Source: Membranipora membranacea
Lineage: Eukaryota; Bryozoa; Gymnolaemata; Cheilostomatida; Membraniporidae
DNA length: 64,000 nucleotides
Assembly (NCBI GenBank): GCA_914767715.1
Contig: OU612070.1
Span: 25,470,025 to 25,534,024, forward strand
Direction of reading: 5' to 3'
The notes beneath the pieces were generated by a model, which had not been told where the DNA came from, did not search any database, and saw nothing but the letters and a program-made list of their open reading frames with translations. This document shows, piece by piece, positions 1 to 64,000 of this stretch (position 1 is its first letter; each line of letters opens with the position of its first letter). Both the position numbers and the translations under genes were made by a program.

Positions 1-70
1 TAGTAAATGAAGGAGCTGGTCGGCACTCTCTCTCTCTCTTTAATATCTATGGTTGTGCTTTGTTTTACAG

Positions 71-3000
71 AGTTTGGAAAGTACAAGACGAATGTTAGCT
101 TTGGCAGGAGAGGTAAGCTTCAAAAAACTAGTTAATTTACCCTTCCGTATGATGTTAGTATCAAACTCGATGATGTCAGATAAATTTATATTAATTACCC
201 CTTTGTGACAAACCAATGCTCTGAACAGTGAAGACAGGCAAGGGTCATCTCCCCTCCTGCCCCGTAGAATATCCCCAAAACCAATAACAGTTATATTGAT
301 TCCCTTCTCTATTGGGTCTGCCGATCACCATCACCACAGGCAGCTGTGTCTATTGCTCTGAATAAACGACTGGTATCCCTTGGATTTCATGTCTAATCTA
401 ATTATTGTTACCTGTTAGAGCAAAGAAGCAGGAATCAAAACTCTCGTGTTCCTAGATGAACAAGGAGGTATAACAGATATTGTGATTGTCGTGTTTATCG
501 TATTTATTATTTTGACATTACGGGCAAAATATTGGGAATCGCAGTTGTATGCTGCGATCATTGACTTGTATGCAAGCCTGGGGTCGAGCAAGGGACAATG
601 TTTGACATTTTGAGATAATTGGCTTGTCATATAAACATGTTGATTTGGATCGATATGGGATTTTACAAGGACACAATTAATCTACTACTCTGAATTTCCA
701 AAGCAGCAACTCAACCAATTTTTTGCCTGTATAATTTCAGCCCACATAATTTTGTTACTGTACATAACACACTTCATTCCGGAACCGCCATATAATAGTA
801 CACCGAAAAAACTGTTACAATCTATCTATATAATGTTGTCTGCTTGACGTACAAAGTCGCCGCACTGTCGTATTTTCATCACCACATTACCAATTATGAT
901 TTTGTACCTATACCCTTGTAGATGTTTTAATATTGTTTCTGTCCAAATAGTCTCTGCTTTACCTTTTCTTGGCAAACAAGCAGTTTACAAGCTTGACTTG
1001 CAGGAAGAAATAATCCAGAGCTTGATAAATCGTTTAGTAAACTTGCTGTGCTTTCTGTTGTACTGTTTAGTTTATCATTTTGCAACCAATCATATCCGTT
1101 CATTTTAGGCTCAAGATAGCGGTGTGAAAACTATTGTGGCACTAAATGAGCAAGGGGGTAAGCCAATGCCTCATGCTCAAATTAAAGAAATTACTGGGCT
1201 AGAAACTCAAGCTAACAACTACAGAAATTGATATGGGAAGGCTGGTCACTTAAAATAAGAAGCTACATCAGAGACATAAAATTATTGTCTACTGTGTTGG
1301 CTACACCATAGACTGAATAGAAATAAAGTTTATTATTAAGTCTATGTAGATCGAGCATGATCCAATTTGCCTGCATTTAGGTTTTGAGCCGCCGCCGGCC
1401 CACCAGTAGAATGGGGATGACCAAACTGCGGGCAATTTGGATCAAACTTGATCTAAAGTCTATGGGCAACACTGGGAATAAGTGAATTCTCAGGTGTCGT
1501 CTTTCCATGGCACAAAAAGGAAAAAAATTTGCCCTTTTTTCTCAAATTGCTTAGCCTAAGTTTCTATATCCAGTGAATATGATTTCTGGTTATTATTTAT
1601 GGTTATGAGTTGTCTATCCTCTTCTGTTGTCTAGTTGAATGTTGTTGCCACTGGTTGTCAAGATGGCGTCGATGATAAGTAGAATTGCTCACTCCGTGTA
1701 ACCAGTATTAGACAATGAAGCTCAATCCATACATTATCATATCTTTGGATGGCTCTTTATTTATAATGGAAAATAAATACCCCAGCTTGAGCTCACCTGT
1801 CATGAACTTCAACCTTCTGATAATATACCACTACAATGACATGGTTCTCAGTGATAAGCTACATGCAAATATAAGCGCAACATGATCTTATGAACGTAGT
1901 TTTTTGGATAAAAATTTAACTCAGTTATCACAAGGAAATGTTTTGTACAATACGCTTAATACTTCAGAATCTTTATTGCATGTCATTGATGTCGTTTTGA
2001 CCAGAAATGGTAACAACATTCAAAACCTCCAACTTTCCCTAAATCTCAGCCCTACTAATACTGAAATTCTACATGTGGCTCATCTAACTAACATCAGCTC
2101 TCTTATCATACTGTTTCAAATCAGCTGTTTTTCCATTGTGAACAGTGAGATGATGATTTACTAAATGCAGCTTGATAAGTAAAATAATTTGAATGGCTTG
2201 TTATGAATTGAAGGGCTACTGCTCATCATGGCAAGTTAATGTGTATCCCACAATGCAATAATCTGCAGTTGCTAGATTTGAATTGGCATGTGCTCCCTGG
2301 TAGTTAAGGCTATGAAAGCGTTTTGTACTTGAAAAAAATTAATTTTGCATTAACTTTCACGAATTACAGAGCAGCTTGACAGGATTGAGGAAGGCATGGA
2401 TAAGATTAACGCTGACATGAAGGACGCTGAGAAAAGTTTAGAGGGACTTGAGAAATGCTGCGGACTCTGTGTACTTCCATGGAAGAAGTAAGTCCTCACA
2501 TCGGCAGTTCATTTAATGAATTTAATTGATGATGCAGATGCCATACAACAGATTTTATTGAGCACATTGTGTTGTTAAATCTACCATAGATAGATGATAC
2601 TTTTCTAACCTTAATGCATCATCATTATTCAAATATTATTTTAGAATAAACTTGGTGACCTATTGATTAAATATATCTCAATTACCACAAATTATGTAAG
2701 AGGTGCAAACCAACGTGGGGAAACTATTACTTTACATAGTTTGATATCAGAAGTATATTATTTTTCTCCCCAGACAAAAGAACCCAGGAGGTGTTGATTA
2801 TGATGCCAGCTGGAAGGATCCCAATGAAGGGGCTAACACCGACGGCCCGAGACCAGTAGTAGGAGGAGGTATGGCACCAACTGGCAATATGGTCGCGAGG
2901 TAAGCAGAAATACAGTGTGATTATAATATGGAGTTATCCTCCCTCTGATCTTTTAACTTGTAGGAAAAATAACTCCTAATTTGTTCGCATCATTCATCTC

Positions 3001-4867
3001 TTGCTCCCAACACTGTATAAACAATGATTATCTATCAATGCAACTTGCTCACTCACTTGATGCATCTTTATTCCCTTGTTATATACCCTGGATGTACCTC
3101 AGTGTAGCTTATTGTTCCGTTATGAACCGTAATGTACCGGTGATATACCACAATGCAACAGAATTTATATATTAATCTTCCAATGAATTCCTAATTATAC
3201 AGGATAACTGATGACGCTCGCGAGGACGAGATGGAGGAAAATTTACAGCAGGTCGGCAGTATGGTATCAAATCTGCGTAATATGGCTGTGGATATGGGTA
3301 ACGAGATCGAGTCACAGAATAAGGTCCTCGATAAAATCAACAGAAAGGTACGTTATGAGCACAACAAGAATAATATACTACATCGCATCACTTATACTAT
3401 TACATATATGTACGTTTTGGGTTGAATCAACGCTAAACGCTGGGAATTCAGTCATTGAAAATTTTCAATTTTATCAAAATAAAGTACTGAAAGTGGTTTT
3501 GATCCCCAAAGATATTCTCACAGACTAGGGTGCTCTCTCGCCCAAAGTTGCAAATGTGGCTCAAATTACCTGCTACCGTTGGACCCATTTTTTACAACTG
3601 ATGCTGATCTTCAATTTGATATTTGCTCTTCTAGGCTATGTCGAATGAACAGCGACTCGTAGAGGCAAACAAGAGGGCTAACAAGCTTCTCAAGTCATAG
3701 GCACGGTTTAAAGCCCACCATACATAACAATGTCTCGTATACAATATAATTATCATTTACATTGATATTGTCAGTTGTAATTCATACCATTAATGATGCT
3801 CATACTAAACTGTCGATTTGATGTTTGCTCTTCTAGGCTCAGTCTAATGAACAGAGAATCGTTGAGGCTAACAAGAGAGCTAACAAGCTTCTCAAGTCAT
3901 AGGCACGGTTTAAAGCCCACCATATATTTCGATGTCTTGTGTATAATTTATATTTATTATTTTCTTGATATTGTCCGCTGTCACTTTCTAAGTCAATATG
4001 AATCACATTATAATTTCGGATTTAGTTTGTCATAGCGTGTGCATCGATAGCAAGCACTCCCATACTAACAAATCTCACTGCGCCTCTTCATATCTTGCTC
4101 TGCTCATGGGACCAAGTCCTCGCAGCTTAAACCGACACATGCTTATCTATCTGTATGTGACAAATTACACCAATGTTGTAGAAGCAAAATTGATTTTTTA
4201 TCCACTTGACCTAAAACAAATATATGGAAAGTTGATCTTCACAGTGACCAAGCGATGCTGAGAAATTAGAACCCTTCATTGCTGGGCTTTGCCTCTTCTC
4301 AGGCCAATTACCTGCAATGAGTCAATTTGTAAAACATATTTATGCCTAGTCCCAGTCATTTTCTTGCTAGCAATCAGGAAGCTTTATGCTAGGCATATTC
4401 TAGATCTATCATTCTGTTTTGTAACTACACAATTTATATCTATTGTTTAACACACGAAAGTTTCTAATATTATGTTGTTGCTAGTGTGATCTTATTTTAC
4501 ACCTTCTTATCTGGATTTTTTTCTAATTCATGAGAATGACATAATCCGGAAAAAAGTATCTTGTGAACTCTTAAATATATTTGTGTCATCAGAGGATCTC
4601 AGCATAGAGACAATGATAGACGTTGTGAATATCTGAGCGATCAGCCAATTGAGCGCACTGCTCGACCTTTTGTTTTCATAAAATACCCTTTGCATGTTTT
4701 TGAGCAGAATACAGCAGTCTCCAACCAAACTAAATGATTTTACTCCTTTCTGAAGTTGTTCATACATAATAAGAAACGGTATTCTTTGTATTTTTCAGGC
4801 TGATGCGCTGGACAACAGAGTGGGTCATGCGAACAAACGAGCACAAAACATTCTACGAAATAACTAG
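71..4867 (+). CDS. SNAP25: SNAP-25 family t-SNARE, 3' part of gene (5' exons lie before the window)
   Basis: Q-SNARE of the plasma membrane that pairs with syntaxin and synaptobrevin in exocytosis. Exons read: 71-112 ([14 protein letters not shown], Qb helix), then one of two 49-nt exons (419-467 or 1109-1157), 2370-2487 (118 nt, starts [13 protein letters not shown] and ends in the cysteine cluster CCGLC), 2774-2899 (linker), 3203-3347 (start of the Qc helix with [10 protein letters not shown], including the ionic-layer Q), then one of three terminal exons (3635-3700, 3837-3902, 4799-4867). All junctions are GT-AG and all phases agree. The palmitoylation cluster has three cysteines (CCxxC) where vertebrate SNAP-25 has four. 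Exon order matches the vertebrate gene, but the duplicated exons are different ones: vertebrates duplicate the exon equivalent to 2370-2487, which is single here. The N-terminal start lies outside the window. Identity is very secure; isoform use is inferred from splice sites. Confidence 0.95.
419..467 (+). other. SNAP25: SNAP-25 interchangeable exon, copy a
   Basis: 49-nt exon after a TTAG acceptor and before GTATAA. It encodes [16 protein letters not shown] plus the first base of the next codon, the normal SNAP-25 sequence at this place. Its length and phase are identical to the exon at 1109-1157. Including both would shift the frame (98 nt), so the two are expected to be mutually exclusive. 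Confidence 0.9.
1109..1157 (+). other. SNAP25: SNAP-25 interchangeable exon, copy b
   Basis: 49-nt exon after TTTTAG and before GTAAGC. It encodes [16 protein letters not shown], a diverged version of copy a: the DSGVKT and EQG core is kept, and acidic or aromatic positions are changed. It lies about 640 bp downstream of copy a and splices in the same phase to the exon at 2370. Nothing in it looks decayed. Confidence 0.88.
1352..1458. repeat. Imperfect inverted-repeat element, TTGCCTGCATT family, copy 1
   Basis: The arm GATCCAATTTGCCTGC is answered by GGGCAATTTGGATC about 70 bp later, followed by ACTTGATCTAAA. Related copies lie at 10209-10320 and 56650-56750. It is probably a small non-autonomous DNA element (MITE-like) of about 110 bp. 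Confidence 0.6.
3635..3700 (+). other. SNAP25: SNAP-25 alternative terminal exon 1
   Basis: Phase-0 terminal exon after TTCTAG. It encodes 21 residues (from [17 protein letters not shown] to the end LLKS) and a TAG stop. It forms the last layers of the Qc SNARE helix. The flanking bases on both sides are shared with terminal exon 2, showing a local duplication with a period of about 202 bp. Confidence 0.88.
3837..3902 (+). other. SNAP25: SNAP-25 alternative terminal exon 2
   Basis: Near-copy of terminal exon 1 ([17 protein letters not shown], then LLKS and TAG), 202 bp downstream with the same acceptor and similar 3' flank. It differs by M to Q and L to I, with mostly synonymous third-base changes, which suggests purifying selection on both copies. 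Confidence 0.85.
4799..4867 (+). other. SNAP25: SNAP-25 alternative terminal exon 3
   Basis: Phase-0 exon after TTTTTCAG encoding [16 protein letters not shown], then NILRNN and TAG. It is more diverged than exons 1 and 2 but keeps the ANKRA core and heptad spacing. It lies about 900 bp beyond exon 2, so choosing it requires skipping two complete terminal exons. Confidence 0.85.
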
Positions 4868-6627
4868 GATTGTCTTCACATGATTGATAAGTTATAACGA
4901 AGCCTGTATGTGGCGAGTCACAGCGATTATAATCGACATACTTATTTTATCATTTATTCAACAGTTAGGAAAGTTTATTGATAGGCTCAAACTGAGCCAG
5001 TATATGATATATGACATCACGAATACCCGAATTCTAAACTCCGTCTTGTTTTCTCTAATGTTAGAATTCTTAAATTTCCTGTGCTTAAGAATTTCGCAGT
5101 TTGATTGTTTAAGGAATAAGTGGATCAGTAAGAATGGAATGACATATGAAAACTCAAATCAAAGAATAACTTCTAGTCATATGTCGATTATCCATAATAC
5201 AGAACTTGGCTACAAAATAAACTTTGAGGCATCAACTTTGTAGTTATATTCCCAAACCCTAGCCTAAAGTATATAGGTTGTGCAGGTAACTCCCAGAACT
5301 CTACTATCCAACAGCGCTTATCCAACAAGTACCATAATACTGGTCTTTTTTCATATTATTTTCAGCAATAGGCCTTCACTTACACTCATGTTTGCCTGTC
5401 GTAAATTTATCAGTTCGGGTAGCTTAATGGCCTCTGTTATAACGATTCCATTCCAGATTTCATACTGGTTTATTACTATCTCATTGTCAGGGGCATTTTT
5501 TACTTTGCCATGTGAAGTTTTATTTATGGTCAGAAGGGTTGACATTAATATCACATATTTTTAAAGTGATTTGTATTTTTTTTCTTTAAAATTGATGTAA
5601 TTTATTATATTTCAGTTCTTTATTTTCATTTCAATACACAATGTAATAACCAGTTGGGAGTTACAACTTAATCGAGTAGATTATGGATTGTGCTAGCTAT
5701 TGTTGGTCAACTTTGTTGGGGGTTTGGTTGGTGGTTTGTCCCCCTCCCACCTAACAAAGCTTCTCATGACAGGCTAGGCGTAGGGTAATGGTAGAGCATC
5801 GTTTTTTTCAAATTCAAAATCAGTAGTGCAACAGGTTCAAGGGGAAAGCTGAACTACATTTCACACCAGCTTGGGAAAGAACTCATAAGCAGTGGATGCT
5901 ATGCTTCTACGACATATAGCCATCCAGTCATTGCTTTTAGTTATAAGTGTAGGGATTGGACAGCAGGCTAGCTCCAGTGGTTGTCATACAACTACCCTAG
6001 ATATACAACCTGACATTTAAGGTGTAGAGGGGTCTCATAGATTTTATCCATAAACTTCGTAATTATGTCTATGATGGCACTTTGCAGAAATAGAAGTAAA
6101 ATTTACACTCGCAGTGAGGGGGGGGGGAAGGAGGGGTCTAGACTAGGGCTCAAGTCTGCAGTGCTACACTGTCTTTGTCGGTGTCGATCATTAAATTTAG
6201 TATTTTACTGATCGTCCAGTAGCTCAGGCCACAGCATACAGCTAAAAAGTAATAATTAGAATGTTAACAATGAGTAGCTTCTTACTTTATTTTGCTTGCC
6301 AATTTCGCATGACTGCTGATATTTGATCCCTTATCTCATAAACCAGTAGAGTTTCATTGATGAGGATAGCATTCTAGTATCTTTGTTTGCATACTGATGA
6401 TTACATTGGCACATTACGAGTGGGGAGAGGGGAAGTACTTTAGCTTATCACAGAGTAAGGATAGTTACTCTGTGAGCTTATGTTGTGATAGTACGCATCA
6501 CTGATATATACATTCATATCAATGGTACGCATTTAACTAAAACTCAAGAGGGAGCATTGTAACAATTCTCAGATTGTTAGCTTCTTCTTCACGATCACAT
6601 CGCCGCAGCTCTGGTACTGCTACCACT
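4868..6627. other. Intergenic stretch, no recognised gene
   Basis: No exon of a known family was found. An open stretch at about 5280-5564 is open on both strands and AT-rich, and I do not recognise it. A tRNA-like SINE remnant may lie near 5766-6050: GGTAATGGTAGAGC resembles an A box and CAGGTTCAAGG a B box. A short palindrome lies at 6448-6475. Confidence 0.5.
6448..6475. repeat. Short palindrome, CACAGAGTAA family, copy 1
   Basis: TCACAGAGTAA is followed after six bases by its reverse complement TTACTCTGTGA. The same arms occur at 40109-40142 with a longer perfect stem. It is probably the remains of a very small foldback element. Confidence 0.7.
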
Positions 6628-9600
6628 ATGGATAGATTGGGTAAGTGTTGTTAATATTCACTGTGAAAAATAATGTCTTGTCAACCAGCAAGAGTAGAGT
6701 GCACTTTAAAACAAAGGCCTTGTTTGGTGATCAATAGGCAAATGCGCCGACCTGTTCCACTGTAATAAAATTGATTATTAATAATCAATGTAAAACCCCA
6801 TACCAGTTGAGAGCTATACTGCGTATGTTACCTCGGCAGACTCTCCCGTTTCCCCTACCCAGTGACTTAGCCACAACCACCAATGTGTGTCACATCAACC
6901 TCACTCAAAACCGTTAGTAGTATGTCCTTTGCCCAGTTGTACACCTTGAACATATTTGTTCCCTCCATGGGGGTGGAGTGATTTATTTGAAGTCAGGTAT
7001 CAAGGCGCCATGCCAGCTGGTGGCCCTTGAGATTCAGCCTTTTTGGTATTCCTGCGCATTCACAGAGGAAAACACACTTGTTCTACAGTACACTGCCTTG
7101 CAGCCTCCTGATACTCATCTAACAGCAGCAGAGCTATCTACATATATGTCACTTGAGCTGTTGCTTTGAGTTGCAGGGAAGTCGGGGCACACCTGGGGCA
7201 TCAACAGAGCCTAGCTGCAGCGGAACTCAAACCCGCCACTGAGTTACCTCCTACTTTCTAAAGCAATGTTTGTCATCCTGGAAGGAATGCTTAATAATGT
7301 AGCTTCAAATACTAGCACTTGCAGGAGTCTGAGCCCTTAGACTATTTACAAGAGCTTTCTTTTATCAGCCATTTAACAGAGTCTTCATTATCCTAATCTA
7401 AATAACTGCCACTTGCAATTTCAAGTCACGAACTTTGTTTTCAAAATTGTTGCAGATCACAATGTGAGACTGAGAAGGACGGTGCTGTTCAACAGGTTCC
7501 TGTTAGCGAATATGCACAAGCCTAGAAACCAGCGAATGCACACTGTATCTTACTGTCTCATGAAACTGCCGAACAGCAACAAAGTGATTCTAGTTCAGGA
7601 CACTGAAGAAGAAACTGCGGATTGGAATTTAGTAAATGAGATCTGCCAAAATATATCAAATAAGTGTCCCCGAGACATACCAGCTGGATCTTTGCTGACA
7701 ATATTTATGAACTTTACAAGTCGCTACTTGGGATCAGAGGCTTTGCGGAGTTTGGTCAATCAACACAAGTTTAGGCTGGATGTCATTGTTGCCTCCCCAT
7801 ATCAATGCTATCGGAAATCATGCAATGAGTGCTCGCTTGCATTTAATGCCGAGTCCCAAGTACTTGTTAAAAACACTATGGCATTGAAAGATCTGATGGC
7901 ACTTGATGGCGTTAATGTTCGGGCGTTCAGCCTGCATGACTGGTGCCGTTTAGTCCATCTGATCAAAGAATGTGATACACTTACTGGTCTAGTGGAAGAA
8001 TACAGTGAGCAGAAATATAATGAGCGATTCTCTCCAGACAAAGATGTGGTTCATGGTAAACCAGCTGTTCGCAAAGATGAAGACATACGCGTAGTTAAAG
8101 ATCTGGAGTTCATAAGGTCAACAAAAAGGCAGGACTTGCGTGATCAGATCAGATCTTTAGAAGGTCAGAAGATTGCAAGTTTTGGTTTGACCAATCCGAG
8201 GGAGCAACTCCATCTGCTGCTCCGTATTATAGAATATTCCTTGTTGTTATTTGGGAGGTGCTTTTCTAGTCACTGTTAGACCAGTGAATTTGGGATTTGT
8301 TTTAAACTCCCTGGTTAGACAAGTTTGTTTCAATTTACTATTTAAAGATTAAAAATATTTAACAACTTTAAACGATTGTTGCCTCTGCCTGTATTGCCTT
8401 GCAAACTGAATCACTCTGCAAATTATTCTCATATTATTCTTCTCATTCCAGATGGTGAATCAATCATTTCTGCAGGGGGCGCAGAATGCAGCAGAATCCC
8501 ATCGACTGGCAGACCAGTTAGGAAAAACCTGGAACCAGAGTTTCAGCTCATTGACAGTAGAAATACTACGCAGAGGCAGGAAATTTTGGATATGTTCATC
8601 AACTCAGGCCTACATGGAGCAGACTGGCCGAGAAAAGCCTTCTGTGTGCTGAGACTTCCACTGACAGGCCAAGTTTGCATATTGGAGAATGACAACCAAG
8701 AGCATGTTGAGGACAAGTTGATGAAACTACTCGCTGCAGATGACATTGATGTATGGGAAACAGAGGAAGAGACCCCTCTTACACTTGTCGTATACACAAA
8801 TATTTCGAGTTGCTTCAAGTGTGTTGAAAAGCTCATAACTTTCACACAGAAATACAAATTGCATCTTGAAATAGTTGCGGCCGCACCATATGATTGCAAA
8901 AGAGAAAGTTGCTGGACCTGCTATGTTGCTGCAAAGTACCGCTCTAATGGGGCTCTTTTTAACAATACAGAAGCTCTAAGGGAACTTGTCAATGCAGACA
9001 TAAAACTTCGAGGATTTCAGTGGAATGACTGGAGTAACCTAGTGGCTTTGATCAACGAAGCACCCAATGTAACAGGTATTATTCTTTTTATTTTTTTAAT
9101 ACTCTTTGTGGCAATCTGAATTCTGCCCCATTGTCCTAAATAGCACACAGTATTATTGCAATAATACACAATAAGTAAGCAACAGCAGTATCCATTATTG
9201 TTATCTTAGATAGCTAATATTCGAGCACAGAATGAAATTAGCCAAATCACATTTTCACAACCTGTGCTGTAACAGGAAGGAAAGGAGATGGAAAAATTAT
9301 TGTCAGGATTGTTAGATTTTCTAAAAGTAGGGTTCCACAAATCTGAACGGTGATAGTATGAAATAAGCTGAATAAATAAAACAAACTTTAATGTTTTATC
9401 ATGAGCTGATCTACTAAGCCCAAGTCTTCAATGTGGATAGATAGTTATCTCCTCTTGTACCCATAGTAATCAAGCCCACCACATCTTCTGTTTGCCTATT
9501 TCATGTACAGGTTCAGCCAAATATACCTTTGACATGTACGCAGTCAAAAGGTACGGAGTTGGACATCCAAAATCAAAACCTAAGAGTTTGACGAGATATG

Positions 9601-9653
9601 AGGAAGATGAATGCGTTAAGAAGGATTTCGAATTCTACACTAAACAAACTTGA
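6628..9653 (+). CDS. Two-domain AID/APOBEC-like cytidine deaminase
   Basis: Predicted 495-residue protein from four exons: 6628-6640 (MDRL), 7456-8163 (N-terminal domain), 8452-9075 (C-terminal domain), 9511-9653 (basic tail, stop TGA). The phases close exactly. The C-terminal domain has the deaminase zinc motif H325-V-E327, then a beta strand LTLVVYTN and C361-F-K-C364, then LHLEIVAAAPY, a cysteine-rich loop, and the helix EALRELVNADIKLRGFQWND. This is the order and spacing of AID/APOBEC proteins, where the family motif is PCxxC; here the residue before the first C is S. The N-terminal domain follows the same strands and helices but has D60 and N62 for HxE, and R94 and G97 for CxxC, so it cannot bind the catalytic zinc. 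Both domains carry a Cx4CxxC cluster (C122/C127/C130; C389/C394/C397). There is no signal peptide, so it belongs with the classical rather than the secreted branch. The least certain junction is the donor at 8163 (AAG|GTCAGA). The substrate is unknown; relatives act on single-stranded DNA or RNA. Confidence 0.85.
7155..7260 (-). mobile_element. SINE-like fragment in deaminase intron 1
   Basis: The block GCAGGGAAGTCGGGGCACAC at 7174-7193 is nearly identical to 33804-33826, and it is followed by AACTCAAACCCGCC, a decayed reverse-complement B box. It is read on the minus strand as a tRNA-headed SINE copy, older than the one near 33.8 kb. Confidence 0.55.
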
Positions 9654-11248
9654 ATAATTCCCATGCTAGAAAACAATAACAACTGTGTATCCCTGATTCG
9701 ATTCTTCTAATATAAGTTTTAACTCAAACGAGATCGATACAATATGACACAACTGAGTGTCCGAATCCAGACGGTAGGAGTCATCATTTCATTGTTTCTC
9801 CACCACGCCATACCACATTGTCCTAACCTTTACTTTCTTCTGTGATATATTATTATTGATAACGGAATGCTTCTAAGTGACCCTGGAAAATATTTTAGTT
9901 AATTCATTATTCTTACCCTTATTTATTTTATATGATTTATTACAGAATGTGTCATTCAGATGGAGTTTTATAGTTTCAATGATTTATTTTATCTTTGGAG
10001 TGTTCCTTGTTTTACAATTTATGTCGTTTATTATTATAGTTATTTTAGTGCTGGATTTGTTACTTTGATATTAAAATTAAAAGGATATTAGAACAGTTTA
10101 TCAGGTAGACGTTTTTTCTCAGTTGATACCTAGTGAATTTTTCAGCTTCCAACAATATTGGTCTCATATCTTGATGGTATTTTCAACAAAATTCCAACAG
10201 TCTGAATAAGACCCAGTTTGCCTGCATTCCAAATCGCTCCCATTCCAAAGGTAAGCTGCCGACTGTTCTAGAGGGGGAGCAATTCCAAAAACAGGCAACT
10301 TGTATCATACTTGATCTAAATTTGGAATAAACTCTGCATAGTTATGATTGTGCTATGCATATGGCAGCACCCATCTCACTAACAATGAGTTTACATTGAG
10401 AAGATATGTAGCAGGGCTAGATCTGATATTCGCAAAGTCAACTTTCAAACGCAATAAATTTATGTTCCCATGTTTTTTATTATTTTTACTGCTAGGCTAT
10501 GCCTGTCTAGTTGAAATTCAAATATGCTTGGGAAAACACTAACAGCGCTTATACGGCCGCGGCCCGTCATAGATTTGAGCATACACCCCTATCAGCACCG
10601 GATGAATTTTATACAAAACTAAGCTAACAACCTATGAATATGATGTTAAATCTGGGGTTATCTTTGCACAAAAACTGAGAGGACAATTCCTCAGGAAAGT
10701 AAAAGAAAATTCAGTTTCATATTTTATTAGTTCTTGGATAAACAGATAAAATGTCGATATCTCATAAACTCTCTAATAATCAAAAGAAAGAAGGTTAAAA
10801 TAAATCTTTGGAATCAGTAAAACGCAAGCTACGTTTTCCAATGGCCTTTAATGTCAAATCACTATGGGAGGTGTAAAACACTTGCACACAATACGAAAGC
10901 TGAGCGTGAGCAATAATTTCCTAGAGAAAAGTAATAACGAGATTAAAAATAATGGTAGGGTCACAATTCACACTAACATCTGTACTTCCTATATACAGAT
11001 ATGAACCATAGACTAGTTGGAACACTCTCTGATCACAAAGTATATCAAAATCATATGTATAAGAGAAATTGGAATGGATATAAATTTGACACACACAGTG
11101 ATAAGAAGTTGAAGATCCTTGAATGTTTTGTATATCGGGTAACATGGATAAATCTATGAATGTTTATCAGATATGCTAAGTCTAAGGTACTTAGTCTAAG
11201 GTACGAGCGTAGATTTGACTATGTGTTTGATCACTATGTGACAAGATA
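9654..11248. other. Intergenic stretch between deaminase and GNA1 genes
   Basis: AT-rich with no recognised coding exon. It holds one copy of the TTGCCTGCATT inverted-repeat family (10209-10320). The deaminase and the minus-strand acetyltransferase are convergent here, so this is mostly 3' flank. Confidence 0.6.
10209..10320. repeat. TTGCCTGCATT family, copy 2
   Basis: CAGTTTGCCTGCATTCC begins the copy; ACAGGCAACTTG and ACTTGATCTAAA close it. The arms and the tail match those at 1352-1458, with a diverged middle. Confidence 0.6.
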
Positions 11249-12984
11249 TCAAAACCTGTGCACCATGTACACGCACTCTTCATTCTTAAGCCCAAACTTC
11301 TCATAAAACGGTATCTTTTCAGTCTCGCAGTCCAATGTCAGTTTATAACAGCCAGCGCTCCGAGCTAGTTTCTTGGCAACCAAGACTAATCTGTAAAAAC
11401 CAATTAAAAGAAATGAGCGTGTAATTCACACTGATACACGTAGCGCGTTCCACATGAGATAGAGTGAACTTTCCAGATAATGATTGTGATATTATTATTG
11501 TGTCGATGATTTGGATATGAGGTCGTCTTTGAATGTAAGTTAATGAGTCATCATGCTAGGATAAATCCTTTTATAAAAAAACAGTGCCTCACAGGGGAAC
11601 TGATGTCGTATTTTAACAGCGAAGCACATTGAGGCACAAGCACTAAGCATGGGCTGCGATCTGATAATAACAGCAAAGAGTTCTACATTTGATATAAAAC
11701 AGGTCATCATGGACACATAACTTACAGCTTGCCAAGTTGTTTGCCTCTGTATGATTCATCGACTACTACATCTTCTATCCTACCACGTGATGCACAGCCC
11801 CTGATGAATTTCTTTTCAACAGCTAAAGAACATGAAGCTACAATGTCTTTAGTGTTTGTATCCTCGATGACAAATGTGAAATATGTACCTGCACACCGCG
11901 ACATCTCATCAAATCTGGCTGTAATGATAAACCATGTAAATAATATGAAAAGCAATGCTGGGTATAACATTTCTTCTCTATATCATGCAATCAGCAATTT
12001 TAACAGAATTGTTTGAAGATGACATGGTAGTTCTAACTGAGATAATCAACATAGAGAGCAATTACCAGAGGTTTAACAATAATACAGGTATCTCAAGTCT
12101 TAATAGTATTCTATCTCTCCCACAGGTACAAATTGTCCCACATCATGCAATAACAAGGATGTAGTGAAATTAAGACTAAAATTATGAACCACTCAATAAC
12201 TTTAATAGCTAAATTACCTTCAAATAGCTCTTGGGTATGCTCTCCTGGCGACGTTAATTGTCCTAATAACTTATAGTAACCTAAAACAGTATTATAAAGA
12301 TGCTATATAATGTTCCTGTGTGATGTATGTAATAATTGTTATACATTACGATGTTATTTGGTCTGAAAAAAAGCAGTTAAAGTCATAAACCAAACACCTT
12401 ATGTTAGATCTGTCTGAGCAATATGGGGGAGAGGGTTTTAGTTTAAGAGTCTAGGGCAGATTTGTGTGATTGCACAATGAATTGAAAGCTTTGTCAAAGA
12501 TGCAAGGAGATGGATTCATTTACATGTAAATTACCAAATAACATTCTGATTTAAAGCTTTGAAAACCAGACAAAGTGAACTGACAAAGCACTGTTTGTTT
12601 TTATGTGAGATGTTCTGACATGTGACAAGGACAACTGAGTAGGTGAAACAAAACTTATAAGTTAGAGGATGAGTTTTTCATAGTTCCACCCACTTCTACT
12701 CACTATATCGTTAAGGACCAGCAGGAAATTTGAGCCTATCTTTGACCCAGCATGACAGTAAGGGCAAAGGTCTAAATTTTACAGTATAATCCAAATCAGC
12801 TGGAGAAAGTTATGATAATTATAGAGTCAATAAACTTACCGTGATTATAATCATCTCTGCTAAGTGGTCTCATATGAAGATTCTCTCCTGGATCGTTCTG
12901 TGTAATAGCAGGGTTGAAACTAATACCTTCAAGGTCCTCAAAATCTAAACCTCTCAATAACTCCTCGTCAAATATCAGTGCCAT
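11249..12984 (-). CDS. GNPNAT1: Glucosamine 6-phosphate N-acetyltransferase
   Basis: GNAT-fold enzyme that acetylates glucosamine-6-phosphate with acetyl-CoA on the route to UDP-GlcNAc; cytosolic or on the cytosolic face of membranes. Exons on the minus strand: 12984-12840, 12280-12218, 11918-11726, 11390-11249, giving 180 residues (human protein 184). The first exon starts MALIFDEELLRGLDFE and has NPGE-type and RPLSRDDYN sequence as in the human protein. The third has FIRGCASRGRIEDVVVDESY followed by RGKQLGKL, the acetyl-CoA pyrophosphate loop (Q/RxxGxG/A type). The last has GCYKLTLDC and IPFYEKFGL. The chosen ATG gives an N-terminus aligned with the human one. Its product supplies UDP-GlcNAc, a precursor of the UDP-GalNAc used by the GALNT enzyme in this window; that link is only metabolic. 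The gene is head-to-head with the MLH3-like gene, 3.4 kb away. Confidence 0.93.
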
Positions 12985-15900
12985 TATCCCTATAAGATTA
13001 ACTTTCTAGTCAAAAGTCTGAAATGAGACGAAATGATTAGTGACAGTAATTTTTGTGAAATGTATGCTAGAAGGAATGGATGTTAGATAATAACCTACCT
13101 AAGCAATCCAGCAGCAGTATATAGTGGATAAGATTATCTAAACCATTACTGAAGTAATGTTCTGAGTTACGTCTATGTAATCACTGAATGTTTTCCATTT
13201 TATCTACCATTCAGTTGATTAACTATTCGAATCAAAACTTATTGCACACTAGCTTAGTCGAAACCTAACTAACTTTACCTAACTAACTCCTTGCTCATAC
13301 AAAGGAGCCTTTTACTCCTTGCTCATACTGTCTATTGGTACCCATTCTAATCAGAATATCAAAATCAAACTGCACTCTAGCAGATACCACAGGCTTAAAG
13401 ATACTACAACCACAGAACAGAATAATGCCTATCACTTGTGGTTACATAGTCATTACTGTTGTAACTAATGGTTTACATGATTTAACATTGAACTAACTAA
13501 TTTTAACTATCCAAACAATGCGTTTCTTGACATAGTACCATGTGTATCATGCAACAAACAAAATAGGTCTGGTGTCGGTTATTTGTTACAAGCACTTGAG
13601 GGCAACCCTCTGACTTCTCTAAACAAGCCACTCAACATTGGAACTCTTTACAGATGAGAAATATACTCCTCAAATAGCAAGTTGCACACAAAAGCCTCTA
13701 CCTCTTACAACTCTCACAGCATCACTCAGTACTATTTCTACCATTGCTGCTATCACAGGTCTACATCTACACTTGGGTAGCCTACAGGTAGGACCCCAGT
13801 CACTGACACTGATAGCTGATACACTCACCCAACAGTCAACAACAAAATAATCTGTGATGATCCAGTAACAACTTGACTCCCTCCAACCTTGATGAAGTTG
13901 TTAAATATGGTTCGGTACCGGCAATAATAATTATACTATATAGCCTAACAGTACTCAGCTGAGTAGCTACAGTAAGTATTGTTGCCTGGCTGTGTTGTGA
14001 TGAATAAAATACCGGTCACTGAGAGCAAATCATGAAAATTCTGCTAGATAGTAACCCTGGTACAATACGTCATTATGTGGGTTGTTTTTTATGCTGCAAT
14101 AGTATGCTATGATTCACTCCAGTGGTTGATTTGAAACAGACTGTTAGTCACTATTCAACTATTCTCAACACAAATTAGTAGACCGGAAATGAAGAGAAGA
14201 TATATAACTGTATACGTTGTATTTTATCAAATGATATTAGGATATAGGCTATTGCCCACACAGAGTTCCAATGAAAATATTGAGAATATGGTCTATATTG
14301 CCAACAAGTGTTACAAGGTTGTGAAATGGCAATGCATGAATATTTGAGCAGACAGCTAGACCAGTGTCATGGTTATTAGGTAAAGCACACATGATTTATA
14401 CCACTTTCTCAGTGACAGGAGTGCCTGCAAATGTGACTTCAACCAACCAATTACTTACTGATAAATTCAAAGTTTGTATTTTATGCTGTGGACCTAAAGA
14501 AAAATAGAAAACTACCATAACCATATCATCAATTTGATACAAATTCAATTGCAGCAGCAATTGATTTTGAATTAAACCTAGCTAGTACGACTCCAAAAAC
14601 TGGGTCTCCGGTAATGTTTGACTGCCCCAGGGTGGCCTGACCCAGGTTTAAGAGTAGAGTACTGTGCTTCTACCCTACTGCTGGTTCTTTTCCCAGCGGG
14701 CACATTGTATGCGGCAACATGTTTCCAATGTCGCAATTGGATTGTTTCTGTGTTGCATGGTACACGTTTAACATTCAATGTCTTGTAGATGCATAAAGGG
14801 TGCATACAAAGCAACACAGTTTTTTCCAATATGGTAACTGCGCAGTAACTACAGCTACTTTACTAGAGAGTAATTTGCAAGAATACTGGCATCATATGTG
14901 ATAAAATGCTTTGCAATTTGTTTGCTAACACTCTGTGTGGCTCCAAATTGTGTGCAATTCTATTTTGCACTGTTTTAATCCATTTTCTTAAAATCAAATC
15001 TAGTCTCTAGACCGCATGGGAATGATGCGTTTATGACCACGTAGAGGCATAAATGGTGCATACAAAGCAACACAGTTTTTTCCAGTATGGTAACTGCGCA
15101 GTAACTACAGCTACTTTACTAGAGAGTAATTTGCAAGAATACTGGCATCATATGGGAAAAAAATGCTTTGCGATTTGTTTGCTAACACTCTGTGTGGCTC
15201 CAAATTGTGTGCAATTCTATTTTGCACTGTTGTATTCCATTTTCTTAAAATCAAATCTAGTCTCTAAACTGCATGGGAACAATGCGTTTATGACTGCGTA
15301 GCTGTTGAATTTGTATACATTACTTGCATTTATCTCCCCTGGTAAGCTGCTAACGCTTGGTAAGCCCTTGTGACAACACAACAATGCAATATAATTATTT
15401 AAATAAACCATTATTCAATAACTTTGAAACATTAAAACATATCAGTATTTTGAAATAGGTTAATATATAGCCAGGGTTTAAATTACCTGCATTAAGCACC
15501 ACTTAATGTTCTTTGCGAATAAAATTGAACCAGATTGTATTCAATTTATTTTCAAGAGTTACTCTGCGAAAAACTCAATGACTTAGTGACTAGTGGAAGT
15601 CCAATGGTCTAATGGGCCTACTACTCAACATCCACAGTGGACTGAATCACTCTGAGTAATACACCCTCCTAAATGCAAATTGATATCAAATCTAATAAAT
15701 TATAATTAAAATGAATTATATACTGAGGCATGATATATTGTATATCAATTTGCTGTCATGAAAACGCATGGTTACTATATATACAAGCCTCTAGTTAGAT
15801 GTGTAGAAGAGGCAGTTTATATATCGTAACAATGTCTATTTAAATGCATTATTCCAACATATAATAGCGTGACAGATTGCCACATTAGGCAGAGGTAGTT

Positions 15901-16365
15901 CAGCCTCTAAGGTAAACATCTTTCCAACATAGTTTAGATACAGTTGTGCCAGCTGGGTTCCTTGGTATTTCACGATGTTCTATAGCTATACTGATAAATA
16001 TATATATATATATGCAGTGCTATACTTTTATATGATCAAAACATATAAATGTAACTTTTGAGCAAATATCAGTTTGTTTACAAGCTAACTCACTGCCAAG
16101 TGTACGCTTTCTGCAGGAGTCATATTATAATATAATAGGCCTAACCCTTGCTTGATGCAACGAGCTCCCTGCATGCTCTGACTGAGTGAGTGTTGGCAGA
16201 AAATGACAGACAAGCCAGTCCAATAATAATATGTAAGCGGGTTGTCCTGAGTAGCTTATAGTATGCGAACAGTCCACCCCTCATTCTCCAAAATATTCCC
16301 CTTGGTCCCAAAGATTACTGCCTGAATTTACACTCATATTTCAGGTGTGATGTCTAGGGTGGCCC
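12985..16365. other. Intergenic stretch between GNA1 and MLH3-like genes
   Basis: Divergent upstream region of two genes. I see no coding exon that I can name. A short open stretch at 13638-13850 is low-complexity (T/L/S rich) and lacks family similarity. The region contains a two-copy tandem duplication at 14788-15299 and a TA microsatellite at 15998-16013. Confidence 0.6.
14788..15299. repeat. Two-copy tandem duplication, unit about 256 bp
   Basis: TGCATACAAAGCAACACAGT starts at 14801 and again at 15057. The copies run nearly without gaps, differ by scattered substitutions (for example ATATGTGATAAAATGC against ATATGGGAAAAAAATGC), and both end in GCGTTTATGAC followed by a CGTA sequence. It is a recent local duplication without coding content. 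Confidence 0.9.
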
Positions 16366-19300
16366 ATGATGATGGATTACATGCATATTTTATGCTGCTT
16401 GATCCGAAGTTCAGTTCACTCAGCATCAAGCTGTATTGCTGTGCGTATCAATCTGAAGAGGGGGCTGCTTGAGGTTGTGGACAATGGAAGTGGTATTGAG
16501 TATGGTCGTCTTCTTAAACTAGGTGATCACAAGTAAGTAGAATAATTATAAAACCAAAATATAGGACCAGATACGGCAAATCAAGATTTTTAAACCAATT
16601 CATTTCGTTTAGTAATGCGTAATACTTATCAATCACATACAGTAAAACTTGTTCTCCCAACTAATTATTATTTCCGTACATATCTACATATAATTTTTTA
16701 TTTTTTTATTTTATGAGGTCAAAAAGTTGTTATTTTCACTTGTTTATAACATACTTATATATATGAAAACCTCAATAAAAACACAATAATAATAATGATA
16801 CTAATAATAATAATAAGTAAACGAAAAACTTTGACTCTTCAATATGGTAGCTCAACAAAACCATTTCCCTAACCATATGGTGTTGTCTTTGACACTAAAA
16901 AACAACCATGCAAACTAATTCTATCACAGCAGGCTATACTCTTATGCAAAAATAATACAATTTAACTGCATATAAACTGGCAGTTATGTCTCGTATGGAT
17001 AGCAACTAACAGACAGAATTGAGTCATTCGCAAATAAATTTGCCAACGCTGTTATTACATTATCAGCAAGGAGTAACTAGTATATAGTATGTATATATAT
17101 GTCTATTGATATTAGTTAACAAAATGAATCCGAAGCTATATGATTACATATTGTAGGATCTTGAGCAAGCTGGAGCGTATTTCACCCAAATGCAATAGAA
17201 TAGAAATAACTACACTCACAGATAACTCATGCGAAACAGCGTGTAAAGTCTATGAGAACAAATGTTGTGAGTAGCCAACTGTTATTCAATATTGTCCTTC
17301 TCCTCCCTAATTGAAGGTTATTCAATCAGATATTATTGGACGTAATCATGAACCGCAAGTTTCTTCTCCCGGCAGTAGTTACAGAATGTTGTGAGTGCTT
17401 GATTGTAAGCGCACTTTGACTTTTTGGAAGTCTTGCATAATTGACACAATTATCAATGTTTGAGGTCTATCGGCTTCGGTAGAAGTGCTCACTTATCTCC
17501 TTTGATATGTTCAGTTGCAATGCAGTTCCAAATTGTGGTTGAAGTTTATATAAGACTGCTTTTTAAAATTGGCTTTGCTTGTTTTCTGACAATTGTAGGG
17601 AAGTTGAGCAACAAAGTCACTCCTAGGCCTTCAAAAGGCACCACTGTCACCATTCATGAACTTGTACATGTCTCGCCATATCAGCAAAGACACAAGAAGG
17701 ATCGTATGGATGATATAAAACACTTGATGCGTTCTCTGGCTCTCATCTACTGTGGGTCCTCTTCTATGAGCCTTAGAGATGATCCTTCTGGTCAGATTGT
17801 GATGAGCAGCGGTAGAACAAAGACTCTGTCAGGTCAGTGACTATTATAATAACTTGTTGTTTTTTTGCTTAATAGAATACTAAAACATGGAAACTTACTG
17901 CATGACACTAATATGGGATAGCTTTTCAACAGGCAGACAGTGACGTCGAGTCATTTCTATTTCCAACAACTCCATTCCTTCCTGTTAAATGTTATATTTT
18001 TTATTAATGCAATGAGCTTTCATTAAAAAAACTTTTTTGGACTGAACCTTATAACGAAAGCTCATTGCATGAATAAGAAAGTTGAACAACGGCACGGCAT
18101 TGTAGGTTATGGTTATGGTGTTGCTTATTGCTTGTGTAAGTATTTAAAGGAGGATGTTTAAATGACCTGAAAGGTCTACTCATATAAACTTCTTTTCTGC
18201 TTTGTTCCATTTTATCAGAGGCTATACTGAATGTGTATGGAGGAGATTATTGTAAGAAGCTGAGATCTGTGTATGGTACTCAGGACCAGGTACAGATACA
18301 CGGCGTTATAAGTGGTGTAACATACTCACAGGAGAAGATAACTCTTATCTCTCTAAATAAGACGATAATATCCAGGTGTTATTTACACAGAGCAGTGGAG
18401 AAAGTGCTACAGAAGTCTTCAAGTATCAGACCTGCTAAGGGGCATTCACCAGCAGGTAGTGTCAGGGGTGAAAAACCTTGTAGACTTTGAAATGATATCT
18501 GTTGAGTCAACGGACTCCAAATACGTTCTCAATGATTTATCCCTATTTTAATTTTGAAAAAGTAAAAATAATTTCCAAAAATAATAAAACTGACACAAAT
18601 TTGTAGATGGTAGTCACTACATGTACGTGTTGAATCTAGCGGTGGATAGAAAGCTATGTGAGAAGTTACAGAAAACCAAACTACTCTCTGACCCTGAGGA
18701 TGACTTGTGGGGATCTCTCATTGATTCTGTCACTAAAGTCATCAGAGATTTTCTCTATGCACACAACCTCCATAAAGGTTAGCTTTCTGAACAATGATTC
18801 GGAATTTGTGAAAAACCATGTTTTTGAGGTATTCAGAGAACTGAACTCTTGTCGTTGAATCATCTAATTTTACATATACTCACTCCTGGAAAACTCTATA
18901 TCTATCCTTATTCCCTTGAGGAGTAAAGTATTCACTTCATTCGGACGGCTCTAAATATTTAAATTTATAGCTGTCCATGAAGGCTCAGGCTATCGCTAGG
19001 AAATATTTTCTCAACCTTATTTATTTCTGTATGTAAACTTCTTCCTTAGCCAGTATAATATTGGTGGAAGCTTACTTAAGGCCATCCCCAAACTAGCTAA
19101 ACTTATATCTAGCCTTTATTTACTACACCATGATATTACCTGCACTCTAGACCTTGATCATACGGTACAGGTCAGTTTCTGTCAAATTTGTGTATTTACT
19201 TTTCAAGGTGCAGATAACGTGAGAAGATTAGATGCTGTGGTCTCATCACCTTTAGATCTCAGCTCTACAGAACAGAGCTGTGAGAGAGCAATCAACCAAT

Positions 19301-20515
19301 CAGTGCAACTATGCAGCTCAGATCAAGGCTTCTCTCAACTACCCAGAACCTCTGGTCACAGCCTCAAGAACACAAATACAGCCAGGTACGAAAGTTTACT
19401 ATATTAGCAAGGAGTTACCACTACTCAATTTCTCTTGAGTGATTTTTATATTTTCCTTTTATAAGAGCAGATTGTAAAAACTGTGTTGTTTGTTTCTTAT
19501 TATCTTTAGAGCTACGAGACTCGCTGGGGTTAAAGCAGCTAAGAAAAAAGATGACATCACCTCACTGTTTAAACAGCGAGACAAGTCATTTGAGATTCTG
19601 AAAGGTGGTCCAAGTAAGCGTCAATCTCTACCATCTACAATCACAGCTAGTCACCCAAGTCAACTTGTAGCAAATATATATGATGGTTCACTAACTGAAT
19701 CAACATCAGCCCTAACACAAACAGCATGCTGGATAAGTGACCATTTTAAAGCTGATGGCTCCTGTGTGTACGGAGTTGATGATGCTGATGAAGATCCAGC
19801 TATATATGCTGCTGCTGCTGCTACTCAAAAATATTCATACTGGGACAAGTCAAAAAAGCTGTCATCTCATAAAAAGTTTAACTGTGGCAACAACGACCAT
19901 AAACCATTCCGTAGGTGTGACTGCCTAGAGTGTAAAATCATTGATGAAGATATGGCACAGAGCCCAGACTTGTGTGAGTATCTGTCCCCGATGGAAAGGT
20001 ATACTGGTGATGGTTCTACAACCTCTGAAACTGAATCTATATCACTGTTTACACTAGCTGACTCTGCCTCAACATCTAGCGTGGATGACTCATTCCACCA
20101 ACCTCCTCTTCCATATCTAGAAACTTTGTCATCTTCAACAGTAACAGATCTCTACTGTAGTGAGGAACAGACAGACATCCCTGATTTTCTGTCCTACAGC
20201 ACTACTCCATGCGACCTCACTCAGATAAAATCTGACGGATATTGGTCAGCTCCTGCAGGTGGTAGGTCACATGTCAGGTTTGGGCTGAGGCATTACCTTG
20301 ACAAAAGGGCTGACCAATCTCCAAACAAAAGCGCTCACCTTCAGCGATATCAATCGAGGAATAATACTAGTGACCATATTCATTATGTGACCCCTCTAAG
20401 AACCTCGAGGTTAAGCGAACTTAGTAAAGAAAACAGACAAGAACTTGATTTTGATAGGATGAGCCCAGATCTGAAGCAGATTTTTGCACCTCTTGTTAAA
20501 AAAAGGCGATGCTGA
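16366..20515 (+). CDS. MLH3: MLH3-like MutL homologue, degenerate ATPase, no C-terminal domain found
   Basis: Predicted 700 residues. Exons: 16366-16532, 17157-17266, 17599-17832, 18219-18455, 18607-18777, 19208-19385, 19510-20515. MutL proteins act in mismatch repair and meiotic crossover as ATP-driven dimers. Seen here: CIAVRINLKRGLLEVVDNGS (motif II, DNGSG at 39-43), SKGTTVTIHELVHVSPYQQR (motif IV, GTTV), then the second GHKL-associated fold (VYGGDYCKKLRSVYGT, ISRCYLHRAVEKVL, HYMYVLNLAVDRKLCEKL). Positions that in MLH3 read E...N.xxD read C11, S15 and H18, so the Mg/ATP residues are gone. The GFRGEAL motif and about 30 flanking residues are missing between exons 1 and 2. From about residue 365 the protein is a Ser/Thr-rich tail with no family match, ending in KKRRC. 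No DQHA(x)2E metal-binding motif occurs before the next gene. An in-frame TGA sits just upstream of the first ATG. It could be a pseudo-ATPase, a decaying gene, or an assembly with missing exons. Confidence 0.8.
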
Positions 20516-21086
20516 AAAAGCAATGAGTGTTTCGTTTTTTAGATTCCAGAGAAAATAGCTGGTGAATGCTTTAAAGTGTACTATTTTTTTTTAAATATTG
20601 ATATCGAAACATCAAAATTTCATACAAAAATATATTTTATTATCACAGAAACAGAGAATTGAAAATTTCACCAAATTGTAATTATAACTTTAGGTCGAAC
20701 AAGTGCTGGTTGTACGTTACTATGTTGCAGAAAAATATTTGTGTCTGCAATGTGTTAGTTCATTGGTTAGAGGTGCATGAAAAAAATCACTACGCATAAT
20801 CATAAAGAACTAAGTGATCAGATTCAACTGATATAGATTGAAGTTGAGATCAGCAAACTGTCTCATGAAAAGTGCTTCTCTCAATTTATTAGTTAAAACC
20901 CCTAGTTTTTGTGATGATATGATATGATGATATTTAAGCCTTGGGTAATTGGGAAAGATTGGGTATTGCCATTATAATATATAATACAATTATTATCAGC
21001 TACTCCTGTAATTGACCGTAAGATTGCTACATCTTCTGTGATTGGCCGTGAGATTGTCACACCTTCTGTGATTGGCCATGAGTTTT
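20516..21086. other. Short convergent intergenic region
   Basis: 571 bp between the stop codons of the MLH3-like and sushi genes. At 21009-21083 three imperfect units of about 33 bp repeat the words TCTGTGATTGGCCGTGAGAT. The rest is AT-rich 3' flank; no MutL C-terminal exon could be read here in any frame. Confidence 0.6.
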
Positions 21087-24000
21087 TTATACCTGCTCCT
21101 CAGTCTCATCATCTGTATCAGTCTCATACTCTGACTCAGAGTCAGGCAACTCCTTCTCTGGAGAAGGTGCTCTCATCTCTATGAACATATTATTACACAA
21201 CAGGTCATATTTATGACTAGCCTGTCTTGACAAGCTTTGTTTGGCAGGGTGGGGGGGACAAATTTAAGACTTACTGTACGTATGTTTATCTAGGATTCAT
21301 AGATGAATGTGTCGCTACTATGACAACTACTGGGCGCTGCTCAAATTATTGAGTATTTTTGATGATGAGTTAAGAAATGCAAAGAGGCATAGACCTTAAA
21401 CTTGGATATCAAGTTATATTTGTATTCTATATTGGCATTGCTTCGGTGCCTCAGCAACATTGGCACTGCATGTGAACTGACAAATCATCCACATCTTTAG
21501 ACCACATTAATAATTTTTGTATTCAACTGGTAAACAAAAAAAGGTGACATATCCGTATATGCGTTAGGAATCTCACCGATCACTTTGCCGTAGTTGTCCT
21601 GTCCCAGCGGCAGTGCTGCCGAGGTGAATGTGTTCTTCTGTTTAGCCGACAGGTTACGCTTGAATGATGTTATATTGATGGTTGTCTGTATAGCTCGCTG
21701 TATGCTAGATTTCGCTGACATCAATCTAAAAATTCAGCAGTGTATTTGGATTAAATGAAATACTAATGAAGGCCTGGACTGCTGTCTGCAACTAAAACTC
21801 TTGAGCCATTAGCTGAACTTTTCTAACAACACAGCATACTGAAGTTCCATTGAGAAAAGGAATGTTAGTGTCATTGGATGAATTTGTATTATTTCAAGTT
21901 GGTTACGATAGACTAAGACTAAGTCTGCACATTCTAAGTATTGCCCTAATACAAAAATAAGTGTAGAAGGTAGCTGTTGAAGGTTAGTGTGGTTAGGTTG
22001 TCAGAGAAGTGAGTGGAGTTGAGGTGAAAGTTGGCTATTGCAGTTTAATCACAAACAATGATCAGCCAGAAAAACAAAGGTGTAGATGCAAAGTGCATTT
22101 AATACAAACCTGGTTCTAGGAATGATGTTCTTTTTGCCCTGTGGTTCCTCTACTTTACCACCCTCTGCCTCTTCATTTATCACCTCGACATCCAGCGTAT
22201 TCAGCTGTGATTTTAAGGATTTCTCTCCATACTGCAAATCCACTGTACTAGCAGCTGGAGTAATCCTACCTCGTCCTTTGAATGACAAGAAAAAAACTCT
22301 CATGTTTTACTGTGCCGAGTCAAACTATATGTTTTTTGGTGAAAATCATTCCGTAGTGCACTGTTCACAGGCAATACTAATTGACAAGACAAGAGAGATC
22401 AAATGACCTGCCTACCATCGTCAATGATTAAATTCTAAACATAAAACGATTAAATATTATAAACATGGTTCACATACCAAGACTAACAGAGCTAGCTCTC
22501 ATCAATGCATCACCATCCAATGACTCCAAGTCCTCAACCTCATCATCTCTCAGACACTCACATCTTTCCTGCATATTTCTCTGTATAAAACATGTAAATT
22601 ATATCATCCATATAATCAGATGCAGTCAAGTCTAGTATAATATAATCATATCTTCTAAATAGTGTACTTATCTCCTCGTTCAAGAAGTGGGAAGACAACT
22701 CTGAATTCAGGATTTTTTTATTACTTTTTGAGCAAGGGTGGGACCCCCAACCTGATTTTTTGATCTTACCAACCATGGAAATTCAAAGTGACATCTTCAC
22801 AAACTCTCGAACAAAAACACCAGCAGCTATGATATAACATAACATCCTGAATGATCATTTAAAAGCTCATAGGCGAAATTTGAAATGTAAAATTCACCCA
22901 CTGCGTAAAAATTGTCCCATTAAACTTATTACTGTACTGATATATTTATAATTATATTTGCTGTCTGTCAATGCTGACAACAACTTGAAACTGAGTAACT
23001 AAACTGACCTTGAAGAAGTAGATCTGGCGGGGGAATGTGATGATATCTAGTATAACAACCACAGCCAGCAGAGTGCCTATTATCACATATGTGATGATAC
23101 CAAATGTAGACGCTCCCTGAGCCTCCTCAATAACTGCTGTATAGTTTGTGTTTATATCCAGCGGATCGTCTAGAAAACAACAGGCTTATTAGGAGATAGA
23201 TAGATAGAAATGACTTACATTTTTTGGTAAATAAGTGTCACAAGCGTCACTACAATATCTTTCACAAGTCATGTGGAAACAACCTATTCTTGAGCTAAAT
23301 CTAGACTCCATGCGCTCCCAACACTAAAACGATTTGGAGTTGATGAAACTAGTCTCATAAGATTCTACCTAGCTAACATTCGATCTTTGTTGTGCTATCC
23401 CGCTCCTGCATGGTTCAGTTATCTATCAGATACCAACAAAAATAGGTTAGGATCTATTCAGAGGCAGTGTTTGAGAGTTATTTACCCAGACCACCATATG
23501 ATGATAGGCTAATTGCATCAGGCATGCCATCACTATGCAGTTATCTCGAACATTTGTGCCAAAATTTTGTAGCAAGAGTTGCGGCTGATAGTGAGCATAG
23601 ACTACACAAACATCTGCCGAAGCGCAAATCTAACACAGGCCGCCACTCTAGTAGGCTTAAAGACATACCACTTTTACACAAACTACCGTCTAACAAAACA
23701 CAGCCTGTTTAGTAAATATGTGGACATCTTTTCTGTTTCATTTTTCTCACAATTTGATTTTGCCAATCTAATTTTATGGAAGTATTTTTAATTTTATTAA
23801 CTTGTAAATGCATGCTTCATATGATCGTATCACCTGTTACGAATTTTAGCAGCAAAGTCAATAAATCATCGATCAAATCATCAATAATCTACCTGGATGC
23901 ATAGAAACTGTAGAATTTCTCTATAAATAACCTCTACACGACTGATGCCTTCTGTTCTAAGACCATGAAAAGAAGAGTTCTTGTGTCACACAAGTTACAG

Positions 24001-27000
24001 AGGTGAGTAAGAAAGTTGACCCTCAACTTTTAGTTTTCTGGAAAAACTACTCAATCATCCGGAATTCTTTTATCTGAGATCATCATTGTAATTCCATTAG
24101 GTTACAAATTGATGGTAGTATGTTCTATATAACAGAACAAAATATGAATAGTGACACTACATATTACCTGTGCACTGAGGGATGACCTCCGACCACTTGC
24201 CATATTTATTACACTCGCTAACTCGGGTTTTACTGCCGTCAGGGAAGAAGTAGCCCTCGATACATGTGTAGTTGACTACCGTTGGATACATGTTATCAAA
24301 GGTGGAGATGTTAACAAAGGACATGTTAGTCACTGGGTCACATAACTTGGCTGTAGGAATAGAAATGTTAGATACAAGATATGAGTTGAGAAACTAATCA
24401 CCTTAGCTAAGTTACAACCGTAATGAATAACCTAATATTAATAATATGTAATTTCTAAATGTGTAGTCAGTCAGTTTGGCTCAGTGGTAAGCTGCCATTT
24501 GACCAGCCGGTTGTGTGGTCAAACCCTATCTGGGCCCCAAAGTCTTTCCGCTTTGACTGATCACACAGTCATTTCGGATCAGGACTTAAATAATGGAGGT
24601 CTTCTGTATGCACAACAACATCTTGCATGCAGATAATAGAACCCTCCTGTATGGTATAGCTCTATACAGAAGGATGCTGTCATCAACCACTGCAGCTCCG
24701 GCCTTGTGGCTCTATGCTTCACGCAGGGTTAAAGCTGTCAGTGGTTGAAAAGTGGCACTAACGACTCGGAACCCTAGTCGTCACTATAAAAACCTCATCC
24801 TAACAGCGCCTCGGTGCAGTCATCGTCTACATAGAAGGACAGCAATATTAATATTAAATGTGTAGACTATAACCATCAGGATATGATCACAGCCTGTCAC
24901 GATGTTAACTTAAATATTTGTTGAAATTTACATTAAAAAGCACTTTATAAAAACTACATAAACAAACACTGTTTTTCTTCATTTTTTCAGAAATGGCAAT
25001 TAGCAAGATTCCAACTATCAAGTATAATGAAAGGCAACTGGAGTCACCACAACTTCACTCACCTATGCAGTCGAAAGGTATAAGTTCCCATGTCTGATTG
25101 CTGAAGCAGGTGGTTGTCTTCTCGATGCTGCTATCGTTATATTCATGGCCGTCGAGACAAGCAACCTTCACTGTATCACCGACATACTGGCTGTCAGGTT
25201 TTAGTTTTATATTAGCGACCACATCATATAAGTCAGGGGTGCACACATCGGCTGTTGGATAGAAAAAGTCTAACATAAATATTATCCAAAGATTTATAAA
25301 AAGATTTATGATTGATATAAATTATTATAAAATTATTAAAGATTTATGGTTATGTGATACTTTTTGTACGTTTTTTTGTTATATATTGATATTTCTAAGT
25401 AAAGGTTTGCACCGGGTAGAATAGATTATCGAGTTTATTGAAAGACAACCGAAGGACCAACGCATGTTTTCGTCAGGCAGTTCCTTATGATGACCATATG
25501 TGAGATTTGCATGGTGAAAAATTGCAATGCTCATTTTTTGCATAAACTATGATTGATGGTGGGGAGAGTGCCTTCCATAAGGGAAGGTTACTCTCATACC
25601 CTACATGATGATGTGATGATGTCATTTAGCCTGAGAATATACGTTGGTCTTTGGGTAGACTTTAAACCACTGCTGACACAACTGGGCTTTGCCCAGCAGT
25701 GCCACCAGTCAAAAATTTAAATAGACAGTTGTGGCATCAAAACATCTAGCCAGTAGCTTTGCATGGAGTTATATGAGCTCTCAAAATGTAGGGAGTATCT
25801 TCTCCCCAGCCATCCGCAATTAGTAATGACAAAAGTAGTTTTTGATCTCAGCTAGAGTGTGGCAGCAGTGGTTAAAGTACATACGTATGCATGACCAATC
25901 AGTTTGTGATGTGAGATCATCTTCCCATAGTGCATCAGAGTTACAGGTGAACGCTCTGGTGGTATCTCCATTGATGAAGTAGTGACTGGGATCGCAGGTG
26001 AATGTAGACGCTGTGTTAGGTGGTACTGTAGCTCCTGAAGCAGTCCCCGTAGCGTCCTCCATCGGGTTCACACATGCTATAGCTGTAACACAAAAATCAT
26101 CATTTCTTGTAGGTTCCTACCCGATACATTGTATGTTACCCGAGCAAGTAGCTGAGTGGTCCAATCTTATAAAAATGTGAGCTAGTCATCCTATCAAAAC
26201 ATGTTTGGTCATATTAATGAAACTATTAATCTTTATTTTTAAGATCTTGAAGGCGGGCAGTATCAATAAAGTTTATTCATAGGGCCATATAAATGTGCTG
26301 TTCCTCAAAACAAGATCTAGCCACTAAAAGGTGATAAATACATTAACAGTATCATAGTTTCAATGGTAAAAGAAATATTTAGTAGATATCTAAGAATTTT
26401 ACGAGGATGTCTACTCACGAATGCATGCCTGTGTGACAGTAAAATCCCAGTAATCCCAGGTTTTATTAGCCTGACATGAGAGAGTCAGTGTCTGTCCTAC
26501 AGGTACCCCGTCTATCCTATCAGTAGCAGCGGCACATGACATGACAACAGTAGACAGGTAGGTGTTAGCATTATTGTCTAATGATGCATCTGACGGCAAC
26601 ACCGGACACTCCACAGCTATATATGCAACAAGAACATAGACGTTGGTTGGTTTTAAAATAATATGAGAAAAATCAGTAAACTAGAGGAATTATCATAGCA
26701 ACCACATCAACATTACATCGAGTTTGAAAGGATAGGTAGGATAGGAAAATGACAATATTCCACCTATGTAATGTTAGGATATTATGGTCTGGCTTTCGAA
26801 TCATCCTCAACACAACATAATGTATTGGAATATTACGTGAAACACTTCACCAGTAGTCTGTCAAAAAGACTTTTTGAGAACCGAATGTGATCAAGGAGTT
26901 AGAGTCTCTTACTCTAGTCTCTAACTCATTGATGTGGTCTAGCATAACTATAAAGATCACCTACCATCGCAGTCAGTGATAGCAGTCCAGCTGTCATCAT

Positions 27001-27517
27001 CCTGACACTCTATACTATAGGTGTCACTCTCTTCAGTTCTGAACTCATAACCAAGATCACATAAAAACTCTACAGTAGAGCCAGCAGTGAACGATGGATT
27101 GTTCTCCGGTGTCCCATTGACTACCACAGGTAACGCCCCACAATCACCTGTTCAATAATGAAATAAACAAAACTTATGATCACGACCAGACATTTATGGT
27201 GACCTTTAATATCTTGGTGTGAGAGACAGCTCATTGGCCTGAGTGCGCAGACAAACTTCTGCTCTTATTACATAGATAATTTTACTGGAGATTAACAGTA
27301 TCATTTAATTCATGTCAGTATTATGTTTAAGACCAGTATAATACAAATTCTCTTCCCAAATTAAATTTGACACACTACAACCAGAGAATAAAGATATATC
27401 TATCGTCGCTGGTACAAAACTGTAAGAAATTAAAAGTGGTTCTTATAGTTTTAATTACTTACCGCTAACTCTCAACACAGAGAGAAATAAAACAACACCG
27501 AGCTGGATGACAGCCAT
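21087..27517 (-). CDS. Type I membrane protein with five sushi (CCP) domains
   Basis: Eleven exons on the minus strand: 27517-27463, 27147-26965, 26616-26419, 26082-25885, 25251-25063, 24350-24168, 23169-23009, 22580-22478, 22275-22110, 21725-21577, 21178-21087; total 558 residues with all phases closing. Exon 1 is a signal peptide (MAVIQLGVVLFLSVLRVS). Exons 2-6 each encode one sushi domain in phase 1-1, with the four cysteines and a conserved W before the last C (for example DDSWTAITDC, NQTWELIPFDC, YGKWSEVIPQC). Exon 7 holds a membrane span at about 359-381 (FGIITYVIIGTLLAVVVILD), and exons 8-11 a cytoplasmic tail of about 170 residues ending in a very acidic stretch (DSESEYETDTDDETEEQV). 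Sushi domains bind proteins or glycans in complement and adhesion receptors; the ligand cannot be told here. Intron 6 carries a LINE fragment and intron 5 a SINE-like repeat. I do not recognise the exact orthologue. Confidence 0.9.
23312..23712 (+). mobile_element. LINE 3' fragment (C-terminal part of a reverse transcriptase polyprotein)
   Basis: Translates as PTLKRFGVDETSLIRFYLAN, then RSLLCYPAPAWFSYLS, NRLGSIQRQCLRVIYP, and after a frameshift near 23478 continues YDDRLIASGMPSLCSYLEHL. This is the typical post-RT region of CR1/L2/Jockey-type LINEs (LExxxSxxLxxLExIQxRALRI pattern). It lies opposite to the host gene inside an intron and is truncated and broken. Confidence 0.8.
24470..24860 (+). 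mobile_element. tRNA-headed SINE-like repeat in sushi-gene intron
   Basis: Begins with TTGGCTCAGTGGTAAGCTG, an A-box-like tRNA D-arm, followed by a degenerate B box (GTGGTCAAACCCTATC). A body of about 300 bp follows, ending near CATCGTCTACATAGAAGG. The layout fits a long tRNA-derived SINE with a LINE-like tail. There is no second full copy in the window, so the call rests on the head alone. Confidence 0.5.
26891..26932. repeat. Palindrome, GGAGTTAGAG family, copy 1
   Basis: TCAAGGAGTTAGAG pairs with CTCTAACTCATTGA around a short centre. The same arms, including GACAACTCC units, are found at 35008-35062. Confidence 0.6.
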
Positions 27518-28123
27518 GTCGAACTACAAACTATCCAAATTTATCTTCAGCTCTCCATATAGACACAGGATCCTGTAGATTTACTAAGTGAATTCACCAA
27601 TGTCCAAAAACACCAAGTAATAGAAAGAAGATCAATAAAATATAGCTTAAATTTATCAAATCCAAGAATCTCCCAATCATAACTTATCATCATTTGTGAA
27701 TGTCACCAAGAACCAAAGGCTTCATCAAGATACTCATCAATAAGTCCAATCATTTTACCGATAATTGTATTGTTTCTTTCCTTTGTGTTTCATTTTTTAT
27801 CACCATAACAAAACCCATTGTAAGTGGTCAAATGTGTGTATAGGTTCTATTACACCCTTAGCCTAGAAAATCAATATCAACAAAATATCATGATGAACAG
27901 TAGGACAAACAAAATACAAATAATGAGCTAAGACATTTTGTTTCAGGCGTAAACGGATAATGGGCCATTTTACGCTATCAAAACACAGATCAGAGAAAGT
28001 TCTATAATTGCTGGAGTTGCCTTTTCCAGCCACAAGAGGAAGTGATTCCAGTTTGACGGGATATAATATGGGTGATACATTTTAGTAAGATAGCGCTCAT
28101 AGACATTGAGATAAGAGTCCAGT
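27518..28123. other. Upstream region of the sushi gene and 3' flank of the GALNT gene
   Basis: About 600 bp on the minus strand between the GALNT stop codon and the sushi gene start codon. It should hold the GALNT polyadenylation site and the sushi-gene promoter. AT-rich; I see no clear TATA box, repeat or further exon. Confidence 0.5.
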
Positions 28124-31100
28124 TCATTTGATGAGGAACCATACCATATCATCGTCAGATTGATCCTCACAATCTACTAGTGTGAGGCTTTTATTACGCT
28201 TGCGAGATAGACAAAAATCCTCTGCTATGTGTCTCAAAAATCCTGTGCTTTTCTCTAAATTCCATTTCTAGATAAATAAAAACATGTCAAAAGTTGCTTG
28301 AAACCACTAGATTGTCTTTTTGACCGGTCAGCTTTGCTTCTTAACAGATCTGTGTGTGCCACAAAAAAGTTCCTGATTTGACAAATAGCTTAGTTTCCTA
28401 GTAGTGGTCAATGTGATTGTGATTGTTGAATATTTTGTTTGGTAGATTGATTTCAACTCATGATCAATCCAAACTATTTAATGGACACAACAGATGCAGG
28501 GAGCCTATTTGTTGATGTTGCAATGGCTGAGGTATACTGATACTTCATTAACACAACTCGATCAAACACTCATATCTTACAAGGGATATGACTAAGTGCT
28601 CAGACGGCTGCAATGGGAGTTAGTGGCATTACATTACAAAACATTCATTTCCGGTACCCGGCCATAATGCCATTGTCATAATGCCATGGCCATAATGCCA
28701 TAGGTGAAAACACCACTGCACAATATACCAATGCCAAAATACCAGCCGTACAAAACGCCAGTTGTGTCAAAATACCAGTGGATATAAAGCCAGATGTGTC
28801 AAAATACCAATGGATATAAAGCCAGATTGGACATAATACCATGCGGGACAACATACCATATCCCAAAATACCATTGCCAAAATGCCAAAATATATAACCA
28901 AAAGAGATCAAGCCACGTTGTACTTTTTTTTAGTCACATTACAGCTGCAGATTGCTCGATCAGAGTAGGGGGTGGTTCAGTTGGTTAGAGCCATCTCTTT
29001 CACTGTTCAAGTCTCGAAGTTTCTACATTTGAATTTTTTTCTCTTGGGTTAGTTGGGCCCCATTGTACTGAAGGCTAGTGTGTGTTGCAGAAATTGCAGC
29101 CAAATGTTGCGCCGTCAAGTCGCCAACTCTGTGGGTTATGGCAAGTTAATTGACTCTCTAAATTTGACCATCTTTATGTCTTGGCTTGAAGGGTTTTAAC
29201 TGGTCTTTTCTGATGCTATTACCGGCGTCATGAAGCCTAGCATGATTGCACTCTGGCCCTACCCACACCCCCGGCATGAACTTTTTGAACAAGCCTATGC
29301 AATTTCTTAACAAGGACCTCTCTCCTCGCTTGTTATTGGTTTTCATAAATTCAAGTTTGTTGGATCAAGCGTTGCATTCATGGTTTGTTATCATATTGAA
29401 AATAATTTGAATTGAGTATGAAATTAATAAAAGTTTCAAAACTTTATTATTCAAAAAGGATTTGTAATGGCATGATTTTTAGTTTTTCAAAAATATGAGA
29501 ACTGTGACCCCTGGTTTAATTCCCTTGATGTCACACAGAGTCCTATCTGGCTATCACTTGCGTTGCCCTAGAACTCTAATTCTAGATTCTGCTCAATGGC
29601 TGGACCGAGTGCTTGTATCATCATCAGGGTTAAATCTAATTCCTTTTTCAGGCTTCTAAAATGTTCATAGATAGTTATGCTGTTCCTCTTTCTTCTAAAA
29701 AAGTTTCGGAATATGAGCTGTTATTCTTCTGGTTAAAAATGTTGTTCGAGGTCTCAAAAAGGTATTCTCATAGTTTATGACAAGACAGTTGGTGATACAC
29801 CATTCATTCATCAGAGGTAAATTGCTCTTCGTAATTTCAGGTTCAGTGCTAAAATTATTAGTATTGTCAGCAAAAAAATTTCAATTTAGATCAAGTGATA
29901 CATCTAAAAGGTCAACATTATAAATTATAAATAGTGCTGGCCGAGAACCGAAACCTGGGGAGCACCGATCATGACAGGCAGTAAACCGACTTAATTCATT
30001 TACCAATACAAACTGTTTTCTATTCAAAAGATAATTTTCTAACAGTCGCTATGAGGGGGATAATATCTGAAAAAAATATCTGTTTACTTATTAGAACGCT
30101 GTGATTTATTGTATCAAAAGCATTTGAAAGATATAAAATTAAACCCTGGGTGATTCTTCCCTCAATAAAATGGCCGTAAAGTTGTTCCATTATAATATTA
30201 ATTGTGTCAGTTGTACTGCGCCCATCTAATGCCAAATTTGTTACAATGATTTTTAAATTTCCTCTATGGTTTTTGAATGCTTTTTGCTTATCTTGTGAAG
30301 TTTAGTACCCTCTTTGGTGAGTGTAAATAACTGCTTAGTCATCCAAGGTTTCTTGATAGTAGGGCGTTGATGCTTTCTGGCGCTAATTTTGTTGCTGGCA
30401 TTATCAATGCATGAGCTTGGTTTTCCATTGAAAGTTGGTGTCAGATATTTCTGTAACAATATTGTTATTGTATAATTTCTTATAATAACACATTAATTTA
30501 TTTTAGTTGTGTTCATCCGTAAGGAATTGTTGATCTGAAATGTTTAAATCTAAGGTGCACATTTTTATGTTCGGATTTAATAATAGTAATAGTTAATATA
30601 AAATAATTATTTTGGTTTCACAAATTCTTGTTCGGGATCTAATAAGAATATAAAAATATTGGCTTCAACTCAACTTGCTTTAGTCTTTTGAAGCTAAGTC
30701 AAATTTTTTTCTGGATTCAAATCAATGTTGATGTCACCAACAATAAATCAGTTCGTGGGGAGCTAAATCCTCCAGTAAATTTTTGGGTTGAACATATGAA
30801 ATTCTCAACATTCTTTTTAAATGGAATCAAAAGAAGTTACATTACATAACTATTTAAGAGAAACAAAAGCTCTGCATAGTAACACCACATTTTGACGAAA
30901 CGGCTCTGTAGACTATGTAGCTTTTATACCCTCGAGTAGGAAAACAAATTTTGTTGAATGTGTATACGGTCAGAAGTGATGTTAAAAACTTATCCATATC
31001 CATCATCATCATTTATACTAGATTAACAACATGAAATTCAAGTTGAGAACATCCTGTGAGTCACAAGCCCCTATTAAATGACTTTGCTGAATACTATGGC

Positions 31101-34100
31101 CATGGCCTAACCGTGAAAGTTCATTTTGGGTGAACAGAGTTTTTCCTTCCTGTTAGTTGTAACTGTAACTTTTTATACAACTAATAAATACAGAGATAAC
31201 CGGCTCTATGTTCAATCATCGTAGTCTTATCAATGTCATCAGTAAGCATGAGTCTCTAGGGCAGCGATGAGTCAAGACTTGGCTTTCAAAAAAAGTTGGT
31301 AATAATCCAAAGTTATTGTCATATTATTCTAAAGAATGGTTGGGAAATATTTATTACAAGTCACTAGCTCTCAGTTTGTGGATCCCAACAAACCCCAGAT
31401 ATCATTGAAATTGAACGAAGAAACTTCGAGACTTGAACAGCGAAGGAGATGGCTCTAACCAACTGAACCACCCCCTACTCTGATCAAGCAACCCGCAGCT
31501 GTAATGTGACCAAAAAAAATACAACGTGGCTTGATCTCCTTTGGTTATATATTTTGGCATTTTGGCAATGGTATTTTGGGATATGGTATGTTGTCCCGCA
31601 TGGTATTATGTCCAATCTGGCTTTATATCCATTGGTATTTTGACACATCTGGCTTTATATCCACTGGTATTTTGACACAACTGGCGTTTTGTACAACTGG
31701 TATTTTGGCATTGGTATATTGTACAGTGGTGTTTTCACCTATGGCATTATGGCCATGGCATTATGACAATGGCATTATGGCAATGGCATTTTGTCCCAAT
31801 GGCATTTTGGCCATGGCATTTTGACACGGAATCTTCATTTCCACGTAGGAACGGAGTGTTTGATAGTGTAAGGCCATTAACTCCCCTTACAGCCATATGA
31901 GCACTTAGAATAGCAATATACATACATACATATACAATATACAACATACAATATACAATATACAATATACAATATACAATATACAATATACAAGATACAT
32001 GCTTACAGATGACCAAGTACATACCTGTCCCTCAGACTCCACTTGGCATACTTCCATGACTACTTTGAGCGCTCCTGTTGACTGATCCACATCCATACAA
32101 AGACCCGAGTTCTCCAGCTGGTACTGATCATTATAAACCCATCTCTCTTTACTGTCTGAAATACACAATAATATTCACCCTAGTATATATGTATATACCT
32201 GTCCGGAATTCATGCATGTTAGTCACATGTATGACTACTAACCCTACATCATGGATCACACTTACATACAATCAATCCCATAGGCAGAAGAACCGACAGT
32301 ACCTATTAGTCTGCCCACAGTCTGCCACATTACAGGCAATAGCAGTCTGACGTTCCGACTTCCTAGTATTTGCAAATTCAAGTCAACTTTAAAAGATTTG
32401 CTGCTAAAGGCTGGTCCACAATGTCCCAGATGACATTGGGATGCCATGATCCCAAATGGCCACATTGCAAAACTCATCCCAGAGTAGCAATTAGGTTTTT
32501 GTCTTGGATAGTGATTGGATAATTATGATGTGTTCACATGGTCTAGGATCATCCCAGAGAGTCCCAGATCAACACAATGCTATATTCACACAGTACCAGA
32601 TGTAAACTGAGTCAGTTACCTAAAAGTTAGTCAAACTTTCCCGTTACTATCCCTGACTCATTTTTATTGCTAAGATTAAGTCATTTTCATGTTCACATTG
32701 ACTGGGATGCCTAGGCTGGCTAGGATGGCTGGCTGGGACAATGTGGACAAGCCATGGCTGAACAAGCGAAGTCTGCATATAATATGATATGATTGGAAAC
32801 TGATTGACCATTTGACAAAAAATTGGAGTGATTGGAGTCAATGCAGTAAAAGATGGTTCAGATTCCATGAGTACATGAATTCCAGTCAGAATAAAGACGA
32901 AAACTGGCAACAAATCATTATACATCAGCTTATAATCTTGTGCATATTTTCGTTGAGTTTTGATTAATTTTCTGAAGTCTGATTTTTTACCACCTTCTTG
33001 TTTAATCATAACCCAGGTTACTTACAAGTAATATGTTCAGTATACTGTGACTCACCTGTTTTTCTACAGCGCCCCATCAACAGCTTACGACTCGAGGTGA
33101 TTTTCAGACAGCTTTCTCCATCAAAACTAAGACTTCCCACCTGCCTCTTCTGAATCGTTTCCCTATAAAATCTTACATGGTGAGTTGCAACCCAGAAGAA
33201 GATAAACAAAATCATTAAGCTATCACAGCAAAAACATTATTATTATCGATGACTAGATGTTGAGAGCGAGCCTTTTATTGTGAAAGGATAGGATGGAGAG
33301 GGTTGGAAGAAGACTACTCATTGGTTTGGATGAAGTTAGGCAGATCAAATCCTGCAACCAACAGGTGAGAATGTAATATATTCATACCAGCTCAAGAGAA
33401 AAAAGAAGCGTTACCGAGATGTAAAAAGTTATGGAACCTTGGCACAACTATCCACCAGGAAAGGGAATGCCATGATGAGGTCAAATATTGTATACCTATG
33501 GCACGGATTTCCCTTTGATAAGAAAATACCGGCACACCTGAGAGGCTGTATCTGTGGGACCCTAATTGATGGTAACAAGACTTGTCCTGCAACGGAGACG
33601 CACATGACTAAAGTTGATAATTGTGAGATGTGATTACTACGCTACCTCATGGTTGTCAGGTACGAATAACATTGAAGAAATTACTGCAGAAGGTTGATTA
33701 AAACTCAGATTTCATATCACACGCCACATCCCGAAGCATGGGCGGCGAAATACCAGTTGCCTTAGGGGCTAGGCTGCATATCTGCGCCCATTTGCTCTCA
33801 GTTTGCAGGCAAGTCGGAGCACACCTGGGGGTCCAACCAAACCACAGTAGTCAATAGACTGCAGTGGGATTCGAACCCACAACCTTCAACATTTGCATGC
33901 TGAAGGGACGGCGCTCTAAACAACTGAGCTTCCTACTCCTACTCCTACTATATAATGCTAATCCAAAATGTGAAGAGGAGGCGAGACTGAGTGGGATGGG
34001 GATATCAGAAGTATGGATGATATGATAGTTTAGGGAAACAGAGATTGTGACCAGGCAAATCATCGATGTCTAGTAGCTGGACCTGGAAGAAAAGGATGTT

Positions 34101-37100
34101 AATGATACAGTTAGATAAAAGGGCCTGGTCGCCTTGGGAGCCTGGTAAAGAAACCCAGCCAATCGAGTCCCAGTGGTGAAAGGTCAAATTACATTCAGGT
34201 TTTTATGGCAGTCACAACGTACAAGGAGCAACAATCAATCTGCCCCACAACCAGTAAGCAAGATCAATTCAATTATATATTATGTTAAGGTCACAGAAAG
34301 GCCATGACCGAGAGAGCATAGAGATACTCACCAATCATGCACATAGAGGTGAAACATAACCGGGATACCTCACAATGCCTTGTATATGTGCTCTGATTGA
34401 GTTAGAGCCGAGCAAATTTACACTTATATTGACAACTGAGGTGCAAAGAATATCACTATAAAATTTATCCTTGACACGAATCTTTGTTTTATAGTTTGGC
34501 AACTAAAGTAGCATGTATTATTGTTTATGACTTATAACAAATGAAAATATAATGAATAGTAACTTTTCCTGATCACAGAAAACAAAGATAGACATATTCA
34601 GTGACTTTGGTTGATTGCAGTAGTCTTGAAAGGGCCCCTATTAGCGCAATAGGTTTGTAGGCCCTCTTCAAACTTAAAAAATCAACAATGTCAAGAGGCA
34701 GGAAAAACATCCGGAACATAACCATTTAGCTACATTGCCAAAAGCTCGTGGCAGATTAGCACATGCTTGGAGTATTCCTGATTAGGGCATTGAAAATTAT
34801 AGTATTGTAAGGTGTATGTTAGTCCTATGGGAGTATTTGGTTTTCATACTCATATTCTATAAATTTGCGAATCTGAATACCTTAAAATTATATATCTGTG
34901 TCATCAGACAAATATTCATTGAACTAAAAATAGGTTATCTATAGATGAAAACAAAAGCTAGCACCTAACTCAGCAGTATGTTCACAACAACGATGTCAAT
35001 CGAACATGGAGTTAGAGACAACTCCTTGATAAGGCAACTCCTGAACTGTCTCTAACTCCTTGATTAAAGTACGTTGACAATTGAGAATTGGGTAAAATTG
35101 CAATATAGCAGGTTTGAATCACTCACTAGCACCGATCTAAATCTTCTGAACCTTTGCCCTGAAAGAAATAAGGCAAACACCGTCACCTAATAAAAGATTC
35201 TGTGAAGACAAACAGTTTTGATTCAAACTACTTTTTATCATCAAACAGTCTGGTTTAATAAATAGTAGAATTGTGTGTTAATGATGCCTAGGCACACTTA
35301 TGGTAAGCTGTGTTTTCTGATCAGGAAAGAAGACAGCGTAGCGAATCAGCGTGAAAATCACCACCGAAGCATTAGATAACATTTGACAAGCTCAGATTAA
35401 AAGCTTCAAAGACGATAGAAAAATACTAAATAATGCGGACTGTGTGGTGATCAGCAACCACGGTGACGAAACAAGCTAATGTGATGGACAGTTCATGATT
35501 ATGCAATTTCTATGGTGAGTCATACTAAAACCCTAACAAAACCAGATGTTTCCTTCATGTCAGCCACAGGGGATGCAAAGAAAGTTCTTCAGGCAAGCTT
35601 TATACTATGCACAAAAGTGTTGAATCCCTATAAAAACTATTTGCATCAAAATTCAAATCAAGATGTAACATGTCATCCACAGGGTAGCGTGGGATGGCCC
35701 TTCATAATAGTTATATATACAACTCACCTTATTTCTGGGTAGACATTGTCAATGAACCAATCAAATGAATGACATTTTAATCGCTCCCTCAGATTTTTCC
35801 TTTCAATAATACTAGAAAATAAATGTTGCAATTATCATCTTGATGTCAAAGAATACACAACTCCTATTCATTAAAGCTAGTAACATCACATTCGTTTAAT
35901 GAGGGAGTCCCAAACTCCCTGGTTTAATGAGGGAGTTTTGGACAATATGTCCCCAACTCCCTGGAACTAAGTCTGTTTCTAACGTTGTATAATCATATAA
36001 AAATACAGATAGAATGCGAGAACAACCTGAATTAATTTATGGGCAAATGAGACTTCCTGGCAAGATTGATGGTGATTATGAATTGCACAGTGGTTTGATG
36101 CTTTTTTCTTTCCACAAGGTATTGCGGAAACCCATCCAGTTGCCAGTTGCCAGTTGCCAGTTGCAAAGATTCTATATTGCAACCATTGTGAATATTGCAT
36201 ACATACTTTCCGAATGGTACATATTTCGCAGATGGTACAGCCTTATAGTATTGTTCTTTATAATCATCCATCCACACTTCAGCAACTCTACGTGTATTTC
36301 TGTAAACGGAACCAATAAAGGATAATGAAATGAAATAGGAGTACACCGGACCCTTTTACAATAAAGATGAGGTGAAGCATTGTGACAGCGGAACTTAAAT
36401 TAATGACCTTTCCAAGACTCTTGTCAGGTAGTCACATATGTCCTGAAAACTCTTATCAACAAAATATTATAAACACTACTTGTATGTTTATAAATAAATA
36501 AAAGACATTCTTTCGCCAGAAATCTATTTCATAACAATCATCACAAACACTTTGCATTACATAAAGCTAGGAAAATTACAGTCTTGGTTGAAAAAATTAA
36601 TTGAAGCAAGCTCCAACAGGTTGTCTTATGACATCGTTATGAAAAAAGCACATATGTTGATCATAATATCGAAACCTCTGACATATGACAACTCATATGT
36701 ATACACTTAGTAGAAATATATAACTTACTTTGCAAACACGTTGCCGCTGCCTCCAGGGAATGTATAAGGGTGCTGTTTCCTGAATACATGACCGACTCTA
36801 CTACACGGTATTATCTCCAGTGATCCGTGACACTGCCACACTCTGAACGATATCTCCAGGTTCTCTCCTCCCCAAACCTCCATCTGCATATCGTACTTAC
36901 CGACCTCTATAAACCAAGCTCTCTCTATACTAAACAATCCTCCTGCTATCATGGGTGTCCTACAACAACAAAAACAACATCAAATAATTTAAGTGACAAC
37001 ATAATATATATAAATATATATAATACATATTGTCCTCAACAAATATTATGTGGTATCGCGGTTGTTTTTCTGGATGTCCAATATTGTTTTTAAATAACAC

Positions 37101-40100
37101 CATGTGTAACTGACAGTATTATAACAACAAAATAAATAAGCCCTAAAGTCAAAGAGGTGTTCACTTCTCATCACTTTATCAGAGTATTGCGGTGAAAAGT
37201 CTAAGCTGATTGGTCAGGCATTATTTGTTGTTAGGCCTCACCTGATTGGAGCAAGTGGGTGTGATTTCCTATTCTCTATTTCAGTATTGGTCAGAGAATC
37301 CCACTTAAACACCAGATTCCAGTCAAATCCACCCTTCAGATTTCCAGCAGCCGCCACATAATCAAAGTTATCCATATTAATAACATCAATCACTGGGGAC
37401 ACAACTGCTTTTCTGTTCTAAAAATACAAAAAGCAATTGGATAAAATAATTATATAAGCCTATGTACACTATATGTTATACCTTTGGAAAACCTGACATC
37501 CGAGTATGCTAAACTTCTGGAGATATGAATTGACCCAAATATTTAGTATGAGAAATTGTTTGTGATGAAGTTGATATTTAGAGTATAGCTGACACAGTGT
37601 GATGAGTAAACTATAAACTTATCACATTCCCAGCATTAATTTATAGATACAGAATAAAGGCAACAGGTAAGTGATAATTAAATCACTTTCATGACAGACT
37701 CTTATCAACCTGCAACTTCCTACTATCAAGCTGTATTTATTTAATCCCTACAACTATCTGAAAACTGGTAGTTATTTGTTATTAGCCTTGCCCAGTAAAT
37801 TTCTTGATCGGCAAACCAATCACATTCCCATACCAGGTACACCATACAATGCCACAATATTGTGAAACGAACTTTAGTTTGGCAGGTACTACGGACTCTG
37901 GGAGTGTATTCACCATGTAGGTGTACTACACACTACATTATAAAATGTATATATTTATATATATATATTATATATATTAATAATGGCACTGAACCACACT
38001 ATATACTCACCACATATATCCTGTGTAGTAGCGGTTCGAGCCACTGCTCGTTACATTCACAATGGCTGTCCAGGAATGTCAGTACAGCACCTTGAGCTAT
38101 GTCAGCTCCTTTCACTCTGGACCTGATCAGACCCTCTCTCTTAGCGTTACGTATCACCGATACTTTATCTATAGCTGATAACGCTTCACCATCGGATGCT
38201 GTAAAATAATATGCGACAGAATAAACGGCTACACAAGTACCAGGAAAAAAGAGAGTCAACAGGTGGTTCATTTGTATTTTTCAACAGTCAGTTGTCACCC
38301 GTCACCACAAATAACTAACTCAATACAACAAGACAAACATAGAGCGATGTCAAATTACAGTCTTGTGTATTCTGGAGAAAATATAGTAATTCAAGTGGGA
38401 TTGTGTCATAGAATATACCTGTGCCAGCATGATTGTGTCAAGTCACGAGGGACATTGAAATGACAGTGATGTATAGAACCCACATCAATGCCTACGGACA
38501 TACCTGTGAAGATAAATTTTTGTTGAATGGGGTGTAACACCCGAAATATGGCCACTGAAGTTATCATTGGTTTCCAACATTCACAATATTATGACCATGG
38601 AAGCTTACCCCAAATAAAAAACAGGTTTTATTCACGGTTCATAAAGATGATTTGGACATTAATTACAATATGTCACTATAAGAGGTAAATTATACCAGTC
38701 TGATATTCAGATTGTATGTTGCCAAACAACATTCTCACTTTTCCGCTTCGTTGACGTTCGAGAATCACACAGGGTCATTGAAAAAGGTAAAACTATTCCT
38801 GAATTTTGAGGATAATTCGGCATTTAGAGCAGTCTATATTAAGTAGAGACCTTAACTTTAGCTAGGGATAACACCAAAGTGACCTAACAAGGCAAGACTG
38901 CTAGGCTTTGCTTATTAATATTTGGCCATTCTCTTGATCATCACCCAGACTGGGGACATAACAAAAATAGTGATGTGCATTGAGGAACCTCTCTGCAGAT
39001 AAAGTTACCAGATAAAGCTGTGGTAAGGGTGAGACAGGGAAGGAAGCAGGAAGACAAATTGTTTGAGCGATAACAAATCATCTCCAAATATAGACACTGC
39101 TCATTGTTAATCGCTATCAAGCTGCCACATAGGTAGGCTCTATGTAGTCGTTTTACGCAGCTACTTGTTTTGGGGGTAACCCAAAACCCCAGAACAAAAG
39201 AAGAAGCCGTGTGAAAAGGCTAGATTCTATGTGGTTAAGATGATAGAGCATTACCAGATGATATACTGAGCTCAGCAATATTATAGGGTTGAATCCCTTC
39301 CGTCTTAGCATATACATTTACAGACCATGACTGTGAGAGCGAAAGTATAGACTTACGGTCATCACTGAAATCATCGACTAGTATGATCTCTTTAATTAAG
39401 GACGGAGGACTTCTATTCAGTACACTGACTATAGTCCTGAGTAAGGTAGATCGAGCCTCGTTATAATATGTGATGATGACGCTCGTGTCCGGTAATGATT
39501 TTATATCAAACACTTCTTTGGCACATCTGAAAGCAGATAAATGGATTGATCGGTTATGCGTTTCTATCATTTTATTTATCACTGCTATAGATCTGAGTAA
39601 TTCCATCATCTTTAGGGAAACAGAGTGAGAGAGCAAGAGTACTTTGCTCCTCAGATTCAGTGATCGACATCTCTTATATCCTTGATTGGATCAGGAATGA
39701 GATACTGCTAGCCTCCAGGCCAGCCTGCAGTACTCTGGATTGATACAGATGAATGTCATTCAGTTAATAAAGGGTGACTGTCAGCACATTATTTTCAGAT
39801 AATAAAAATATAAACTCTTACTAGATCCAATTATCAGGTTTGGGGCAGGGCCAAAGAGTTTTTTGCACATCACATAGAACATCACAGTTCTTGGTGTAAA
39901 TACACTGGAGCTATAGGATGAATATATTGAATACCATTCATTCATCAGTCCCAAGGTTACAGTTCCGAGAATCAGTCCATCATAACAGACAAAGGGCTAC
40001 ATTGAAACCTAATCAATCATTCCAGCTGACAGAACTTTTGATGCAATTAACAATAATATCTATGTTAATCCCTTCATACATCGATAACAATATCCTGATA

Positions 40101-41305
40101 TGACATGATCACAGAGTAAGGATATATATCCTTACTCTGTGACATGATAAACTCATACAATCACATCATGACATAAAAAAGCGTTGTTGCGTGCCAAGGT
40201 TTATTGCAAAAAAAGGTTCAAATTCTCAAATCCTGCATTTCACAACAGAGATGTCATAATGAAGGACTTTTCTCTCTCCACTCGATGATTTACAGAGCTG
40301 GTTTGAACAGATCTGGCCCCTTAGGACAATACATCGATTAACACATACCTGCCATCTCTGACATCAGGTATGGGTCTATCCCAGCGTGTGGTGTCACTCG
40401 CTTGTTGGTTGAATTTATTTCTGGTGTAAGGGTCCTCATGTTTTCCAAGTGGTTTATCATCCAGATAGCCTTGGGCATTAAACTTTGCCATCGCAACTTT
40501 TATGACATCTGGATGCACATTCTGCAACAAATAAACTATCGTTTAGTTTAAATAAATGCTTTACAATAAGTACATGAATTAATTCTTATGTGAACAATCA
40601 TTCAGCTATGAGGACGTTTGGTAATACATGATATTTCAAGAGAGCATAAGAGTTGAAGGCACATGCAGATTGCACAATTCCTAAAGACATATGATGTAAA
40701 ATTATTTTATGGGACGGCTGTGTGGAAGTGAAAAGATGCCATACCTCATTTTGTATTGTGTAGTAGATAGTAGAACAGATGGCTGAACCAAACAAATACA
40801 AATATGACACCATATATATATATGCTTCTAAGTTTTCTGCAGTATACGTGATCAATGATTCAAATTGACAATTTCTGTACATTGTGAATAGCATTGTTCT
40901 GTTGTTGCCCATATCAGAATTGTGAAGAATCAACTCTACATATGTAGCAAAAGACAAATTCATCAACATAAGTAACAATGTACACCTGTAATTGACTGAC
41001 TAATTGAGAGTATTTTCTAACACAACAGCCCTCTCTAGCTAGAAGTTGGTGTTGTTATGTGATGCAGCAAATGAAGAGGGGGAGGGGAGCTGTTGACAAC
41101 ATCAACTTCTTGCTAGAGAGGGATGTTGTGTTGGTAAACACTCTCAATTACAAATGTACATGCCACACAGTTCATAAAATAATCAAACAACAATACATAC
41201 CGGACTGTATACACTAGGAGAGTTCCATATTTTTACCATATATATGGTCATTGCAACGACCCATATTGCTATAAGGTAGCCTACAATACGGAGGCATCCC
41301 TTCAT
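28124..41305 (-). CDS. Polypeptide N-acetylgalactosaminyltransferase, GALNT2/14/16 type
   Basis: Golgi type II enzyme that starts mucin-type O-glycosylation by moving GalNAc from UDP-GalNAc to Ser/Thr. Eleven exons: 41305-41201, 40521-40349, 39526-39357, 38198-38011, 37417-37242, 36959-36729, 36299-36207, 35811-35728, 33162-33056, 32155-32025, 28267-28124; 533 residues, all phases closing. Residues about 7-25 form the signal anchor. The GT-A domain has [29 protein letters not shown], the DxH motif D193-S-H195, [25 protein letters not shown] (from W300) and GHVFRK (third metal ligand H328). The last three exons form a ricin-type lectin domain of about 125 residues; the QxW-like ends are reduced. 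[10 protein letters not shown] and [20 protein letters not shown] point to the GALNT2 group. The last exon is separated by a 3.76 kb intron that contains the inverted-repeat element at 28653-31833. The ATG is preceded by no other in-frame ATG in the exon. Confidence 0.94.
28661..29024 (+). repeat. Left arm of the inverted repeat
   Basis: Outer part consists of repeated CATAATGCCA and CAAAATACCA words. The inner part has GGTTCAGTTGGTTAGAGCC followed by CTGTTCAAGTCTCGAAG, spaced like a tRNA A box and B box directed inwards. It pairs with 31419-31781. Confidence 0.9.
29690..30460 (-). pseudogene. Decayed non-LTR retrotransposon reverse transcriptase
   Basis: On the minus strand, in order: [18 protein letters not shown] (30345-30292), then [32 protein letters not shown] (motif A; the catalytic D before LS is Y), [10 protein letters not shown] (motif B, normally GxPQGSVLGP) and FADNTNNF (motif C, normally YADD). 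Stops and frame changes interrupt the reading. It belongs to the CR1/L2/Jockey-like LINEs. It lies between the arms of the inverted repeat. Confidence 0.85.
31419..31827 (-). repeat. Right arm of the inverted repeat, with extra units at the outer end
   Basis: Reverse complement of 28661-29024 up to about 31781, then about 46 bp more of TGGCATTTTG units not present on the left. An open frame runs through the arm (31531-31824), but its translation is only the repeat unit read as protein (GILxxVF-type words), so I do not call it a gene. Confidence 0.88.
31917..31996. repeat. AT-rich microsatellite (ACAATAT)n
   Basis: About ten tandem copies of a 7-bp ATACAAT-type unit, within the last intron of the GALNT gene. 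Simple-sequence array. Confidence 0.9.
32409..32753. mobile_element. 345 bp element with 21 bp terminal inverted repeats
   Basis: GGCTGGTCCACAATGTCCCAG at the left matches the reverse complement of CTGGGACAATGTGGACAAGCC at the right with 2 mismatches. The interior has further TCCCAGA and GGGATG words near both ends. Its size and ends fit a non-autonomous DNA transposon (MITE). It sits in a GALNT intron, outside any exon. Confidence 0.75.
33770..33955 (-). mobile_element. tRNA-derived SINE-like repeat in GALNT intron
   Basis: On the minus strand it reads AAGCTCAGTTGTTTAGAGCG (A box), then after about 35 bp GTGGGTTCGAATCCCAC (perfect T-arm with B box), then a body including the reverse complement of AGTCGGAGCACACCTGGGGG, shared with 7174-7200. 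A tRNA gene is excluded by the missing acceptor stem. Confidence 0.7.
35008..35062. repeat. Palindrome, GGAGTTAGAG family, copy 2
   Basis: GGAGTTAGAGAC pairs with GTCTCTAACTCC. The centre contains AACTCCTTGATAAGG. Related to 26891-26932. Confidence 0.65.
36133..36163. repeat. 7-bp tandem repeat (AGTTGCC)
   Basis: Four head-to-tail copies of AGTTGCC in a GALNT intron. Confidence 0.85.
40109..40142. repeat. Perfect palindrome, CACAGAGTAA family, copy 2
   Basis: TCACAGAGTAAGGATAT is followed directly by its own reverse complement, a 34-bp perfect palindrome. The arms match 6448-6475. Confidence 0.8.
41001..41150. mobile_element. 150 bp foldback element
   Basis: Starts TAATTGAGAG and ends CTCTCAATTA. 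The arms extend about 55 bp (ACACAACA, CCTCTCTAGC, AGAAGTTG words on one side, their complements on the other) around a GA-rich centre. It lies in the first intron of the GALNT gene. A typical small MITE or foldback. Confidence 0.8.
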
Positions 41306-41746
41306 GAATGCAACTATGTGAATAGCAGTTTCAAGATGAACTAATCCAGGTTATACATCAGCACCCTCGATCCATCCCTAATAATGTAACTTGGCAGAAA
41401 TTTTGTTTTTGAAACAGGAAACTAAATTATAGTGTAATTGACATGATATGTGAATGTATAATTTCTAATCTGATAAATCCTAGAAGGGGATCGAAACACT
41501 AATATAAAAGCGCCATTTGCGTCATGTTGTTACCATACCAATAGCTAAAAGCAAGTATCCAATTGGCTGTTTATGAGGAGATTTAAACTGAAACAGCGTG
41601 TAAGACCAGGGAGGGATTCACTGGAATGTGAGAACCTAGTACTTTCTTTGCAAATCTTCTCATTTTCACCTATACTGATACTTTATATCCGTATCAATTC
41701 GAGGTGTCTGGAAAAACATACACTAAGGAAATTGAGATGAAGTTGT
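41306..41746. promoter_or_regulatory. Divergent promoter region between GALNT and SRCR-ZP genes
   Basis: Only 441 bp separate the two start codons on opposite strands, so both promoters (or one bidirectional promoter) must lie here or in undetected 5' exons. TATAAAAG occurs at 41503-41510 in the orientation of the SRCR-ZP gene, 237 bp before its ATG. Transcription starts are not known. Confidence 0.5.
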
Positions 41747-44700
41747 TTTATGTTCTTGCAGCTTTTACAGCCTACATCTGCACTCACAGTGAGTTCCAAT
41801 AATTAGTATTTATTTATATATATACCATCATCATAATGATTTTTTTTCCAGCAGTAATTCATTGATTGTACTCTACTAGTGTGAATTTGTTGTAGTCATA
41901 CAACCTATGCCCTCATAGAGGTTCTAAGTACTGTAGGTTTACCCAAATCATGGATGACTTAATACAATAATATATATATATCATTCAATTTCATTGCCTT
42001 GTGACTGAGGCTTGTGCTCCAAGTATTCAACCAACTACTCTACAAACAACATGTGCCAGTGTGCTCCTTCCTTCCGGGTAGTTGCTCTGGCTTGTAGATG
42101 TGTAATAGCGCATTGGCCACTGTTGATTAGACTCCCGGTAAAAAATTGACAGTTTGATGGAAATGGTCGAAATGTGACTCCCGAGTAGTGAATCGTGCAC
42201 CTTGCTCATTAGAGTCTTCATCGCAACATATTTTAGGGATCGAATAAGTGGTCAGTGCGCGAGAGATACAGCTGGGAAAAACCAATTATTAGTATCCATT
42301 ATGTCAGTAGGATGTGCAGGAAAACTGTCTAGATTTTTTTGATTTAGTCAGTGTTAAAGATTTCTCATAATTATGGTTTATTGAGGTTGACTGACTGTTA
42401 TGGTTTGTGGGTAAGAGAACACCAGAGAACATTCCTCTGGTATAAAATACAAGACCTCTCGCTTGATAGCGAGTGATCGCAATACTTTAATAACAGCTTT
42501 ACCAAGTTTAAATTTCACGGGTTGTAGCACCTTATTTTCTGATTCTGTTTCTAGCATTTGAAGCAATATAATCAAGACACTGTGCACCCTCAAAGATTAA
42601 TCTAAGTGACTAATACTCATTAGAGTTCTCATTTGCTGGTAGCAATTGTGGTATATCTTTTTTTTACACATTTAACCAGGTCGAGTGCCCAGTGTTGAAT
42701 TTTATTGTATTTAGGTACATTGAGTGAAAACATTGCTCTTTGAAAGGATATTGGTTGAATTAATAGATTGTAATCACTCAACAAATCAATGCATATTGAA
42801 ACTGAACTGCCACTCTATTCTGAACTATCGCCTAGCCAATGCATGTGCTCTATTTGGTTGTGGAGAGTCGATGCCAGGGCAAATGGTACTTTCCTAGTTG
42901 GTAAGAACCCCACTCTTATATCTGAACACGAAGTTCTCATCTAAGCAATATAATACATAATCAAAAGGTGCTTTTTGGAACGTACCATTTGATCTGGCAT
43001 TGGCGCTCTCCCAAACCATTCCGAAACAACACATTGTCAAGCACTCCGATAAAGCACCAGTGACACTCGTTTTCTTACCTGACACTTTTCAAGGTGCCTT
43101 AGCTCAGATAGAGGTGTACCTTATACCACCTTCAGCACAACCGAGCGCTCGCAACAGAGGCACAGTGTTAGTCAGATTTAATAGCACATCAGCATGGGGC
43201 TCAATATGCGATGATAAATGGGATCTTCCAGATGCCAACGTTGTCTGCAAAATGCTCGGGTTTCCGTAAGTTTCTATAACAATGATAAGCAGCTTTCTCT
43301 CACTGGCCTTTTGTTGTGCGGCGACATCACTATTCTTCATTTCTGGTTCTCCTTTGTTTTGCATTTCATGGCTAAGCATGAGATTACGGTAAACACACGC
43401 AATAGTCTCATTTGCTTTAACTTTTGCAATATATAAGATCATTTGGTCCAAATACCTGAATCTCATATACACAAAAAATAAGGGCAAACACGTTATTCGA
43501 TCTTTGTAAAAATCCTAGAATCTTTCCGCTAACAAAAATTGCTATCTTCATGTCTCTCCTTATCACTTTTATCTTCACCCTTCTGTTGCAGTCGTATTAT
43601 TTTCACACCCTGTCATAATTTTTTTGCGTTATAAAACTTGAAGCTGTTTTGTGTATTTGTACAGGAGTGCGACCGCGGCACACAATCAATCATTCTTTGG
43701 ACAGGGTAACGGCACTGTGTGGCTCGATGATGTCGAGTGTAATGGTGATGAGGACAGCCTGGACACATGCTCCAGGTTACCTGGGTAAGAAATAATACAT
43801 CATCAAACATGTGGGTATGAGTCGAACAGGCTATTGTTCAGCGGTCTTGCTATTGTAGTTAACCAGTATCATCTTATCTTTCTTTGTTGGGATGAAGTTG
43901 AAATCAAAGTCTGAAGTCAGATGCAAGTGGACTGTTGCACGCCGATTGAGCAGTTTGTGATTCACCTAAATTACAGTTCAGTGCAAGTTAATCGTACTTA
44001 TGTTTTCATCATCCAATAAGATGATTGGAGATTGACAATAAAAATATTTATATAAATAATGCTAATATATCTCTGATACAGATGGGGATCAGGGAATTGT
44101 GATGCAGGACATTCAGAAGACGCCGGAGTGACATGCTACCAACCACCAGTAACTCAGGTCCCTGAACCAACTACCGAATCTAACTGTAAGTGCACACATA
44201 CCAAGATTCTTCGGACTAACTAACTTGAGACCTTTAGGGGCCTATTATGTTTAATGTTTTGACCGCTGATACATATTCATATCTATGATTAGGACGGTAT
44301 GAAAAACATAATATACTTTCATTCGAATGAATATACCTCTGATATATGAGAACAACACATAACTTTTTTTTGTTGGGCAAGGGAGCGAATGGTACTTCAT
44401 TCTGAGCCCAATTGTTCAGACAGTTGCTTTGTACTATCACTAATTTGCCAACTTATACATATATTATTATCGCAACTGACAAACAGGGATGACTCACACC
44501 GCCTATGATCCAGAATGTCAATAATAATAACTTTATATTGTTATATGACCCTTATGGTGGTATCATGTTTATCATGATTACTCTGTGTTGCCATGAAACA
44601 CATAAACAAACAATTTGTCAGTAATCGGTTACTTAGATATACTATTTAATATTTGTCACGCATACCTTATCTCAGATCAATTCCCACATTTGGGAGTTAT

Positions 44701-47700
44701 CCTTCCAGTTACCTGTAATACAGTCAATAGATGGAATCTCTGGGATTGGGACCCTTTGTGGTCATTAAAATAAAAAAGAAACATGTGTTCTCTGCTAGCA
44801 GACTGATGTTATCTTTAGTCAGTAGTAAGCATACTCATGAGAATTTTGGTCAAAAAGTAAACAAAGTGAAATAATACTCTTCTTTATTAATGCAATCATT
44901 TTTTTAATATACCTACGAGAAAGTACTTCCTGTGTGCAGGTCCCCGAGACACCTCTTATCAATGGATGTATATATATATACAGACGATTTTATTTGGCAA
45001 GCAATAAATCACCTAGGAATATAGTTTGGAAGCCTTTTCTTTTTCCAGCAGGAACTGTGGACTGGGTAGTATAATGAAACGACCAAAGGAGGCTAGTACT
45101 CTGGACAGTTTCGACATTGCTTATGTTTCAAATTCATCATTGTTGTAATGTTGACAAGATCTCTTTCAGGTAATTTGAGGAATGATATGAGAATCAGGGA
45201 CGGACCGAATGCAGCAGTAGGGCGTGTCGAGGTCAGGATTAATGGAGTGTGGGGCACAGTGTGTGATGATGGATTTAATTATCAGGCGGCTCAGGTTGTC
45301 TGTAGAGGATTGTGTTACGGGTAAGGTTTAGTACTTCGTTGCTGGTACAAAAACTCTATAAGCAGACAACATTTGAGATCATGTACAAATAACCAAATCC
45401 TACAAAATTTTAAAGTGAAGTTCGACGGTGCTAAAATTCCTTTTTTTCGAGGATAAGTTATTGAGATGGCAGAAAAGGTAATATTGCCAGATTTCATTCC
45501 ATACCCATTATAACTTCAAAAGACTGACTGAAATAATAATTGTAACCCTCAATGCTGTTATCGGTATAATGAGTTATCATAAATGAACAGAAGTTTGCTT
45601 TTTTGATGAATTCATAATTCAATAACCTCACATCCATTTATAGTCTCGATACCCTGTGATGTTCACCTTTCACCGCCATGTCCTGATCAGGTGGCGGGTT
45701 TTTGCCTGACTCCTAGTTCCACCAAACTTCTCCACCTTTTTCGGTCACTTGTATCACCTCGTTCTAGATCTAGCCAGCGAAGGTCGGCATTGATTGTGTC
45801 ACTTCAGCGCTGTTTTGGCCGTCCACGCCCTCTGCTTCCCTCTACCCTCATCTCGTACACTCTCCTGATATCTTTATCACTCTCACATCGACAAACATGA
45901 CCATACCATTCTAGCCTCTTTTTCCTCATGACATCCCTGATTGGCGTTATCTTTGCTTCGATACCATGAGATACCGTGTGAGAAACCATGATGTTGCTTG
46001 GTTTTATTGTCTCGGTAACAGTACGGGTCTACGGACTGGATCCTGATTGGGCACAGAAGCATTTGAGATTGGATGCTCTTCCTGACACCACCGTAACACG
46101 CCAGAAATCAAACACGGGACCTCTCGACTGAAAGACCCATGCCTTACCCATTGCGCCACGACCGCTCCCGCGATTTCATACGTCAGTCTTTCTGTAAAAA
46201 GATCAGATTCTGTTTTCTCCACATAACTAGATACTTATATTATTTTACAGAGCCACACACGCTAAGCCTGGATATGTACAGTCACGTATACCAGCAGGCA
46301 CTGGGAGTATTCTACTAGATGAGCTCAGGTGCTCTGGTAATGAGAACAGTCTGACAGGATGTCCGGCTAACAGAACCGCTCACGACTGTACTCATAAGGA
46401 AGACGCTGTGGTCAGCTGTATTAACTACGCGGATGGGGTACCTCCACGTAAGTACGCTAAAAAGTATATCTGACATGTCAGCAAGTGTCAGCGCTGCTAT
46501 AAATAAGCAGCTGTCAGCGAAATGTTTCAGGTTCTTCTGGGCAACATTCCCTACCATATCTAGTACAAGGAAGGTGTATGTAATACTGAGGTTACAAAAT
46601 CTGTGCAATTTCACATTGCAATTGGTTCCCTTTTGTACACTGGTAAACTGACTGGCAACAATCGACAGCTCGGAAACCCTCTGATCTCTAGCAGCACTTT
46701 AAATTCCATATATACTCTGTCAAAGTTTATCATCGTCCAGCTGATATATTTGTATACTGTGTTTCAGCACCTGCCCCTGAGGTGATATGCTCGTTTAATG
46801 AGATGGAGATTGCGTTTAACAGAACAATACACCCAGCCCTACAAGCTGATCACTTATCTCTGAGAGACAAACCTGCCGGCTGTACCGATCAATCTTCACA
46901 GAAATCCACTAACGAAAGTTACATAGCACTCCAAATAAATTATAATATCTGTGCAGCTAGAACTGAGGTAAGACAACAACTGACAGCTTTAGTCTAATGC
47001 AAGCTAAATATGATACCTTGTTCAAAATTGATGTATATATATATGGTCATAATAAGTGATTGTAGATTGAAAACTCTTCAAAAATTTAATTATGTGGTTT
47101 CTTCAGAGTGGTGGAGTGTGTTTTATGTGACTGTGTCTGTGACTTTGTCTTTGGATACACAAATTCAAATTCCAATTAAAAGTGGAGCACGGCATGCACA
47201 ACACACATCTAAACAAAAGAAAAACATTTTATTATGGGATTTATCAGAGATTTTTCACATACTGATTTTCCTGAAATTAAGACTCTTTTTGATTTTTGAA
47301 TCTGCTCTCAGCTGTTATAGTCCAAGGTAAGTTTGAGTATCTATCTACACTGTAGCCACAATCCCGATCACCTAGTCAGGACTCACATGACTGAAGTCAT
47401 ACCCCATTACCTATGCCCCATTATTCTTATTCTCCTTATACTAGCATAATGCATGTGATTGTACATCCCTAAAGACGATGTCTCACTTGCCTTGACCACT
47501 CCTGGTAACATTTCACATTTATATTGTAGACCAATGACTCGCATATAATTTACTCCACAACAATAAAGTACGACATCACCACCAGCGGTGTGGTGACACG
47601 TACACACGTATTCTATATACCGGTGTTCTGTGCCATTCTCAGAGATGGAGACGCTAACAAACCCTTTGAACCCTTCACTCAGACGGCTCCACCCCAGATC

Positions 47701-49543
47701 AGCAATGGCAACTTTAACATTGAGATGATCATTTTCGCTGTAAGTTTTTTATCTTATTTTTTTAATGGCAATTCATCGGCATGCTCTATCCGATCTGATA
47801 GTTTTCAACTCAAACGTGAAAATCACTCTTTTTTATTCTCCCTAATATGAAACAAAATGATTGGGCTGTGAGATGACTATATTTTATAATGTGCAAAACA
47901 ATTAGAATATACAGTTCAGGTGAAAGAATCAAAAGTTGTGTATGAATAAAATAATAGTCAATTTTTTATAAATTATCCCTCTAAAAAAGCTGTATTTTTG
48001 TGTCGGTAGTGATGACGACATGTGCATGATAGAAACCTCTGTACTCTACTTGTAGGATGATACTTATCAGTCTCCGGTTGTAAGCTACCCCTTTAATATT
48101 ACGCTCGGAGACTGGCTCAATGTTGCTGTTCTATTGCGATCTGGAGACCAGCAGCTAAAGCAGGTGGTACCTGACTGCTGGGCGACTCCATTCGCTAACA
48201 GCTCGGCTAATCCTCAATACCCACTCATCACCGATAAGTATGTTAGCAACTAGTCTCAAAACGTTTAACAGCGTGTATTGAAAATAGGTGTAGTTTTAAG
48301 ATATTAGTTTATCACAAATAGCAATTTTAACAATATTTGTTTGATAACGACAGAAAATATGCTATGATCTTCTTTTTATCCTGTCCAAGCTTTAAAGAAC
48401 AAGCAGAAACTGTCCTAAGCCATACACCATGCTTACTTACTTACTATTAGACATGTTCACCAATACAATATTAAAAAGTTTTAAAAAGCGATTTATCAGT
48501 AGTGTATAGCACTTTGGTATGAATACCTGTAAGGTTTTAAAAAGCTCTATTACATTCAACAAGTGCTGCCTGCTGCACTTTTCCATAACTTTGGGTATCT
48601 GTTACCGACAGTCATAGTTTATTTTTCTATACAATTCACAGTCATCCACTTTATGCTCACCTGTCTCTGATATATATCTCTTCTCTATTTGATCAGGTGT
48701 CCTTCTGACTCCACTGTGACGCTGTTCCCGTTTAACGAGACAATGTTCGGCTTCCGGCTGCAGAGTTTTGACTTTGTAGGAGACTACCAGTTTGCTTACC
48801 TGCATTGTGAGGTGTTTGTTTGTACACGAGACGAGAAGACTTCACAGTGTGATCAAACATGTGAGAACAGAAGGAAGCGGTCCTCCAATCTGGTAAGTCT
48901 GTAAAATAATATGCATTTTTTCTTACCTCAATGATTAACAAGATAACTGGGGGTGCCCCTTTAAGAAGGGGGGACTAATACGCGATGTCCTGGTTAACCC
49001 CCGATAAGTTTGAAATGAGATGTTTGAAGTTAATACAGGAAGTCGCAGACGGAGCAGCATGGGCAGGGCAAGAACTGTATAGGTGGAATTGCATTGAAAA
49101 AAAGACATATTAGATTACTATTTGTGTTGGAACATTGAGGATTCATGGTAGCCGTTCACCTTTGTATTTTCGATGATTGCATTACCTCAGTCAACCAATC
49201 ATGTATGGAGTATGCAGCAATAGTATAGAAGAATATTGTGAAGTTATTTATATATATATATATGTGTGTCTCACTTTTGTAGTTTGGTGGAGATAGCGCT
49301 ATTACGCGTGATCATAGAGCGGTGGAGAAAGGGCCAATCATATTCATCCGCCCTAATGATCTCTCAGATGGTAAGATAATAACTGATGGTGTCGTTGCTG
49401 AGCGCCCACCGCCCTCCGCATCATCTCAGGACATCAATCGGCTGGTAGATGGTGGACTGTTAGTTCAATCATCTGCTGCGAGCTTAGGTCAATCTATATA
49501 CTCCTTAGGTATGCTTGTGTTATTAGCCTTGCTCATGAAATGA
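41747..49543 (+). CDS. Secreted or membrane-tethered protein with two SRCR domains and a ZP domain
   Basis: Eleven exons: 41747-41798, 43094-43265, 43665-43784, 44082-44185, 45170-45320, 46251-46447, 46768-46967, 47530-47739, 48056-48237, 48697-48892, 49283-49543; 614 residues, phases closing. Residues 1-17 are a signal peptide. SRCR 1 (about 20-135) has [47 protein letters not shown] and [19 protein letters not shown] 2 (about 150-260) has [38 protein letters not shown] and [12 protein letters not shown] domain follows (about 270-515), with eight or more cysteines, then a furin-type site R-R-K-R (521-524), a spacer of about 75 residues and a short hydrophobic C-terminus ([13 protein letters not shown]), as expected for a ZP protein cleaved and polymerised outside the cell. 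SRCR domains bind microbial or self ligands. In exon 2, acceptors at 43093 and 43102 both keep frame, so the exact junction is open. Confidence 0.9.
45690..45989 (-). mobile_element. LINE 3' fragment (RT C-terminus)
   Basis: Minus-strand reading [20 protein letters not shown] and [13 protein letters not shown] matches the very common end of LINE reverse transcriptases (RLRWxGHVxR...GRRxRGRPKxRW). Only the C-terminal part is left. It lies in an SRCR-ZP gene intron, against the gene's direction. Confidence 0.85.
46004..46180 (-). mobile_element. tRNA-like sequence next to the LINE fragment
   Basis: The minus strand reads GTCGTGGCGCAATGGGTAAG (A-box-like) and GAGGTCCCGTGTTTGATTTC (degenerate B box). 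Directly downstream comes the LINE tail of 45690-45989, the arrangement expected of a tRNA-headed SINE sharing its tail with a LINE. Confidence 0.55.
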
Positions 49544-51588
49544 AGCAGTCTTTGACAAGTTTTAGAGCTAACCCATCAATTCTACACAGGCATATAGGAT
49601 ACGAGCATAGCTATACACTATTTTATATTTGTCTATGATAAAAAGTTACTTGTCATTGGATTTTCATCAAGTTGATATGAAGTCGTCGGCGCACATTTCT
49701 TACTATGAATATCATTTTGAAAGTGATTTTGAAGATAGAACCCTTAGAAAGGAGATAAGAGATTTAGTGTTGAGAATTAAATATTTAATCACTTATATCC
49801 AGGAAGTTCAACATTGAGATGGTACGCTGTTGGCCTTCTCGTGTGCCATCCGGTTTTTATCCTTGTAGAAATATTAATACACTTCCAACCTCATGTGCCA
49901 TGATATGTCTAGGTTAGACTAGTTTATAAATTTGTTCACAATTAGGTTAGAAAGATTCATTTTATTTTCATGTTTCGTTTTAGTTTGGTGTCCGTACATG
50001 ATAATGCTTACCTTTTACATAGTTTATATACCCAAGTGGATGTTTTTTGCGTATGGTGTATTTTGATGTTCATTTATACTGGTAATGCTTTAGTCACGTA
50101 TGGGCTATTTTGTTGTGTTGGTTTTCCCTTTAAATCACATACGACCCTCCACCAACAGGGGTTTGGTTTTGGTTTGTCTCAGGCTATGCGTATTTTCTTC
50201 ACTTCTGTTTATATCAATATAATATGTGTGCCAAATTAATGATTAATCCTACCCACCTGGTGGTGCGAAGATTTTGGTAACTTCATTATCATTCTGCACA
50301 TGTGCAGCTCTGGGCAGAGCTGATCGCTGCAAAATTGAGTCTCGGAATTCTGAAGTCACCTGCTCTGGAGGCCATTTCAAGTGCAAGCAGAATTGACAGT
50401 AGGAGTAACCCTTGTCTTTGGTTGTCAATATTAGCTAATGTTTATTATCAGTTCATAGAGTGGCCGTCTCATTCTCCCAAATCCTTATCAATGTTTCTAC
50501 CAGAACTCCAACAAACTCATTGTTATTTATTGCACATGCGCAAATCTAAGTCGCGCATGATGCATACTTAAAGCCCTTCGAAATCTACTTTGTGGTAATG
50601 ATAGCCTAGTTTATCAGTGATCTACATGCCCAGTCAGATCACAAGAGTCTTTGTGCTTGATTATTGCAATGGCATCTTGAAAATGAGCTTTAGTCGTTAT
50701 ACTCACGGGCTGATAAAGTAAACTTGGACAAGCTAAAGAGATTTGATTTACTTTTGAATGTAAAGTTGCAAGATTGTGGGCTACAGTATCCTCTCACCGT
50801 CAAAAAGTGCAAGTATTGGCTTTTCATAGCCTGCTCATTATCTTCTCTACTTGACCAACCAAGGCAAAATATATCTCGGTATGTGGAGGTCAGTATTGAT
50901 CACAAATGTATGACCATCCACCAAAATGAGGCAGGTGAGAGGCTGGCAGTAACTGTCCTTCTATGATTCAATTCACTTCAATTTTATTACATAAATTGTT
51001 TATGCAGGCAGGAGGGTTGGAGAGGTATATCCCACCCTCCCTGATGCAGGTTAATAGGTAAAAATTTATAACATTCTGGAGTTATCATCTTCCAATTCAG
51101 AGAAGGACAAATCCACACTGATTTCGAGATTACACTATTAGTGTATGTGTATCTCTGATCGATAGAGCTTCTGTCGCAAATATTGAGCACCTACATTTGG
51201 CTAAAAAAGAGGACAACTTTAAGTTTATGAAACAGACATGATCGAAACAGATTTACCTAGCTCTGCATTATTAGTTCTCTCTTTTCAGCTTAGGCTAGCA
51301 ATACACAGTTTCGATGTCACTTTTCTTGTCAAAAACATGTGTCAAATGCTCTTCTAAAACTGTTAAAAGGTGATATCAGATTTTCTAACTATAAATAAGA
51401 ATATTTTAACAAAGAATGAGAAAATGATAAGTGTATATCCAAAAGTTTGGGTAATCATCCATACGTCTCCTAAATACTGAATTTCAGCTGCACTCAAGCT
51501 AAGTGAATTAATTCACTCTCTATCGATCAGAGATATACATGCAATAGTATATCACGTGATCAGTGTGGGACAAATCTAAAAATAGAAT
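49544..51588. other. Intergenic stretch between SRCR-ZP and GTPBP2 genes
   Basis: About 2 kb without a coding exon I can name. Open stretches at 49970-50239 and 50302-50571 lack family similarity or convincing splice sites. The hairpin at 51005-51050 lies here. ATCACGTGAT (E box) is at 51551-51560. Confidence 0.5.
51005..51050. repeat. Hairpin, GGAGGGT...ACCCTCC family, copy 1
   Basis: TGCAGGCAGGAGGGTTGG pairs with CCCACCCTCCCTGATGCA around AGAGGTATAT. A second member is at 61615-61651 with the same GGTATATCC centre. Confidence 0.7.
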
Positions 51589-51600
51589 TGCGCTTGCGCA
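51551..51600 (+). promoter_or_regulatory. Likely GTPBP2 promoter elements (E box and NRF1-like site)
   Basis: ATCACGTGAT at 51551-51560 is a perfect palindromic E box, and TGCGCTTGCGCA at 51589-51600 is one base from the NRF1 consensus core GCGCATGCGC. Both lie upstream of the inferred noncoding exons of GTPBP2. Functional use is inference. Confidence 0.45.
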
Positions 51601-51960
51601 GAGTGAAGATGATGAAATGGTTTGTAATTTGTTTGATAAAGGATTTTCCTAGAGGCTAGTTAGTAGTAAAAGGGAAACTGGCCAGTGTCAGCTGATTCAC
51701 TGACTGTGTGAGTATTTCATACACTTTCCTCATCTAACTGTTTTGTTGCACCACCATAAAACATCCATTTCACTACATAAAGACTTGGTTCAATGAATGT
51801 GTGACATAAATTTTAACAGCTATAGATAGAAAGAATAGATAGTTAGTAGATAGTGAACGGAAGGAAGATCAGACTGTCACTCTGAGAGTGGGAAATAAAT
51901 TAAAATTGAATGTAAGTAATTAAGACTGTTTGTAAGCTACTAGAGAGTAGGTAAGGGTAA

Positions 51961-52818
51961 CTATTAAAAGAAGTAGTGGGAAGAACTCTGCTGCTCAAAT
52001 ACAGGTAAGCCTAGATATGTCTGGATGGATCATCATTGATTGATTGATATCAGATATGTGGTGTGTATGTAAGGAGTAAATCATTTCCCCCTTCCTTGTT
52101 TGGTGTACTTAGTTGTTTGTTGTGTTTGTGTGTATCCAACAAGGACTGACATGTTTGTATGCATGATGATTGTATCAAGTAAAGTAATAAATTTGCTGGA
52201 CGTGTTTAGTGTCTGTCCATACTAACTGTGAGTATGGTTTTTCCTGTTCTACCACTGACAAGACAAGTGTCAGTAGTCGACCCAAAGTCTGACATTATTA
52301 TTGTATGCATACTTTTATTGTTGTGATTCACAGTCTGATGAGCTCACAGGGTTTGTGAAGGACGCGAGAACACTGCTTACAGAGAAATGCATGCCTCTCA
52401 GATAGAAAGGTAAGGGTGACTAACAGGTTAGGCCTATCCGCTTCCTGAGCAGTTACTTATGTTTGAGTTAATATGGTAACGTGCGTCTTACTAATCTCTC
52501 CATTTCCTAGGCCTTCTCTATGAACCTTCATATGTTTTACATAACTCTGTTCTCATTTGTTTTATAGATGAATTGAGCAAGCAGACAGCTGAAAAGATAA
52601 AAACAGAGGAAAATGATACAAAGGACTAAACCTTAATAAATCAAAAAAATCTCTATTTTCACAAAAGGATTATAAACTACAAACAACACAATCACAGCAT
52701 AGGGTTCTAAATAGGAAATAGCATAAGAAATAGCATAGGAAATCTTAAAAACAAGGAGTATATATTGAAGACCATACAATCACTAAAAGACAACTAGGAA
52801 AACTAAAAACCCGTAAAA
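51961..52818 (+). other. GTPBP2: Inferred GTPBP2 5' untranslated exons
   Basis: CAAATACAG|GTAAGC gives a donor after 52004. A second noncoding exon can be read at 52333-52409 (TTCACAG acceptor, AAG|GTAAGG donor). A third starts at 52568 (TTTATAG acceptor) and runs into the coding exon. The third opens with ATGAATTGA, a two-codon upstream reading frame, before the main ATG at 52819. Based on splice signals only. Confidence 0.45.
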
Positions 52819-55800
52819 ATGGCATCCAACATAGAAGTTGTGGATAACCGAGTGACTCAGAAGAACATATTTGACACTGACTCAGACTTGTCTAGTAGTC
52901 CTGACAACAAACTGCAACACAGCAGTATATCTCAGAAAGCCACATCGAATCGATCTCTCTTTGATTTTGGGGACGATCAGCCTCCCCCCGGCCTCACGAC
53001 TGGAGACGATGAAGTGGTGGGCTATATGAAGAATAGAAAGAAGAAGAGACACAGATCATCTACAGATTCTGACCAGGAGTGTAAAACAAAGCAGCAGGGG
53101 ATGCTGGCCCTGCCTCCAGAGGTTTGCAACTTATACAATCATAATTTAGGGGGGTCTTTCAATTAGGATGAGTGATGTTTTACTAAAGCAAATTATCACC
53201 ATCACATCGTTCAAAATGATCACTCTCTTGGTCAGTTCATAAGACAACATCGCTTCCGAATTGCTCACTCAGAATGTATATAGCTCCATCATTGAGTGAG
53301 CGATTTATGAGCGACACCCTAGCAGGTCTCACTCACTGAGTGAGCAATCAGATTGCAATTTCCCCTGTTTCCTAATAAAAAATCCCCCTGGTGCCTAAAG
53401 TGAATGTTGACTTGTGCTAAGACATGATATGGTGCCATGATTGGTTGTTTACCATAAACATAACTGATAATGTTATGTTTTTTTTACATTCTTTGTTGCA
53501 ACATTTTTGTCGTAGATAATTCTATGTTGTAACCATAGGCTGAATAATTCTATGTTGTAACCATAGGCTGAATAATTCTATGGTTGTAACCTATGCTTCA
53601 ATTTTTTTTCTGCGGATGTGGAGAGCTGTAAAATACAGATAATAGGCCTACATAATACTCACATGATTTGTTTGTTTTTTAGGTTGAGGAAGGAAAGATT
53701 GAATACAAGGTATGTTGTAAACATCTGTTACACCTAGGGTCTAAACTTGAATCCTGTACCAAACACTATTTTATAACATCTAGATTCTAGCGTGTGCTGC
53801 ATGTAAGTGTATGATTGCTATATAACCTACATTTTTACTCATTGTTATTGTTTGTTATTGTAGTTAAAATTGGTTGCTCCCTCTTCCTCGAGGTTTGAAC
53901 ATCTGGTGACGCAGATGAAGTGGAGACTTCAGGAGGGGGCCGGAGAGGCGATATATGAGATAGGGGTACAAGACTGCGGCACATTCATCGGTCTGAAGAA
54001 GAATGAGCTACACGCCTCAATGACTACTCTTAAGAAGATGGCCGACAGGTATGTGAGAGGATATCCCACGGTGATTGTTTGAACAGTCTGGCCTTATGAT
54101 GAAGCGTGAACGCCCACTCTAATTCTAGGTACAGCTGTTTTTTATTTGTTTTGTTGCTTAGAGGATGTAGAACTCTGGTAGGGGATTTTTGTAGGGAAAT
54201 GAGTCAATAGCATTTCCTCTTTTGCTAATAGCATAAAATGATCCTACATATCTGCCATTATCATCGATTTAATAGTCTTCCTATTCCTACTCCTTTGCTG
54301 TTGTCATCTTCACAACGATCAAGCATCATGTTATCCAGCTCTATAACTTGAATATTGATCTATACCTGTTCCAGCTGTTGTCTCCTTTGGAACAAAGGAA
54401 AACTAGGAAACCTCAAACACCTTGTGAGAAGATTTTATCAATGATAAAAGTGAACTGGTTGTTTCTGGCAGTAGATTTACATTTGGAAATGTGTCAATAT
54501 CATGATGAGTAGAGCTTCGTCACTCTAATGTCTTCCTACAAATGTAGCATAAAATGATGCTTCAGATCTGTCATTATAGTTTATTCGATAGACTTCTTAT
54601 TCCTATTCCTAAAAATCACCACCACCGTATCCAGATCCATAACTGAATATTGATCTTTGCCAGTTCAAACTCTTGTCTACTTTGGAACAAAGGCAATATG
54701 GGAAACCACACAAGTCCTTGTCATAAGATATTATCATTGATACAATTCAAGTTGTCAAAAGCCTAGGATGGAGGATGTGTGTCATTTAGGTGTTAGTTTT
54801 CACTCTCTGGTACATGTGTGAGGTTAATATTATAATGGATAGTAGATCACTGCTTTGAATAATACTGATTCATGTATATAAGTAATTTAGGGTTGTGAGT
54901 TTTTGGAGGATCTCCCTAAACATTAGCATAGTAATCATATAGTAACCATGGGAACTTGAGGCCAACAAGATTCACTTGAACAAGTAATGATGCTACGTGT
55001 ACAGGAAAATCCCACGTCTAGGGTTTTATTTTTATCCTGCTAATGCAGTAACGATGACATGTGCCTGGCAGTAATATGATACTAATAGGAATGTATATTA
55101 ACCTGAGCTACTGTTCATGTACAGTTCATGATCCATTACAGCTTTACTTTGGATCAAGGCCAACATTATGTTCATAATTAGGTTTGCCGACCTTTACTTC
55201 CATAACAGATATGATTTATATCATATAGTTATGTATTATGGTATCTGATCTAGGGTGTTATATAGATGAAATGATCTGAAATGATTGCTGGTCAATTATT
55301 GCTTGTGGTTGTATAATTTATTATTATCTCAGTCCTGTATGTGACTAAATAAGCCTGGACCCTGCAAGTCACATAGGTCTTCATTTTATAGGGCTAGTTA
55401 CTGTCATCGGCATATGTAATGTTATGTAATTGCTTGAAATGATGTCAATCCAGCTTCATAATTCTAATCTAGTAAGTTTGAGTATCAATGTATGTATGAC
55501 GGTTCTGATACTTTTGAAATGTAAAGGAGAGTGTTGTTTGCCTTGCTTTCAGATTGGGGGCAACACTGACAACTCTAAGAGAGACAGATTTAGCTGATGG
55601 AAGGCGTGCAGTAGAAGTACTTGTGCGCAAAGTCCCTGATGACCAACAGGTATTACTCCTGCACATACTTTTATACACACTAACACCCCTACTCAGCACA
55701 CTCACTTACCCTTGTACGCCCACACATCAACAGTCCTAAGCTCGCACACATGCGCTGTTATGCTAACATACCTAATCCTTCTCAGTCATCTGTCTCGATT

Positions 55801-58800
55801 TAGATAAGATTTTGATGCTCTGGAACTTATACTGCCTTCAGCTTATGGTATAAGGCATTTATAAATGACAATTATAGCAAAAGTAATTTCTCTGTCTCAA
55901 AACTACCTTTTCCTCTGTGACTATTGAGAATTGACACTCTTCGTTTAGCCTACTATTGTTCAGTAAACCTCTGTAGCGTGTTTGTTCTGTTATATTCTGA
56001 CTGTTATATCCTGACTGTTTGTTTTAGTTCCTAGACTTGAGGATAGCAGTATTAGGTAATGTAGAGTGTGGTAAGAGTACACTAATAGGAGTACTGGCTC
56101 ACGGAGAGCTAGATAACGGACGAGGTAGAGCTCGTCTTAACCTCTTTAGACATCGACACGAGATACAATCAGGCAGAACTAGTAGTATCTCTCAAGAGAT
56201 CGTCGGCTTCGACTCAGAAGGCGAGGTTAGTCATATTACATAAATCTATCTGGGTATCTTAGCTTGTGTGCTGCTCTTTGGCGAGGCTTTGACCGATGGG
56301 CTGGGAGCGCCATACATATAACAAAAACAGAGAGTCGGACAGGCTCTGTGTAAATTGCAGCAAGCTTTGCTAACTTCACATGAAGAGAAAAAGGTGATAT
56401 GTATGATTATACAGGACGTCGTTCTAACTTGCGCTCTCAGAGGGTGTCACTGGCTATGTTATTCATATGGAGTCGTTGATTTGATATGGCATAATGGGAT
56501 ATGCGCACAAGGTTATATGATATTAATACTCTGTAGGAGATTTTAATTATGATTTATTCCGTCTGATCCCTTGTCCGCTTATGTAAGACCGTCTAATCTC
56601 CTGTCTAATCTCCCGCCAACACTGTGTTTGTCTGGTGCATATACCAAGTTTAGTCCCGATTGCCTGCATTTGGAGTTGCTCCCGATCCACTGGTCATGCC
56701 ACTGCGAAAGTGGAAGGTAGCAACTAGAATATAGGCAATTGATCTAGGTGGTACATAAACTGGCTAAGACAGCCCTTGCCTGTACAATGTATGACCTTAT
56801 GGCCCCAAATAAGGTGGAGGTGAGTGGGCAAGCTCATATTAGTAACTGATATCATATTCTTCCTTGCCATGTTACAGATACAGAATTATTTAGAGAATAC
56901 CACAGCGGAGGATATATGTGAGAACAGCTCTAAGATTATACAGTTTATTGATGTACCAGGACACCAGAAATACCTCAAGACTACAATATTCGGTCTGATG
57001 GGTCATTCTCCACACTTTGCCATGCTGGTCATGAGCGCCAATACAGGAATAGGTATGCTTCTCCACACTTATTAATTAATTGATTCACTTAGCATGAGTA
57101 TCATTACAAGGAATCTGGTGTGACAACCCAGGTTCATTTTACTATTTAGGGGCGGGAACAATTATACAAGGGGAACAATGTTGGGCACTTGTACTAAATT
57201 GACTTTAACGGTCAGAGATACACATGATAATAGGTTAGTCTTAATGTCATCGTGATGCTACCTGTCCTGATATTGTACAGAAATAACATCAGCCCTACAT
57301 CTAGCGATATTATAATGTGCAATTTGTGCTGGCAGCAATATTGGGAATGCGTGTCCATTTTATTGTGTTGTGTAATAACGTAGTGATTGCAGTTTCTGCC
57401 AAATGGAAGCATGCTGCAGTGCATATACCTCGGATGCCTGGATTGTTTTGAAAAGACCTTATGGAATTTATATTGAAACAAAACCATTAATGAGTTTTAA
57501 CCAGTCAACAGGTTTTGAAATCTCTGTGTTCCAGTTCAGTGTGCTCATTAAGGACCCCTGCAGTTTATTTCATTCAAATTTTTTCAATCGATCAAAGGAT
57601 ATAAATATAGATTTGTGATTGAAAGGCCAATGGACTGCCTATCAAACAACCTTCCTCAATATGTGTAATTATATTATACATCACCAACACCACAGGGCAA
57701 TGTGGTTATAATTGGTGTTCTGGACAGACCTGACTTACTTTTTCCAGTCCGGTAGGTCGACTGATACATTATATGGATTAGAGGAACATATCTGACCCTG
57801 AGTAAGCCAAGGCTTTTCATTTACGATTGCTGGGCCACATTTTCTATATCTCTGTAACCTGGTCTAATGAGATACAGACTGACCAAGTAGTGCGAAATGC
57901 TTATATTGATAATGTGAGGCCAGGAAACGTTTCTAGGACTCCAATCCTCTATGCAGTACATAGACTCCCAACAATCTACCATCCCCGTCATCGACCAATT
58001 TATTTTAAAACGATTTATATTTTATTTTGTAGTTGGCACTACGAGAGAGCAGCTGGGCTTTGCTCTCTGTCTCCAGGTACCAATCTTTGTTGTGGTCACC
58101 AAAGTGGATAGCTGTAGATCAGCAATACTAGAGAAGAATCTGGCCAATATGGAGCAGTTACTCAAATCTCCTGGCAGTAATAAAATACCAATAAGGATCA
58201 GCAGCGAGAGTGACGCTGTAAACGCTGCAACTAAGATGAGCAGCTCAAGGTGGGTGTTGTCCGTTTGTGTAACTTAAGTACGAAGGAATCATTTATAAAT
58301 ATGTGGGAATGTGGTTTGGGTCGTTGTACCACACCAAGGTGATAACTCTAAATCCTCTGATAAGTTATTTGATCGAGAGGAGATTAGACTACAAAACTGC
58401 TCATTCAAATATTTTGCTGTTAGTGAAAGCTCTCCTGTTACTCAGATGGGCCCTCTTTCCCATTAAAAAATGGATAACTTACTGCTTTTTTGTAATCGCA
58501 ACTTTGCAATGTGATTCTGTTAGTAATGTCACCCTTCCTTGAAAGGTAGAGCTGTTAGATTTGTTTTATGTGTAATAGAATACCATCAATTTGGAATTGT
58601 CTCCTCTTTTATTCTATTATATTAGTATTGACAGAAAATTGTAATTTTTATTCACTTTGTGTATATTATGTGATATTCCAGTGTGGTCCCAGTGTTCAAA
58701 GTATCAAGTAAGACAGGAGCAGGACTCGATCTGTTACACAAGTTTCTCAATGTGCTGCCGCCGACAGCGACGAGTCAGCAGCTGGACAGACTGGCAGCGT

Positions 58801-60616
58801 GTGAGAACCTCCTCTTCCAGGTAGACGATGTTTTCACTGAGGTACCAGATGTTGGACTTGTGATAGCTGGAATTGTCAAAAAGTGAGTTATGTATGGTAC
58901 TCAGTTCGATTCAAACACAACAGAACATGTGTTATGAAAACAGTGATAGGACATTTTCAAGTCATTTTCTTATTGATTGTTTAGTAACACCTTACTGTTT
59001 CCAAAAAATATACCTGTGGTGAAATGTAGGGACCTAGCTCAAATGGTCTTTTCATGAACAAAGTATAGGTCTTATTGGAAAATTAGCTTGCTGAGCGTTC
59101 TGCTGATATTATATTAAATGAAGAGTTTTCATTGCCTATAAGTGAAGTTTGACTTTAGGGACCACTTTTATATTGAGGTGAGGAAGTTCTAGGCTACTGC
59201 ACTGCCTGTGAATATTCTTACTCGTGTTATGCTTGTCACTGAAAATTGTCCCATAATGCTTTTCCTATTAGATTTCTTATAACACTTTCATTCTTACTAT
59301 TGCAGAGGGTGTATAAAGGAAGACGATGTTCTGCTTGCTGGCCCATCAGATGACGGGCAATTTACAAAGGTCAGGGTAACTTCTATGCACCGGAATCGTT
59401 TCCCCTGCAGATTAGTGAAAGCCGGACAGGCGGCTGCTCTAGCCTTGGCTCCTGTTAACTCAGATGAGGAACTTCCCAACATGAGAAAGGTAACTATTCA
59501 AGTTTTTTTTTATAAATTTGGGAAATTTTTCTAAAGCCTGGCTATGCTAATATCATTTTAATTACATTACACCCACTGCCATAATAGAAAACATTTTTCC
59601 CATCATCTTTTCCTCACTGCAGTGTTTTTGCCAGCTTTATTGTGCAAAAATTGTTGCAAAAAAACTTCATGATCAGCACAAAGATGTCATGCATTTTTTT
59701 GAAAAAAAAAACTGTGTTATGTAAACAAAACCAAGGTTATATTGTGCATGTTAAGCTCTTTATTACTTTTGTAGGGTACAGTGCTAACAAGCTTGAAGAC
59801 AGAACCACAAGTATGTAAAGAGTTTACTGCAGAGCTGAAGTTATTGTTCCATAAGAAATTTGTAAAGGCAGGCTTCCAGTGTACAGTACATGTAGGGAGT
59901 GTGTGTCAAACGGCGGAGATCGTCTCCATGTCTACAGTAAGAACCTTATATGTTATTCGCAAATTTTGACAGCTGCTGACAAATCGTGCTGGGGTTCTGT
60001 CCTGCATTCCCATTTGAAATTTATATCAAACCGTGATTGTTTTGTCGCACTGATGGGATGATGAACTGCTTTTGACCTTTTGTCAGTTCATGACCCTATC
60101 TTACTAAGCTTTTCATGCACCGCAATCGAAATATCCCCTTGTTTTGGTATAGTACAGGTCACTAGGTCTAACATGTTTAAGGAGTTATGCCCTCCTTGAT
60201 GTTAGGTGAACGACTCCAACTGATTGAGCACATCATGGTCTTCAGTTATTTACCTTTTTATGTGATCCATTTAAAGTGTCCATTTGCTTAGGTACATAGC
60301 CCTGAACAGCATATAAAGAGTTATGCTCTCCTTGATGTTGGATCACCAACTCCCATTTATTGAGCATATTCGTATTTTATATTTGCAGGTGGAATTGAAG
60401 ACGAATGGTAGTGCATCAGTGACGTTTAAATTCTTGCAGCATCCTGAAGTTATATTCAAGGATAGTAAGTTGTTATTCAGACAGGGCACCACACGAGGTA
60501 CAGGTACTGTTACAGGTGTCACACCCTACATGTCGAGTCAGAGCAGAGAGGATAGCTCTGATGGGGAGTCGAGTGGAGGTATACCCACATCAGATTCTGG
60601 TTATATGTCACAATAG
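52819..60616 (+). CDS. GTPBP2: GTP-binding protein 2
   Basis: Translational-type GTPase related to Hbs1/EF-1A, linked in mammals to rescue of stalled ribosomes. Coding exons: 52819-53121, 53683-53709 (27 nt), 53864-54048, 55553-55649, 56028-56225, 56878-57052, 58033-58249, 58682-58882, 59306-59489, 59775-59936, 60389-60616; 658 residues (human GTPBP2 602). After a charged, disordered N-terminus come [20 protein letters not shown], then [20 protein letters not shown] with G1 GNVECGKS (214-221), [20 protein letters not shown] (G2 region), G3 DVPGHQKY (295-302), G4 TKVD (351-354), and beta-barrel domains ending with [14 protein letters not shown]. The RKVPD...LRIAVLGNV and RARLNLFRH words assign it to GTPBP2 rather than GTPBP1. 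G3 has P where vertebrate GTPBP2 has A. The tail is Ser-rich. Confidence 0.95.
53512..53596. repeat. 31-bp minisatellite, three copies, in GTPBP2 intron
   Basis: ATAATTCTATGTTGTAACCA followed by TAGGCTGA repeats three times, the last with small changes. Confidence 0.85.
53683..53709 (+). other. GTPBP2: 27-nt microexon of GTPBP2
   Basis: TTTTTTAG then nine codons VEEGKIEYK then GTATGT. Phase 0 on both sides, so it can be included or skipped without a frameshift. It links the disordered N-terminus to the conserved [14 protein letters not shown] region; the family has a similar VEEGNIEYK-type sequence there, so inclusion is expected. Confidence 0.85.
54160..54760. repeat. Diverged tandem duplication, unit about 300 bp, in GTPBP2 intron
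   Basis: Shared words in the same order in both halves: GCATAAAATGATCCTACATA and GCATAAAATGATGCTTCAGA, CTTCCTATTCCTA and CTTATTCCTATTCC, CTTTGGAACAAAGG in both. An old local duplication without coding signal. Confidence 0.7.
56650..56750. repeat. TTGCCTGCATT family, copy 3
   Basis: GATTGCCTGCATTTGGAGTT at the left and ATATAGGCAATTGATC at the right, with the same GTTGCTCCC word near the left arm as the GCTCCC in copy 2. Lies in a GTPBP2 intron. Confidence 0.55.
60181..60366. repeat. Two related 50-bp units 136 bp apart
   Basis: GGAGTTATGCCCTCCTTGAT (60181) and AGAGTTATGCTCTCCTTGAT (60317), each followed by GTT(A/G)G and, further on, ATTGAGCA. A local duplication in a GTPBP2 intron. Confidence 0.65.
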
Positions 60617-62014
60617 CAATCACTCAAGTCGTGACTAACTTATAAAGTAGTTCGATGCACACACTCTCTGTGAAAGGGCTTTCAACATTATACACATTAT
60701 AGGATAATAAAGAGTAGATAGTCAAGTAGATAACAATTCTGACATCGAGAGCTTATCAATACATATGACTATATATATTGTCGAGCTGCTACTATATCTA
60801 AAATTATTCAGTTTGACTTAGCTTTAGACTACAGAGTAACTAACTAAAATTTGCAGAAGCTGCAGTTACTTTTCACAATCACAAAGTGATATCCTGTATT
60901 ATGGAGGGATTCCCACATATCCATATCTGATATTCTTCATGTTTGAGTTTGGTTGTTAGAAAATGTTACACAATCTGTGTATATATTATATTCTTAAAAT
61001 TTATGAAGAGTTGAAGTTTGAAGTTGTTTCATGCTCTCATGCCAGGAAATGCAATTATCCAGAGTTTCTATTTTTCTACTTCGGTGTCTCACAGTGGCTT
61101 TTTCTTTCTTTGTCGTACAATTTCTTCCCTTGATAGCCTAGACTTTATTTTATCGTTTTATCATTTTAACCAGTATTTGACTCATCAATCTTGTTACAGT
61201 TAGATCCATAAAAAACTATTTATTTTACTACTGAAACTAAGAGCGACAATTTTACGTTATATATCCAGAATATGCTGCTCTTACTTATTTTGCTTTTTTT
61301 GAACCGTTTAATATGATTTAATATTTTGTTTCTCCACCAACAATGCATCATGGTATTGAATCGTAATACTCATGTCTAGTAAGATTTGCATGTGTGTGTG
61401 AATGTTTTGGAACAGAGCGAGTAACATATATGTTTAGAATTTTCCTCAGGTATTATTGGTGGTGATACAAACAATTCAAGCACACGACTCCAAATATTCA
61501 TGTTGTTTTCCTTCATTAATTCTTATGCAGATGTTGTTTTCTTTATTGATATAAAATACAAAACTATTAAAGCCAAAGACTCAAAAAATAGTAAGATATA
61601 AATGCTGTGTTGTATCAGGGAGGGTGGGAGGGGTATATCCACCCTCCCTGAGTGAGTTGTTGAAAAGTATATTGACAGCCCAGAGTCAGTTACTATCGTG
61701 ACTATCGAGAACGTAATGGCACTGGAGTATACCTTAAAATATTCACAACTATTTTCATTACCCTGAATGCATCAATACTGAGACAACAAAAATTATAATG
61801 TATTTACATTCGGTTGTTTTTAAAATTATTCTCATCTATGGCGTAGTAATGAATGATTATGCCTGACAGGTCATTTTGGTGAAGGCTGCTATATAATAGC
61901 AAAAAAATAACTGCAGTCTAATTCTGTCACTGTCCCGAGTTTACTTGGAAAATTATGGTGCATACATGATATATGATAAAACTTTATGTATATGCTGTAA
62001 TCAATTTTGTTATT
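60617..62014. other. Convergent intergenic region between GTPBP2 and DUF885 genes
   Basis: 3' flanks of two genes. AATAAA at 60706-60711, 90 bp after the GTPBP2 stop, is a candidate polyadenylation signal. A hairpin lies at 61615-61651. I see no coding exon. Confidence 0.55.
61615..61651. repeat. Hairpin, GGAGGGT...ACCCTCC family, copy 2
   Basis: TCAGGGAGGGTGGGAGGGGT is followed by ATATCC and ACCCTCCCTGA. Same arms and centre as 51005-51050; a G-rich strand that could also form a quadruplex. Confidence 0.7.
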
Positions 62015-63336
62015 CTAAATGTTGAAGACAAATGAAAACACTGCCAAGATGAACATTGAAATCATGAGTAGAGTTTGAGAAGAGCCTGGTCTGCCAGCTT
62101 CAGAAGTGATCCCACTATCTATCCAGGCCATCACCTGGTCCTCCATGATCTCCAGTGGTGCCGGTCCTAACTCCATAATCACCTTGTGGAACCCTTTTGG
62201 ATCAAAGTCCTCACCTAGTATAAATGATAAGGTAAGGGTGAAAGCACTAGCCCTTGTCGAACATCAACACAACTTCTTCATTCAAACAAACTCTGCAGTA
62301 AAAATGCTTGTCATCATTTTCCTTGCAGGCATCACTCAAAACTAATGACCTTGTGATTGAATATTTGCAAAAGGTTCAGTTCAAGTGTTCAAACTCGGGG
62401 TGCTGGAACTGGCTGTTTATAACAAGTCACATGGCTGCTTGAATGTGGTTAATAAAGAAATGCCACTTCTGGCAGCCTTTGATCACTTATACCTGTAAAG
62501 CTTTAGTGATGCCTAAATAATGTTAACTTCTAAACATAATATTATGTCTCGACTGGGCCAAAGAATTCATTGAACAGAAAAAAAAGCAATTTAGATTACC
62601 TAATTTTTCTTCTGCAGTCTTTCTGAGTTCTTTGATCTTCAGTTCACCAATCTTATAAGCTGTAGCCTGTCCAGGCCAGTCGATATATCGCTTGATCTGA
62701 CCAACACAAGCTTCATCACTGAGAGTTGTGCTCTCCTTAAGGAAATCTTCAGCTCTTGTTCGAGTCCAGCTATAACAATATCAAAATAGAATGATGATAC
62801 AGCACACACATCATAAAAATAAGGCTCCTCAAAGATCCAACAATTTGGGAATTTTGCGCATTTTTTCTCACTGTCAGCATTGGCGCATGTTTAAAGTGTG
62901 GGGGAATTTAGTATTTTCAGTGGGCTAGTTGTGGGATGGGTTGGAAGGTGTCTTAGTAGAACATTTTGTGACGGGATGGCTTAAGTGATGTTGGAGGGGT
63001 GGCTTGAGTGGTGTCAGAAGTGGGGCTTTAGTGGTGCTGGGATGGGGACTTGGGTGGTGTCGGTAGGGGGGGGGGGGCGCTCTTATGGTGTTGGAATGGA
63101 GACTTAAGGGTCGGTAGGAAGGTGGCTTTAGTGGTGTTGGGAGGGATGGCTCGAGTGGTGTTGAGAGGTTTTAGTGGAAAATGTATAACTCACTTGTAAA
63201 AGTGCATACCGGTATCAACTACCAGTCTGGCGGCCCTCAGACTCTCAAAGGACAGCTGACCAAGTCGCTCGGCATCTGTCTCTATCACATCCAACATACC
63301 TTGACTTCCGAGGTATTCAGAATATAATCCCCAACC
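62015..63336 (-). CDS. DUF885-family protein, C-terminal part, with hydrophobic tail
   Basis: Minus-strand exons 63336-63194, 62769-62600 and 62214-62015 close in phase and encode the C-terminal 170 residues. Family hallmarks: GWGLYSEYLGSQGM, SFESLRAARLVVDTGMHFYN, WTRTRAEDFL, IKRYIDWPGQATAYKIGELK and FDPKGFHKVIMELGPAPLEI. In DUF885 proteins these follow the presumed HExxPGH metal site, which is not in the window; upstream exons must lie beyond 63336, and none could be read up to 64000. After the conserved domain the protein ends in a hydrophobic stretch (LLMISMFILAVFSFVF) with small residues before it, suggesting a membrane span or a GPI signal. The function in animals is not established. Confidence 0.85.
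62960..63175. repeat. G-rich degenerate minisatellite in DUF885 gene intron
   Basis: About six to seven units of roughly 30 bp built on GGCTT(T/G)AGTGGTGTTGGGA. Includes a run of G at 63066-63076. The units differ by small indels. Confidence 0.75.
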
Positions 63337-63404
63337 CTGAAAACCAATTATAACAATACAGGAGAGGTATACACCCGAGGGTGCTGGGGGCTGCAACAAT
63401 CAAC

Positions 63405-63512
63405 AGCGAAAGCGCCCCTAGTGGGACTCGAACCCACAACTCCTGTGGCACTAATCACCAGGCAGTGAATAGCAAGGGCGCTAACCGATCGCGCCATCTC
63501 ACCATCCCCAAA
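63405..63512 (-). mobile_element. tRNA-derived SINE-like sequence
   Basis: On the minus strand: GATGGCGCGATCGGTTAGCG (A box), 44 bp later GTGGGTTCGAGTCCCAC (perfect T-arm with B box). The acceptor stem does not pair and the anticodon region is too long, so it is read as a SINE head rather than a working tRNA gene. Confidence 0.6.
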
Positions 63513-64000
63513 AAAGAATGGGTTGATGGCGCTAATTAGATAGCCTGCTATTCACTACTCGGAGTTGTGTTCTCTCACCCCACAGCACATTCCAATCCAC
63601 CATTGCCACCCTATGAAACACAGCGTACGTGTTAGGGTTAACCAATACAGAATCAGGTTACTCTTTGCCTTATCGACCAGTTTAGAAATGTTGTTACAAT
63701 CATGATTTTTCTACATCTGTAAGTGCATTCTTTGTTTCTGGGGCACAGCAACAATTGAAAGTGACGATAACCATGTCACCTCATCCATTTTTACTGCGTT
63801 GTTTCAATTTAAAATGAGAAATAGAACTGAGATCTGTTACTTCAAGGCTTTCTTGAACATGGAATCGGCACTGTGGTGAATGTTGTGATATACTTATGAA
63901 GTAGTTTAAAAATGCTTCACAAGATATTTCTTCATATTTATAATTTACATTTCTGAATTTACAAAGACCATTTCTTAACCATTTAGAGCAGGTAACAATA

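Follow-up and report, generated by a model that had tools for sequence, protein, structure and literature searches.

A bryozoan gene predicted to join a pseudodeaminase domain to a catalytic-type AID/APOBEC-like domain, with a proposed second zinc site

The DNA analyzed here, referred to as the window, is a 64-kb stretch of chromosome 6 of the bryozoan Membranipora membranacea. At positions 6628-9653, on the + strand, it carries a predicted gene of four exons, read from genomic DNA, whose splicing gives exactly 495 residues followed by TGA, the length that an earlier note on this DNA had predicted. All three introns are in phase 1 and run from GT to AG (Table 1). Exon 1 was placed solely by a consensus donor and by phase and is thus a putative start exon. 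Exon 2 was recognized by its homology to the domain of exons 3 and 4, by its predicted AID/APOBEC fold and by its N-type protein relatives (P0005-P0008); the donor behind it, AAG/GTCAGA, is weak. Since exon 2 is symmetric (236 codons, phases 1-1), its skipping would leave an in-frame single-domain enzyme. Exon 4 aligns with the tail encoded in exon 2 and with the tails of the paralogues described below. The segments on which the earlier note had based its reading of the second domain (H325-V-E327, C361-F-K-C364, LHLEIVAAAPY and EALRELVNA...GFQWNDW) were all present as it had described them.

Table 1. Exons and predicted sites of the double-domain gene (positions in the window)
Feature	Position	Strand	Description
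Exon 1	6628..6640	+	Codes MDRL plus one base; donor TGG/GTAAGT
Exon 2	7456..8163	+	N-terminal domain and tail; 708-nt phase 1-1 exon; predicted pseudodeaminase
Exon 3	8452..9075	+	Linker and C-terminal catalytic-type deaminase domain
Exon 4	9511..9653	+	Family-specific C-terminal tail and TGA stop
N domain, His25	7515..7517	+	Loop 1; proposed second-zinc ligand
N domain, T58-A-D60	7614..7622	+	Replaces H-x-E
N domain, R94-YL-G97	7722..7733	+	Replaces CxxC catalytic zinc ligands
N domain, C127xxC130	7821..7832	+	Loop-7 insert; proposed second-zinc ligands
N domain, His204	8052..8054	+	Tail; proposed second-zinc ligand
C domain, His295	8613..8615	+	Loop 1; proposed second-zinc ligand
C domain, H325-V-E327	8703..8711	+	Catalytic-type motif
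C domain, C361-FK-C364	8811..8822	+	Ser360 (not Pro) just before
C domain, C394xxC397	8910..8921	+	Loop-7 insert; proposed second-zinc ligands
C domain, His467	9564..9566	+	Tail; proposed second-zinc ligand

Elsewhere in the 64-kb window, tblastn found no other convincing deaminase copy; a match of the C domain at 60775-60927 (- strand, E 0.081) was rejected as noise, its frame being full of stops. ARAGORN found no tRNA in the window, and nothing from Rfam reached the gathering threshold. Exons of a GNAT acetyltransferase (Pfam Acetyltransf_1) adjoin the deaminase gene on the opposite strand at 11252-11982, the 11725-11982 frame scoring above the cut-off and the 11252-11425 frame below it, and an exon of a polypeptide GalNAc-transferase lies at 39238-39690 (- strand; best PDB sequence match GALNT2, E 1.4e-16). 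A separate contig of the genome, 14,741 bases long, carries mitochondrial reading frames and was named by them.

When the two domains were compared with Pfam, the C domain scored highest against NAD1 (40.5 bits, gathering cut-off 27) and also exceeded the cut-offs of APOBEC_N (37.5 bits, cut-off 25), SNAD4 (34.8 bits, cut-off 27) and APOBEC4 (32.4 bits, cut-off 27.2). Since these three sister profiles were above cut-off as well, NAD1 is not singled out for the C domain. The N domain had no deaminase match in Pfam, just a sub-threshold match to Imm57 (12.7 bits), and an NCBIfam scan of the protein gave a lone sub-threshold match. At the level of profiles, the deaminase reading of the earlier note was thus borne out for the second domain and not for the first. 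However, the two domains aligned with each other over 221 residues at 25% identity (pairwise E 1e-24), and the predicted folds of both had AID/APOBEC structures as their best matches in the PDB. The element order b1 b2 a2 b3 a3 b4 a4 b5 a6 of this superfamily was found in the predicted fold, in agreement with the two successive domains that had been read from the letters. We consider both halves confirmed as AID/APOBEC-like, the second through its profile matches, the first through its homology to the second, and both through modeled folds.

Protein relatives were scarce. The full-length protein gave no match at E <= 0.01 among 6393 candidates, exon 3 alone as a query returned 2 proteins, and a four-row alignment returned 7, including those 2. 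A precomputed PF18785 label, which we take to be Inv-AAD, stands on P0003 and P0004, and hmmscan against the current Pfam copy omits it for both.

The catalytic zinc site of the C domain is intact in its His, its Glu and both Cys. The AID/APOBEC-like motif has been described as HxE with Cys ligands 24 to 36 residues further on (PMC5956068), and the C domain has HVE, 33 residues and CxxC. The proline of the strict PCxxC form is Ser360 here and Thr in P0004, a live-type relative with 52% identity to the C domain that has the linker part P.VR.NL.P before the domain in common with it; the paralogues L009-L016 and L019 have SPC. The C domain is therefore filed as a divergent AID/APOBEC homologue and not as a canonical member.

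The N domain, on the other hand, has lost the catalytic Glu (to D60) and all three zinc ligands (His to T58, Cys to R94, Cys to G97). Three relatives of this domain from another source, P0006-P0008, are 49-51% identical to it over whole rows and 42-45% in the core (a fourth N-type relative, P0005, is a 99% copy). They share with it the tail SPDK..VH.KPAVRK.ED and group with it in the tree at 100/99. In P0006-P0008 the expected HxE is SAE, so that the His is gone and the Glu is kept, and both aligned Cys are absent, but a Cys sits one residue before the first lost one; the catalytic loss is thus less complete in them than in the window. Since the N-type relatives also lack the His and both Cys, the N domain looks like an old pseudodeaminase and not like a case of recent decay. 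To judge from these sequences, most of the ligand loss is probably older than the divergence of the window lineage from the source of P0006-P0008, with the domain being retained since. The N core has a pI of 9.2, and we considered positive charge as a basis for nucleic acid binding; this was dropped since P0006-P0008 are acidic (net charge -10 to -15, as rows), so that binding through charge is not a conserved feature. A sister relationship of the N and C domains was neither supported nor rejected (support 61/51, p-AU 0.393), and a closer relationship of the N domain to L017 and L018, two dead paralogues, was not favored, although not rejected (p-AU 0.082).

The genome (339,339,785 bases in 18 contigs) was searched with the C domain at E <= 0.001. 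Of 15 matches, 3 were the window's own exons and 12 were other loci, giving a family of 13 loci found, among which the window gene was the only tandem of two full domains. The queries L016, P0002 and L018 added no extra locus in the genome. Seven of the 12 loci (L009, L010, L011, L012, L014, L015 and L016) carry one open domain in which HxE and SPC..C are present, with HME in L009 and four additional residues between the Cys in L016. L013 has the motif and an in-frame stop further on. In L019 the two halves of the motif lie in separate frames. L019 and L020 are inverted near-copies 46 kb apart (G000:C5:10022107 and 10068628): L020 copies the second half of L019 in the opposite orientation (95% over 3682 aligned bases), its aligned block starts downstream of L019's HxE frame, and that frame had no blastn match (E 1e-10) in the 5.5 kb fetched at L020. 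Two paralogues are dead, namely L017 (G000:C4:1992013-1992939), which retains none of the three zinc ligands and keeps the Glu, and L018 (G000:C2:22647403-22648942), which retains one of the three; they group together at 100/99 and 97/93. Ten paralogue frames were scanned, and NAD1 was the best profile for 7 of them; the paralogues form clusters on contigs C10 and C7. The flanking sequence retrieved around the other loci (roughly 5-12 kb on either side in most cases, about 3 kb at L013 and L020) was scanned with profiles, and no second full domain turned up. The sole sign of one is a piece of 33 residues from the start of a deaminase domain, which lies upstream of L014 (G000:C7:8339206-8339460, - strand).

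Divergence among the paralogues was uneven. In the pair L014/L015 (G000:C7:8337983-8338723 and 8460166-8460921, - strand), 145 of 607 aligned sites differ in the domain (23.9%), against 72 of 1414 (5.1%) in introns and flanks, and 5 of the 6 indels are multiples of three. The omega value of the domain was 1.18 over 207 codons, not significantly above 1 (bootstrap 95% range 0.80-1.91). Diversifying selection and domain exchange by gene conversion would both fit this island, the raised synonymous divergence allowing gene conversion instead. Self-mutation by a deaminase was dropped as its origin, the differences being 66 transitions and 79 transversions. For other pairs, omega was 0.50 (L015/L016), 1.34 (L012/L013, without a significance test and with upstream sequence included) and 2.91 (L019/L020, without a significance test and from six differences only). 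Since L012/L013 diverged to a similar degree inside and around the domain, the island is not general.

Comparison of the 14 Membranipora domains, two in the window and twelve elsewhere, revealed a further set of shared residues. An insert in loop 7, between strand 4 and helix 4, contains CxxC in 12 of the 14; in L013 the motif reads CxxH, and L016 lacks the insert altogether. Of the 13 domains with a visible loop 1, 12 carry a His there (as in SGxHG) and L016 again does not; P0004 has both the CxxC insert and the loop-1 His (the rows of P0006-P0008 do not reach loop 1). The motif is given as CxxC and not as C-x4-C-x2-C because L019 and L017/L018 have no Cys ahead of the insert. A tail His stands 6 to 10 residues before a conserved Arg in all 14 other rows with a recognized tail and is missing from L016; P0004 as predicted stops before the tail, and no tail was found near L019. 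The CxxC, the loop-1 His and the tail His are all kept in the dead domains, that is, the window N domain, L017 and L018.

In a conservation alignment of 17 rows, from which the stop-bearing L013 was left out, 12 columns (filled in at least 10 rows) were conserved, with no more than a single exception each across 15 rows, L016 aside. The three at which L016 deviates are the loop-1 His and both insert Cys; it agrees with the family at the remaining nine, and no Cys or His column is among those nine. Three random departures would strike exactly those columns in 1 of 220 draws, a figure computed post hoc and counting the two Cys separately although a single missing insert removes both. In a leave-one-out control, the window N domain (C6_N), L018 and L019 also departed at three columns, of other kinds. 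We predict from this pattern that the loop-1 His, the insert CxxC and the tail His form a second, structural C2H2 zinc site. Alternatively, these residues may make structural contacts, or a disulfide with unrelated histidines, and bind no metal. This reading is somewhat the less probable and is still a serious one, since the whole co-loss argument is carried by a single paralogue and the insert is of low confidence in the predicted models. On the other hand, the losses of L016 are confined to Cys and His columns while its nine other conserved columns are kept, and a disulfide would be less likely in a gene model with no signal peptide evident by eye.

The earlier note had correctly described an invertebrate double-domain AID/APOBEC-like protein, whose host is a bryozoan. 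It had cited vertebrate APOBEC3 for double-domain forms, and the novelty of such a form in an invertebrate falls: a tandem two-domain AID/APOBEC-like protein of the brachiopod Lingula anatina, LaAIDL1, which acts as a mutator in E. coli, is already in print (Liu et al. 2018, PMC5956068), so the architecture itself is not new. The comparison with LaAIDL1 uses its published description. It resembles the window protein as an invertebrate protein with two tandem deaminase domains. As far as that description goes, however, LaAIDL1 has His and Glu in both active sites (H81, E83, H298 and E300), whereas the window N domain has neither, and its His-to-His spacing is 217, versus 267 between the matching positions of the window protein. 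The same source describes nine loci of the sea urchin SpAIDL, five of them inactive in the reference through frame shifts, and gives SpAIDL1 and SpAIDL4a as 193 and 194 residues (PMC5956068). SpAIDL is thus likewise a multi-locus invertebrate AID/APOBEC-like family, and it was found in immune-cell transcripts (PMC5956068).

NAD1 (PF18778, novel AID/APOBEC clade 1), which gave the highest score with the C domain, has been reported from ray-finned fish, coelacanth, amphibians, lizards and marsupials (PMC8201067); these groups are vertebrates, whereas the host of the window gene is a bryozoan. SNADs are described as having a signal peptide (PMC11004436), and the window C domain passes the SNAD4 profile; no signal peptide is evident by eye in the gene model, whose exon 1 (MDRL) is putative. 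The double-domain APOBEC3 proteins (A3B, D, F and G) combine an inactive N domain with an active C domain, and CD1 of APOBEC3G is inactive yet important for nucleic acid binding, oligomerization and packaging (PMC6994475). The window protein resembles them in its apparently inactive N domain, its active-type C domain and its matching predicted folds. It differs in its Pfam APOBEC3 score, 20.1 bits under a cut-off of 27, and in its N domain, which has no catalytic zinc ligand where APOBEC3 is expected to have two zinc-coordinating domains. That the double domain was built independently of mammalian APOBEC3, as had been proposed from the letters, is likely because the insert and tail typical of the bryozoan family occur in both halves. 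We know of no APOBEC3 with this loop-7 insert and tail.

Taken together, the protein probably consists of two related domains, a dead N domain with a role in binding or positioning nucleic acid and a C-terminal cytosine deaminase, the whole with a probable role in defense. Cytosine in single-stranded DNA or RNA would be the substrate that the C domain deaminates. The N domain would no longer catalyze; by analogy with APOBEC3G, it may bind nucleic acid or partners, or oligomerize. The second structural zinc would hold the substrate loops and tail in place whether a domain is live or dead, and the targets would be viruses or mobile elements. "Mutator or restriction factor", as the earlier note put it, remains a candidate function.

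It could also be proposed that the enzyme edits the transcripts or genes of its own host, in the manner of APOBEC1 or AID, and is no antiviral factor. Self and foreign targets cannot be told apart from the sequence, and Liu et al. consider such a role for their own enzymes too (PMC5956068). This nevertheless appears unlikely in view of the multi-locus family, its clusters on C10 and C7 and its fast-diverging pair. Clustered multi-locus families with fast divergence are more typical of defense genes. A less likely proposal still is that both domains are non-catalytic, the C domain having kept its zinc and lost its activity, and that the protein is a nucleic acid binder or regulator. The replacement of the conserved Pro, by Ser in the C domain and by Thr in P0004, is the main reason in the sequence to doubt that the C domain is active; the genome holds two more dead paralogues (L017 and L018), and a zebrafish APOBEC2 orthologue is described as having no deaminase activity (PMC8201067). 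However, the C domain and P0004 keep the three zinc ligands and the Glu, although ligands were lost in at least two other lineages of the family (the N type and L017/L018), which suggests selection. Finally, two adjacent single-domain genes in place of one double-domain gene, as the continuation of the exon 2 frame to a stop at 8279 and the lack of a second full domain at any other locus examined might suggest, are improbable, since the exon 3 frame has no Met before the first helix of its domain and needs an upstream exon, just 288 bases separate exons 2 and 3, the phases fit, and conservation with P0006-P0008 ends, by eye, right past the predicted donor of exon 2.

Beyond the two-domain enzyme that we favor, we suggest, tentatively and at a little under even confidence, a wider picture. 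A bryozoan branch of these enzymes may use a second, C2H2 zinc to clamp the C-terminal tail together with loop 1 and an enlarged loop 7; it may include zinc-clamped pseudodeaminases; and the window gene may fuse a dead to a live domain in an APOBEC3G-like division of labor that arose separately from that of mammals. Since the second site, and not the catalytic one, would hold the substrate face, catalytic domains could become stable pseudodeaminases.

AID/APOBEC enzymes are best known from vertebrate immunity. Invertebrate members have been described from sea urchin and Lingula (PMC5956068). In the open-licence full-text literature, which lacks most subscription papers, we found no report of a bryozoan AID/APOBEC family, as judged by titles, and a search of that literature with one wording found no second zinc at APOBEC loops 1 and 7 among the matches listed. 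As far as searched, the bryozoan family, the conserved ligand-less N domain, the separate dead paralogues and the predicted second zinc are new. The catalytic center is ringed by loops L1, L3, L5 and L7, which are believed to govern substrate recognition (PMC11004436). If true, a natural second zinc between loops 1 and 7 would shape the active site by a new means, and it could matter for engineered deaminases. The host forms common encrusting colonies, so these claims are directly testable. Should the bryozoan family indeed comprise live, dead and fused forms, the design of APOBEC3, an inactive partner joined to an active enzyme, would seem to have evolved more than once.
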